Assembly: GCF_000002425.4 (NCBI RefSeq)
Contig: NC_037275.1
Span: forward strand, 10,588,533 to 10,652,532
Source of the DNA: Physcomitrium patens
Lineage: Eukaryota > Streptophyta > Bryopsida > Funariales > Funariaceae
Length of the DNA: 64,000 bases
Direction of reading: 5' to 3'
A program made the position numbers and the translations under genes. This document shows, one piece after another, positions 1-64,000 of this stretch. The notes beneath the pieces were generated by a model. It saw nothing but the letters and a program-made list of their open reading frames with translations, made no database searches and was not told the DNA's origin. How positions within the stretch are numbered: position 1 is the stretch's first letter; each line of letters opens with the position of its first letter.

Positions 1-210
1 TACTTTTGTTATGACTTGCATTGTGGTTTCTAGCATTTGTGCGCCCCGAGAAGTATGTTCATCTTCATCAGAACCAAAGTTAGGGTTCTCTTGTGGCAAA
101 GTTGTAGGATTGATGAAATGTACTGTCTTGGCGCTGCGTTAGGTTCAGTAACATTGAAACATATTATACGAATGGCTACTATGAAGAGAAACTTTCTAAG
201 TTAAATCTCA

Positions 211-494
211 GAGAAAGATAAGCTTGAAGTTACACCACTGACAGCTGCATCCTTGAAATAAGCCTTGATTGGGCTCGGCACCACTTGTGTCAAAGGTATT
301 TATTTGTTTTCTTTAGATGTATTTACATGTTTTTCTCTTATTTTACTGCATAAACTGCGGTTTGAAATGGTTCAGTTACATGAATATGAGCACTTACACT
401 ATTGTTTTAACTTGAATGCAGTTGCACAGTCTCTCTCTACGAGACCCGACTTGGGACAGAAACTGAGTTCGGAGTTTGGCATTCAATGTTCATA
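211..494 (+). pseudogene. ABC1/UbiB-kinase-like gene fragment (two exon remnants)
   Basis: Two pieces read together as the N-terminal signature of the ABC1 (UbiB/ADCK) atypical kinase family, which in plants acts mainly in plastids and mitochondria on prenyl-lipid metabolism. The first ends at 295 at a GT donor (296-297); the second begins at 422 after a TTGAATGCAG acceptor. Across that junction the frame gives CVKVAQSLSTRPDL, matching the family's K-x-G-Q ... STRPD block, with A in place of the G. The frame is broken: a TAA lies at 259-261 and the reading ends in TAG at 492-494. No kinase catalytic domain follows, so this looks like a deleted relic. Family assignment rests on one motif remembered from the family and is moderate. 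Confidence 0.45.
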
Positions 495-611
495 GCTGAT
501 GAGAATTTATTAGATATAGATGATTTATCTTATGAATATATTTGAATATCAGATGATAATGTATACTAGTAGTAGGATGCATAATCTCAAATAGGAGTGA
601 TTTCATTCTAG

Positions 612-854
612 CCTGTCAACGGGTGGATCAATACCATTTATGCTCTGGTAACATATGAGCTCAAAGCTGAATCTGCTGCATCGAAAGTACTGGGAGGCAT
701 AGACAATCCTGAATTAAGCGCCAGCAGCTTTGCAGGGTTATTTTCAAGGCAAGGCGTTGGAAATCGCCGTGTTATTTACTGGGCAGACGCACGAGACCTA
801 GCGTCTGTGCTCAATTCTGCTGGAGCTGCCAAATTTCGACGAAACCTTGCATAG
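612..854 (+). CDS. Possible 3'-terminal exon of an unrecognised upstream gene
   Basis: An 80-codon open stretch starts just after an AG acceptor (TTCATTCTAG, ending at 611) and closes with TAG at 852-854. It has host-like base composition, richer in G+C than the transposon part of the window. The peptide includes NGWINTIYALVTYELKAES and ends KFRRNLA. I do not recognise it. It may be the C-terminus of the same gene as the ABC1-like remnants at 211-494, but the kinase core expected between them is missing, so it could also be part of another gene or a pseudogene. Phase with any upstream exon cannot be fixed here. Confidence 0.35.
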   Translation, partial: PVNGWINTIYALVTYELKAESAASKVLGGIDNPELSASSFAGLFSRQGVGNRRVIYWADARDLASVLNSAGAAKFRRNLA

Positions 855-2352
855 AGTATTGGCGAGGTCTTGTTCAGCATACTGAAAGGGAAACATAATG
901 GTTCAAGGGGCGAGACCAAGGCTGAGGCAGCTCTGCAACCCAAGACAATGGTCACGTTCGAGAGGCCATCAAATGTTAACCTTGAGAAGCGTCATGAAGG
1001 CAATCTAACCACTTGTCCTGGGGGCATTTGTTTCCCGTCGGGGTTCTCACTTGCAAGGTCAGTTGGCTCTTTGTGAAGCTCATAGAAGTGATTCGGAGAA
1101 ATTGCAATAAAACGTCTGCAAACCCATTCATTTCTTGGAAATGACATACAGAGGATCCGGTAAACTATTTCAAGCTGGTCACGATTTAAATGAACCACGT
1201 CTCAGTTCATCTACTCTGGTCTTTATAATCTTTTGTTTCTACATTTCAGTTTGTTGATGAAGACCAAGTAGAGGGAACGTCTTGTAGGTTTAATTACTTA
1301 GATACCATGATATGAAACAATTTGGTCATGTGCACCTCAGTGCGTGCATATTTAGAATCGGTGTAGGTTCTGACTCCGGTGTTACCTGGTTGAGAGTGAT
1401 AGTTAATTGTTGATGGTTATCTCCATCGAAGAAAGACGCTGTTTTTTCATGCATTGCTATTCGGATCTCTGCGAACTAATTTCTGAGATTTTAAGATGTG
1501 ATCCATGTTTTGGAGTCATGTACTGGTGCTCTTTTCTTATGTCAAACGCTTTGGGACTTTACGGATTGATAATCCAAGCCTTGCTTACAATGTTTAATTT
1601 ATACACAATTTGCTTGCGCTGCATTAAACTCCCGAGTTGCTGTAGCTGCAAAATGGAACCGTATCTACAGAGATTTTTTTAATTTTTTTTGTACTTAACT
1701 GCTGGTGCTTGCGCCTGTCCAGAATTTTGTTGAGCAGTGTGTTATTTGTTGCGCTAATCGCAAGTATTTTGACCCACATTGGATCATGGATCTGATTAGG
1801 CATGTGCTAGAACAGCATTGAAAGCACAATGGAAACAGTGAATCAATTCTTCCAAAAAAGAAAAAAAAGAAAACAACCAATCTTTTTTTTTGTGGGATTG
1901 AGTCCATGAAAGAGTGGTTGACCCAAGTAATGAAGATGAAGTTCGGGCACAGTGTACACGTATAAAGTATCGGTTGGATTGGATCGTTCATCCAACCTCA
2001 TCCTGAAACACCACCATCACCAATGCCCCTGTCACTCATCTTGTTGCACTTTGCAGCCAAGTTGTGAGGGTTTTGCAGGGTTTTTGGAGTTTTGGAGGCT
2101 ACTGCTGCTAAATCTCTATAGCACCCCTAATTTTTCTCACGCTCGCTGTCACGTATTTCCTTGAAGTTGGGTTTCTGCTAATTGCCAACAAAAGAGGTTC
2201 AGTTTGGCACGAGATTAGCAGCAGCAGCAGCCCCTCTAAGGAGTATTCGTTGATTTAGTGTAGCTTTGATTCGTTGCAATGTCGCTTCCAATTCCAGAAG
2301 CCCCATGTTTTTTGAATTTGCAGCAGTAAAGAGAGAGTGGAGGTAAGCAGAG
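855..2352. other. Intergenic: 3' region of upstream remnant and promoter/5' UTR of the CAF-like gene
   Basis: I see no gene here. Short open frames exist on both strands but none has a recognisable motif. An A/AAAG-rich run lies near 1855-1875 and an (AGC)n microsatellite near 2216-2231, about 120 bp before the CAF-like start codon. The promoter and 5' UTR of that gene must be here, but I could not place a convincing TATA box. Confidence 0.5.
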
Positions 2353-5300
2353 ATGGCCATGAGGCTAGGTGTTACGCCGACACTGCACTTATCGTGCAGG
2401 CTTCGGCTGCTTCGTTTAGAGTCTTCGCGTCAATTCTCAACCTCTTGTCCTTTGCTCGTTCGCCTGCCAATCTGGAGGCGAAATTTTCACTTCCCTTCCC
2501 ATTCTAGTGTTCCTCGCATTGGGCTCTGGCGCCGTTCAATCGTAGCTATCTCCTCAGGGCCATTCGGAGAAGGAGAGGATACGACTGATGCGGGGAAGGC
2601 AAAGAGCAGGAGGAGTGTAGCGTATGACTTGTCGAGTGGATTTTTACAAACGCGCAGGCAAACTGAGAAGATCGCATTAAGAAATTTGGCACAGGATGAT
2701 GATGTCGAGGATTGGGAGAAACCTGACGACGATTATTTGGCAAATTCCGATAAGTTTGTGCAAAATCGAAGAGATGACTCACGTAGAGAAAGTTTGAGGT
2801 ACAGGCAAGATAATAATAGGAACAGCAAGAGAAACATTCTTTCATCATCTGAGGAAGACGACGTCGATGGGAACTATAGCTTGAATAGCTCGCAACCTCG
2901 GAGCAGGGGAATTAGGTCAACACGGGAGGAGGGTTATGACGAGGATTCAGATGAGGAATTCGGCAATTGGACGGGTTCCAAAGAACCCAGTCAAAACTTC
3001 AAGAAGTCTAGCCTATATAAGAAATCAGCGCCGCCTTCTGACGATGATGTGAAGCCTCAGCAAGGCACTGGGTCAATTAGGTATTCTCCGCTTCCCCCCT
3101 CATCGGGAGCTGCTAGCAAACCCGCCAGATCCTCAGGTCGCAAGCTACCTCGGTCCAATCCGAATCCCTCTTTATCTTCTTCTACCATTGAATTGTCTAA
3201 GGTTGAATCCGATGTCAACAATTCATCAGGGGGTACAGATTTTATCCCACCTGTTATCAAACCCGAACTTCCCTACCAGTACAGTTATACCGAAACACCC
3301 AAAGTTGCGCCAGTAGGGTTTAGGGAGCCAGTGTACTCCCCATTCGGACCTGAAGGGGTGAACAGGCCGTGGACAGGACGACCACCTCTTGCGAAGAGCA
3401 AAAAGAAGCCACGAGAGTTTGATTCATTCAATCCGCCACCGATTGGTAGAAAGGGCGTCAAGCCTGTTCAAGCACCTGGGCCATACCCAGAGGGCCAAGG
3501 GCCGAAGCTGGGGCGATCGAGGGAGGAGATCTTAGGAGCACCTCTTACCAGCGCCGAGGTGAGGGAGCTTGTGACCAAGGCTCGAAAAGAACCTCGACAG
3601 ATCAATTTAGGTAAATATTTTTGCAATCAGCTGCATTTTTCTTGAGTTTTGAAGTCTTCTATGATAAGGTTGTATTAGGTTTCAACTTCCAGTGACTTTT
3701 TCGCTATTTGAAGCGTTTGTCTGTAAGGTGTAGGTTTTGAACTGAGAATTCTAGTTGGTGTGCACCTCTTTTTCTTCTTCTTCTTCTATAAATACCTCTC
3801 GTCAATTTTGTAGAACGACCTCCTCGTCCTTGGCATTCCTTGGATGGGATATTGCACTTGTTTGTAACATAAAGATCTTGTTATTGTCTTGACTCTACCT
3901 TATGGTTTGGTATCACTCCAGCTCTCATTTGGGAGCTGGCTGTTTTGTGGACTACTCTATGCAACAGCAAATCTGATCCTAGTCTGTTTTGTTGATATGA
4001 AGGAAGGGATGGCTTGACGCACAACATGCTAAATCTTGTGCATGAGCATTGGAAACGCCGCCGCGTTTGTAAAGTAAAGTGCAAAGGTGTCCCAACCGTG
4101 GACATGGATAATGTCTGCCGCGTGCTTGAGGTCTGGATACTTTGTTTTCTCTCCCTCGTAGGACGCATTATTAGTTTGTATGGTTATTAGCTTTTGCGTA
4201 TTTGAGCATATTATGTCTGATCTGCAACCCATTTCTGCCAATGACAATTGTTGAACTGATCCAGTGATTTCATGTGCAGGAAAAAACTGGTGGCAAGATT
4301 ATTCTTCGACAAGGGGGTGCAGTATATTTATTTCGTGGACGCAATTATAACTATAAGACTCGGCCTGTAATTCCGCTTATGTTGTGGAAGCCACCCGCAC
4401 CTATATATCCTAAACTCATAGAAAAAGCACCTGCAGGTTTGACTATCGAAGAGGCTAATAATCTTCGGAAGCTGGGACGGGAACTCCCGCCCGTTTGTCA
4501 TTTGGGTGAGGATTTTTTGAACTATCAATTTTTGGTCTTTCTCTTTACAGTTGCTAGCTTCAAAATTTCTGCGTTAAGAAATTTCTCACTGAGAACAACA
4601 CTTCGCATTTGTTGCATTGTACGTTGAAAATTCTGGTTTGATGTTGCTTTTCGCTCGAGGATTCTGACAACCTTATGTCTTGGTTGGTAGGAAAAAATGG
4701 AGTATATGTTAATCTTGTTCGGGATGTGCGAAACGCCTTCAAAGTGGATGACCTGGTTAAAGTGGACTGCAAGAACATGAATCCCAGTGATTATAAGAAA
4801 ATCGGTGCTAAACTTAAGGTAATCCTTGATTAATTTATTAGTTTATGAATTGCCTTCGTATGTGTCAATCGTTTCCCTGTCTACTTTTTGTATATCTATT
4901 ATTTGTTCTTGCAACTCTGGTAGTCATTCACAGTTCCTTTGTTGTTTCACTTGAGTAGGATCTGGTGCCATGTGTACTCCTCTCTTTCGAACGTGAAAGC
5001 ATCTTGATGTGGCGAGGACCCGAATCGCTAACTGAGAGCTCAAATAGCGTTCAAGGAGATAGCTCGGGTGAAGCTCAACCAGATTTTAATCAAGAGTTAC
5101 CTGAAGACGGTCAAGAGCTGCTGGGAAAGACATTGCTGAACGAAGGAAGTCAAATATTGGACTTTTCTTCAAATGAAGATGAGGAGCTTGCTATGTACGA
5201 AACAGACACAGACACAGACGAAGACCAAAGCTTGGAAGCAGCCTACGATTCGGACATAGATGAATCAAGTATTGATGTAGATCAATCCTTTGAAGCAGAG

Positions 5301-5759
5301 TACGAGCACGACGATGAACATGGCTATGAATCATTAGGTGGAAACGTCCGTGTAGAGATGGATCCAGAAGTGGAAAAAGCAGTTAGGGAATTTGAGTCAT
5401 TATATCAAGGAGCATTAGACTCGGAGCAAGCTTTGGTATTAGAGGAGAGTGAGCTGGACCCTGACACTTTACTTCAAGTGGTGAAAAGTCGTTTCGGTGG
5501 TGCTTTCGGCGCTCCAGCCAAATACAGAAGCAAAAGAAACAGAAACGAAGTTGTAGGTAGGAAGGCATTGCTTAGGGCTTCACAAACACAAACACAGGAT
5601 TCTTCAGCGCAAGACGATGATGATAAAGGAGGTCCTGAGGAAGCAAGTAAAAAGCCACTGAAGGGTCTGAGGTTGGATCCTGCAGTGCTGGATAGGGTGC
5701 CCAAGGATCCTTCTGGGTTGTTGCAAGTTGATGAATTAGCCAAACTCTTGGCTCCATAG
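2353..5759 (+). CDS. CAF1: CRS2-associated factor (CAF1/CAF2-type), chloroplast group II intron splicing factor, 5 exons
   Basis: Predicted exons are 2353-3610, 4003-4130, 4280-4505, 4691-4818 and 4959-5759 (stop included), giving 846 codons. All four introns (392, 149, 185, 140 bp) are GT-AG and keep frame. The N-terminus is rich in Ser and Arg and poor in acids, as in a plastid transit peptide. Residues about 395-495 form a first CRM RNA-binding domain ([13 protein letters not shown], then LFRGRNYNY); about 515-605 form a second ([27 protein letters not shown]). The linker [15 protein letters not shown] is typical of CAF proteins. In the family, CAF1 and CAF2 bind the peptidyl-tRNA-hydrolase-like CRS2 and group II introns in the chloroplast stroma. 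After the second domain comes an acidic tail of about 240 residues. It could be a CAF2 orthologue; I chose CAF1 because of the length and C-terminal tail. Codons show no lesions. Confidence 0.9.
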
Positions 5760-6480
5760 GTGAATTCTTAGCATAGCATGGGATTCTTTGCACTCTTGGA
5801 TCACTGTATTCATATTTACTAATCTTCGTGGAGAGGGTTTAACATGGCGTGTTTCAAAGCTCGATCAGAGATTAGAATTTTTACTTAGGACTCTAGTGTT
5901 ATTTGAGGATTTTGGGTCATTGTTCAACATATTATCACAGTGATTTTAACTTTGATACATGTAAAATTCGCTTGCCATGCAAACTTAAAATGATGAACAT
6001 GGAACTATCCTGCTTTAACATAATAAAATTGCGTGATGGCATTTATGAAGTTCCACATTTATTGCAAAGGAACTTTGTAGTGTTCATAGATGTCAGTGCA
6101 TGAATGATTCATGAATTCGGTTTATGAAATGATATCAAACCTTGAATAATTATCCTCAATCTTAAACATGAGTAATCTGTTGCAAGACAACGGCATTGCA
6201 GTACACTGAGAGGTGGATTCAAATCATGTACAATTCTGATTTTAGAATTCATGAATAATTTATGTCTCAAATAACATATGCATTTTAAGATGATGAATAG
6301 TATTTAAATTAAAAAATATCATAATAATTTAAAATTATTTCCTTTGATTGAAATTTGTGTAAATTCTAGCAAGATCTTGTTTAAGTAATGTATGTTTTGC
6401 AAAGAGTACAAAGAATAAAAGAAACTAGAAAAAGAAAATAGAAAAGAGTTTTGTAGTCCAATTTCTTCTAGAGAGCTTTT
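5760..6480. other. 3' flank of the CAF-like gene, no further gene seen
   Basis: This stretch holds the likely 3' UTR, then increasingly AT-rich sequence. Base composition falls from host-gene level to transposon-flank level near 6.2 kb. No recognisable coding or repeat motif was found. Confidence 0.5.
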
Positions 6481-6560
6481 GTTGCTAGGACTCGAACTCA
6501 GGTCGCTTAAGTGAGAGCTGAGTATCCTAATCTTAAAGTCCCTTCCAAGGTTAAAAAACA
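6481..6560 (-). repeat. tRNA-like sequence, possible SINE head
   Basis: On the minus strand this reads like a degenerate tRNA: a good B box (GAGTTCGAGTCC, plus coordinates about 6488-6500) preceded by GATACTCAGCTCTC and an anticodon-arm-like CACTTAAG. The A box is weak and the acceptor ends do not pair well, so it is not a functional tRNA gene. A tRNA-derived SINE head or a tRNA pseudogene both fit. I could not find a clear SINE 3' tail. Confidence 0.3.
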
Positions 6561-8649
6561 AAGCACCTAAGTGAGGTACAAAAAAGTGCGAGGCATGATG
6601 TTATTGCTTAAATGCCTAGTAATAGGGCTAGTGACTATAAGAGGATATATCAGACATTTAATCCTATAACAAATTTAATATGGGTAGGCTAGTGCCATGT
6701 GAGATGAAGATTGAAATCTTGTATTTGCCATTTAGTAGCATGATTGATTCAAATGACTAATTAAGAAATCAAATTTATTCAATGACATTACTATATATTG
6801 TGAATTTACCTCCAAGGACTTATTCGTAATTGAGTTTGGTCATCGGAGATAGCGAGTGCTTAAGTTAAAATATCTTCATCTATTTACCATCTAATCATAG
6901 AAGTTTGTACTTTGGAAGTGTTGTCCTACAGTACCATAAATCTCTAGTGCAACAAGACTACTACTAAAATGAGGGTTGTTTCTTGTACTTTCAACTAATT
7001 GGTGAAGATCCTCTGGCCTGTAGGATGTTGCATCAAATTGTCATTGGCACTCCTCTTAGATCTATTATTGACAATATCTAGTACGGGATATATCTAGTGA
7101 TTGTAATCTTCTTTCTTTTTCTACTTCCACGAGTATTATATTGATATCTTGTGCTATTTGATGATTTATTAATTGGACTTTTTATACATATTGTTGGCTC
7201 TTTGGTGGTTTTATTCTTATTTTAATCTTTCTTATTCACGTTCTTATCTCTTTTAGTTGACTTCATGTTTATAAATTGGATCAAGATTATGTGGTATAGA
7301 ACTTTTGATGATATAAGGGCTTGATAGTTGGAGTTATTCCCTCATGTCTTGCTTTACCTCTTTGAAGAGCTTATTAATTTCAAGTAAAATATCATGACTA
7401 TTTTTTGTCTTTGAGGTTCTTCTAGTGTCAAAATTAGGAGGCATTGGTATATTTAATTGAGGTAGTATTTTTGCCAATGCTTGTGGTAGGAAAGATTTTG
7501 GAGGAAGCCAATTCCAACATAGAGGGTTTCTTTGTATTGCAAATACATCTTGGTCTATCCACACTATTTGAAAAAGAGTTATCATGTTGCTTAATTTCTC
7601 AGCCATGTGCCTGTACTTGAAGATGCTATGCCAGATTTTAGAACTTATGTGAATAATTCTTTTTCATGTATAAAATAGAACCTTGCCTAGTAAGAAGGTG
7701 TTTCTTGATATCTCTGTTTCACACTTCTAGATTCAAATATTCTACTTCATACTCACCTTTAAGAAGTCTTAGGGTGTTTCAATATTGACTTGTACTTTGT
7801 TTTTAAAGCCTAAAAGAAAGGTTCATGATATGATGTCTGTGCTTGGATTGTTCATGAGCTCAAATTTGACCTTGTGCTAAAAACTATATAAATCAGGCAA
7901 GCTAAAGTGAGTTCTAAGGATAGATAGTTGTCGCTATGCTTGTGATGCATATTTATATTTGAACAATGCATGTTTTGTAGTTTTAATCTCTCTATTTCAA
8001 CATAATCTATAAGTGCTTGTGCCTATTTCCCTCAACCTCCATTCTCCTATAGGAAGGCCCCCTGTTATATATAACCACTCCATTGCAGCTATTTTTCAAA
8101 GAATCTAGGATTGCCATAGTTATCTAATGAAGGCTTTATGCTATTTCAAGGTGTATCTATCAACTATCAATTCTTGTGGACTTCTCATAAGGTTGTTTGT
8201 TTTGAGTAAATTCACTTTGTAGCCATGTTTAGTTATATATTGGAATTTTTTTTTCATGTAATGCATTTAATTTGGTCTATATGCATTCTTTTGGATCCTA
8301 TCCTAACTGATTCAGACGAACTTTCTCAAAAAGCCAAAGTCTTGCTGCCTTCATGAGATCAGAAGAATTGAATTCCAAACATGATCTCTCTTATATAATG
8401 TATAGATTACTTATATAAGGTGTAGTGTTTCTTCTGGTAGGATGTCAATACCTTCAAATTTTGGGATTAGTTTCTCTATTGAGAGCATGTTATATTTTTG
8501 ATTGTCCCATTCCATAGTTCTATAATTAAAGAGATGATAGATAGATGTTAAATTTGTGGTCTCAAATATAATTCAGTTCCCTGTTTTGATTAGAATGAAA
8601 TTAAAGAGGGTCTAAGATATTGCTCTTAACAGTAATGTCCATTGTGAGC
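6561..8649. other. AT-rich stretch, mostly featureless; may contain decayed LINE 3' part
   Basis: No intact gene. The minus strand of about 7334-7606 keeps a 90-codon open frame without recognised motif. Because it lies directly 3' of the minus-strand LINE reverse transcriptase, it may be the degraded C-terminal end or 3' region of that LINE. The rest shows nothing I can support. Confidence 0.35.
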
Positions 8650-9922
8650 TTACTAATGAAGATCATATTATTGACTTTATGAAGGCCACTATATGCCATG
8701 TACCGAAGGATTGAAAGAAAACATCTTGGATCTAAAATATATTCTTGTTTGCTCAAATAGAGAAGCTTGAGGTGGATTCAATACCAACAGATAAGCCATT
8801 TGTCTACATAATTAATTGATTATCTAACAAGGGCTGTTTAAATATTTCAGTAGTCTTTTTATAAGGTTTTTTCTTCAGCCCTGATTTGATAGAAGTCCAA
8901 GCTTGAAAGATGGATCTTCAAAGAAGTTAACTATGTGGAGAAGTGTAATCCACTTTTATCTAGTAGACATGTTAGGGCCACCTCACAACTCTTATTGGCT
9001 TAGTTCTATCAAGATGGTAATAAATAAAGGCCTTCCAAGGTTCATAACTCGGTTTCACGTTCTTTATCACCAATTTGGTCAAGAAGACTTATGCTTGAAG
9101 ACATAGATCAAGTATCTTTACTCTTCCTAAGTCTGTCATCTAAGTAGACCAACTGATCTTAATTCTAATAGTATTTTCTTTCTTTGCTTCTTAGGTATAG
9201 TTACAGTATAGAGTTCATATTTGTTTAAATGTGGCATTAAATATAGTTGAGCAAGAGTAAAAATAATATTTAATTGTTAGAATTGATTGATTTTTTGTCA
9301 TGATTCTACTTGCTAGGGAGAGTCCTTGATTCTCTTATGAATTATTCTACTAATTAATTCTTGGATAATCTTGTTTGTTGTGTCTTCTATAGGTGATATG
9401 AATCTTATTGGAAATTCTAAATATCTCATAGGAGATCCTCCTGGAAGCCAATTCAAACCTAAATTTTTTATCCACTACCATATTTTGTGTTAAGATGAGA
9501 TCCAAATACCTACAAAAATTTTCTAATTAATTTTGGTACTACTAGCCTTATAGTAAGTTGTTCGTATCTTCATGGTTGCATCAAAGTTGTCTTCATTTTC
9601 TTAGATATAGAGTGCCAAGTCATGTGCATACATCTAATTGTTAATAAAGCATCTACCTGAGAGTTTGAATCCTACTAAAGATCTATTGGAATCTTTTAAT
9701 ATATGTCCTATAACATCTTCGACAATTAGATAAAGATATGGAGCTAGAAGATAGTCTTGCCTCACTAACCTTTGAAGAAAAAACTATTTCTCATAGGTGC
9801 CATTTAGTATAACATAAGCAGAGGCTTCTTTATAAAATGATATAATGAGGTCGATCCAATCTTGAAGAAATCCCATGTGTAGTATTACTTGTTGGAAGAA
9901 AGTCTAGCTAATTCTATCATAT
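8650..9922 (-). mobile_element. Decayed LINE (non-LTR retrotransposon), reverse transcriptase fragment
   Basis: Read on the minus strand, several RT blocks of plant L1-like LINEs follow each other in the right order. FQQVILHMGF and WIDLIISFYKEAS come near 9830-9920. VRQDYLLAPYLYLIVEDV (block of the G-V-R-Q-G-C-P type) comes near 9710-9775. Then YAHDLALY replaces the catalytic Y-A-D-D near 9615-9640, and LNWLPGGSPMRYLEFP lies near 9410-9460. Frameshifts and stops separate the blocks, and the second Asp-pair position is changed, so it is dead. The 5' part is missing because chromovirus CV3 starts at 9923 within the RT domain. The region to about 7330 may belong to its 3' end. Confidence 0.75.
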
Positions 9923-10391
9923 TATAACAGGACATCGATAGGATATTTTTATTATTTGCATATAGAGACATGTAGTTGGAGTTGTTTTTGGAAAGTTTCT
10001 AGAATTGAGATAAGGATGGTGGTTTATATGAAATCTACCATAGAATCTTTTAAAAAAGCTTAGGGCAATTACCATAGTAGGATCTACCTCTAAAATCTTT
10101 TAAAAGAGTGGTTATCTTGGTAGAATCTATCATTAGAGATATTCTAAAAAGTTCCAGGGATAGTTGAATAAAATATAAATAAGACTAATTGAAGCCATTT
10201 GAGCATTTGGTTAAGTATGGCTTTAGATTCTTTCTCTTAGTAAAATTTGGTTTCTTTTTTTTTTGTTCTATTTTGTTTGATTCTATTTTCTTTTACTTAG
10301 TACTATCTTTCATGTTCCATTCTATTTAATTACTTTTAGTTTTATTCTAGTGTACTTGGTCTTACAATATATTACAATCTTTGTTGTTATG
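9923..10391 (+). repeat. 5' LTR of CV3
   Basis: Aligns along its whole length with 44418-44876, for example around GATAGGATATTT, ACATGTAGTT and ATTTTCTTTTACTTA, with many differences. It starts as TA instead of TG. The heat-shock-like GAAnnTTCnnGAA motif of the 3' copy is eroded here. The right edge is estimated from where similarity stops. Confidence 0.65.
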
Positions 10392-10599
10392 AAATTCGTA
10401 AGGTTTTAGACCTTAGAGAATCCAATCTTGTTTCATTGATATTAGAATGAATATTAGTCTGTTCTTTGGTAGTATATTAATAGCCATTGTTTAGTTAAAA
10501 ATCAATTCTTTTGATCACATTTGATATTATTTTGGAACTTCAATGAGCTACTTTAAGAAGTCAATTGGAAGGTTACAATAGTAAAGTTCAGCAAAGAAT

Positions 10600-11430
10600 T
10601 TGTATCATGGGAGATATGGTAGAGCAATTTCAAAAAGAGACTTAGATATAACTTCTCTTAAGCCACATAGCTATTCTATAAGGGTAAATAAAAGATTCTA
10701 AGATAAGAGAGTTGACATCTACTAGGCTGAAATTGAACAAGACCAATATATACTCGGGGACCTTAAGATAAGAAGATGTATGCAAATGGCTCTTTAGCAT
10801 ATAATAGTACCTTCAATTATCTATTGCAAATACCAGCAAAGGGATTACATATGCCTCTAGTTATTTGAAAGGTGTATCAACTATTTGATGGTGATATCAA
10901 ACTCAAAGCTATAGAACTCAAGGCAGATTTTGTCACTAAGAAGAATTAGAGACCAAACTAAGTAGTCAATTTTGGTCCATTAATGTAAGAAAGTTATGAC
11001 ACAATTAGTTGGTTAATCTTATACAATCCAAATGAGTACAAGATTATTTCTTTTGATTCAAGTCCTATGTCTCCAAATAGACAATGTTTCGAAGAAAGAG
11101 ATGGATCGATTTGTATAAGGATTGAAACCTATGGTTCAGCAAGAGGTGGAATTAAGGGATCTACAAACATTTGAGGAGGCAGTTAAGATTATAGAGAGGG
11201 TCGATCTACAGATTTCAAAAATTATGGAATATAACCTATAGTGTGGGGTCTTATGCTACTAGCCAATACTATGGCGTAACAACCAACATTAATAGAAATT
11301 GATGCTTTGCAAGGACCATTGATAGAATAGAGCCAACAAATATTAGTACAAAGGAATTGTGTTTTTATTGTTGAGAGCCAGACCATTAGATTAGAGATTT
11401 TCCAAACATCAAAGTTGAAGCATCAATAAA
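10600..11430 (+). pseudogene. CV3 gag remnant with CCHC zinc knuckle
   Basis: Degenerate gag. In shifting frames the retrotransposon gag (capsid) block is readable near 11095-11225 as a DRF...GLKP, EVELRDLQTFEEAVKI, IERVDLQIS series. A zinc knuckle follows near 11349-11402 (LCFYC, then H, then a position where C has become F). Stops and frameshifts break every part. It would have encoded the nucleocapsid polyprotein of CV3. The 5' boundary is uncertain, and 10392-10600 shows only AT-rich leader-like DNA. Confidence 0.6.
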
Positions 11431-11584
11431 TCATGATGGGTTCACAATCTCAAAGGCCACCAAGTTGATGAAGAAGTAGAGCAAGAAAATGGGACTCCCC
11501 AATAAAGGCATTGAGGTCCAATATTGAAGATAATTGTTGTTTCTTAGAGACAAATGACATAGCCTCAAACAACTATCAAAATGA

Positions 11585-12070
11585 TCAATTGGTGTGTCTA
11601 ATGGATCAATTAAGAGAACAACCATATTGAGTACTTATAGACTACGGCTCTATAAAAATTACATCTTAACAGTAATTATCAATTGCATTGGGATTAAAAC
11701 AAAGGCGATTAAAGAAAGGAGTATATATTTAGCAAATGACCAAGAGAACATGTTGAGCAAGACAAGTGAAGAAATTTTTTTGAGACTAAGTCACACCTAT
11801 GCCTTGAGAGAAAAGTTTAGAGTAACAAAGCTTAGATATGATATTATTTTTGGTATGCCATGGCTAGAGATGAAAAATAAATAAGTGGATTAGCTAGCAA
11901 GGACAATCTTTTTCAAAGATGAAGGATGTACAATGACTCTTTGTGCCTATGTATTGAGTGGAATAATAAAATAATTTGTGACTAAAAATAAATTTATAAG
12001 AATGACCTTTATGAAGAAACAAGTATGGCATAAGCAATTAATATATGTGGTAGTTTCAAATCTTGCGTTC
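11585..12070 (+). pseudogene. CV3 protease-region remnant
   Basis: An open frame (11594-11884) ends in YDIIFGMPWLEMKNK, the conserved block downstream of the aspartic protease active site in Ty3 elements. After a TAA, the reading continues as VD-LARTIFF. The catalytic D-S/T-G triad is not recognisable. CV2 was inserted at 12071, and the RT part resumes at 35692. Confidence 0.6.
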
Positions 12071-12321
12071 CGTCAAGGACATATACTAAGAAGTTGTAGA
12101 AGATTGTAGAAAGTTCTAAAGAAGCTTTGTAGTTTGTGGAAGCTGCTTGAGAAGATTCCTAGCTCGTGGAAGCTACTTAAGAAGATTTCTAGCTTGTGGA
12201 AGCTACTTGAGAAGCTTTATAGATTATGGAAGTTGCTTGAGAAGCTTTCTAACTTGTAGTATATATAGGAGCTGAGACTAAAGAGATCCTCAATCTCGAC
12301 AACACACCTCTTGGAGCTCTA
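12071..12321 (+). repeat. 5' LTR of CV2, left part (right part 18865-18966)
   Basis: Aligns with the 3' LTR at 35429-35691 but carries four 30-bp tandem units (about 12138-12257, GGAAGCTNCTTGAGAAG...) where the 3' LTR has one. Its first base is C (CGTCAAGG) where the 3' copy has TGTCAAGG. A TATATATA promoter-like element lies near 12261-12268. CV1 is inserted after CTCTA (12317-12321); the LTR resumes at 18865 and ends near 18966. Confidence 0.8.
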
Positions 12322-12794
12322 TGTTAGGGACATAGTCCTTAGACCTTTCTAGAGACAAGTTTCTAGAACCTTCTAGAAAGAAGTCTCTAGAAACTTCCAG
12401 AAGATTCCTTGAATATTCTCTTAGAATATTCTTCAAAGATTTCCTAAAGATTCTTTGAAGATTCCCTAAAGATTCCCTTAGAAGGCTCTAGAAGATTCTT
12501 AGGAATATTCTAGTAGATTCTAGGAAGTTACTTGAGAAGCTTCCTAGCTCTTGGGTAGTTGCTCGAGAAGCTTCATAGTTTTTGGGAAGCTTCTTGATGC
12601 GCTTCCTTAGAACCATAGGCCAGTAGTATATATAGGAGTCGAGGCTGAAGAGTTCTTCAATCTCGACAACACATCTCTTGGAGTTCTAGCTCACCTTTTT
12701 GGTGTTGTTCTTGTACTCATCTGTTTAATCTAGTTCTGCCACTTCTTCTTGAACTTCTTGTTAGATTTCAAGTCTGTATTTTGTGTCCGTGACA
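12322..12794 (+). repeat. 5' LTR of CV1 (promoter-bearing)
   Basis: TG...CA-bounded LTR. The U3 part is full of GAA/TTC blocks. TTCTAGAACCTTCTAGAA at 12361-12378 is a perfect four-unit heat-shock element, and a second four-unit array occupies 12390-12407. A TATATATA box at about 12629-12636 precedes the likely transcription start. The 3' third (CAACACATCTCTTGGAG onward) is shared with the CV2 LTR. Confidence 0.93.
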
Positions 12795-13314
12795 GTTTGT
12801 CGAGACTACCTTTATCTTAATATCAGAGCTGAATCCTTCTTGTTTGAGAGCGGATTACCCCTCTTCTTGAAGGTATTCTAGCGCTTTAGGGATTGCGGAT
12901 TACCTTCCTCTAAACTGATATTTTCTCAATCACAATATCAGAGCTTAGTTCTTTAAGGCAGAGAGTGGACTACTCCTTTCCTTGGAGATACTTGAGCGTT
13001 CTAAGGGTTGCGGATTACCCTCTCTTGGACTGATATTAATTCCTTCTTTTTGTTTAGCATAGCTAGTAGAAAAGACTGTTAACATCGATTTCAAAGCTTT
13101 GCCTTCTTGATAGAGTGCGGATTACCCCTCTTCTCGAAAGCATTGAGGCATTTTTAGAGGTTGCGGATTACCCTCATCTAAAACTGAAATCGTTTAGTGT
13201 TTTTTTTTTTCCTTTCTCCGAGTAGGTTTTAGTGACAGGTAGTGCTACAATTTTCTCCAAGAGACTTAGCAATTTCTTCTTCTCTCAAAATTTTAATCTA
13301 TCTATTCTCTAAAT
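12795..13314 (+). repeat. CV1 leader with tandem repeats carrying PBS-like motifs
   Basis: TATCAGAGC, the core of an initiator-Met tRNA primer site, occurs at 12821 and again at 12936, each at the start of a roughly 115-bp imperfect repeat. Each repeat contains TGCGGATTACC and ends with an ACTGATATT or similar. A third, more diverged unit lies near 13088-13195. The expected TGG of the primer site is TTA in the first copy. CV2 has the same kind of leader at 18967-19242 with two units. Confidence 0.6.
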
Positions 13315-14379
13315 ATGAAAATAGACTAGGTCATAGACAGTGCATCTCCATAAGTAGACAATAGAGTGGCAACTCTTGCAAATCTTCAAGCTCTTATGAA
13401 TAGTGTACGAAAGGAGATTGCATTTCTTCGCAATCCAAGTAAAGAACCTCAAATTGATCTAGTGACCGAAGAAGCTAGACGCGAAATTTATAGCCTATAA
13501 CAAGAGATTATTCGACTGAGAGAAGCAAGACATGTGTCACATACGACCCCTATAGATACTTCAAGGATTAGTACGAAAGAACCAAAAGCGAGTATGCTAG
13601 ACAAGTTTGATGGAACAAGAGCCAACTTTCGAGGTTTTGTGCAACAAGTACGGCTTTACCTATGCCTATACCCTTCTCGTTATCCGAATGGATTTACCCA
13701 GGTTGCTTTCATAGGTACTCTTCTATCAGGAAATGCTCGCTCTTGGTTTGCTCCACTATTGGAGAAGGATTCTCTAATATTGTACGACCTAGAGGCTTTC
13801 ATAGAGAGACTTACTGCTGCGTTTGGAGATAGCGATCGAGAAAGAGTGGCTGAAAGAAAGATACAAAATCTACAACAAGGATCACGTTCTGCTGCAATCT
13901 ATGCTGCAGAATTTCAACAGCTTACATGTGATCTTGATTGGAATGATAAGGCGTTCATGACACGATTTTGATATGGACTGAGATATGATGTCAAGAACTT
14001 ATTGATCACCATGCCTAAGGCGAATACTTTAGAAGAACTTATATCTCAGGCAATTATTTGTGACAACTGCCTCTTTGAATTACGACAAGAAAGACGATCA
14101 GGCTGGAGAAATGATGGAGCATTTGCTACATTTTCAAAAGGTCCAGAGAATCACTCCACAGATCCTGAACCCATGCAAATTGATGCGGTACGTTTCAAAC
14201 CCCTCACAGCTAAGGAAAGGAAGCGACGGTTTGAACAAAACTTGTGTTTATATTGCGGAGAAGCGGGCCATAAAGCTGTAGATTGTCGAAAGAAACAGAA
14301 GCCTCAAACAACAAGACTCAGGAGTACAAGCATGCAGGAAAACAAGGATGCCCAGCCACAATACGGACCGTGCGGCTAG
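13315..14379 (+). pseudogene. CV1 gag
   Basis: Gag polyprotein of about 354 codons starting at ATG 13315. It makes capsid/nucleocapsid for virus-like particles. The frame is uninterrupted except by TAG 13327, TAA 13351, TAA 13498 and TGA 13969; each differs by one C-to-T change from CAG, CAA, CAA or CGA. Capsid homology covers about 13590-14060 (ASMLDKFDGTRANFRGF, GNARSWFAPLL, DSDRERVAERKI). The C-terminal zinc knuckle is intact: [14 protein letters not shown]. The reading ends at TAG 14377-14379 and overlaps pol, which lies in the -1 frame, by about 106 nt. No classical slippery heptamer was seen in the overlap. Confidence 0.88.
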
Positions 14380-17300
14380 ACATCTCAACATCCAAAATTA
14401 ATCAAGGTCCCTTTCTCTCAGCTCAACCTTCAGATTGTTTTATGGTACCTTTACATCTGGATATTCAAGAACTACAAGTCGATGCTTTATTAGACTCGGG
14501 TGCATCCGCTTGCTTTATAGATGAAGAGTTTGCCAAGCTTCACAATATTTCTCTTGTAAAGAAACTTAAGCCTGTCCATGTAGAAGTCATAGATGGACGA
14601 CCATTGTCTTCGGGCAATGTTATCCATGAAACTAAACCATTGAAGGTACGTCTTGAAAACCATGAGAGCAATATTGTGTTTAATGTTATCAAGACCCCTT
14701 CATGTCCTATCATTTTGGGACTATCTTGGCTTGATAGATATAATCCATTAATAGATTGGAAGTTGCGGAAAGTGACATTTCCAATAAACTCCTTGAAGGT
14801 GGAATCTGCCAAGACAATGTCTAGAAACAAATCCTTGTTTATAGGTGCAAGGGCTTTCATGAAGGAAGCCAAGCAAAATACACCTCTTGTCATCTTCGCA
14901 ACTTCGACTCGAGAAGATGCAACTCCGACTTTGGTTATTCCAAAGCAGTATGAAGAATTCAAAGATGTCTTTGAAAAGAAGAATGCTGATATGCTGCCAG
15001 AGCATCGACCCTATGACTGTGCCATTGAATTGCAAGAAGGAGCACAACCACCTTTTGGACCAATCTATAATTTGTCGCAGACGGAGTTGACTGAGTTGCG
15101 GAAGTACATTGACGAGAATCTAGCCAAGAACTTCATCCGTCATTCGAAGTCGCCAGCTGGGGCACCAATCTTATTTGTGAAGAAGAAAGATGGCTCACTA
15201 TGGATGTGCGTGGACTATCGAGGTCTCAATAAGGTGACAAAAAAGAATCGCTACCCACTGCCTTTGATCTCTGGTCTTCTAGAACAACTTGGGCGTGCAA
15301 GGAACTTTACAAAGATTGACCTAAGGGGAGCTTACAACCTTGTGCGAATCAAAGAAGGAGATGAATGGAAGACAGCTTTTCGAATAAGGTATGGCCATTT
15401 TGAATACAATGTCATGCCATTTGGTCTTACTAATGCTCTAGCGATCTTTCAACACATGATGAATGACATCTTTCGAGAGCATCTAGACGATTTTGTTGTC
15501 ATCTATCTAGATGATATTTTGATATTTTCTAAGAACGAGGAAGAACATGAGAAGCACGTTCGTCTGGTACTCAAAAAACTACGGGAGCGAGGACTCTATG
15601 CCAAATTGGAGAAGTGCTTATTTCACCAAACTGAGATGGAGTTTTTGGGATTCATCGCGATTACAGAAGGATTGAAGATGGATCCAAAGAAGGTGGAAGC
15701 AATCATGTCTTGGGAAGTTCCGAAGACGGTTAGGGACGTACAATGTTTTCTTGGATTTGCTAACTACTATCGGATCTTCATCAAGAATTATTCTCAAGTT
15801 GCTGCCCCCCTCACTCGGTTAACGTGCAAGGACAAGCTCGAATGGGGACCTATCGCAGAAAAAGCATTCCAAGATTTGAAGATGGTATTTACTACAGCTC
15901 CAATCTTGATACATCCGGACTTTACAAAGGCCTTTTATTTGGAGACAGATGCTTCGGATTTTGCTTTGATAGCTGTACTTTCACAGATGGGCGTAGATGA
16001 GAAGCTCCATCCAGTTGCGTTCTATTCTCGAAAATTCTCTGCTGCTGAGATCAACTATGAGATCCACGATAAGGAACTCCTTGCTATAGTAGATTCTTTC
16101 CAAGAGTGGCGCCACTTTCTCGAAGGAACTGCACATCCAGTGACCGTATATACGGATCACAAGAATTTGGAGTATTTTATGTCGGCTCGGGTTTTGAATC
16201 GGCGTCAAGCTCGGTGGAGTATGTCGCTATCCAGGTTCGACTTTGTTATTACTTATTGGCCTGGGAAGCAACAAGGGTTGTCCGATGCATTATCAAGGAG
16301 ATCATATCTTGCGCCAAAGGTTGGAGATGCAGCATTTGATCAACAGTGCACGACATTGTTGAAGCCAGAGAAATTTCGACTCAACGCAGCTATTGTACCA
16401 ATTGATGCTGACTTCCTCGACCAGGTATGGGCCGCAACCATTGAAGATTCTCTAGCCCTTGATATCAAGCAACATGCTAGTGATGATAAATTCAAGATGG
16501 AAGGAGATCTAGTATATTTCGAAGAGCGGTTGTATATCCCAAAAGGGCCAACACGACTCCGAGTTCTTCAATCTCGTCATGACTTTCCAGCTGTGGGACA
16601 TTTTGGATTCAATAAGACCTTGGAACTTATTTCTCGCGATTTCTGGTGGCCTCAAATGTGGAAGGATGTGAAAGAATTTGTTGTATCTTGTGACATTTGT
16701 TCAAGATCCAAAAACCCTCGACATCGGCCTTATGGACTTCTACAGCCATTGCCTATTCCGCGCCGACCATGGTCTTCGGTTTCCATGGACTTTATTACGG
16801 ATCTACCACCATCGAATTCATTTGACAGCATTTTTGTTGTTGTAGATCGGCTTACAAAGATGGCACATTTTATCCCTTGCAAGAAGACATCGTCAAGCGA
16901 AGACACAACAAGACTCTTTCTTGATAATGTGTATCGATATCATAGTCTACCAGATGATATCGTATCAGATTGAGGAACCCAGTTTGTGTCAAAGTTTTGA
17001 AAATCTCTTTTTGAGATATTGAAGGTGGATATCAAGCTTTCTTTAGCATTTCATCCTCAAACGGACGGCCAAACAGAACGAGTGAATCAAGTTTTAGAGC
17101 AATATTTACGTTGCACCATCAACTATCAACAAGATGATTGGGTCGCATATCTACCGCTAGCCGAGTTCGCATATAACAACATCCTTCATGCGTCAACTCA
17201 ACAAACGCCATTCTTTTCCAATTATGGATACCATCCGAAGCTTGACTTATGGAGTTCGTCAACGATTAACAATTCGGCAGTTGAAGGATTGGTGAAGGAG

Positions 17301-17843
17301 CTTTCGCAACTTCAAACTATATTGAAGCTTCAATTGTAAACTGTCCAAGAATCTTACAAGGCATCCGCGGACAAATTTCGGAATCAGGAACCTAAATTCA
17401 CGATTGGAGACAAAGTTTGGCTGCTTCGACGAAATATTAAGACCAAGCGGCCATGTGACAAATTGGACTATCGGAGATTGGGACCATTTGTTATCCAGAA
17501 GCAGATCAATCCTATAGCGTATCGTTTGGAGTTACCAGCTACTATGAAGGTACATCCTGTCTTTCATGTTTCTTTGTTGGAGCCTTATCGAGAATCGTCT
17601 TTTCCTGGAAGAGTACAATGTCCACCACCTAGCATAGAAATAGAGAACCACGAAGAATACGAGGTAGAAAAGGTCCTGGATTCACGGCAAAGACGGGGTA
17701 AATTAGAATACTTTGTGCATTGGAGCGGTTACGATATTAATGAACGAACATGGGAGTCGGCCAAAAATCTCGCGAATGCGCCGCAAAAGGTACAGGAGTT
17801 TCATCAACGATATCCTGAGAAACCCAAGCCGGTTCGACGATAG
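14274..17843 (+). pseudogene. CV1 pol: protease, RT, RNase H, integrase, chromodomain
   Basis: One frame of about 1,190 codons with three stops (TGA 16971, TGA 16998, TAA 17337). Domains in order: aspartic protease with LLDSGAS (near 14490); RT with [17 protein letters not shown] and the catalytic YLDD at 15504-15515; RNase H with DASDFAL and ending in DALSRRS; integrase with H-x-H and CDIC zinc ligands (16560-16700), then MDFITDL, SD-GTQF and GQTERVNQ as the D,D-35-E core; and a C-terminal chromodomain (about 17655-17820) with EYEVEKVLD, HWSGYD and TWES. In chromoviruses the chromodomain is thought to direct integration to methylated-histone chromatin. Lengths match intact family members; only the point stops break it. 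Confidence 0.93.
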
Positions 17844-17988
17844 CTTCTTACTGAAGCTTGCTCATCCAGAAAACAGAAAAGAGGAGAGAGCGCCACCAAA
17901 ATCTATAGTTGATGTAGTCATTCTCTCCAAGATAGCGTAGAACTTTGTTAGTAGCCCAAGTTTGTTCTTATTGTTTTAGCCTCTGAAT

Positions 17989-18330
17989 ATGGATAGCCAA
18001 GATACTACACTTGTCATGTCATCTCAAGCAACTAGCTCACGAAGACGACCGCGAGATGAAGAACCGCCTGCACCACGACGACGTCGAAGGATTCCGAGCA
18101 ACAGATCGCTGGTGATTGTATTTGAGGTCGAGCCTGCCTACAATGGTCAGCCAAAAGGAGTGTTTGCAGGACAATTTCACAATGAAGACACGGAGGTTCA
18201 TGCTTGGTCAGAAGTTGAAGGCGTGGGCCACTACCGTTGGCTTCAAGGACCATTGTATCACTTGCCTCGTGAACAACAATTGGAGTTCATAGCAGAGGTT
18301 ATGCGACAAATCTTCATTTTCTTGCGTTGA
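17989..18330 (+). CDS. Extra ORF of CV1 between pol and the 3' LTR, function unknown
   Basis: An intact ORF of 113 codons, 145 bp after the pol stop, in a different frame. I do not recognise the protein. Residues 1-40 are rich in Ser and Arg with RRRRR (possible nuclear-localisation or RNA-binding patch). The rest is neutral to acidic, with VIVFEVEPAY, KGVFAGQFHNEDT and HYRWLQGPLYHL. There is no signal peptide or membrane helix, so it is not envelope-like. CV2 carries the same ORF at the same place (35017-35370), with collinear frame and 15-20% visible changes, which argues that it was maintained as protein. A pyrimidine-rich acceptor-like TTATTGTTTTAG ends 10 nt before the ATG, so a spliced subgenomic RNA is possible. 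It might be a regulatory or anti-silencing accessory protein; that is speculation. Confidence 0.72.
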   Translation: MDSQDTTLVMSSQATSSRRRPRDEEPPAPRRRRRIPSNRSLVIVFEVEPAYNGQPKGVFAGQFHNEDTEVHAWSEVEGVGHYRWLQGPLYHLPREQQLEFIAEVMRQIFIFLR

Positions 18331-18375
18331 TATTGACTGACGATAACATTGCTTCTCAGAGACCTCGAAGCTAAA

Positions 18376-18386
18376 GGAGGAGGTGA
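18376..18386 (+). promoter_or_regulatory. Polypurine tract of CV1
   Basis: GGAGGAGGTGA lies directly before the 3' LTR start (TGTTAGGG), the expected place of the plus-strand primer for reverse transcription. CV2 has a longer purine run at the same place (about 35410-35428). Confidence 0.8.
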
Positions 18387-18859
18387 TGTTAGGGACATAG
18401 TCCTTAGACCTTTCTAGAGACAAGTTTCTAGAACCTTCTAGAAAGAAGTCTCTAGAAACTTCCAAAAGATTCCTTGAATATTCTCTTAGAATATTCTTTA
18501 AAGATTTCCTAAAGATTCTTTGAAGATTCCCTAAAGATTCCCTTAGAAGGCTCTAGAAGATTCTTAGGAATATTCTAGTAGATTCTAGGAAGTTACTTGA
18601 GAAGCTTCCTAGCTCTTGGATAGTTGTTCGAGAAGCTTCATAGTTCTTGGGAAGCTTCTTGATGCGCTTCCTTAGAACCATAGGCCAGTAGTATATATAG
18701 GAGTCGAGGTTGAAGAGTTCTTCAGTCTCTACAACACATCTCTTGGAGTTCTAGCTCACCTTTCTGGTGTTGTTCTTGTACTCATCTATTTAATCTAGTT
18801 CTGCCACTTCTTCTTGAACTTCTTGTTAGATTTCAAGTCTGTATTTTGTGTCCGTGACA
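18387..18859 (+). repeat. 3' LTR of CV1
   Basis: Partner of 12322-12794, same length (473 bp), about ten substitutions by eye. The four-unit heat-shock element is kept at 18426-18443; the second array has lost one unit (GAA to AAA near 18465). Followed by the target duplication CTCTA at 18860-18864. Confidence 0.93.
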
Positions 18860-18966
18860 CTCTAACTCACCTCTCTAGTATTGTTCTTGTACTCATTTGA
18901 TTAATCTAATTCTTGCCAATTCTTCTTGAGCTTCTTGTTTCTAATCAGTATTCTAAATTTATGATA

Positions 18967-19242
18967 GTTTATCGAAACTCCACTCATCTTTCATATCAGA
19001 GTTAGTTCTTTCTTATTAGAGTGGAGATTATTCCTTTGCTTGAAAGTGCTGATATTTTAGAGGTTACGGATTACCCTCCTCTAAACTGATAATTTTTCTA
19101 TTATAATATTTAGTATTAACTTTCTTGGAGAGAGTGGATTATCCCTCTTCTTGAAGATTTTAAGACATTTTAGAGATTGTGGAATATCCTCCTATAAACC
19201 AATACTACTTTCTTGTAGAGTCATTTCTTTCCTTTTCTTAGA
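18967..19242 (+). repeat. CV2 leader with tandem PBS-like repeats
   Basis: Follows the end of the CV2 5' LTR. ATATCAGAGTTAG near 18992 corresponds to the primer-site motif of CV1, and two imperfect repeats containing GGATTA(T/C)CC follow. It is more decayed than in CV1. Confidence 0.5.
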
Positions 19243-20282
19243 ATGGCCGGACGTCAAGATATTAGTATAATTGAAAGTTCGGAGTCCAAGTTGGACGCCA
19301 TTATGAATGCTCTTGCTACATTATTACAGAGAACTATAGAGATTGAAGGAATCATTGCAAGACTTCATGAGGAGTATCTGAGATGGCACAATCGAGGATT
19401 CACCAACTTCAAGCTTCAATACCAAGAGAAGCAACTTTGCCTCTAGTTCAATAAGAACTGTTGGTTTTACTACAAAAAGAGCCCCAAATTAGCCTCCCCA
19501 ACAAGTTCGATGGTACGCATTCTAAGATTTGAGGTTTTGACAATCAAATTAGATTGATAACAACTTTATAGCCCGAATGCTATCTGACGGAGGAGTCACA
19601 TGTTGGACTGGTTGGAGCTTTGTTCATGGGGCAAGCTCTATCATGATTTGCTCCTTTGTTTGAGAAATGGTCGTCAAATTTGAACAACTTTGAAACTTTT
19701 TTGGAAGCATTTGCAGAAGCATTTGGCAAACATGATAAGGTGCGATGGGCTACAACAAAGATCCGGTCACTACGATAAGGAACATGCTTTGCATCAATCT
19801 ATCCATCAAATTTTAGACAATTAGCATGCAACAGTAATTGGGACGAGGAAGCATTGACGAGTCAATTTTATTGAGGCTTGAGAGACGACGTGAAGGATTT
19901 GTTATTATCTCTTTGTGATCCACGAATGCTCAACAAAGCCATTAGCCAGGCTGTGAAGTACAATAATCGCTTGTTTCAACATCACCAAGACCAACGCTTA
20001 AGACAACATATGACTCACCACACTCCAATTATGTCAACAAGTAGTCTGAATTCACATTCAGAGATGGAAGATATACAAATTCATGCGGTACATGTCAAAT
20101 TCCTAACTCTAGAAGAAAAAAAGCAGCGTATGGAAGAAGGACTATGCTTATATTGGGGTGAAGAAGGCTACAAAGCTAGAAACTGCTCCAAGAAGCAAAA
20201 TCGATACATTGTCAAGACCAGAGGCATGTTTGTTCAAGAAAATGATGATGCCCAGCCACAAAAGGATCGTGCGGCTAGATAA
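19243..20282 (+). pseudogene. CV2 gag
   Basis: Decayed gag aligned with CV1 gag. An ATG-initiated stretch (19243-19446, MAGRQDISIIES) is followed after frame changes by FETFLEAFAEAFGKHDKVRWA (about 19690-19760) and GLRDDVKDLLLSLCDPRM. The zinc knuckle near 20140-20185 reads CLYWGEEGYKARNC: the second Cys is Trp and the His is Tyr, so zinc binding is lost. Frame breaks lie between 19447 and 19880, and TGA 19872-19874 is at almost the same codon as the TGA of CV1 and CV4 gag. Confidence 0.82.
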
Positions 20283-20339
20283 TTGAATACCACAATAACA
20301 ATCAGGTTCCTCTCTTTTTACTTAGCCTGTCCATTGCTT

Positions 20340-22045
20340 TACCATTCTTCTATCTTTAGGCCCTTAGAAACTAAAAATCTTAGCATTATTAGATTCAAAA
20401 GCATCTGCTTATTTTTTAGATGAAGAATTTGCTAAGCGTCACGAGATTCCTCTAGTACAAAAATCTAAACCAGTTCACATAGAAGTAATAGATGGACGAC
20501 CTTTATTGTCTGGTAGTATCACATATGAATCAAAACCTATAGAAGTGATGTTTAAAGACCATAGTAGTTATATTATTTTTAATATTAATAGAATCCCATC
20601 AAATCCTACTATTCTTGGTCTTTCTTGGTTAGAAATGCATAACCCATGCATAGATTGGAGATTACAAAAGATGACATTTCCTATAGAACATTCTGAGAGT
20701 AAGCCTCTTAGAAGATCTCGAATCAAAAAATCCTTAATTATTGGAGCAAAAGCGTTTGTAACATCGTCCAAAGAAGGTACATCATTTGTCATTTATGTGA
20801 CTTCAACTAGCAAAGAGAAGATTTTGACAACAAGTATACTAGAGCAATATAAGAATTTCGAAGACATGTTTCAAAAAAAAAATGCCGACATGCTACTGAA
20901 GCATCGACCATATGATTGTGCCATAGACTTACAGGAAGGAGCACAACCACTTTTTCGTCCAATCTATAATTTGTTGCAGATGGAGTTAGCAGAGTTACGA
21001 AAGTATATTGACAAGAATCTAGCCAAGAACTTCATTTGTCATTCGAAGTCACCAACTGGAGCACCAATCTTATTTGTGAAGAAAAAAGATGGCTTTTTGT
21101 GGATGTGCGTAGATTATCGAGGTTTCAATAAGGTGACAAAGAAGAATCGTTATCCATTATCTTTGATATCAGGTCTTTTAGAATAACTTGGGCATGCAAA
21201 GATCTTTACAAAGATTGATCTAAAGAGAGCTTACAACCTCGTGTAAATCAAAGAAGGAAATGAAAGGAGGACAACTTTCCGTACAAGATATGGCCATTTT
21301 CAATATAATGTCATGTCTTTTGGTCTTACCAATGCTCCGGTGGTCTTTCAATACATGATGAATGACATCTTTCGGGAGCACCTTGACGATTTTGTTGTCA
21401 TCTATCTAGATGATATTTTGATATTTTCCAAAAACATAGAAGAGCATGAGAAATACGTTCGTTTGGTCCTTGAAAAATTCCACGAGCGAGGACTTTATGC
21501 CAAATTGGAGAAGTGCTTATTTAACCAAACTAAGATGGAATTTTTGGAATTCATTACAACTACGAAAGGTTTAAAGATGGACCCTAAGAAGGTGGAAGAA
21601 ATTGTATCATGGGAAGTTCCAAAGACGATTAGAGATGTACAATGCTTTCTTGGCTTTGCTAACTTCTATCGGATCTTCATCAAGAATTATTCTCAAGTTG
21701 TTGCTCCGCTCACTCGGTTGACATGTAAATACAAGTTCAAATAGGGACCTCTAGCAGAAAAAGTATTTTAAGATCTTAAGATGGCATTTACTATGGCTCC
21801 AATCTTGGTACATCGAGACTTTCAAAGGCCTTCAATTTGGAGACCAATGCTTCGTATTTTGCTATGGGAGCTGTACTTTTGCAGATAGGCATAGACGAGA
21901 AGTTTTATCTGGTTGCATTCTACTCTCAAAAGTTTTTTGCTGTCGAGATTAACTATAAGATCCATGATAAAGAACTTCTTGCAATAGTGGATTCTTTCCA
22001 AGAATGGCGTCACTTTCTTGAAGGAGTTGCACATCAAATAATCGT
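20340..22045 (+). pseudogene. CV2 pol, first part: protease, RT, RNase H start
   Basis: Collinear with CV1 pol. The protease active site is degraded ([16 protein letters not shown] near 20390, D-S-K in place of D-S-G). RT begins near 20890 with [18 protein letters not shown] and keeps WMCVDYRG and the catalytic YLDD near 21405-21416. Stops occur at 21184, 21244, 21742 and 21767, and a frameshift lies near 21815-21840. The RNase H is cut at 22045, directly after FLEGVAHQI, where FL2 is inserted; the next codons are found at 31773. Confidence 0.88.
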
Positions 22046-23904
22046 TGTCGTATTACGTGGTATCTAGCTTGAAAATACACCAGGCATTTGGTTGTGGAAG
22101 ATAAAATAATATTTTATAAGTATCCAAGTAGTCTAGTGGGTTTCAACTATCTAAACACAAAATATTTTGGATTTCAATATAAAAGCTTAATCCTAATACA
22201 AAGTGCTTAGAATACTTTCTTTAATAGGTTGTGGATATTATAAGCACAGATTTTTTTGTTATTTTTTATTTATTATTTCTATTTTATTTATTTATTTATT
22301 TATATTTATTTTTTAAAATCTTAATCCTAGACAATAAGCCTCGGTAAGTTGTAATTCTCAATCTGACCATCCAATTGTTGTGAGACTTCTACTAGTAGTA
22401 TCTTCACAAGTCTTCTAAATGCTCAAGAAGTTCAATCCAATCTAACTTACAGATTACAAGAAAATACCGTAAATCTACGCTAAAGTCCCTTGACCGCCGC
22501 CTAGAAAGTTGATGACAAACTTTAACTTGTAATTTCTCCTTCTCTGACTATTAATTCTCATTCAAACTTTGTTAGCAGCTCTGTCTTTGAGTCCTCAACT
22601 TACCATGTCAAAATTCACCTTATTCCAGTCAATAGATCTTAGATATTATAAAAATCCTAAACAACTTCAATATGCCAACTTTCGATACCTCTTTATATTA
22701 ATAATCAAATATCCTCTATCCGTACCGTAAGATTAACACAAATTTTTGCATGCTCTTAATATACTCAACCATCTAGACACCTCTAAAATTTCAACCATAT
22801 ATGTCTCTCTGATTTCACAAAATAGTCAAGAGTACTAGCCTTTACTTTATTGCAAAAATCCAATTCACCAATACAAACACTGACTTTGAGCAATGATTGC
22901 AAAGTTCTCCCAAACCCTATGAAACTCAATTCTACACCTTTCGAAGGAGCTTGAAGCTAGCTCTCCGACCTCAAAATCTCAATCTCTAAATATCCTCTTC
23001 CTTTTCATCTCCTTTTCTTTAACTCTGTGAGATCCTCTATTCTTCCGCCTTGGACTCTGAATTGGAACAGTAGACCCGCTTCCATGGAATTCTCGCCTCT
23101 AAGAAGATCTTTCCACGGAAAGGATGTTTCTCCAAAATGACATAGAAAACGGAACAGCTTGAAATGGAACTGAAGCCTCCGTATTTGGGACCTCATTGCG
23201 TTGCTCAACCGAGCCAGGTCTCATATTGAGTAAGAAGCCTATACCAAGACCTGAATTGGATGTCCGCGTAATTGGGTCAAATTGGCCCTTCACATCAAAC
23301 TCACCCAAATATTGAATTGGTCCTTTCTCCTTTTGTCCACTCTTGGTAAGAATGGCTTAGACTTATTTGACCTGATTTATTAGAGAATCTTGAGGACTTC
23401 AATTTATCCCCTCAATTTTTTCCTGGCTTTAGATTTACTGATCTCGATTATTGAAATTGAACGGAGCATTACATTGCTGATAAGTATGTCCCGATTGCTT
23501 GCTATTCCCACACACTGGTACGTAATTATCACTAGCTCTGGGATTGGGATATTTACTAACATAATGATAAATCTATCTACAATGGAAACAACGAAGTGGT
23601 CTTCTTGCACCTCCATCAAGCATATTAGGTGTCTTTATTGGTATATACCTATTAGGCTTGTTCCATGTAGGGTTAGAAAATATTCCTGGTCGTCCTATTG
23701 GTAGAGAGTGTATTTGGTTCAATGACGCCGGTGGAGCATACGCTATTGTCATGTTCAGTGGTAGAGCTTGCAATGGAGTGATATTAATTGGCCCCTGAAT
23801 ATTGGCATTGGAATTGGCCACTATTTCCAACATCCAAGATGACTATATATTAATAAATCTTTTCCATTTATATTTTTACCATATATTCATGTTGCAATAC
23901 GACA
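22046..23904 (-). repeat. 3' LTR of FL2 (left copy on the map)
   Basis: Begins on the plus strand as TGTCGTATTACGTGG, the reverse complement of the FL1 LTR end. It contains an AT-rich simple-repeat tract at about 22240-22320 and the zinc-knuckle reading frame at 23399-23833. It ends at 23904, beside the polypurine tract (plus strand TCCACCCCCTCT). Confidence 0.9.
23399..23833 (-). pseudogene. LTR-internal double zinc-knuckle reading frame (3' LTR copy)
   Basis: A 145-codon frame inside the LTR, interrupted only by one TAG at 23573-23575. It starts MLEIVANSNANIQ. A first knuckle follows with CFHC, H and a third ligand position now Tyr. After that comes CGNSKQSGHTYQQC, a second knuckle with the second Cys changed to Ser. 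It ends in a Gln/Asn-rich tail. The same frame, with the same TAG, is in the other LTR at 31274-31708. It resembles a gag nucleocapsid tail, but FL2 has a separate gag with its own knuckle internally. Confidence 0.6.
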
Positions 23905-24041
23905 TCCACCCCCTCTGAACTTGTGCATCCTTCGCTATGCACCAAATAACATAGTTTTTGTTTGATTTATTATATGTTCTCTAAGTCTTCGTCCAAATCT
24001 TCTTCATCACTTTTGCTATCCAAGTCAATTTCATCTTCCTG

Positions 24042-27000
24042 TTAAGGAATATCTATGTCTTCACCAAGGTCTTCTATATTTATTTCTATGTATCTTTGTT
24101 TATATATTTTTACTCGCTTCCTTGCAATTGGTATTATTAACCTTGTTCCATCTAACTCTCGTAATGAGTAAGTTGCATTATCATAAATAATTGTTACCAC
24201 ATACGATCCAAACCATTGCTTAAAAAACTTCCTTAAAGTACTATGTTGATTGTCCAAGCTACTATCATAGACCAAAATCCAATCACCTTCTTCAATTGCT
24301 TTAGGCCTCAATCAATGCTGCTTATCAAATCGTGCCTTATTTTGTAACCTTGAACTTTTTAACCTTTCTAATGCTATTTATACATCTTTCGATCTTTGCT
24401 CTAATTATTGAATTCTAATAGCTAGAAGTTCTTCTCTTGTTAATCTATCTTCCCATGGTAGCACACTCCAAGTAGGTACTTTTTCTTCAATTGGCATAAT
24501 TGGTTTTTGACCTGTCATAAGCTCAATAGGCATATATCCCATTACTGAGCTATGAATTGTTCGATCAGCCGATAATGCAAATAACAAAAGTTGTTGCCAT
24601 TCTCTAACCTTTCCATTACAAGCTTTAACTAATGCTTTCACAATCGGTGGATGATCACACTCACTTTTTGTATTTTCTTCAGGATTATAAGCAGTAGTCA
24701 GTGATAGTTTAATTCCACATCTTTCAAAGAATTCACGAGCTTCTTGTGCACTTAATTCTCTACGATTTTTAGTGATTTTTCCTACACATCCGTAGCGGCA
24801 AATAACATCTTCAAGCAAAACTCGACAAATTCCTACCATAGATTTTGTTCTCAATGCTCTTCCTTCTACTTGATTTGATAAATCTTCACGAGCTAAGACC
24901 AAATATCTCATTTGCCATAACCCGATTGGCATAATAACCAAATCAACAACCCATTTAAAATGAATAGCTAGAGGATATGTAAGATGAAGACTATCTCGAT
25001 GTCATATATTAGAATATGGTTGACAAATTTTACATGACTCTACAAATAAGAGCACATCTCTATATATATTTTTCTACCAATATCATTCCTTAAGCTTAGC
25101 AAAAGTAGCCCAAATTCCTCTATGTCTTGCCCATAAACTATCATGAAATCCCTTTAATAATTTTTTTTCTCTTCCTTATTGCCTATCACTCTTTGTAGCA
25201 TTCCAATTCCTTTCTTTGGTCTCTTCCATAAGAATCCTTCTTGAAGCAAAAATCTATATGTTTTTTTTCTTATTTGTTTAAATTTTTTTATAGACCAATT
25301 TTTTTGCTTAGTCAAAGTATTCAAGTAATGACCAATATCCAATAATTCTCCTTCATAAAATTCTTCAAGAAATAACTTCTCTTCTTTGTTAAAATTTGAT
25401 ACTGAATAGAATTTTGATCCAACATCATCAATGTCTTCAACTATTTTGTCTTCTCTTTCATATCTTGTTCTAGATAGCATGTCTGCTAGTAAATTATCTT
25501 TTCCAGTAACATGTTTAAATTTCGGAGTTAATGACTTAATATAAGCAATCCATCTTAAGATTGCAATATCTGGCAATGAAAAATTAGTAATCATTCCAAG
25601 TAATGGCAAGCAATCCATTTCAATTACTAGTTCTACACCAATCTAATAATCCCTTTCAGCTTTCATAGCCGAAACAATCTCCCAAAGTTCTCTTTTGACT
25701 TGTAAATATGCACGTTGACGAGTATTTAAAACTTTAGCTCCAAATTGAACTATAAATCTATTTCCACTTGAATCATCTTAACCCACAGCCCATCCAATAG
25801 TATTAGGACTAATATCCATAGTAAGAATTACTTGTCTATTACAGTCACCAATATCACCTTTAGCTTTTGTATTACTTCAGTATTGCTTCAATATGCTTTC
25901 TTTTCTATTTAAATCATTAATTCTTACGTAATAATTCATATAATGAATCCACTACATGAGCATAATAAGGAATCCATATAAGATAAAATATACAAGCTCC
26001 TAAAAACCTACGTACTTCTATTAAAGAGTCACATGAATCCTTCATCCTTCCAATTGAATCAACTTTGCTTGGATTTGGCTTTCTCCCATAAAACCCAAAC
26101 AAATACTCAACAATAAGAACTTCTTGCACTCCAAATGTAGATTTTGCTCCTGAAAGTGTAAGATGAACCTCTTCAAGTCGAGTTAAAATCTTTTCATAAT
26201 CTTATATATCATCAACAACATATTTGCGACATCCCTTCTAATCTAAAATTTCATCTTTTTCTCTTTTTTTACATCCTTTGATAGGAACATCATCTAAAAA
26301 AGGCATAGTTTTTTCAGGAATGAAGTCTCTTAGTACCTTGTTCATCCCATTCATCATATGTGCAACTGAGTTAGTAGCACTTTGTAGCAGAGTATACATT
26401 TTAAGCAATCCAAGTAGCATTCTCATTATTGTTAGATCTCTACTCCCATGCGCAAGTTAAAATTGATCATAACCTGAATATAAATCACCCATTGAATAAA
26501 TTGCCCTTCCCACAAATGCTTCTGCAAACTCGTCTACTAAAGGTCCTATACCTGTATTTCTTATAGTTACTGCATTCATTGGCTACATATCTTGAATAAA
26601 ACATAACGATTGATTTTTTTTAGGCAGCGTAAATCAACGACTAGAATATGGAGCAAAAAAAGGCTCCAAAATTTTCATTTGCATCTTTTCTTTCAATAAT
26701 TCCACCAATTTAGGTAAATGTGTCCTCGGCACGGAAATTGGCCTTAAGTTCCAAGGCACATGAGGTACTATAAAGATAACCATAGGAGCAACAACATTAG
26801 GATCTACACATCCTATTTCATGAGACCCAAAGACAAATAATTTACCTCGTTTTGCAAGCATTTTTTTAAAATATTCAATTTCTGTTGGAAATAAAGAACC
26901 ATCACATCTAATCTTTAATTCTTTAAAAGTCTCCTTTATAAATTGATTTCCAATCTTCTTTGGATTTCTTAAACTCTCTTCTTTTTATGCTTCTTCTATT

Positions 27001-27413
27001 TATTCCTTAGAATCTTCTGATAAAGGACTGGCAACAAGTTTTACCTTTTTACCTATTGTTTTATATTTTGTCTCTACAATAACTTCTGGTGCTTGAAAAG
27101 ATTCAAGTATAGAATAAACCTCCCTCAAATGAATTTCCACAATCTTATCATTATCTCCTAATCCAATAGATGCAATTAATTCCAAAGAATCCTTCAATCC
27201 ATTTTCTTCATAAATACCTAAAATCTTCTCATCATCTTTTAATGTTCCTAACTTTCGTAATTGCTTTTCAATACTATATAATCTTTTTCTTTCTTTTTTT
27301 TTTAAAATCATTAACTTTCTTATACTTAATATTTCTATTCTCAAAAATACCAATAAAACTCGCATCAAAGACACCTTCATCTTACGAGAGTACTTCTTCT
27401 TTTGTACTTCCAT
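24042..27413 (-). pseudogene. FL2 pol: RT, RNase H, integrase
   Basis: Reading leftwards: RT blocks begin near 26861 with VPHVPWNLRPISVP and continue to the catalytic FLDDVPIKG near 26270-26300 (intact). RNase H and the tether follow near 25400-26130, with FLGACIFYLIWIPYYAH and the end of RNase H HVTGKDNLLADMLSR. The integrase has its zinc region near 25010-25120, then LVLAREDLSNQVEGRAL and CRYGCVGKI near 24780-24900, and its C-terminal domain near 24060-24310 (EEGDWILVYDSSLDNQ). At least ten stops and several shifts, including one in a run of A/T near 27290-27305, separate the pieces. Where FL1 has stops at the Trp of HVPW and LPWE, this copy keeps Trp. Confidence 0.88.
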
Positions 27414-29783
27414 AATTCCACTTTATACTGGTACTTCCCCTAAATCCTTAAATCCTTCAACAAACCTTGGTAATGGTTTCTTCCTAAACCTATCTCGATT
27501 TCATTCATGCTTAGGAGATACTGTCAGAAATTATACAACTTTCTTTCTATCTTCACTACGTACCCTTGCATAAGTAAAACCATTGTCAAGTACTTTTGTT
27601 TTTATTCGTGTTGCCATAATATAAGTTTTTTTTAAAATCAATGGATAAGATATTTTATCTTGTACAAAGAAATGCCGTTTTGTCACAACATCTTCAATCC
27701 AAATTTTGACATCTGGACAAGCTCCATATAATTCACCTTATGTGTTATTAGCTGCTCGTATTGCCCATCCATATTTCATATCAATTCGCCATTTTTTCTT
27801 ATTATAAAGATCTTTAGACATAAGATTTATTTTAGAACCATGGTCAACTAAAGCAACAATTGGTTCTTCTATATTTCCTACTTTCACCAATACTTCAATA
27901 GTTGCCTTTGTCCAATGTTTCCGAATATGATGGCTTGAAGCTTCCATTTCCTTATCACTAAAATATTCAAAATATACTCGTTGATTATATCCATTCTTTT
28001 TATTTGTTGATTGCTTATAACCATTATCAACCTCTTCTTCATCTTTGTATAATCCTGCATCAATAGCATGACTCATTCAAGCTTTGCCCATTAATTATCT
28101 CTTTTGCTTAATACTGTCAATGATAACATCAGAAAACTCCTTCTTTGCAATTTCCAAAATCTCTTTCAATGTGAATTCCACCTTAGCATTTAATATACGT
28201 TCTTCCAGCATCCCTTTTAAATTTGTTGTCACTTCAATATCAGAAAGTAGCTTATAAGCAATTGATTTAATCTTATCTTTTCTTTTCTTTGTTTGTTCTT
28301 CCAATGATGTTGAAGTATCCTTTATAGGCAATTCTTATGAAACCGCCTCATGAGCCTCGTTTCCTTGAGTCTGCCTCTTAGAAGAATTTCCTTCTCTTAT
28401 ATCATCAAAATTTCCTCATCTCTTTTCTTCCATCAAAGCTTCATGTTGGTTCTTAACAATATATACATAAATTGAAAGAGACTCAAGAAGATCTTTCCAA
28501 CCTGTTGTACCTCGTATTATAGTTGGAGTCCTTAATAATGCTTCCCGAGGCATTTTTTCTTTTTGTATTGTGAAAATGACAGAAGCCCAAAATTCACTAG
28601 TTTCTATACTTCCACCAAAGTCATCATCTACTCTAGCACCATAACTTGCATTTTCTTGTGATGCTACTCCATGTTCTGTTAAACAATCTTGAATCAATAC
28701 TCTCATACCTCTTTTTCCAAAATTGGTTTGAAGGAGATCCTCTGTATCTTTTAATACAATCTTTCCATCTTTCTAGTAAATAACTCCTTACTGCACCATA
28801 TTATTAAATTCATTGCAATCCTTCCTAGCATGTGAAATGTCATCACACTAGATACATCTTTGTACATACCTTTGTTTTGAAACATTCTTCAAATTATTTG
28901 TAGAAGTATTTTCTTCAAATCTTGTCAATTTGATTTGAAGATCTCGCATTCTATATATAATTTCTTCAATCTCCATCTCTCCTTTCTTCAATAAAGTTGT
29001 TGAAGGTTGAACAGTAGATATTGTTGGTCGTGTTGTATATACTAGAATTTTAAGTGCTTGTACTGCTTTTGGAATATTACTCCTATCCTTCCTCCTTTCT
29101 CTTTTTACAAGCAAATCCATCGTATTTTCAATATTTTTCCACTTTGTTGTCAATCCTTCATCTTCTTCTTTGTCTTCAAGAAGTAACTCTAATTTCTCTT
29201 GTAACTCTCCATCAGTTGCTTGAAGAAATAATTCAACCTTGTTCGGTTCTAATGTCAATTTTTCTACCTTCGATAATTGAGAATACTGCCTCTCAAATTC
29301 CCTTAGTAGCTCTGTTGCTTACAAATTCTTATTAGGCCACTCAATCTATTCTATAAATAGTTTCTTAGTAACACAATTAGTATCCTCCAAGAAATATTTA
29401 TCTTTTAATGCATGTAAAAAAATCTCCCATGAATTTCCATATTGTTCCATAATTGATGTAATATGCTCTCTTATTTTTGGTATCATGGCAAGTCCAAATA
29501 TTTCAACCATCTTCTTTTCAGAAACTCGATTTAATTCTATTTCCTAAATATACCATCTTAAATACCTTGAAATATCCCTTCCATCAAATTGATCAATTCT
29601 ATTGACCACTACTTGTAATGCTTTGGTTGCTAAAGCTTCTTTGCAATCATTGCTTTGCTGTTACTGCATAGATAATGATAAGGCTTGAAACATATTAGCA
29701 ACGGACGGATCCATATACATACCTTGTCCTTTAGAAGAAGCTCTACTTGAAGTTGCTTCAAAATTTTTATTCTCGTTCTCTAT
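27414..29783 (-). pseudogene. FL2 gag-protease
   Basis: Collinear with FL1 gag-protease. The start codon has become ATA (29781-29783, before ENENKNF). Readable blocks include SQLSKVEKLTLEPNKVELF, the zinc knuckle region near 28850 (second Cys position follows a stop; CDDISHARKDC), and the protease LVDHGSKINLMSKDLY near 27800-27860, with D-H-G-S like FL1. The last codons (EVPV) end in TAA at 27423-27425, exactly where FL1 also has TAA before the -1 frame pol. Confidence 0.85.
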
Positions 29784-29854
29784 AAAATAAAAATAAAAAT
29801 AAAAAAATCCCAATACCTCCCACCTCAAGCGTTTCACGTCAGGTTCACTACTTA

Positions 29855-31772
29855 TGTTGTATTACATGCTATCTAGCTTGAGAATGCACCGAGCGTTTGG
29901 TTGTGGAAGATAAAATGATGTTTTGTAAGTATCCAAGTAGTCTAATGGGTTTCAATTATCTAAATACAAACTATTTTGGATTTCAATATAAAAGCTTAAT
30001 TCCAATACAAAGTACTTAGAACATTATTTTTAATAGCTTTTGAATATTATAAGCACAACTTCTTTTATTATTTATTATTTATTATTTTTATTTATTTAAT
30101 TAATTAATTTATTTATTTATTTATATTTATTTATTTAGTTTTATTTATTTATTTAGTTTTATTTATTTATTTAGTTTTATTTATTTTTTTAAATCCTAAC
30201 CCTAGACAACGAGCCTTAGCAAGCTATAATTCTCAATTTGACCATCCAATTGTTGTGAGACTTCTACTACTAGTGTCTTCACAAGTCTTCTAAATGCTCA
30301 AGAAGTTCAATCCAATCCAACTTATAGATTACAAGAAAACATCGTAAATCCACACTGAAGTCCCTTGACCATCGCCTAGAAGGTTGATGAGGAACTTTCA
30401 CTTACAATTTTTCCTTTTCTAACCATTAATTCTCATTCAAACTTTGTGTGCAGCTCTGCCTTTGAGTCCTCAACTTACCATGTCAAAATTCACCTTATCC
30501 CAGTTGATAGATCTTAGATATTACAAAAATCCTAAACAACTTCAATATGCCAACTTTCGATACCTCTTTATACTTATGATCAAATATCCTTTATTTGTAC
30601 CGTAAGATTAACAAAAAAAATTGCATGCTCTTAGTATACTCAACCATCTAAACACGTCTAAAATTTCAACTACATATGTCTCTCTAATTTCACAAAACAG
30701 TCAAGAGTACTAGCCTTTATTTTATTGCAAAAACCCAATTCACCAATACAAACACTGACTTTGAGCAACGATTGCAAAGTCCTCTCAAATCCTATGAAAT
30801 TCAATTCTATACCTTTCGAAGGAGCTTGAAGCTAGCTCTCCAACTTCAAAATCTTAATCTCCAAATGTCTTCTTCCTTTTCCTCTCCTTTCTTTTAACTC
30901 TGTGAGGTTTCCTATTCTTTTGCCTTAGATTCCGAATTGGAACAGCACACCCGCCTCCATGGAATTCCCATCTCTAAGAAGATCTTTCTATGGAAAGGAC
31001 ATTTCTTCAAAACGGCATAGAGAACGGAACAGCTTGAAATGAAACCAAAGCCTCCATATTCGGGACCTCATTGGATTGTCCAACCTAGTCAAGTCTCATA
31101 TTGGGTAAGAGGCCCATACTAGGACTTGGATTGGATGTCCCCGTAATTGGGTCAAATTGACCCTTCATATCAAACTCACCCAAATATTGAATTGGTCCTT
31201 TCTTTTTTTGCCGACTCTTGATAAAAATGACTTGGACTTATTTGACCCGATTTATTGTAGAATCTTGAGGACCTCAATTTATCCCCTCAATTTTTTCCTG
31301 GCTTTGGATCTGCTGATTCTGATTATTGAAATTGAATGGAGCATTACATTGTTGATAAGTATGCCCCAATTGCTTGCTATTCCTATACATTGGTATGTAA
31401 TTGTCACTGGCTCTAGGATTGAAACATTTACTAACATAATGACGAATCTATCTGCAATGGAAACAACGAAGTGGTCTTCTTGTACCTCCATCAGGCATAT
31501 TGGGTGTCTCCATTGGTATATACCTACTAGGCTTGTTCCATATAGGGTTAAAAAATATTCCTAGTCGTCCTGTTGATAGGGAGTGTATTTGGTTCGATGA
31601 CGCCGGTAGAGCATACGCTGTTCTCACGTTCAGTGGTACAGCTTGCAATAGGGTGACATTCACTAGCCTCTGAATATTGGCACTAGAATTGGCCACTGCT
31701 TCTAACATCCAAGATGACTAAATATTAATAAATCTTTTTCATTTCTATTTTCACCATATAGTCATGTTGCAA
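29855..31772 (-). repeat. 5' LTR of FL2 (right copy on the map)
   Basis: Partner of 22046-23904. It includes a (TTTA)n-type tract at about 30060-30190 (longer than in the left copy) and the zinc-knuckle frame 31274-31708. On the minus strand the internal region starts directly after CATGTAATACAACA at 29855. Confidence 0.9.
31274..31708 (-). pseudogene. LTR-internal double zinc-knuckle reading frame (5' LTR copy)
   Basis: Same 145-codon frame as 23399-23833. Here the first knuckle is complete in its ligands (CFHC, H, C around RHYVSKC) but has a TAG at 31448-31450 just after CFHCR. In the second knuckle the first Cys is Tyr and the second is Ser, while GHTYQQC remains. The stop shared by both LTRs must predate the integration of FL2. 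A deletion-shortened remnant of the same segment is visible in the FL1 LTRs near 51920-51965. Confidence 0.6.
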
Positions 31773-32716
31773 TATGAAATTATATACACGGATCACAAGA
31801 ATTTGGAGTACTTCATATCGGCTCAAGTTCTGAATTGTCGTCAAGCTCGATGAAATATGTTGCTATTCAGGTTTCACTTTGTTATTACTTATGGGCGTGG
31901 GAAGCAATAAGGACTATCCGATGCATTATTAAGGAGATTGTATTTAGTGCCAAAGGTTGGAGAAGCAGCGTTTGATCAATAGTGTACAATATTGTTGAAG
32001 TCAGAACAATTGAGGCTTTAATTTGCTATAGTACCAATTGATGCTGATTTCTTCAACCAGGTACGTACTATGACTATTGGAGATTTTGTAGCCCTCAATA
32101 TCACGTAACATGTCAATAATGACAAGTTCAAGGTGGAAAGAGATCTTTTATACTTTGAGGAGTGGTTGTATATTCCAAAGGGACCAACATGACTCCAAGT
32201 TCTCCAATCTTGACACGACTTTTTAAGTGCGAGACATTTTGGATTTAATAAGACCTTAGAACTTATTTCTCAAGATTTGTGGTGGTTCCAAATGTTGAAA
32301 GATGTCAAAGATTTTTTCTTCTCCTATGACATTTGTTCAAGATCCAAGAATCCTTGACATCGTCCTTATAGTCTTCTTCAGCCATTTCTTATTCTACATT
32401 GTCCATAGTCTTTAGTTTCGATGGACTTCATTATGGACCTACCGCCATCGAATTCATTTGACAGTATCTTTGTTGTGGTCGATCGGCTTACAAAGATAGC
32501 ACACTTTGTCTCTTGCAAGTAAATATCATCAACAAAGACAAAACAAGGCTCTTCTTTGATAATGTGTATTAATATCATGGTTTACCAGATGATATCGTGT
32601 CAGATCGAGGAACCCAATTCGTATCAAAGTTTTGGAGATCTTTCTTTGAGATATTGAAGGTGGATATCAAACTTTCTTTGGCTTTCTATTCTCAAACTGA
32701 TGGCCAAATGGAAGGG
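31773..32716 (+). pseudogene. CV2 pol, second part: RNase H end and integrase start
   Basis: Continues the CV2 RNase H at [11 protein letters not shown] (31785-31820). Then come the connection region, the integrase zinc-binding part (HFGFNKTLELISQDLWW; CDICSRSKNP, with the first Cys preceded by an SY), and the core with [15 protein letters not shown] and SDRGTQFVSKFWR (intact Arg and Trp codons where CV1 has stops). It is cut at 32716 in the GQ-ER motif by solo LTR S1. Confidence 0.85.
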
Positions 32717-33986
32717 TGTCGTACTGTAAATGCTTATAGTATGTAGAAATTAGTTAAAACATATTATATATTGATAAATCTAGATGTGTGTTAGAGTAGC
32801 TAGTAGATTAAATTAAAAAGAGTTGGTATAAGAAACTTTACTTTGTTTCTTTACATGTTTTGATTTTGACATTAAAAATATATATATATATATATATATA
32901 TATAGGACCTAAATGTTTAGTATGAAGCCTTGGGAGAAGGTAGAAGCCTAAGGATGAAAATCTAAACTAATAGGAGGCTAATTGAGAGGGATAAAAGCAA
33001 GGCATGGTCGGATGAAGGCAAAGAATGGGAAACTTCATCCCTATTGGTCGAAGGCCATGCCCAATGGGCTTCAAGGAAGCTTCCCGAGGTCTTATTAGGG
33101 ATTAGAGTTCCTCTTTTGAGAGCATTCAGAGATTAAAAGCTAGGGTTGTAAAGTCTAGGGTTTGGGGTACAATTTGTGTGCAAAAATTAGAGGATTTAGA
33201 GTTAGGGTGAAAAAGTTATAGCCGTTTGAAGTTAAGGTATTTATTGAAATCATACTGTTACTCTTTTGAGAGTACGAGGAGTTTTACAGTAGCTTTTGAA
33301 GATCGGAAGATGCGACTAGAACGGCGATTTTAAGGCTTACATTTTTCACTAAAAAATTATTGCCTTTAGAGTTCATGTGAAGGAGTTGTAAGGAGTTGAA
33401 GGCGGCACTTCTAAATCAAAGGCAGTAAGTAATTGGTTTTGTTTGTAGTAATGGTTGGAGCCATAACTTGAGTATTTAGATGAATTTTTGGCTCAAACTT
33501 TTGGAGAATGTAAATTTTTGTGTTAAGAAGCTATACATACAAATTTCGTGGCATTTGAGCTTATATTTTGTGAGATATGAAGAAAATTGCACGCGGATGT
33601 ATAAAGACAAGGGTTTGAAGCAACCGTTAGGGTTTTCAAGATATCTCAAGATCTGCAACTAATTTGCGGTTGAAATTTGTTGTAGAAGTTAATAAGAATA
33701 CATCAGTACCTCATGTAAAATTTGAGTTTGTTTGGACGGTCGTATTAGGAGACATGAGGTGTTGAATTTCGGGAAAATCTCGACATAAGAATAAACAAGG
33801 TTTTAGAAGATTTTATCATATTTTGGAAGTTGTGGCTTACTTGAGGATTGTGTATTTGGTGTAATTACTCAAAAAGAAAAAATTATATATAAACTTAGGG
33901 CTTCCCTTATTTTCAAGCTTGATTGAATAATTGGTGACAACCAGAAGCCCAACGTTTTCTTGAGGCAAACTCTCTCTACCCCGACA
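32717..33986 (+). mobile_element. Solo LTR S1 inside the CV2 integrase
   Basis: A 1,270-bp insertion beginning TGTCGTACTG and ending CCCCGACA, flanked by AAGGG (32712-32716) and ACGGG (33987-33991), a 5-bp target duplication with one mismatch. The integrase reading is continuous across it. No internal retroelement genes are present, so it is best read as a solo LTR left by recombination. An (AT)n microsatellite lies at about 32879-32906. Confidence 0.75.
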
Positions 33987-34890
33987 ACGGGTGAATCAAA
34001 CCTTAGAGTAGTATTTACGATGCTACATCAACTATCAGTAAGATGATTGGACTACATATCTATTGTTAGTCAAGTTTGCATATAACAACACCTTTGATGT
34101 GTCGACTCAATAAACACCATTCTTTTCCAACTATGGGTATCATTTAAAGCTTGATTTATTGAATCCGTCAACCAATAACAATCATGTAGCTGAAGGATTT
34201 GTAAAACAACTATCGGAGCTTCAAACTACATTGAAACTTCAATTGCAAACTGTCCAAGAAGCTTACAAGGCGTCTATAGATAAATTTTGGCATCAAGCAC
34301 CTACTTTCAAAATTGGACATAAAATATGGCTGCTTCAACAAAATATCAAAAGCAAGTGGCCATGTGATATTGATTTGCTTCTGGATGACAACTATTTCAG
34401 AATTAGGCACTTACTTTCAAAATTGGAGATAAAGTATGGCTGCTTTAATAGAATATCAAAACAAAGCGGCCATATGATAAGTTGGACTACTGGATATTGG
34501 GACCATTTGTCATCCAGAAGCAAATCAATCCAATGGTGTACCATCTAGGATTACGGGCTGCTATGAAGGTACATCCAATCTTTCATGTTTCTTTGTTGGA
34601 GCCTTATTGAGAGTCGTCTTTTCCTGGAAGAGTGCAATGTTTGCCACCTAGTATTGAAATTGAGAACCATGAGGAATACGAGGTAGAAAAGGTACTAGAT
34701 TTGCGATGTAAGTGGAAAAAATTGGAGTACCTAGTGCATTAGAGCGGCCATGATATCAATGAGCACACATAGGAACTAGCGGAAAATCTTATCAATGCGT
34801 TGCAAAAGGTACAGGAGTTTTATCCATACTATCCATAGAAATCTAAGCCCTTTCGACGAAAGTTTTTCATTGAAGTTCCTTCTCCTTGAA
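33987..34890 (+). pseudogene. CV2 pol, third part: integrase C-terminus and chromodomain
   Basis: Continues after S1 with the RVNQ...EQYLRC-type region (mutated). Next are FVKQLSELQTTLKLQLQTVQE (34195-34255), where CV1 has a stop in place of the Gln, and two copies of the FKIGHKIWLL segment: 34305-34340 and again near 34411-34450, a local duplication of roughly 100-110 bp. The chromodomain near 34665-34830 keeps EYEVEKVLD and HDINEHT but has stops at its core Trp codons. Confidence 0.8.
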
Positions 34891-35016
34891 GCCTCGTAAT
34901 CCTTGGTCTTACAAAGAAGGGAGAGAAGGAACCTCTAAAAGACATAGTTAGAGACTATAAATCTGTAATCTAAGTCCATTCTTCCATGTTTAGTGCTTGT
35001 ATTTTTTTGGTGTGAT

Positions 35017-35370
35017 ATGGATAGCCAAGAGATAGATACCATACCAGTTATGTCTTCTCAACCGAGTATCTCATGAAGATGACCTTGAGATGAAGAACCG
35101 CCTATACTACGAAGACGATGGAGGATACCTAGTAACAAGTTGCTAGTGATTGTGTTTGAAGTAGAACCTGCCTATGGTGATCTTTCCAAAGGAGTGTTTG
35201 CAGGGCATTTTCACAATGAAGACACAAAAATTCATACCTGGTTAGAAATCAAAGGTATAGAACATTATCATTGGTTACAAAGACCAATGAACTACTTGCT
35301 GTGCAAACAACAATTAGAGTATATTGTAGACACTATGCGACAAATTTTTAACTTCTTATGTTGGTACTGA
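35017..35370 (+). pseudogene. Extra ORF of CV2, decayed homologue of 17989-18330
   Basis: Starts MDSQEIDT and shares long stretches with the CV1 ORF: VIVFEVEPAY, KGVFAGHFHNEDT, EYIVDTMRQIF. The frame has no indel relative to its ends. The only breaks are three TGA codons within the Arg-rich part (about 35074, 35080, 35086), each where CV1 has CGA. It lies 0.13 kb after the pol end and just before the polypurine tract, as in CV1. Confidence 0.75.
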
Positions 35371-35428
35371 CTCGCAATAGGAGTGCTTCTTGGAGACCTC
35401 GAAGCTGAAGGGGGGAGGGGAGAGGTGA

Positions 35429-35691
35429 TGTCAAGGACATACACTAGGAAGTTGTAGAAGATTATAGAAGGTTCTAGAAAAGCTTCATAGATTGTAAAAG
35501 CTGCTTGAAAAGCTTTCTAACTTGTAATATATATAGGAGTTGAGACCAAAGGAATCCTCAGTCTCGACAAGACACCTCTTGGAGCTCTAGCTCACCTCTG
35601 TAGTGTTGTTCTTGTACTCATCTGATTAATCTAGTTCTTTCCAATTCTTCTTGAGCTTCTTGTTTCCAGTCAGTATTCCAAATTTGTGACA
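35429..35691 (+). repeat. 3' LTR of CV2
   Basis: 263 bp, TGTCAAGG to TTTGTGACA, preceded by a long purine tract (GGGGGGAGGGGAGAGGTGA). It contains GAAGGTTCTAGAA at 35467-35479, a perfect three-unit heat-shock element, and a TATATATA box near 35527. Confidence 0.88.
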
Positions 35692-36911
35692 CCTCAATGG
35701 TGAGAAAGATAGCCAAAGAAACAAAAGGGATAGAGCAACTCATACATGAATATTGGAATGTCTTTCCAACTGACTTATTTAGTAGCATGCTACTTCATCA
35801 AGGTATCTTCTTCCAAATAGAATTATTATTTGGGACTAAATCGACAAGTTGATGAATTTATCACCTAGCATCCAATGAATTTATAGAATTACAAAAGTCA
35901 TTAGACAAACTCTTGGAGAAGGGCCTCATTTAAAAAAACACGTTATTATAGAGAATACTTATATTCATAGTATCTAAAAAAGATGGTGGACTTTGACTTT
36001 GCATTGATTATTAGAGCTTTTATAAAGAGATTGTTAAGAATGCATATCCACTTCGATATATAGATGATCTTCTTAATCGATTTTTGAAGTATAATTAAAA
36101 TTAGAAAATTAGACCTTCAAAGTGATTATTAGTAGATCCCTATTGCCAAAGAAGATATAAAAAAGATGACATTTTGTACGTGCTATAGATATTTTAAGTG
36201 GCTTATATTATCTTATAGCCTTGCTAATACTCTAGCCTCTTTTGTAGGTCATATAAACAAATTATTTTGGGACCTTTTGGATAAGTATGTGGTGGTCTTC
36301 ATTGATAATATTCTAGTCTATAGTAAAATCCATGAAGAACATAAACAATATCTAGGAGAAGTATTGTATCTGCTACATGATACTTACTTCTATTACAAGA
36401 AATCAAAGTATGAACTTTCGAAGTTAGAGGGCATCTTTTTGGAACATGTAGTGTCTTTTGAAGGCATGCACATTAAATTGGACAAGATGAAAGCAAAGAA
36501 GGATTGGCCAACCCTCAAAGATGCTTGTGAAATACGCTCATTTTTAGGTCTTGCTAGATATTATTGTCATTTTATTCAATGATTTGCACACATTATTACC
36601 ACATTGACAAGCTTACTAGAAAAAAGATACCTTATGTGAATGGAAATTGGAACAAAAAAATGCCTTCAAGGAATTGAAAGATACATTGATTATTACTTCA
36701 ATATTATAACCGTATAATTTCAACCTTCCATGTATACTTAACATTGATGCTTCTGACTTTTTTATTGACAGAGTTCTTCAACAAAACTTTGATAGGGGCC
36801 TTCAATTTATGGCATATAAATCACACAAATTTAAAAAGGTAGAGCATAATTATTCTATACATGATTGAGAGTAAGTAGCAATTGTACATCCCATAAAGAT
36901 GTGATATTATT
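35692..36911 (+). pseudogene. CV3 RT and RNase H start
   Basis: Decayed RT of the chromovirus that hosts CV2. Blocks in order: LDKLLEKGL (35895), VSKKDGG with CID (35970-36010), AYPLRYIDDLL, then YVVVFIDNILVYSK (36285-36325), where the catalytic D-D is D-N, and IRSFLGLARYYCHFIQ (36530-36582). The RNase H start is DASDFFIDRVLQQ (36745-36785). The longest open piece is 36166-36582. Interrupted at 36911 by solo LTR S2. Confidence 0.82.
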
Positions 36912-37391
36912 TGTTAGTGCATCAAGGTATAGATAAAATAATTATATAAATAATTAGAACCATAGAAGTTTCTAAAATTGAGATTAGGTTAGTAGATTAG
37001 GTAGGATCCATTGTAGAACATTCTACAAAGGATTTAGGGTGATTATTTCGATAGGACCTATTATAGTACCTTCTAGAATAGGGCAGTTATCAAAGTGAGA
37101 TTCATGACCTAAGAACATTCTAGAAAGTCCAAGGTGGTAGGACAAGGTATAAATAGGACTAGCCAGGGTCTTTTGGGGCATCTGATTAAGTATGGCTTTG
37201 GACCCTTTCTCTTAATAAAGTTTGGTTCTGCATCTTTTTGTTCAAATATGTTCTATTTTGTTTTTGTTTACTCAGTTTTATCTTTCATGTCCTATTCTAT
37301 TTAGTTTCATTCATTTTTATTTTGGTCTGTTTTGTCCTATTTTGTGATGAGGCCATATGTTGTGGATTGGAAAGATCTTGGATTTTTTGAC
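36912..37391 (+). mobile_element. Solo LTR S2, related to the CV3 LTR
   Basis: A 480-bp block starting TGTTAGTGC and ending TTTTTTGACA. It aligns with the CV3 LTRs (shared GACCCTTTCTCTTA(A)TAAA, TTCTAGAA blocks, TATAAATAGGAC promoter near 37147) but is distinct from both. It contains GAACATTCTAGAA (37113-37125), a perfect three-unit heat-shock element. It splits the CV3 RNase H after CYYLL. No clear target duplication. Confidence 0.65.
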
Positions 37392-37985
37392 ATAGTTTGG
37401 TTTTATTTGAATTGAAAAAACTAGTAACTGTTTAGACTAACCACTAATTCCTACTTCACGATTATCATCTAAAAAATATAAAATCACAACATTATCATTG
37501 AAAAAAATAATTGTAGTTCTTTGATATTTAGCTTGAGTACAAGCAAAGGTGATAACACACGTTGTTGGACATCTTATTGCACAGACTTCACTTAAAATCC
37601 AAATCAAATGATAAGGCAAAAATTACTATTATTAATAGTATCATTTCAAACTTAATAAGAGAAGCAAAATGAAATGAAGCTATACATTACAATGCTTATT
37701 TTAAGGTGATTATCAATTGATTAAAGGTAGACAATGTGCAATATTGAGATGTTGTATCTATGATGGCTTGCTCTATTTCAAGAAGTAGATTTATATACTT
37801 GATAATGTTATACTTTAGACGCACATACTTCGAGAGGAACATGATATCCTAGTATGTGGATACCTAAAGCATAAGAAGACTCTAGAATGGATCTCAAAGA
37901 AATAAATTTGGATAGATTATAATTGAAATGTTTGAGCTTTTGTAAGTTCTTATGAATCATGCCAATGTAACAAAGCATACAATAT
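37392..37985 (+). pseudogene. CV3 RNase H end and integrase zinc-binding domain
   Basis: Weakly readable until about 37755, where MACSISRSRFIYL and, in another frame, DGLLYFK mark the N-terminus of integrase. REEHDILVCGYLKHKKTLEWI follows (37835-37895), a decayed H-x-H segment. Then come a block with C/H ligands near 37945-37975 (NHANVTK frame; C-x-x-C partly kept in another frame). Cut by solo LTR S3. Confidence 0.6.
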
Positions 37986-39693
37986 TATTGTGATATAACA
38001 CAACTAATAGGTAAAAATGGTGAAGAAATTATTATATTATAGAAGTTCTTACTTCAAATATTGTAGCAAATTATCTTAGAAAATAGACAATAGTCCAAAA
38101 AAAAAAAAAAACTAAAAAGTCAAATGCTATCTTTTTACAAAGTAGGCTTCTATTTACTTTGTAAGGCCATAAATAAGAAAAAATAAGATAGATTAGAAAA
38201 ATAAAAAATATAAATATATATAGGAAGAAGTTAGGAATTGATTTTAATAAAAAATATCTCAAAAGAGCAAAATATAATACCAAGAGAGGACTAGTTATCA
38301 ACTTAGATCAAAATCAAACCATGAGGCACAAAATCATGCACCTATGATAACTTTGATGTTTTTTTATAGATCAAAGAAAGTGATTTGAGAGAAAACTTAA
38401 TAGAATTTCTTTGAATATTAATTTTGAGTGATTTAAGTGTGTAATGTCTTTGTAAGAGCTTTACAAAGTCATAGTTGTTTTGAGTGATTCTAGAATTTGT
38501 GAAATAAAAAGAATATTATGTTTTAGAATATTTTGTAAGTTTGATAATAGATCTATAGTTGAAATTTTGAGGACTTATGAGAATAGTTGTTTGAAGTATA
38601 TGATACAAGTTTGAGCTTGATCAAATAGTTGAATTGAAGGTTATCAAATTTTAAGTAGGTTGAGGTTTTAGAAATTAGACTTTGAGAGGCAATTAGGATT
38701 TCTAAGATCTTTAGCAATTTATTAATTGAATTGGAGTGAAATTTATATATAAAGGTAGTAGACTTGATTTTCTAAAGTTATGTAAAATTTAAAAATAATT
38801 GAATAATTTAAAAAAAAAATTGATACTTGAAATTCAACATCTAGATTGGAATAGGAGGTTGGCTAATACTCAAGCAGATTTTAGGATTTTTCTTCTATTA
38901 CCTTCAATTTTTTTTTTCGTTTTGATTTTTTTTTTTTTTTTTTTTTTTTGTTTTGTTTTGTTTTTTTTTTATTATAAATTTGAGAGGTGTATAAATTTTT
39001 AAATAAGATAAATAATTTAATCAATAGATATTAGGATTCTAATTTGCCTTAGGATCTGATTTAGGATTTAGGATTTGGTTTAGAATTTAGGATTTGGTTT
39101 AGGATTTAGGATTTGTTTAGGATTTGGTATAGGATTTAGGATTTGTTTAGAATTTGATTTAGGATTTGGTTTAAGATTTAAAATTTGTTTAAGATTTGGT
39201 TTTGAGTTTAGGATTTGTTTAGGATTTGGTCTAGGATTTATTATTAATTTAAAATTTGATTTAGGTTTTAAGATTTGCTTATGATTTAAGATTTGGCATA
39301 AGATTTGATAAAATCCATTAGAATTTCAATTAGGATTAAATTAAGACTTGATAAAATCCATTAGAATTTCAATTAGGATTAAATTAAGACTTGATTGAGA
39401 TTTATTTAAGATATATTTGTGATCATTTTTATATTTCTTTAGGATTTCTTAAGGATTCTTTTAAGATTGATTGTAGATTTCTTTTGAAACTCTTTAAGAT
39501 TTTTATTATTTTTTTTATAATTTCTTTAAGGTTTTTTTTAAATTTGATTAAAGCTTGCTTAATAGTGTTAAAGATTTAATTAGTTTTATTTAATAATCTA
39601 TTAGAATTAAGATTTTATTGTTGTAATTTTGATTCTACCTTCCACAATCAGATATCAAGTGCATTCTCGAGCAAGACTTCACATATTACAACA
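37986..39693 (+). mobile_element. Solo LTR S3 (FL-type termini)
   Basis: 1,708 bp starting TATTGTGATATAACACAA and ending CACATATTACAACA, matching the ends of FL1 LTRs. It lies in the CV3 integrase between the zinc-binding part and the core. Body: long A- and T-runs (38095-38113, 38926-38970) and a telomere-like minisatellite of GGATTTGG/TTTAGGATT units at about 39045-39380. The flanking 4 bp (ATAT/ATGC) match only partly. Confidence 0.7.
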
Positions 39694-40058
39694 ATGCAAC
39701 ATCTCCAGGGCTATTGCAGCCAATTTCACTATCTATGGCATGTTGAGAGCATATGACTATGGATCTCATTACATTTTTGCCATAAATGCCTCATAATCAT
39801 ACTATGATTGTTGACTTTGTGGATGGACTCTCAAAGCAACTTCACTTAGCTGCACTCCTCTTGAATATTGATATCCTAGCATTTGCATAAGTTTTCTTTG
39901 ACATTGTCTTTTGTCACCATGCATTACTTTATGTCATCATTTAAGATTAAGATCTGCGCTTCACGGAGAGTTTTTGGCAAGTCTTATTCAAGCTACTAGA
40001 CACAAAACTTGTTATGTCTATGGTCTTTTATCCTCAAATAGATGGACAAACAAAGCAT
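39694..40058 (+). pseudogene. CV3 integrase core, first part
   Basis: Across shifting frames the Ty3 integrase core can be read: a decayed GLLQPIS segment, then IVDFVDGLSKQLHLAALLLN (about 39806-39865) and HHALLYVII, then LRFTESFWQVLFKLLDTK (39955-40010) and FYPQIDGQTKH (40029-40058). The first Asp lies in a frame-shifted MDLI. It is cut right after GQTKH by solo LTR S4. Confidence 0.75.
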
Positions 40059-42301
40059 TGTTGTGTTGTAACACAATTATATGGTAAAAGATAATAATAT
40101 GGATCTTATTATAGAAGAGCCAAGTTAAAAGAAAAAGTAAAAAAATATGAATAAAAGATAGGAAGATAGTAAAACTTTTAGTAGTAATGCTGCCTTTTTA
40201 GAAAAAATAGCTTCTACTTACTTTGTAGGGCCAAAAATAAGGAAAAATAAGATAAATTAGAAAACTATATGATATAGACATCTTTAGGAAGAAGTTAAGA
40301 GTTAATTCTTGCAAAAATTACTTAGAAAAACTAGATATTGATACCCAGAGAGGGTCGGTTATGAATTAGGGTCGAAATCAGACCCTGAGGTACAAAACCG
40401 AGTCTTGATGACGACTCCAAGGTTCTAAGCAAATCGGAGAGTGAGATTTGATAGCAGATTAAATAAGGTTTCTATGAGCATTGGTTTTTGGCGATTTGGA
40501 GTTTTTATGACTTTGTAAGAGCTTTACAAAGTCAAGATTGTTTTCAGATGACTTGTGGTTTATGAAATAAAATAGGATTGATGTTTTTAGTAATTTCAAG
40601 AGTTTTGTAATAGATCTATGGATGAAATTTTGTGGATCAATGGTCATAGTTATGCTTAATATGTATTGTAAATCTTAGCTCAATCTAACGGTTGAATTGA
40701 GGATTCTTGAGGTTTAAGTAAGTTAAGGTCTCAAAAAGTAGAATTTTAGGTCTGATGAGGGTTTTTAAGATTTCTTGCAATTTACTCGTTGGATTAGAGT
40801 GAATTTTATGTAAGAAAATATTAGACTTGTTTTTCTATGTTCATGTGAATTTTGAGATCAATCGAACTGTGAATTAGAGAGATATTGGCTCTGAGAGATT
40901 GGCATCAAGGTTGGAGAAGGAGGCCAACCAATACCTAAGCATGTTTTTGATGTTATCGTCTATTTTGTAATTTCGATTCTTTTCAAAAATTTTGTCCTTG
41001 TTTTCAACTTAATTTTTAAGAAGTGTGCAAAATTTGAATTAAGATCAACGGTTCATTCATTAGTTATTGAGGTTTAATTCTGTTGTAGAAATTACTAGGA
41101 TTTGGTTAGGATTTGATTTAGAATTAGGATTTGGTTAGGATTTGATTTAGGATTAGGGTTTGATTTAGGATTTAGGATTAGGGTTAGGATTTGGTTAGGA
41201 TTTGATTTAGAATTAGGATTTGATTAGGATTTGGTTCGGATTTGACATAAGATTAGGGTTTGGTTAGGGTTTGATATAAGATTAGGGTTTGGTTTAGGAT
41301 TTAGGATTTGGTTAAGGTTTGATATAGGATTAAGGTTTGGTTAGGATTTGATTTAGGATTAGGGTTTGATTAGGATTTGGTTTAGAATTTAAGATTAAGG
41401 TTAGGATTTGGTTAGGATCTGATTTAGGATTAGGATTTGATTAGGGTTCGGTTAGGGTTTGATATCAGATTAGGCTTTGGTCTAAGATTTAAGATTTGAT
41501 TAAGGTTCGATATAGGGTTAAGGTTTGGTTAGGATTTGACTTACCGGTTTGGACATATGTCGACCGAGTTAGGATTTGATTAGGGTTTGATTTAGGATTA
41601 GGATTTGATTTAGGATTTAGAATTTAGTTAGGATTTGATTTAGGATTAAGGTTTGGTTAGGATTTGATTTAGCATTAAGATTTGGTTAGGATTTGATTTA
41701 GGATTAAGGATTGATTAGGGTTTGATCTAGGATTAAGGTTTGGTTAGGATTTGATTTAGAATTAGGATTTGATTAAGATTTGGTTAGGATTTGATTTAGA
41801 ATTAGGATTTGATTAAGATTTGGTTTAGGGTTTAGGATTAGGGTTAAGATTTGGTTAGGATTTCATTTAAGGTTGAGATTTAGGATTTGGTTAGGATTTG
41901 ATTTAGGATTAGGATTTGGTTTAGGATTTGGTTAGGATTTAAGATTTGGTTAAGATTTGTTCAAGATTTGATTTAGAGTTTAGGATTTATTTGAATTTAT
42001 TTAGGATTTAAGTTTTAGTTAGTTTTTGACCTAAAGTTTGAATGAAGTAAGATTTTAACTAAGATTAAATTAATATTGAATTGAGATGTATTTGAAATAT
42101 GTTTGTAATCATTCTAATATTTCTTTAAATTTTCTTATTCTTTCTTTGGAATTCCTTTGAGGTTTCTTTGAATTTGATTAAAGCTTGTTTAGCATTGTTA
42201 GTGATCTATTAGAATTAGGATTTTGTTGTTGCAATTTCCATTCTACCTTCCACAGTTAGGTGCCCGAAGCATTCTCAAGCAAGACTTCACGTATTACGAC
42301 A
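40059..42301 (+). mobile_element. Solo LTR S4 (FL-type termini) with 4-bp target duplication
   Basis: 2,243 bp from TGTTGTGTTGTAACAC to CACGTATTACGACA, flanked by a perfect 4-bp duplication GCAT (40055-40058 and 42302-42305); the fifth base differs on either side. About 0.93 kb (41095-42020) is a minisatellite of (GGATTTG)(GTTA)(GGATTTGATTTA) type with TTAGGG-like units. No internal genes; a solo LTR. The CV3 integrase reading resumes directly after it. Confidence 0.85.
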
Positions 42302-42556
42302 GCATGCAAATTGAACCCTAGAGGATATACTACAAGTATTTATGGCAGTTCACCATAATGATTGGGATGAATATTTAATGTCCTTAGAGTTTGCCTATAG
42401 TATAGTATTTAAGCAAGTATTAGTCATTCACCATTCTTTCTCAACACCAATTAACATCTAATTATGCCAACAACTCTCCATTGTTTCATTGACACCAACA
42501 ATCTGACAATGGAAGAATTTATACAATGACTTATAACAACCTTACAAGATGCACAA
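42302..42556 (+). pseudogene. CV3 integrase core, second part
   Basis: Continues after GQTKH: a decayed NRTLEDIL-like start, then DWDEYLMSLEFAYS in a shifted frame (42365-42400), the Ty3 block after the catalytic Glu. Stops and shifts are frequent. It ends near 42556 at solo LTR S5. Confidence 0.65.
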
Positions 42557-43880
42557 TTTCGTGATGTAATACGACTATATAGTGAAATTATAATCAAAAT
42601 TAAATTTCTAATTAATATCTAATTATCTTAATTCAATCATAATTTGACGTATCTAAATATGGCTTTTATAAAAGCATCTTAGGTTATTTTTTTATATTAA
42701 CAGTTAGTAGGTTGAAAGCTAGTTAGTAATTTTACCTTCTAGGTTATAGAGACTCTTCTACTATCTTAGAAATACTATAAATTAATAAAATTAGGTTAGA
42801 GGAGATAAATAATTAGTACCGTTGGTGCTAAGATTAAGTTGAGAGTAGGATTGGACTAAAAAAAACCTTAGGATAGGTTAGATTGATATTCGGGGGTAGA
42901 CCGTTTGTGTGACAGAGTCGAAATCAAACCTCTAGCTACTAAAATGACAACCTAGGGAAAAATAGGGATTCATTTGAAAATCGAAGGATAGGATTTTAGA
43001 GCTAGCTTGAAGTTCTTTTCAAAAGCATAAGGATTGTTTTTGTAGGATTTTAGAAGACTTAGCAATTGTTGTTCAAAATTAGGGTTTGTATTGGTGATTT
43101 GGATTTTATATAATATAATTAGGGCTAGTAATTTTGGCTAGTTCATGCAATTGGTGTAACATCTATCATTAAAAATTTGAGAATATTTGGATTATTAGGT
43201 GTGCTAAGTATATACAAAATTTTGTGATAATCTAATGGCGTGGTTTAGAGATATCTAGTTTTTAGTATAAGAAGGTTTTGAAAGTTGGTAGTTTGAGGTC
43301 GGGTAGGGTTTCTATAATATTTTAAGATCTATTGGTTGGATCAAGATGAAATTTGGCATATTGTTGAAGGACTTAAAGATCAAGTTGCACACCAATTTTG
43401 AGTCAAAGTTAACGGTTGGAAAGGGAGAAATTACTACTCGGATTTTTACTTCACTTTTCAAGTTGGCAGCCGAGTGACATTAGTGCAATTTTTGGAGGTT
43501 TTCTCAAAATTTGTAAGTTGGATTGAGCTAAAAATTCTTGAGCATATAGAAGACTTATATTGACAATTGCTTGCAAAATTTTACATCAAGTGGACGGTCT
43601 CATTGGATTTTACAGCTTGTTAAAGCTCATTGATTAGGATTTGGGCTTAGAAGAAAAATCTAAATTGCTTAAATATGAAAGTAACAAGGTAATTGGAATT
43701 TATATATAATTAAGGCTACTTAGAAGAGTGGTTTTAGCACTTTTGAATTGAAATTCAGATTATATGCTTCTCGTATGGATGAAACCTATAAGGGTTTCTT
43801 GGATACTAGTGAAACACAACCTCATCTTCCACAGCTAGGTGCCGAATGCATTCATGAGCAAGACAACACGTAATATGACA
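42557..43880 (+). mobile_element. Solo LTR S5 (FL-type termini)
   Basis: 1,324 bp from TTTCGTGATGTAATACGA to CACGTAATATGACA; flanked by ACAA (42553-42556) and ACGA (43881-43884), a 4-bp duplication with one mismatch. It lacks the minisatellite of S3 and S4, so it represents another LTR version of the same termini. Confidence 0.72.
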
Positions 43881-43884
43881 ACGA

Positions 43885-44395
43885 CACTATCTCCTTAGTG
43901 CATAGAATTGATAGAAGCAATATGCAAATAACCACCAGCAACACAAGATCTTTTGAGAAGGTAATTAAGTATTACTTACCAATGCCAATCTTTTACTTGC
44001 TACATCAATCCAAGTTCGTAAGCTAGCACTTCAATGGCTTAGACCTTTTTGCATTTTTGTAGTAATTTTTTATGTTGTATGTTGCCTTGAGCTTCCACCA
44101 TATATTTGGATCCATTTGGTCTTCTATATTTTGTAATTTTAAGAATTTTATATTGAACCAATGTGCTTTTCAGATCGATACCATCGACTACCACCACCAT
44201 AGATTGTAGTTGATGACCAATAAGAGTATGAAGTAGATAATATTTTGGAGCATTGCTACTTTTTTTGTGGCAATGGACTTCCACAATTTTACTATAAAGT
44301 TCTCTGGAAATGATATCCTATCTACAATGCAAAATCCCTCTCTTTATAAGAAAATCATTTGAAAAATACCATTGGGAGCAAAATGAAGACATTCT
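43885..44395 (+). pseudogene. CV3 integrase C-terminus and chromodomain
   Basis: Readable as VLLTNANLLLATSIQVRKLAL and a decayed HPVFHVS-type block (to about 44120). The chromodomain follows near 44190-44330: RYHRLPPP, VVDDQ, EYEVDNILEH, FYYKVLWK. The position and order identify CV3 as a chromovirus. Several stops; the aromatic Trp of the domain is kept in VLWK. Confidence 0.7.
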
Positions 44396-44417
44396 ATATT
44401 AGTAGAGGGAGATTAGC

Positions 44418-44876
44418 TGTAATAAGGCATGGATAGGATATTTGTATTATTTGTACATAGAGACATGTAGTTAGAGTCATTTTTGGAAAGTTTCTAGAAA
44501 TGAAGTTAGGATGGTAGTTCATGTAGGATCTACCATAGAACCTTCTAGAAAGGCTTAGAGTGGTTATTATAATAGGATCCACCTCTAAAATCTTTTAAAA
44601 GGATAGTTATCTTGATAGGATCCACCATTAAAGATATTCTAGAAAGATCTTGGGATAATTGAATAAAATATAAATAGAACTAATTGAGGCCATTTGGACA
44701 TTTGATAAGGTATGGATTTAGATTCTTTTTTTTAGTAAATTTTGGCTGCTTTTTCTTATTCTATTCTATTTAGTTCTATTTTCTTTTACTTAATCATGTC
44801 TTTCATATTATATTTCATTTAATTAATTTTAGTTTTATTTAAGTATGCTTGATCTTATAATGTATCAAGATCTTTG
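44418..44876 (+). repeat. 3' LTR of CV3
   Basis: Starts TGTAATAAGGC, aligned with 9923-10391. GAACCTTCTAGAA (44538-44550) is a perfect three-unit heat-shock element. A TATAAATAGAAC promoter-like site lies near 44670. The right end is estimated because the CV4 LTR (TGTCAAAG) begins at 44877. Confidence 0.7.
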
Positions 44877-45345
44877 TGTCAAAGATATATATATGTACTC
44901 TAATAAATACCTATATGATTAGATAGAAGAAAGTAAAAATAAATAGAAGTACGTTAATTTCATAATATCTTCTAGAAGAGCTTCTTAAAAGCTTCATAGA
45001 TACTACTTTGACTTTATATATGTTTGTAGTTGATTAGTAGGTTAAAAACTTGATCAACAAGTTTATCACGTATTGATAGCTTACAAAATAAGCTAACTAT
45101 GTAGTACACATATAAAAAACTTGTCTTGTAAGTTAAGATTCATGTCTTTTAAAGTCAATATGTTTTAGAGGTCCTATAGGATATTGCCACATAGCTTTTA
45201 GTTAAGAGTATATATATAGGCAAGAATGAAGCCTTCTTCACTCTTGTCAACACCTTCTTAATCTTTAGTCTTATTATAAGACTGTTTAGTCTTTTTATTT
45301 TTGGCAATAGTTATTTTAGTTCAATATTATATCATCTTTGAGTAT
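44877..45345 (+). repeat. 5' LTR of CV4
   Basis: Aligns with the reverse complement of 51286-51766, for example TTTTAGAGGTCCTATAG and the TATATATAGGCAAGA promoter (about 45210-45225) followed by CTTCACTCTTGTCAA. The first bases TGTCAAAGATATA match TGTCACGGACATA of CV5. The right edge is approximate. Confidence 0.75.
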
Positions 45346-45899
45346 TTTTTTAGTTCTTTTTAGTAACATAAGAATATATTAAAGATTCTCTTTCTTTAAG
45401 ATTCATATCCTTGATAATTGAAAAAAATTCTAATTTATTATTTTTCTCCTGTTCTAGAAATAAGTGCATTACTCCACTTCTATTGTTGTGTGTTGAAGGT
45501 TGGTGACTACCCATCTTTAAACAAAAAATCTTATTTTCTAACATTATTATTTTTCTTAAAGACAGTGGATTATCTTTTTTTGTCAAAATTTTTATTTAAT
45601 ATTAAAAGTTATAGATTATTTTTCTCTAATTTAACTTTTTGAATTTATTTGAATTATTTATAGAAAAAAAGATTATGAATGCTACTCTTAAGAGAAGTGA
45701 GAATAGATTTGTAACTATTGTAGATCTTCATGAGATTGTCAACACTTCAAGAGTAGAAATCTCATGTATTTTTAATGTGAATTATCAAGGTTTATGCCTA
45801 TACCTATAGAAGAAGTTCAAAGTCTACGGTAAGAAGTTGTGTAGTTGAAGGAAGTAAGTAGATTGACCTTATAACCAAATATAGGGAATTTTGCTTCTA

Positions 45900-46440
45900 C
45901 AAGTATATCGGGAATAAGGATTAGTATGCTTGAGAAGTTTGATGGAACAAGATCAAAATTTTGAGGATTTTTATAACAAGTCAAGCTCTATCTATGGTTG
46001 CATCTTTTCCAATATTCTGATGGATTTACTCAAGTCAGATTCATATGTGCATTCCTATTAGGAAGTATCCTCTCTTGATTTACACCTTTAATAGAAAAGC
46101 ATTTGTGTCTCCTTTATGATTTGTATTCATTCCTAGAAGAATTTATCACCATATTTGGAAAAAGTGATCAAGAAAGAGTAGCAAAGATCAAGCTCTTATT
46201 TGTACAACAAAGATCTCAATCAGCCATCATATATATTGCTAAATTCTAAAACCTTGCTTACAATGTGGACTCAAATGACAAAGCATTTATCAATAAATTT
46301 TGATATGGATTGAAGGATAATATCAAAGATTTGTTACTAACAATGCCAAAGACAAAATCTTTGGAACAATTTATTGCTCAAGCCATTGTATACAATAATT
46401 GATTATTAAAAAGATGCCAAGAACAAAGATTTGACTAAAG
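45900..46440 (+). pseudogene. CV4 gag
   Basis: Capsid region aligned with CV1: MLEKFDGTRSKF (45930), then a stop where CV1 has an Arg-type codon, FGKSDQERVAKIKL (46155-46190), NDKAFINKF followed by TGA (46301-46303) and YGLKDNIKDLLLTMPKTKSLEQF (46304-46372). The zinc knuckle expected next is absent; D1 begins about 130 bp later. 45346-45899 is AT-rich leader with a GGTTGGTGACTACCC-type repeat remnant near 45500. Confidence 0.75.
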
Positions 46441-46575
46441 AAAAAAAAAAATCAAATAACAATAGTAATTCTTAAGTATTCAAATACATATTTATCAAGG
46501 CCAAAACCAATACAAATTAATACAATAAGTTTTAAATTCCTCAAAGAGTAGAAAAAGACTCGACAATATCAAGAG

Positions 46576-48767
46576 GGCTGTGAGCTCTCAATTATATTCT
46601 AAAATTTAAATTTTTGTTATTTTTTTATTTTATGATAATTAAATATGTTAGATTAGGATTTATATAAGTGGAATTTAGTTTTATAGAATTTTTAGGATTA
46701 CAACCCTTGATGGTATAAATTCCTTGAATTATGTTAATTAATATTAAAGTGATAAGAGTTAAAAAATTAGAATAGCAACTTAATTAGTTTAATAATTTAG
46801 AGGTTGTTAGTCATTACTATAAGGGTTGAATAAAAGCCTATGAGTGCATCTATAATCATTCAAATGATTTAGGAGTTGGAATTATAATTCTCTAAAAGAT
46901 TTAGGAAAGTTAGCAATGATAATTTTGGATTTTCCTCCAAATTCGACAAATTCAAGCAGCATGGTGGTTCTTCTACTTAATGGGAGTCTTTTTAATGCAA
47001 TGGTGGCACCAGATTTACCTTGTGGAGTGAAGAAAATAAGATCAGCAATCTCTCCTTCAAAATACAAGAAAATCAATGAAATTCTCATTTTGAAGAATTT
47101 CACAAAAATTGCCAAAATCCTTGTAAGTAAAAACTTCCATGAAAATTATAATTGAGCATGGATTGAGGCATGTGAGTAGTTGATCTTAGCTTAAAAAGGT
47201 GTTTCAAACATAATAATGAAGTTAGATTTACAAAAAAAATTCTTCCTTGACCACTTACAAGAGCCATCAACCTTAATAACAAGATTGATCTCTCCTCTTT
47301 TGGATGAAGGGTAGAGCCATGCCAAAATTTGGCCAAAATCCTAATCTTAATTTTATTTAGGTTTTAATTCTCATTTTGAACCTTATGATTTTATGGATTT
47401 TACATTGTGAAGGATGGTCATTAAGTTTAAAAATATGTTTCATTGAGGTAGATATCTCCTCCGCCTTTCCAATACCCCAAGGGTTTCAAGGGCCTTGGAT
47501 TTTTTTCAATCAGTCACTCAGTTTCTTTTTTTTTCAATGTAATATTCTAAATAGTTGTAGCTTTTGTTTTTAGCTTTCCGACAAGATAAGATTCGCTTGA
47601 TTTGGAGTAAGAAGGAATTTTTGATGAATTTTTGAGTTTGAGAGAGTCGATTGCTTTTGTAGTTTAAATCAATCGAGTTTGGAAAGGCATTTCTCAGTGC
47701 TTGATAATTTGATTTATTTGAAATTTTAGAAGAATCAAACCCTATAAGTTAAGCTCTGAAAGACACAAGTTTTGTTGAATTCAAAGACTATCTGAATTTT
47801 TAGTGAATTTCTAAGTGAAGAGGGTTGGTCATTTCGGCAATTTGGATCACTCAACTTCAAAGGATAAATTCTCACGATTGAATCATTAGATTGCAACGAA
47901 AATTATTGGATCAAAAGCGCCTTCAAGTTAGCCTTGCAACAAGCTAAGAATCATTCAAATTGAAGTTGATTACAAATTTTGGTAAATTTTGGAGTAGAAA
48001 GGGGTCGCTGCCTTTAATCCTTACGTGTTGTCAAGGTACCTTCGCTTTCACCTCACTTACTTTATTTTTACTATTATTTCACAATGACTTGTAATCTCCA
48101 CATTTCACTTTTTGGCTAATAAATTTTAAGTTTAACTTTTAATCTTTAATATTCTCACTTTAACTTTTAATTTTAACTTTTAACTTTAACTTTTAAATTA
48201 AAATTTTAATTTTAACTTTTCACTTAACCTTTAATCTAGTCGCATGATTCCTATAATAGCTGAAAAAACTTGTTATCCAATACCTTGTCTTCTTTGGCAA
48301 TCATGCTTCTTATTTTGTGACTGTATTGTTTTTTTAGATAATGTTGAGTTGTGTGTTTAACTTCTCTTCAATATAAGCATAAGCCCTTGTGAGGCCAAAT
48401 TTTACCACTTGATGAAACCTATGCCACACAATAAGTCCAAGAGGTGGAATTGGAGAGCTCTCAATTGTATAATTGTTAGATTAATTTAAATCTTTATATT
48501 AAAAATTCAATTATAAATTTTGGAGTAGAAAAGGGTCGATGCCTTTAATCCTTACGTGTTGTCAAGGTACCTTCGCTTTCATCCCACTTACTTTATTTTT
48601 ACTATTATCTTCACAATGACTTGTAATCTCTACATTTCACTTTTTGGCTAATAAATTTTAAGTTTAACTTTTAATCTTTAATATTCTCACTTTAACTTTT
48701 AATTTTAACTTTTAACTTTAACTTTTAAATTAAACTTTTAATTTTAACTTTTCACTTAACCTTTAAT
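46576..48767 (+). repeat. D1: insertion with long direct terminal repeats (TRIM/LARD-like?)
   Basis: Begins TGTGAGCTCTCAATT. A second copy of that start (GGAGAGCTCTCAATTG) lies at about 48453. A 255-bp block of TTTTGGAGTAGAAA...ACCTTTAATCT occurs twice with few differences (about 47981-48236 and 48512-48767). I read this as a left terminal repeat of about 1.66 kb (46576-48236), a 215-bp centre ending in a purine run (AAGAGGTGGAA), and a right repeat with a large internal deletion. The centre has no protein genes. The terminal bases are not TG...CA on the right, and no target duplication was found, so the class is uncertain. Confidence 0.5.
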
Positions 48768-51221
48768 CTTCCAAAGAAGAACGTAGATATTCTTCTAAAG
48801 CATCATCTTTATGATTGTTCCATCAATCTTTACAAAATAGCTAAACTACTATTTGGACCAATCTATAGTCTATCACAAAACAAGTTGATTGCACTCAAAG
48901 AGTACATTGATAAGAACTTAGTTAAGAATTTCATATGTCATTCTAAATCTCAAATTGATGCTCCTATCTTATTTGTGAAGAAAAAAGACAAATCTTTGCA
49001 GATGTGTATAGACTATTGAAGATTCAATAAGATCACCATTAACAATAGATATCCTCTACCTTTGATTTTAGGACATTTTGATCAACTAAATTAAACAAAG
49101 ATCTATACAAAAATAGATCTATATGGAGCATATAATTTGGTACGTATTAAAGAAAGAGATAAATGAAAAATTATATTTCAAACCAGATATGGGAATTTTG
49201 AATATAATATCATGTCTTTTCGACTCACAAATGTACCATTTTATTTTTCAATATTTAATGAATAATATATTTTGTGAATTTTTTGTTGATTTTGTCATAT
49301 GTTATTTGAATGATATCTTAATCTACTCTAAGAATAAAGAATAGTATGAAATTCATGTTCATTGTGTGTTACAAAAACTTAGAGATTCATGATTATATGC
49401 CAAGTTAAAAAAGTGTGTATTCCACACTACTCAAGTTGACTTCCTAGGATACATCATTTCCAATGAAGGGCTAATGATGGATCCAAAGAAGGTCCAAACT
49501 ATCATAGATTAGAAGATTTCAAGAATAGTAAGGAATGTGCAATATTTTTTGGACTTTGTCAATTACCATCAAATATTCATCAAGAATTTTTTTTAAGTTG
49601 CAACTCTACTTGCACATTTGACTTGTAAAAATAAACTTGAATGGTATAAAGAAGCCAAAGCATCTTTTGATGCTTTAAAAAAGGAATTTACTTTTGTACC
49701 AATCTTATATTGTATTGACTTTTCTAAGGTATTTTTTACAAAAATAGATATATTAGATTTTGTCTTGAATGTATTATTATCACAAATAGAATCAAATGAT
49801 AAATTCCATCTAATAGCTTTGTATTCCAAAAACATTTCAACAACTAAGATTAATTATTAAATCCATAATAAAGAATTTTTTGCAATTATAGATTCATTTC
49901 AAGAATAGCATTATTATTTAGAAGGCACCTTGAGTCCAATTATCATATATATAAATTACAAGAATCTTGAATATTTTATGTCAACACATATTTTAAATCG
50001 TCGCCAAGCTCATTAAAGCATGTACTTATCAAGATTTGATTTTAAGATTACTTATCAATTCCAAAATCAACAAGGTTTGTCAGACGTCTTTTCTAGATAT
50101 TCTTATCTTCTATCAAAAGAAGAATATGTATCTTTTAATCAACAAAGAATAATTCTCTTGAAGCAAAAAAAATTTCACCTTCAAGCAACAAAATCAACAT
50201 TAACTATTGATTCAACATTTGTCAAGAAAATTCAATCAAGTATGTCCTCTGATCTTCTTATCTATGATATCAAGAATAATTCTTTTAAGTCTCATGATAC
50301 TTCCAAGTTTGAGTTCAATAACAACCTACTCTATTTTGAGGGATGATTATACATTCCAAAAGATGGGGCACAATTATATTTTCTTCAAACTTGTCATGAC
50401 TTTCCAATAGTCGATATTTTTTATACAGTAAGATTTTGGAGCTAATATTAAGAGATTTTTAGTGGCTTCAAATATAAAAGGCAGTTAAAAACTTTCTACA
50501 ATCATGTGATATTTGTTCAAGATCTTAAATCCCTTGCTATCGACCATATGGACTTCTTGAGCCATAACCTATTCTAAAACAACCATGGTCTTTCATTTCT
50601 ATGGATTTTATCACAAATCTTCCAATCTCAAGTTCATATGATTCTATACTAAAGATAGTAGATCATTTTATTAAGATGGCATATTTTGTATCATGTACAA
50701 AATCTATTACAGATGAAGAAATGACTAAGTTTTTTTTTAACAACATGTGTTCCTATCACAAATTGCCTAAAGATATTATATCAGATAAAAAGACTCAATT
50801 TACATCAAGATTTTGGAGAACCCTTTTTAAGATTTTAAAAGTGGATATAAAGCTCTCTTTGGCTTTTCACCTTCAAATTGATGGGTAAGCAGAATAGATG
50901 AATTAAGTTTTGGAACAGTACTTGAGGTGTACCATTAACTATCATCAAGATAATTGGCCAACTCTTTTACTATTTGCAAAGTTTATAAATAATATTTTAG
51001 TACATTCTTCCACTCAACAAACACCTTTCTTTGTCAACTATAGTTATCACCTACAACTTGATACTTTTGACTTTTCAAAAGTTAATAATCCTACCACAAA
51101 AGATTTGGCAAATCATTTTTTAAAGTTATATGCAACAATGAAGGCACAACTAAAGGATGCTCAAGAACAACAAAAAATTTATACACATGCTTATTGCAAG
51201 GAACAACCACAATTTAACATA
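48768..51221 (+). pseudogene. CV4 pol: RT, RNase H, integrase (truncated)
   Basis: RT starts KKKNVDIL (48775) and includes FVKKKDKSLQMCIDY and, near 49290-49320, VICYLNDILIYSK, where the catalytic YLDD is YLND. RNase H: DILDFVLNVLLSQ and SRFDFKITYQFQNQQGLSDVFSR. Integrase: MDFITNLPISSSYDS, a decayed SD-K-TQFTSRFWRTLF, and LAFHLQIDG followed by a stop. [15 protein letters not shown] and the FVNYSYHLQLD block follow. Ends abruptly at about 51221. About twenty stops or shifts. Confidence 0.85.
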
Positions 51222-51285
51222 GTATCAAGGATACAAATTGGAAGAAGATACATAAAGTCATGGAATCTATATCAAAAAAAAAAGT

Positions 51286-51766
51286 GACAAAATAAAAAAA
51301 AGTATGTATATTCAAGGAAGAATTGGAATGACTATTGTCAAAGACTAGAAAACATAAGACTCTTGAAACTAGATTAAGAACCAAGAAAGGAATTGATAAG
51401 AGTGAGAAAGGCCTCACTCTTGCCTCTAAATATACTACTAAACTAAAAAATATGTGGCGACAAGCTATAGGACCTCTAATACTTGTCCAACTTATAAGAT
51501 TCATGTCTAATTTGCAAGGCAAGTTTCCTAGGTGTGTGCCATATGTCCATCTTGTACTACAAGTGATCAACATATCGACATATGGCCTCTCTTTGTTGGC
51601 CAAGTTTTCAACCTGTTAATCACCTATAGACATGTATAAAGGCAAAGCAACGTCTATGAAGCTTCTGAAAAGCTTTCCATAAGATATAATTATATTTATT
51701 TATTTTAATTTATTTCTACCTATTCTTATTATTTAAATAATTATCAAGATAAATATGTATGTCCGT
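51286..51766 (-). repeat. LTR of CV5 (main part)
   Basis: Reverse complement aligns with the CV4 5' LTR along its length, including GGTCCTATAG, the TATATTTAGAGGCAAGAGTGA promoter region and the GAAAGCTTTTCAGAAGCTTC start. FL1 splits its first bases from the rest. Confidence 0.75.
51763..51766 (+). repeat. Target-site duplication of FL1 (left), CCGT
   Basis: CCGT immediately before the FL1 5' LTR; the same four bases follow the 3' LTR at 60518-60521. The fifth base differs on each side, so the duplication is 4 bp. Confidence 0.8.
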
Positions 51767-52945
51767 TGTTGTGTTGTAACACGAATAAACAGTGAAAATA
51801 AAAAGAAAGGGGAATTTTATTAATATTCAGTTACCTCGAATATTGGGAGCATCGACCAACTCCAGTACAAATACTGAGTGGTCAGGTTCAGTCACTCCGT
51901 TACAGTCAACTGGGGCATACTGAAATGCTCCATTCGATTCCAATAACGGGAGTCAGCAGGAAGAGAAGGACCAATTCACACGACGGGTTCGAGGAGCCAA
52001 TTGGATCCAATTTCGATAATCCAATCCGGGTCCTCTTATCCAATATGAGACCTGAATTGGCCGGTCAATCCAATGCAGTCTAATTACGGAGAATCCAGGT
52101 CTTACTACGGGTCTTAGCCAATCTGACGCGAGGACCAATTTGACCCAATTACGGGAACATCCAGGTTACTACGGGCATCTTTCCCAATATAGGACCTGAA
52201 TTGGTCGGGCGACTCAATGTGGTCCTGATTACGGGGTTCGATTCTGTTTCAGGCTGTCCTGTTCGCTGTGCCGTTTCAGGGAACGTTGTTTTCAGTAAAT
52301 GGATTTCTTAAAAGTAAAAACGGAGGAGAAAGCTCTGATGGCGAGAGCCAATTTTGGATCCAAGCTTGACGGCGAGAGCCAATTTCGGATCCAAGCTTGA
52401 GGTGGGAGCCAATTTCGGATCTAAGACGGAAGATTGAAGAAATTCAGAGGATAAGGTTAGGGGGGATATAGTTTTGAAAGGGGAGGGTTTTTTTGGGGGA
52501 ATCGGGGGGGAGCTAGTTTTCAAGCTTTTGCAAGGTTACCAGTTCGGTTTTCATTGGAGGGTTTTGAAGATCAAGGGAATTAGAGAGAGGAGCTTCATGC
52601 TTCGGGTCGGGGAAGGAAAGACATAGAATTTGGATTTTTCTTCTTCGTAGAGTTTTGAGAAGACTGAGGCAATCGCTGCTGAAGTCAGTGTTGTAATGGT
52701 GAATTGGGATTTTTAAATGAAGTGGGTTTGAATACTCTTGACTGTTTTGTAAAATCGAGTTACGTCTGTGATTGAAGGATTAAAAGGGTGTCTATAGGAT
52801 TGAGTATGCGGAGTGAATGAAATTTATTAGGTTAATCTAATAGGACAGTCAGTGGATACAAGATCGTAAGTACAAAGGGGTATTGAAGATTAACAGTTTG
52901 GGTTGTTCGGGGTTCTTTGTAACGTCTAGAGACCTACCGGCTGGG

Positions 52946-52978
<33 letters not shown>

Positions 52979-53150
52979 CTTCGACAAGCAGTCGAAGAGC
53001 ATCCGTATAGATTTACGGTACATTGTTGCAGTCGTTTATATTCCAGCAGTCAAAAACTGATAGACTGCTTGACTATCGGCGAATCTCCATACTACCTTCT
53101 ACAGCCAGACGCCCGGCGCGTTCTCGAGCAGGAAAGCACGTAATACGACA
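51767..53150 (+). repeat. 5' LTR of FL1
   Basis: Starts TGTTGTGTTGTAACACG (with the palindrome GTGTTGTAACAC) and ends CACGTAATACGACA. It contains a pure run of 31 A at 52946-52976, 174 bp before its end, also 31 A in the 3' LTR. Around 51920-51965 a shortened remnant of the FL2 LTR zinc-knuckle frame is recognisable (GGGGCATACT...AATGCTCCATTC). Confidence 0.95.
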
Positions 53151-53221
53151 TAAGTGGTGAATCCAACATGAACGCTTGAGGTGGAAGGTATTGGATTTCG
53201 GTTGATTTTATCTTTATTTTT
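53151..53221 (+). promoter_or_regulatory. FL1 primer-binding region and leader
   Basis: TAAG precedes TGGTGAATCCAACATG four bases after the LTR end, a candidate primer site starting with TGG. I could not name the tRNA. The gag ATG follows at 53222, a very short leader compared with CV1. Confidence 0.5.
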
Positions 53222-55594
53222 ATGGAAAACGAAAATAAAAATTTTGAAGGATTTTTGGGAGAAGTTTCTGGTGGAGAGTCTTCTAAAGGACAAGGTATGC
53301 ACATGGATCCGTCTATTGCTAGTTTGTTTCAAGCCTTCTCATTGTCAATGCAGCAACAGCAAAGCAATGATCGAAAGGAAGCTTTGGCAACCAAAGCATT
53401 GCAAGCAGTGGTCAATAAAATTGATCAATTTGATGGGAGGAATATTTCAAGGTATTTAAGATGTTATGTTCGTGAAATGGAATTAAATCGGGTTTCTGAG
53501 AAGAAAATGGTTGCACTATTTGGACTTGCCACGATACCGGAGATAAGGGACTACATTACATCGATTACGAATCGTTGTGGGAATTCATGGGAAGATTTTT
53601 CACATGCATTGAAAGACGAATATTTCTTGGAAGATGCTGATTGCGTTACTAAGAAGCTGTTTCTGGGATGGATTGAACGGCCCAATAAGAATTTGCAAGC
53701 AACAGAGCTACTAAGGGAATTTGAGAGGCAGTACTCTCAATTATCGAAGGTAGAAAAATTGACATTGGAGCCAAACAAAGTTGATCTATTTCTTCAAGCT
53801 GCTGATAGAGAATTGCAAGAGAAATTAGAACCCCTTCTTGAAGACAAAGAAGAAGATGAAGGATTGACAACGAAGTGGAAGAACGTTGAAGATGCAGTGG
53901 GGTTGCTTACAAAAAAAGAAAGGAGGAAGGATAGGAGCAATATTCTGAAAACAGTACAAGCACCCAAAGCTCCAGTACGTACAACACCACCAACAATGCC
54001 TACAGTTCAACCTTCGACATCCTTGTCAAAGAAAGCAGATATGGGTATGGAAGAAATTATATGAGGAATGCGAGATCTTCAAATCAAATTGGCAAGACTT
54101 AAAGAGAATACTTCTATAAACAATTCGAAGAATGTTTCAAAACAAGGATATGTACAAAGATGCATTTGGTGTGATGATGCTTCACACACTAGAAAAGATT
54201 GCAATGAATTTAATAATATGATACGGCAGGGAATTATTTACTGGAAAGATGGAAAGATAGCATTGAAAGATAGGGAGGATCTTCTTCAAACCAATTTTGG
54301 CAAGGGAGGAATGAGAGCATTGGTTCAAGATTACTTAAAAGAGCATGAAACAGTAGCACGAGAAAGTGCAAGTTATGGTGCTAGAGTAGATGATGAAATT
54401 GGTGGAAGTACGGAAACTAGTGAGTTTTGGGCTTCTGCCGTTTCTACAATGCAAGAAGGGAAATTACATCGAAGAGCGTTATTGAGAACTGCAGCTACAA
54501 TACGAGGAAGAACAGGTTGGGAGGATCCTGTTGAGTCTCTTTCAGTTCATGCATATATTGCTAAGAGCCAACATGAAGCTTTGATGGAAGAAAAAAGACG
54601 AGGAAATTTTGATGATACTAGAGAAGGAAATTCTTTTAAGAGGCAAACTCGAGGAGACAAGGCTCGAGAGGCAGCTTCACAAGAATTGCCTGTAAAGGAT
54701 ACCTCAGCATCATTGGGTGAAAAAACAACGGAGACAAAAGATAAGGACAAATCAATTGCTTATAAGCTACTTTCTGACATTGAAGCGGCAACAAATTTGA
54801 AAGGGGTGTTGGAAGAACGTATATTAAACGCTAAGGTGGAATTCACATTGAAAGAAGTCTTGGGAATTACAAAGAAGGAGTTTCATGATATTATCATTGA
54901 CAACATTAAGCAAAAGAGGCAATTAATGAGCGAAACTGGAATGAGTCATGCTATTGATGCAAGAATATGTAGAGATGAAGAAGAGGTTGATATTGGTTAC
55001 AAGCAACCAACAAATGAAAAGAATGGGTATAATCAGCGAGTACATTTCGAAGATTCTAGTGACAAGGGAATGGAAACTTTGAGCCATTATACTCGAAAGC
55101 ATTGGGCAAGGGCAACTACTGAGGTATTGGTGAAGGTAGGAGATATAGAAGAACCAATAGTTGCTTTGGTGGACCATGGTTCTGAAATAAATCTCATGTC
55201 TAAAGATCTTTATAAGAAGCAAAAATGGCCAATTGATATGGAACATGGATGGGCAATACGAGCAGCTAATAACACACGAGGCGAATTATATGGAGCTTGT
55301 CTAGATGTCAAAATTCGGATTGGGGATGTTGCGACGGAGCAACATTTCTTCGTTCAAGATACAACGTCTTATCCGTTGATTTTAGGATAACCTTATATCA
55401 CGGCAACACGGATGGAAACAAAGGTACTTGACGATGGTTCTGCTTATGCAAGGGTACGGAGCGAAGATGGGAGGAAAGCTGTACAATTTCTAACAGTACC
55501 TCCTAACCATGAACGGAATCGAGATAGGTTGAGGGAGAAACCATTGCCAAAGATTGTTGAAGGATTTAAGGATTTTGGAGAGGTACCACTGTAA
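53222..55594 (+). pseudogene. FL1 gag-protease
   Basis: One frame of about 790 codons, broken by TGA 54062 and TAA 55388 and ending at TAA 55592. Gag: MENENKNFEGF start, FDGRNISRYLRCYVREME, and SWEDFSHALKDEYF in the capsid part; a Glu/Lys-rich region; zinc knuckle CIWCDDASHTRKDC near 54154-54195. Protease: ALVDHGSEINLMSKDLY near 55160-55215, with D-H-G-S where most Ty3 proteases have D-S/T-G, and LILG after it. FL2 has the same DHG, so it is a family trait. The two internal stops differ by one C-to-T change from CGA and CAA, respectively. Confidence 0.92.
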
Positions 55595-58500
55595 AGCGAG
55601 ATTATGGAGGTACAAAAGAGGAGGTACTCTCGCAAGATGAAGGTGCCTTTGATGCGAGTTTTATTGGTATATTGGAGAATGGAAATATTATATATAAGAA
55701 AGTTGATGATTTTAAAAGAAAAGAAAGAAAAAGATTATATGATATTGAAGGACAGTTATGCAAGATAGATACATTGCAAGATGATGAGAGGATTTTGGGT
55801 GTTTATGAAGAAAATAGACTGGAAGATTCATTGGAATCGATTACATCTATTGGGTTAGGGGATAATGATAAGATTGTTGAGATTCATTCGAGAGAGGTTT
55901 ATACCATGCTTGAATCTTTTCAAGCACCAGAAGTCACAGTAGAGACGAGATATAAAACGGCAGATAAGAAGGTAAAGCCTGTTGCCGGACCATTACCAGA
56001 GGATTCTAAAGAACAAATGGGAGAAGCATCAAAAGAAGCAAGTTTAAGAGATCCAATGAGTATTGGACATCAGTTTACTGAAGAGACTTTTGAAGAATTG
56101 AAGATTGGTTCTGATGGTTCTTTATTGCCGGAGGAAATTACTTGCTTCAAAAAAATGTTGGCTAAACAAGGTAGATCGTTTGCCTTCGAATCTCATGAAA
56201 TTGGGTGTGTGGATCCAAATATTATAACACCTATGGTTATCTTCACTGTACCGCATGTACCTTAGAATCTAAGACCGATTCCAATACCGAGGGCACATTT
56301 ACCTAAATTGGTGGAACTATTGAAAGAAAAGATAAAGATGAAAATATTAGAACCTTCATTTGCGTCGTATTCTAGTCGATGGTTTACGGTACCTAAGAAG
56401 AATGGGTCACTATGGTTTATTCAAGATATGCAGCCGGTGAATGCTATAACTGTCAGGAATGCAGGAATTGGACCTATTGTGGATGAATTTGCTGAGGCGT
56501 TTGCTGGAAGGGCGATCTATTCAATGGATGATTTGTATTCAGGTTATGATCAATTTCAACTTGTCGAAGGAAGTAGAGATATGACAACGATGAGGACACC
56601 GCTTGGATTGGTTAGAATGTGCACTCTTCCTCAAAGCGCGACCAACTCAGTTGCGCATATGATGAATGGGATGAATAAGGTATTGAGAGATTTTATTCCG
56701 GAAAAGACTATGCCTTTTCTGGATGATGTTCCTATAAAAGGGTGCAGAGAAGGAGACAAGGATGAAACTTTAGATACGAGGGGGTGTCGCAGATATGTTG
56801 TTGATCATATACAAGATTGTGAAAAGATTTTAACTCGGCTTGGAGAAGTTCATCTTACATTATCGGATATGAAGTCCGTATTTGGAGTGCGAGAGGTTGT
56901 AATTGTTGGACATTTATGCGGATCTTACGGAAGAAAACCAGATCCGACTAAAGTTGATGCAATTGGAAGGATGAAAAAAGATTGTGGTTCTTTAACAGAG
57001 GTTCGCAGGTTTTTGGGAGCATGTGTATTTTATCGAATCTGGATCCCTCATTTTGCTCACATAGCGGATCCATTATATGAACTGTTACGCAAGGGTTACC
57101 GATTTGAATGGAAAGAAAGGCATATTCAGGCAATGCAAAGATTGAAGAAATTATTGATGTCACCTCCAATATTGAGGAAGGTTGATTATAAGTGCAATAG
57201 ACCAGTGATTCTTACTGTAGACACTAGTCCAATTGCCGTTGGATGGGTTGTGGGTCAAGATGATTCGAATGGGAGTAGATTTGCAGTTCGATTTGGGGCT
57301 AAAGTTTTAAGTATTCGTCAGCGTGCATATTCGCAAGTCAAAAGAGAACTTTGGGGAGTCGTTTCGGCTATGAAAGCTGAAAAGGACTATTTGATTGGGG
57401 CAGTAGTAGTAATTGAAACAGATTGCTTGCCATTGCTTGGAATGTTTATTAACTGTTCAACGCCAGATATTGCAATGTTGAGATGGATTGCTTATATTAA
57501 GTCACTAAATCCAGAATTTAAGCATATCACTGAAAAGGACAATTTAGTAGCAGACATGCTATCTCGAGCAAGATACGAGAGGGAGGACGAAATGGTTGAA
57601 GACATTGATGATGTCGGATTGAAATTCTATTCAATATCAAATCTCAACAGAGAAAACAAGCTATTTCTTGAAGAATCTTATGAAGGAGAATTATTGGATA
57701 TTGGTCATTATTTGAATACCTTGTCTAAGCAGGGAAATTGGTCTACAGAAAAATTCAAACAAATAAGAAAAAAAGCATATGGATTTTTACTTCGAGATGG
57801 ATTCTTATGGAAGAAACTGAAGAAAGGAATTGGGATGCCACAATGAGTGATAGGCAAAAGGGAAGAAAAACTAAAATTATTAAAGGAGTTTCATGATAGT
57901 TTATGGGCAGGGCATAGAGGAATCTGGGCTACTTTTGCTAAACTCAAGGAACGATATTGGTGGAAAAATATGTATCGAGATGTGCTCTCATTTGTAGAGT
58001 CATGTGAAATCTGTCAATCGTATTCTAATATCCAACATCGAGATGGTCTTCATCCTACCTATCCTCTGGCTATTCATTTTAAATGGGTTGTTGATTTGGT
58101 TATTATGCCGGTTGGGTTATGGCAGATGAGATATTTGGTTTTAGCTCGTGAAGATTTATCAAATCAAGTAGAAGGAAGAGCATTGAGGACAAAATCTACA
58201 GAGGGGATTTGTAGGTTTTTGCTTGAAGATGTCATTTGCCGTTACGGGTGCGTAGGAAAAATCACTGCAGATCGTGGAGAATTAAATGCACAAGAAGCTC
58301 GTAAGTTCTTTGAAAAATGTGGAGTTAAACTATCACTGACTACTGCTTATAATCCGGAAGGGAATGCGAAAAGCGAACGCGGTCACCCGCCGATTGTGAA
58401 AGCATTGGTTAAAGCTTGTAATGGGAAAGTTAAAGAGTGGCCACGGCTTTTGTCATTTGCATTATGGGCTGATCGAACAACACATAGTTCGGTGACAAGA

Positions 58501-59070
58501 TATATGCCAGTAGAACTTATGACAGGTCAAAAACCAATTATGCCGATTGAAGAAAAGGTACTTACTTGGAGTATGCTACCATAGGAAGATGGATTGACAA
58601 GAGAAGAACTTCTGGCTATTAGGATTCGACAATTGGAGCAAAGAACGGAAGATGTCCAGATAGCATTGGAAAGGTTAAAAAGAGCGAGGTTACAAAACAA
58701 GGCGCAATTCGATAAGCAACATCGATTGAGACCAAAAGCAATCGAGGAAGGTGACTGGGTACTTGTTTATGACAATAGTCTGGATAATCAACATAGTACT
58801 TTGCGGAAATTTTTAAAACGTTGGTTTGGACCATATGTTGTAACAACTGTTCATGATAATGCGACTTACTCATTATGGGAGTTAGATGGTACAAAATTGA
58901 AAATATCAATTGCAGGGAAGCGAGTAAAAATATTTAAACGAAGACACGCAGAGATGAATATGGAAGACCTTAATGAAGGTACAGAGATTCCGCAGCAAGA
59001 AGATGAAAGTGATTTGGATAATGAAGGTGACGAAGACAAACTGGACAAAGACGTAGGGGATATATTGTGA
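55570..59070 (+). pseudogene. FL1 pol: RT, RNase H, integrase (-1 frame to gag-protease)
   Basis: Frame opens at 55570, overlapping the end of gag-protease by about 22 nt. RT: RWFTVPKKNGSLWFI (56380-56420), YSMDDLYSGYDQF, then FLDDVPIKG near 56713-56740 with both catalytic Asp. RNase H: VDTSPIAVGWVVGQ and ending VADMLSR (57550). Integrase: H and H in EFHDSLWAGHRG, CEIC near 58003-58015, Asp in WVVDLV, Asp in TADRGE, Glu in KSERGH. The tail is acidic (DLDNEGDEDKLDKD). Stops TAG 56263, TGA 57844 and TAG 58582 stand where FL2 has Trp, Arg and Trp. TGA at 59068-59070 ends the frame. Confidence 0.93.
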
Positions 59071-59117
59071 ATCAAACAGCAATTGGGTAAATTGGTGCAT
59101 ACCGGAGGATGCACAAG

Positions 59118-59132
59118 TTCAGAGGGGGTGGA
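59118..59132 (+). promoter_or_regulatory. Polypurine tract of FL1
   Basis: AGTTCAGAGGGGGTGGA directly precedes the 3' LTR start; the same tract (inverted) adjoins the FL2 3' LTR at 23905-23917. Confidence 0.85.
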
Positions 59133-60312
59133 TGTCGTGTTGTAACACGAGTATACAGTGAAAATAAAAAGAAAGGGGAATTTTATTAATATTCAGTTAC
59201 CTCGAATATTGGGAGCATCGACCAACTCCAGTGCAAATACTGAGTGGTCAGGTTCAGTCACTCCGTTACAGTCAGCCGGGGCATACTGAAATGCTCCATT
59301 CGATTCCAATAACGGGAGTCAGTAGGAAGAGAAGGACCAATTCACACGACGGGTTCGAGGAGTCAATTGGATCCAATTTCGATAATCCAATCTGGGTCCT
59401 CTTATCCAATATGAGACCTGAATTGGCCGGTCAATCCAATGCAGTCTAATTACGGAGAATCCAGGTCTTACTACGGGTCTTAGCCAATCTGACGCGAGGA
59501 CCAATTTGACCCAATTACGGGAACATCCAGGTTACTAAGGGCATCTTTCCCAATATAGGACCTGAATTGGTCGGGCGACTCAATGTGGTCCTGATTACGG
59601 GGTTCGATTCTGTTTCAGGCTGTCCTGTTCTCTGTCCCGTTTCAGGGAACGTTGTTTTCGGTAAATGGATTTCTTAAAGGTAAAAACGGAGGAGAAAGCT
59701 CTGATGACGAGAGCCAATTTTGGATCTAAGCTTGACGGCAAGAGCCAATTTCGGATCCAAGCTTGAGGTGGGAGCCAATTCGGGATCTAAGACGGAAGAT
59801 TGAAGAAATTCAGAGGATAAGGTTAGGGGGGATATAGTTTTGAAAGGGGAGGGTTTTTTTTGGGGAATCGGGGGGGAGCTAGTTTTCAAGCTTTTGCAAG
59901 GTTACCAGTTTGGTTTTCATTGGAGGGTTTTGAAGATCAAGGGAATTAGAGAGAGGAGCTTCATGCTTCGGGTCGGGGAAGGAAAGACATAGAATTTGGA
60001 TTTTTCTTCTTCGTAGAGTTTTGGGAAGACTGAGGCAATCGCTGCTGAAGTCAGTGTTGTAATGGTGAATTGGGATTTTTAAATGAAGTGGGTTTGAATA
60101 CTCTTGATTGTTTTGTAAAATCGAGTTACGTCTGTGATTGAAGGATTAAAAGGGTGTCTATAGGATTGAGTATGCGGAGTGAATGAAATTTATTAGGTTA
60201 ATCTAATAGGACAGTCAGTGGATACAAGATCGTAAGTACAAAGGGGTATTGAAGATTAACAGTTTGGGTTGTTCGGGGTTCTTTGTAACGTCTAGAGACC
60301 TACCGGCTGGGG

Positions 60313-60345
<33 letters not shown>

Positions 60346-60517
60346 CTTCGACAAGCAGTCGAAGAGCATCCGTATAGATTTACGGTACATTGTTGCAGTC
60401 GTTTATATTCCAGCAGTCAAAAACTGATAGACTGCTTGACTATCGGTGAATCTCCATACTACCTTCTACAGCCAGACGCCCGGCGCGTTCTCGAGCAGGA
60501 AAGCACGTAATACGACA
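59133..60517 (+). repeat. 3' LTR of FL1
   Basis: Partner of 51767-53150; starts TGTCGTGTTGTAACACG and ends TACGACA, so its first six bases are the exact inverted repeat of its last six. The 31-A run is at 60313-60343. Followed by CCGT at 60518-60521. Confidence 0.95.
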
Positions 60518-60521
60518 CCGT

Positions 60522-61100
60522 GACATTACCCCCTTTCTAGGGACAAGTTCCACGAAGAGCGATGATTACATGTAGATGAAGAGCGATGATTACAAGATGT
60601 GCCAAAATATATTTGTCACGTACTCTGATCTTTATTTCTTTCAAAGGTAGTTGATAGGTCCCTTCAACCATCAATAATGTTCCATACTAAGGCAAGAAGA
60701 CTACTCTAATATTTGATTATTATTGAGGCCTTCAAAACTTTTTTTAAAGAAAACATTGGTAATACCATCATGAGTAGTTCTTATCTCCAAAAGTATCACT
60801 AAACACTAGGAGTCCTTTCTAAGGTTGTGGTATCAAATGCATTATATCTTGCCATCTATTCAAGGAAGAATATGTCATTCTTGAAGGTCTTCATCTCAAT
60901 TTCATCATCTTGAAGGTTGTAATAATTGCAATATTTCATTTGATAGCTCAGCAAATAATAGCTCTTGAATTGAATCTGATGGTTGTTGATTCTCCACCTC
61001 CTAAGCACTAAAAAATTCAAAGAAATAATGATATAAGATAGAATAAAATCTCCATTGGACTTTCTTTGCTTTATAGCAAAGAATTTCTAGACTCTTCATC
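60522..61100 (-). other. CV5 stretch between chromodomain and LTR, possible decayed extra ORF
   Basis: On the minus strand after the chromodomain, several open pieces follow with few stops: DDEIEMKTFKNDIFFLE, then in another frame MVEGTYQLPLKEIKIRV and DKYILAHLVIIALH, ending close to the polypurine tract. By eye it does not match the extra ORF of CV1/CV2. A 17-bp unit GAAGAGCGATGATTACA is duplicated (60554-60571 and 60580-60595). I cannot say whether this was a gene. Confidence 0.3.
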
Positions 61101-62570
61101 TTGATTTTGATAGATGTCATTGATAAAAAGCTTTAATTTTGGCTGATGCATTTGCTAGATTCTTGGATGGCTCCCATGTGCATTCATTAATGTCATGTCT
61201 ATGCCAATATACTATATATTCAAACCTATTTCAGCATCACTTTCAATCTATGTCTTCTTCCACCTTAAATTCTTCATTATTGTCCATTTCTATAAGAGGT
61301 GGTGGTATTTGTCTCATTCCTTGTATATCCATTATCTTGTATGGCTCAAATAAAGATATATGGAATATATGATGGATTTTTATAGACTTTGGTACATATA
61401 ATTAATAAGCAACTCAATTGATTTATTCATAAATAGAAAATGGTCTAAGCCTATGATAATCTAGCTTGTCACAAGGATGAATAGTTTTAATATTACAACG
61501 AAATAACCATACCTTATCTTCGACATAGAATTGAAGTTGTTCCTTGCAATAGACATCTGCATTGGCTTTTTGTCATTCTTGAGCTTCTTTTAATTGTGCC
61601 TTCATTGTTACATATAGCTTTGATAATCAATTTGCCACATCTTCTATCGCAAGATTATCAACTTTTGAAAAGTCAAAAGTGTCAAATTATGGATGATAAC
61701 TGTAATTAACAAAGAAAGGTGTTTGTTGAGTAGAAGAATATACCAAATTATTATAAGCAAACTCTGCCAATGACAAAAGAGTTGTCCAATCATCTTGTTG
61801 ATAGTTAATGGTATACTTCAAACACTACTCTAAAACTTGATTTACCCGTTCTGTTTATCCATTAGTTTGAGGATGAAAAGTTGAAGATAGTTTTATATCC
61901 CCCTTTAATATCTTGAAAAGAGTTCTCCAAAATCTCAATAAAAATTGTATTCCTTTGTCTGATATAATATCCCTTAGTAATCTATGATAGCAATAAATAT
62001 TATTAAGAAAGAGTTTAACTATTCTTTCACTTGTGATAGATTTTTTATATAGTACAAAATATGTCATCTTGGTGAAACAATCTACAATCACAAAAATGGA
62101 ATCATATGAACTTGAAATTGGAAGATCCGTGATAAAATCCATAGACATAAAAGACCATGATTCTTCTGGTATAGATAATAGTTGGAGAAGTCCATAAGGT
62201 CGATGACAAGGAGATTTTCATCTTGAACAAACATCACTTGTTTGTACAAATTCTTTAACAGCCTCCCACATTTGAAGCCACTAAAAATCTCTAAATATAA
62301 GCTCCAAAGTCTTATTATATCCAAAATGTCTTGCTGTAGGGAAATTCTGATGAGCTTCAAGAGCACATAATTGTAATTCTTTTTTGTACAATATAGAACA
62401 AATAAGTGTCTTTCAAAATAGAGTAGGTTCTCCTTAAACTCAAATTTGGAAGTATCTTGAGACTTAGAGGAATTATTTTTAATATCATGAACAAGAAGAT
62501 CTGACGACATACTTGCTTGGATCTGCTTGAAAAAAGTCAAACCAACAGTTAATGTTGATTTCATTGCTTA
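61101..62570 (-). pseudogene. CV5 chromodomain and integrase
   Basis: Minus-strand reading, from right to left. KSTLTVGLTFFKQIQASMSSDLLVHDIKNNS (62480-62564) is the connection region. The integrase zinc part is decayed. The core has MDFITDLPISSSYDS (62100-62145), SDKGIQFLLRFWRTLF and FHPQTNG (61855-61960). Then the C-terminal domain, EEFKVEEDID and YWHRHDINECTWEPSKNLANA (chromodomain, about 61110-61290). Stops and shifts are frequent. It aligns closely with CV4 pol and shows that the CV4 family had a chromodomain. Confidence 0.8.
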
Positions 62571-62639
62571 GAAATGAAATTATTTTGGCTTTAATAAAAT
62601 TATCTTTTATTAGTCAAAAGCTACTTCTTTTTCTTTAGG

Positions 62640-64000
62640 TATAAAATAAGAACGTTTAGAAAGAACATCAGACAAACTTTGTTGTTTTTTTGGCCGATAA
62701 GTGATATTAAATTTAAATCTTCAGAAAAACATACTCTAACGAGCCTGGAGATGATTCAAAACATGAGCTGACATAAAATACTCAAGATTCTTGTGATCCG
62801 TATATACAATGATTGGACTTGAAGTACCTTCTAAATAATGATGTCATTCTTGAAAAGAATCCACAATTGCAAGAAGTTCATTATTGTAGATCTCATATTT
62901 AATCTCAGTTGCTAAAAAATTTCTTGAATGAAAAGCTACTAAATGAAGTTTGCCATCTGCTTCTATTTATGATAAGATTACACCTAAGGCAAAGTCAAAT
63001 GCATCTATTTCTATAAAAAATATTTTGGAAAATTTGACATGATGCAAGATTGGTGGAGAACTAAAAGCTTTCTTCAAAACTTCAAATGATGCTTCTGCTT
63101 CTTTATTCTACTTAAGCTTGTCTTTACAAGTTAAACATATAAGTGGCACTACAACTTGAGAAAAATTCTTGATGAAGCTCCGATAGTAATTAGCGAATGT
63201 CAAAAAGCATTGTACATCTTTTATTATTTTTGAAGTCTTTCAATTCATAATTGTCTGAAATTTTTTAGGATCCATCATTAGACCATTGTTTGAAATGATG
63301 TATCTTAAGAAGTCAACTTAGATAGTGTCGAATACACACTTTTCTATCTTGGTGTACAATCCCGCATCTCAAAGTTTTTGTAATATATGACAAACATGAA
63401 CTTCATATTCTTTTACATCCTTAGAGTAGATTAAAAAGTTGTCTAAGTATGAGACAACAAAATCATCTAGAAACTCACCAAAAACATCATTCATAAGATG
63501 TTAAAAAGCAGCTGGTGCATTCGTGAGTCTGAAAGGCATGATGTTATATTCAAAGTGTCCATATCTTGTTCAAAATGTAGTCTTCCGTTCATCTCTTTCT
63601 TTAATATGGATCAGATTGTATGCTCAATATAGATCTATTTTTGTATAGATCTTAGCTTGATTTAATTGATCAAGAAGTCTAGATATCAAAGACGTAGCAT
63701 ATTTATTCTTCATGGTAATCTTATTGAATCATCGATAATCCATGTACATTCGCAATGATCCATCATTTTTTTTCACAAATAAAATAAGAGCTTTTGTAAG
63801 AGATTTTGAATGGCATATGAAATTCTTGGTGAAATTCTCATCAATGTACTTCTTGAATTCATCCAACTTATTTTGTGATAAACTATAGATTTGATCAAAT
63901 AGCAACTGAGTTCTTTCTTTAAGATCGATTGAGCAATTATATGGACAATGCTCTGAGAAAATATGTGCATTTTTCTTCTCATAAATATCTTAAAAATCTT
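62640..64000 (-). pseudogene. CV5 RNase H and RT, cut by the window edge
   Basis: Minus strand: RNase H near 62690-63060 and RT from about 63150 to the edge. The catalytic block near 63425-63460 reads FVVSYLDNFLIYSK, with D-N in place of D-D. Also visible are MMDPKKF, FGFTNAPAAF-type (frame-broken) and the 63773-63982 open piece. It continues beyond 64000. Confidence 0.78.

Follow-up and report, generated by a model that had tools for sequence, protein, structure and literature searches.

A short codon-constrained open reading frame between pol and the 3' LTR of moss chromoviruses, best read as a lineage-specific accessory gene

The window, that is the whole stretch of 64,000 nucleotides of Physcomitrium patens DNA that was analysed, contains a chromovirus, CV1, flanked by two copies of the sequence CTCTA at 12317-12321 and 18860-18864. 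The features of this element are the following.

12322-18859, + strand: chromovirus CV1, with an LTR pair and the 5-bp target duplication CTCTA
12322-12794, + strand: 5' LTR, 473 bp
about 12626, + strand: TATA-like GTATATATA in the 5' LTR, read from the sequence
12658-13314, + strand: leader free of ATG, 657 nt from the inferred RNA start; the next ATG, at 13315, opens gag
12795-12807, + strand: candidate self-primer binding site, exact reverse complement TCTCGACAA
13315-14379, + strand: gag with capsid domain and CCHC knuckle, containing stops (Retrotrans_gag 1.4e-11 on 13534-13968)
14283-17843, + strand: pol with protease, RT, RNase H, integrase and chromodomain (Pfam matches including RVT_1 1.5e-35 and Chromo 3e-17)
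17957-17979, + strand: candidate splice acceptor, a run rich in T that closes with AG
17989-18330, + strand: ORF3, ATG to TGA, 113 codons
18373-18383, + strand: polypurine tract 5' of the 3' LTR, read from the sequence
18387-18859, + strand: 3' LTR, 473 bp

The two LTRs are 97.9% identical, with 10 mismatches in 474 aligned bases. The RNA would start near 12658, judging from the TATA-like motif and the self-primer; the candidate self-priming feature consists of nine exactly complementary nucleotides, 12797-12805 pairing with LTR positions 12661-12669, where the available part of a plant survey gives a threshold of 10 (PMC6317226). The CCHC knuckle of gag was read from the ORF at 14002-14379, and the gag stops are visible in the translation. 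Pol is split into three ORFs (14283-16973, 17019-17339 and 17463-17843), in which the Pfam matches follow the order RVT_1, RT_RNaseH, Integrase_H2C2, SH3_Tf2-1 and Chromo, which is a Ty3-order pol with the chromodomain after the integrase. Because gag carries stops and pol is broken into three ORFs, this copy is dead; ORF3 is nevertheless open. In the CV1 chromodomain, the residues Y, W and Y, candidates for the aromatic-cage (group I) positions, stand within EYEVE and VHWSGY of the translation. CV1 seems to have inserted within the 5' LTR of another element, CV2; its upstream flank 12206-12321 matches 35474-35589 and its downstream flank 18860-18964 matches 35585-35689.

ORF3 begins 145 bp after the pol stop (the end of the chromodomain ORF, 17843) in a different frame, and its own stop is followed by the polypurine tract after 42 bp. 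The coordinates of this 113-codon frame between pol and the 3' LTR, as given in a preliminary description of the locus, were confirmed, and so was the acceptor-like TTATTGTTTTAG before the ATG, which ends at 17979 with 9 nt intervening. The same description placed a homologue at the equivalent position in CV2; the position holds, with the homologue at 35017-35358, but the CV2 copy is broken by three in-frame stops. A third homologue, absent from that description, was found in the element CV4.

35017-35370, + strand: ORF3 of CV2, with three in-frame stops (tblastn 8e-44, 64% protein identity)
60593-60997, - strand: ORF3 remnant of CV4 (lineage B, see below), with altered start codon and several stops
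61120-61464, - strand: chromodomain end of CV4 pol (tblastn 1.8e-33, 49%)

The CV4 remnant is decayed and distant, with 57-59% identity to the lineage-B proteins P0230 and P0224 (best E 3e-45) versus 24% to CV1 ORF3 (E 1e-4), and occupies the same place behind the chromodomain. ORF3 thus follows three of the four chromodomain matches in the window (CV1, CV2 and CV4). Within these 64 kb it was not detected behind the weak fourth match at 44023-44250, and CV3 (pol 48774-50786, + strand) showed neither a chromodomain match nor a detectable ORF3 behind pol. Two other repeats were seen in the window. Direct repeats of about 1.38 kb, 98.2% identical (51767-53150 and 59133-60517), are probably the LTRs of another element between CV3 (+) and CV4 (-), and 41095-42016 is an imperfect, GGATTA-rich repeat field with many repeats at 29-nt spacing.

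The codon constraint on ORF3 was assessed by comparison of CV1 with CV2. Over 111 codons, with three stop-bearing codons set aside, dN was 0.184 and dS 1.138, giving a dN/dS of 0.161 (bootstrap 0.07-0.31). This ratio comes from one comparison of two dead copies, and dS (1.14) is close to saturation. For the same pair, three stretches of pol yielded 0.214, 0.219 and 0.257, and the integrase-end/chromodomain ORF 0.139. In its two wrong frames ORF3 gave 0.69 and 0.93, and the 145-bp spacer between pol and ORF3 gave 0.79-1.11 in the three frames. For ORF3, the changes between the copies number 23/19/43 at codon positions 1/2/3, with p 0.0004; for the spacer they number 12/15/14, with p 0.72. Since both copies are dead, changes acquired after insertion raise the ratio, and constraint during the active life of the elements was if anything stronger. 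The earlier proposal of an extra chromovirus gene under codon constraint is thereby supported, at a pol-like dN/dS of 0.16 for this pair, and ORF3 is almost certainly a selected gene of these elements. It is also, as proposed, not a read-through product of pol, being out of frame and without profile similarity to pol or the chromodomain. Applying hhalign with one-sequence templates, ORF3 obtained probabilities of 0.17% against pol 14283-16970, 0.14% against the integrase-end/chromodomain ORF, and 0.06% and 0.10% against the gag of the same element, a weak test with such templates. A duplicated chromodomain or pol tail was considered as the origin of ORF3; the absence of sequence similarity to either in these comparisons speaks against it.

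Relatives of ORF3 were sought among 5.8 billion proteins. The CV1 query returned 103 matches from 130 candidates; organism names are attached to 14 of them, 11 Physcomitrium patens and three Ceratodon purpureus. Identity to the CV1 protein reaches 91-95% for the top three that carry the name P. patens, by which the host is most likely this species or one closely related to it. A distant match with 42% identity, P0102, was used as a second query and returned 1333 matches from 1346 candidates; among the matches listed, the best 120 of the 1333, two organism names occur, Sphagnum tenellum and S. troendelagicum, and these two named members are the basis for calling lineage C Sphagnum-type. The query P0101 led to a second P. 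patens lineage, B, with 23 matches from 31 candidates, 12 of them named P. patens. One lineage-B ORF3 protein, P0237, is encoded on a 549-base contig filed under Kitasatospora herbaricolor, which is most likely moss contamination. For the counts, lineage A comprises P0001-P0101, lineage B P0223-P0243 and lineage C P0102 together with P0104-P0222, with P0103 omitted; P0096 and P0101, apparently chimeric gene models with B-type N-termini, are counted in lineage A.

Identity between the three lineages is about 32-44%. A tree of 63 of the 243 proteins and the window ORF, in which the bootstrap had not settled, separates A, B and C with strong support, although the branches leading to B and C are long and were flagged for it. 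Near-invariant positions in the alignment are DE in the tail, R.LVI, G, WS, G.GHY.WL, P, L and, in the C-terminal helix, I..FL. Among the matches listed, many proteins of all three lineages have their own start methionine at a similar place; some of lineage C lack one there, and some of lineages A and C begin further upstream, those of lineage A (e.g. P0044, P0045 and P0051) with MSNLRV or MSNWKV. The Ceratodon proteins P0005, P0008 and P0014 are 84-86% identical to the CV1 protein and fall within the part of lineage A that holds P. patens, a placement that could reflect either horizontal transfer or strong constraint. Judged from these sequences, ORF3 relatives are present in three deep lineages, and the moss genera named among them are Physcomitrium, Ceratodon and Sphagnum; the placement behind a chromodomain is seen in DNA of lineages A and B, the Sphagnum-type members being known as proteins only.

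The CV1 protein has a mass of 13.3 kDa and a pI of 6.9 (core 5.4). Median lengths across the three lineages are 115-140 residues, compared with 113 in CV1, and the median pI of 5.2-5.8 indicates that the whole protein is not basic. The highest 19-residue Kyte-Doolittle mean of the CV1 protein is 0.49, so that no membrane stretch is present, in agreement with the earlier view. The same description had argued for a nuclear protein from the Arg-rich N-terminus, which does not hold in general. Using a loose pattern, an Arg cluster was found in 60 of 67 proteins of lineage A, 17 of 21 of lineage B and none of 116 of lineage C, after dropping those with fewer than 25 residues before the core or with no core (34 of 101, 0 of 21 and 4 of 120, respectively) and with lineage C represented by the 120 listed of 1333 matches. 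A nuclear role argued from this patch is therefore lineage-limited at best. Two structure models of ORF3 show strands followed by a C-terminal helix at poor confidence (mean pLDDT 57 and 50.6). The protein has a charged, probably flexible N-terminus and a conserved C-terminal domain (residues about 39-113), compact and of strand-plus-helix type as far as these models can be followed. No credible match to ORF3 was obtained in Pfam, PHROG or PDB, and no significant fold match in PDB or, for the second model, in a library of viral models. A match to the PUR-alpha nucleic-acid-binding repeat fold was non-significant, tied with unrelated folds and left the helix uncovered, and no PUR entry occurred among the 50 matches listed for the first model. 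ORF3 represents a protein family for which the searched libraries contain no counterpart.

The leader lacks any ATG where 6.0 are expected, and none of 1000 dinucleotide shuffles was as low; the gag ATG is accordingly the first in the full RNA. If the leader were joined to the AG at 17979, the ORF3 ATG would become the first. By our own simple pyrimidine/T score this AG (17978-17979) ranks seventh among the 407 AGs of the CV1 internal region, six scoring better, and the ORF3 ATG has A at -3 and G at +4. The AG/GT sites at 12871 and 13237, candidate donors, look weak on visual inspection. In CV4 a T-rich stretch and a TAG lie just 5' of the ORF3 start, and in CV2 a T-rich stretch lies near the start with no AG there. 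A spliced ORF3 mRNA is plausible from these signals. By analogy, an internal promoter is possible, as for the Grande gene, to which one is ascribed in the title of a paper in the reference list of PMC11963269.

The leaders of CV1 (12835-13182) and CV2 (about 19005-19199) contain repeated units around GCGGATTACC. Five b-type units, picked by eye, share an eight-pair hairpin in which 90% of cells are paired, and three pairs carry compensating changes, a number reached by 5 of 500 shuffles; folding of the whole CV1 and CV2 leaders was not significant. The repeats are possibly a packaging or regulatory RNA element.

A sense ORF between pol and the 3' LTR, as in the class aORF-3S, is found in the three window copies and has many-member clusters of relatives. 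According to the available text of PMC7264820, the additional ORFs of Athila, SIRE and Bagy2 (aORF-3S / eORF-3'F) share with ORF3 the position, the orientation and a possible spliced message; ORF3 differs in being located in a chromovirus, in being much shorter and in lacking a membrane stretch. In Grande/Retand elements, too, the 3' internal region carries a conserved accessory gene, with a nuclear product in Grande, but there the gene is antisense whereas ORF3 is sense, and Retand is a non-chromovirus lineage (PMC11963269, available part). CV1 itself would belong to the Tcn1 clade, judging from its moss host and published surveys. PpatensLTR1 and SM-Tcn1, moss and lycophyte elements of this clade, share the chromodomain with CV1, and the moss PpatensLTR elements group with Tcn1 (PMC2864245, in the part available). 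The lengths given there for SM-Tcn1 (5704 bp, LTRs 440, gag 969, pol 3714) leave 141 bp by our subtraction, too little for an ORF3 of 113 codons in addition to gag and pol; in the same paper, the legend to a figure showing fungal elements and SM-Tcn1 uses 'add. ORF' for an ORF whose function is unknown. SM1-Galahad of Selaginella has two short ORFs after pol, one of 113 aa, but that one contains the chromodomain, whereas ORF3 is separate and downstream of it (PMC3350952, available part). The available main text of the additional-ORF review PMC7264820 mentions neither moss nor chromoviruses, and the accessible portion of PMC9033089 holds nothing on ORF3. The largest plant survey, as far as its available part goes, applied a 250-codon minimum, by which ORF3 would be missed. 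It reports strong heterogeneity among the eORFs; most descriptions of extra ORFs in plant retrotransposons call them heterogeneous and leave their function in doubt (PMC6317226). No description of ORF3 was found in the titles and abstract openings searched, a set outside of which subscription papers fall, and an earlier mention is possible. ORF3 is an additional ORF of a known class, in a novel form.

ORF3 is best read as a lineage-specific accessory gene carried by Tcn1-like chromoviruses of mosses, and on balance we favour an intracellular accessory factor acting on the element's own nucleic acid. Translation would begin at the ORF3 ATG on a subgenomic mRNA; the simplest route would be splicing of the ATG-free leader to the acceptor at 17979, which would put this ATG first. 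The product of about 13-16 kDa, a charged and probably flexible tail with a compact strand-plus-helix domain, would act inside the cell on the RNA, the cDNA or the integration complex of the element, as an accessory replication or regulatory factor and neither as an envelope nor as an enzyme. ORF3 probably helps the elements to copy themselves.

Other functions have to be weighed against this accessory factor. A structural or replication cofactor in the virus-like particle, such as a nucleocapsid- or packaging-like helper, is a tentative possibility in view of the pol-like constraint, the place in the element and the basic patch in lineages A and B, but the protein as a whole is not basic and resembles the element's gag in neither comparison, the latter being a weak test. 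It is unlikely that ORF3 antagonizes host defence by acting on host chromatin or the small-RNA machinery so that a heterochromatin-dwelling element stays transcribable: the conservation of ORF3 and the lack of a match to any enzyme family would fit, but its constraint is pol-like with no sign of arms-race fast evolution. To our knowledge the known silencing suppressors share no common sequence, and the missing match therefore says little on this point. Anti-silencing would also agree with transcription of the high-copy chromodomain family RLG1 in moss protonema (PMC7466625, available part). An improbable idea, by analogy to Rev and its response element, is that ORF3 and the leader hairpins form a pair of trans-factor and target, in which ORF3 made from a spliced message would bind the GCGGATTACC-loop hairpins in unspliced RNA and decide on splicing, export, translation or packaging; if true, a plant chromovirus would have an expression programme of two phases, resembling that of retroviruses.

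Gene transduction by retrotransposons does occur (PMC7264820, available text), but capture of a host gene that has since travelled as a passenger is very improbable given the pol-like constraint, the same protein in two chromovirus lineages and the lack of a host-gene name on any of the matches listed. An envelope-like ORF as in Athila, SIRE or Bagy2 would fit the position, the orientation and the possible splicing, but is hardly credible for so short a protein, with no hydrophobic membrane stretch in the CV1 product. Shortness and the degenerate state of CV1 would suit a chance ORF or a broken pol tail, an origin that the dN/dS, the homologues in several mosses, the frame and the absence of profile similarity to chromodomain, pol or gag leave with next to no probability.

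ORF3 shows that a conserved gene can escape notice when ORFs below 250 codons are excluded. Its small size, its pol-like constraint and its relatives in Physcomitrium, Ceratodon and Sphagnum make the function of extra ORFs directly testable. According to the available part of PMC7466625, no P. patens element is more abundant than RLG1, which carries a chromodomain and is transcribed and polymorphic. A model moss with transcribed chromoviruses is a setting in which it can be tested whether such extra genes act.
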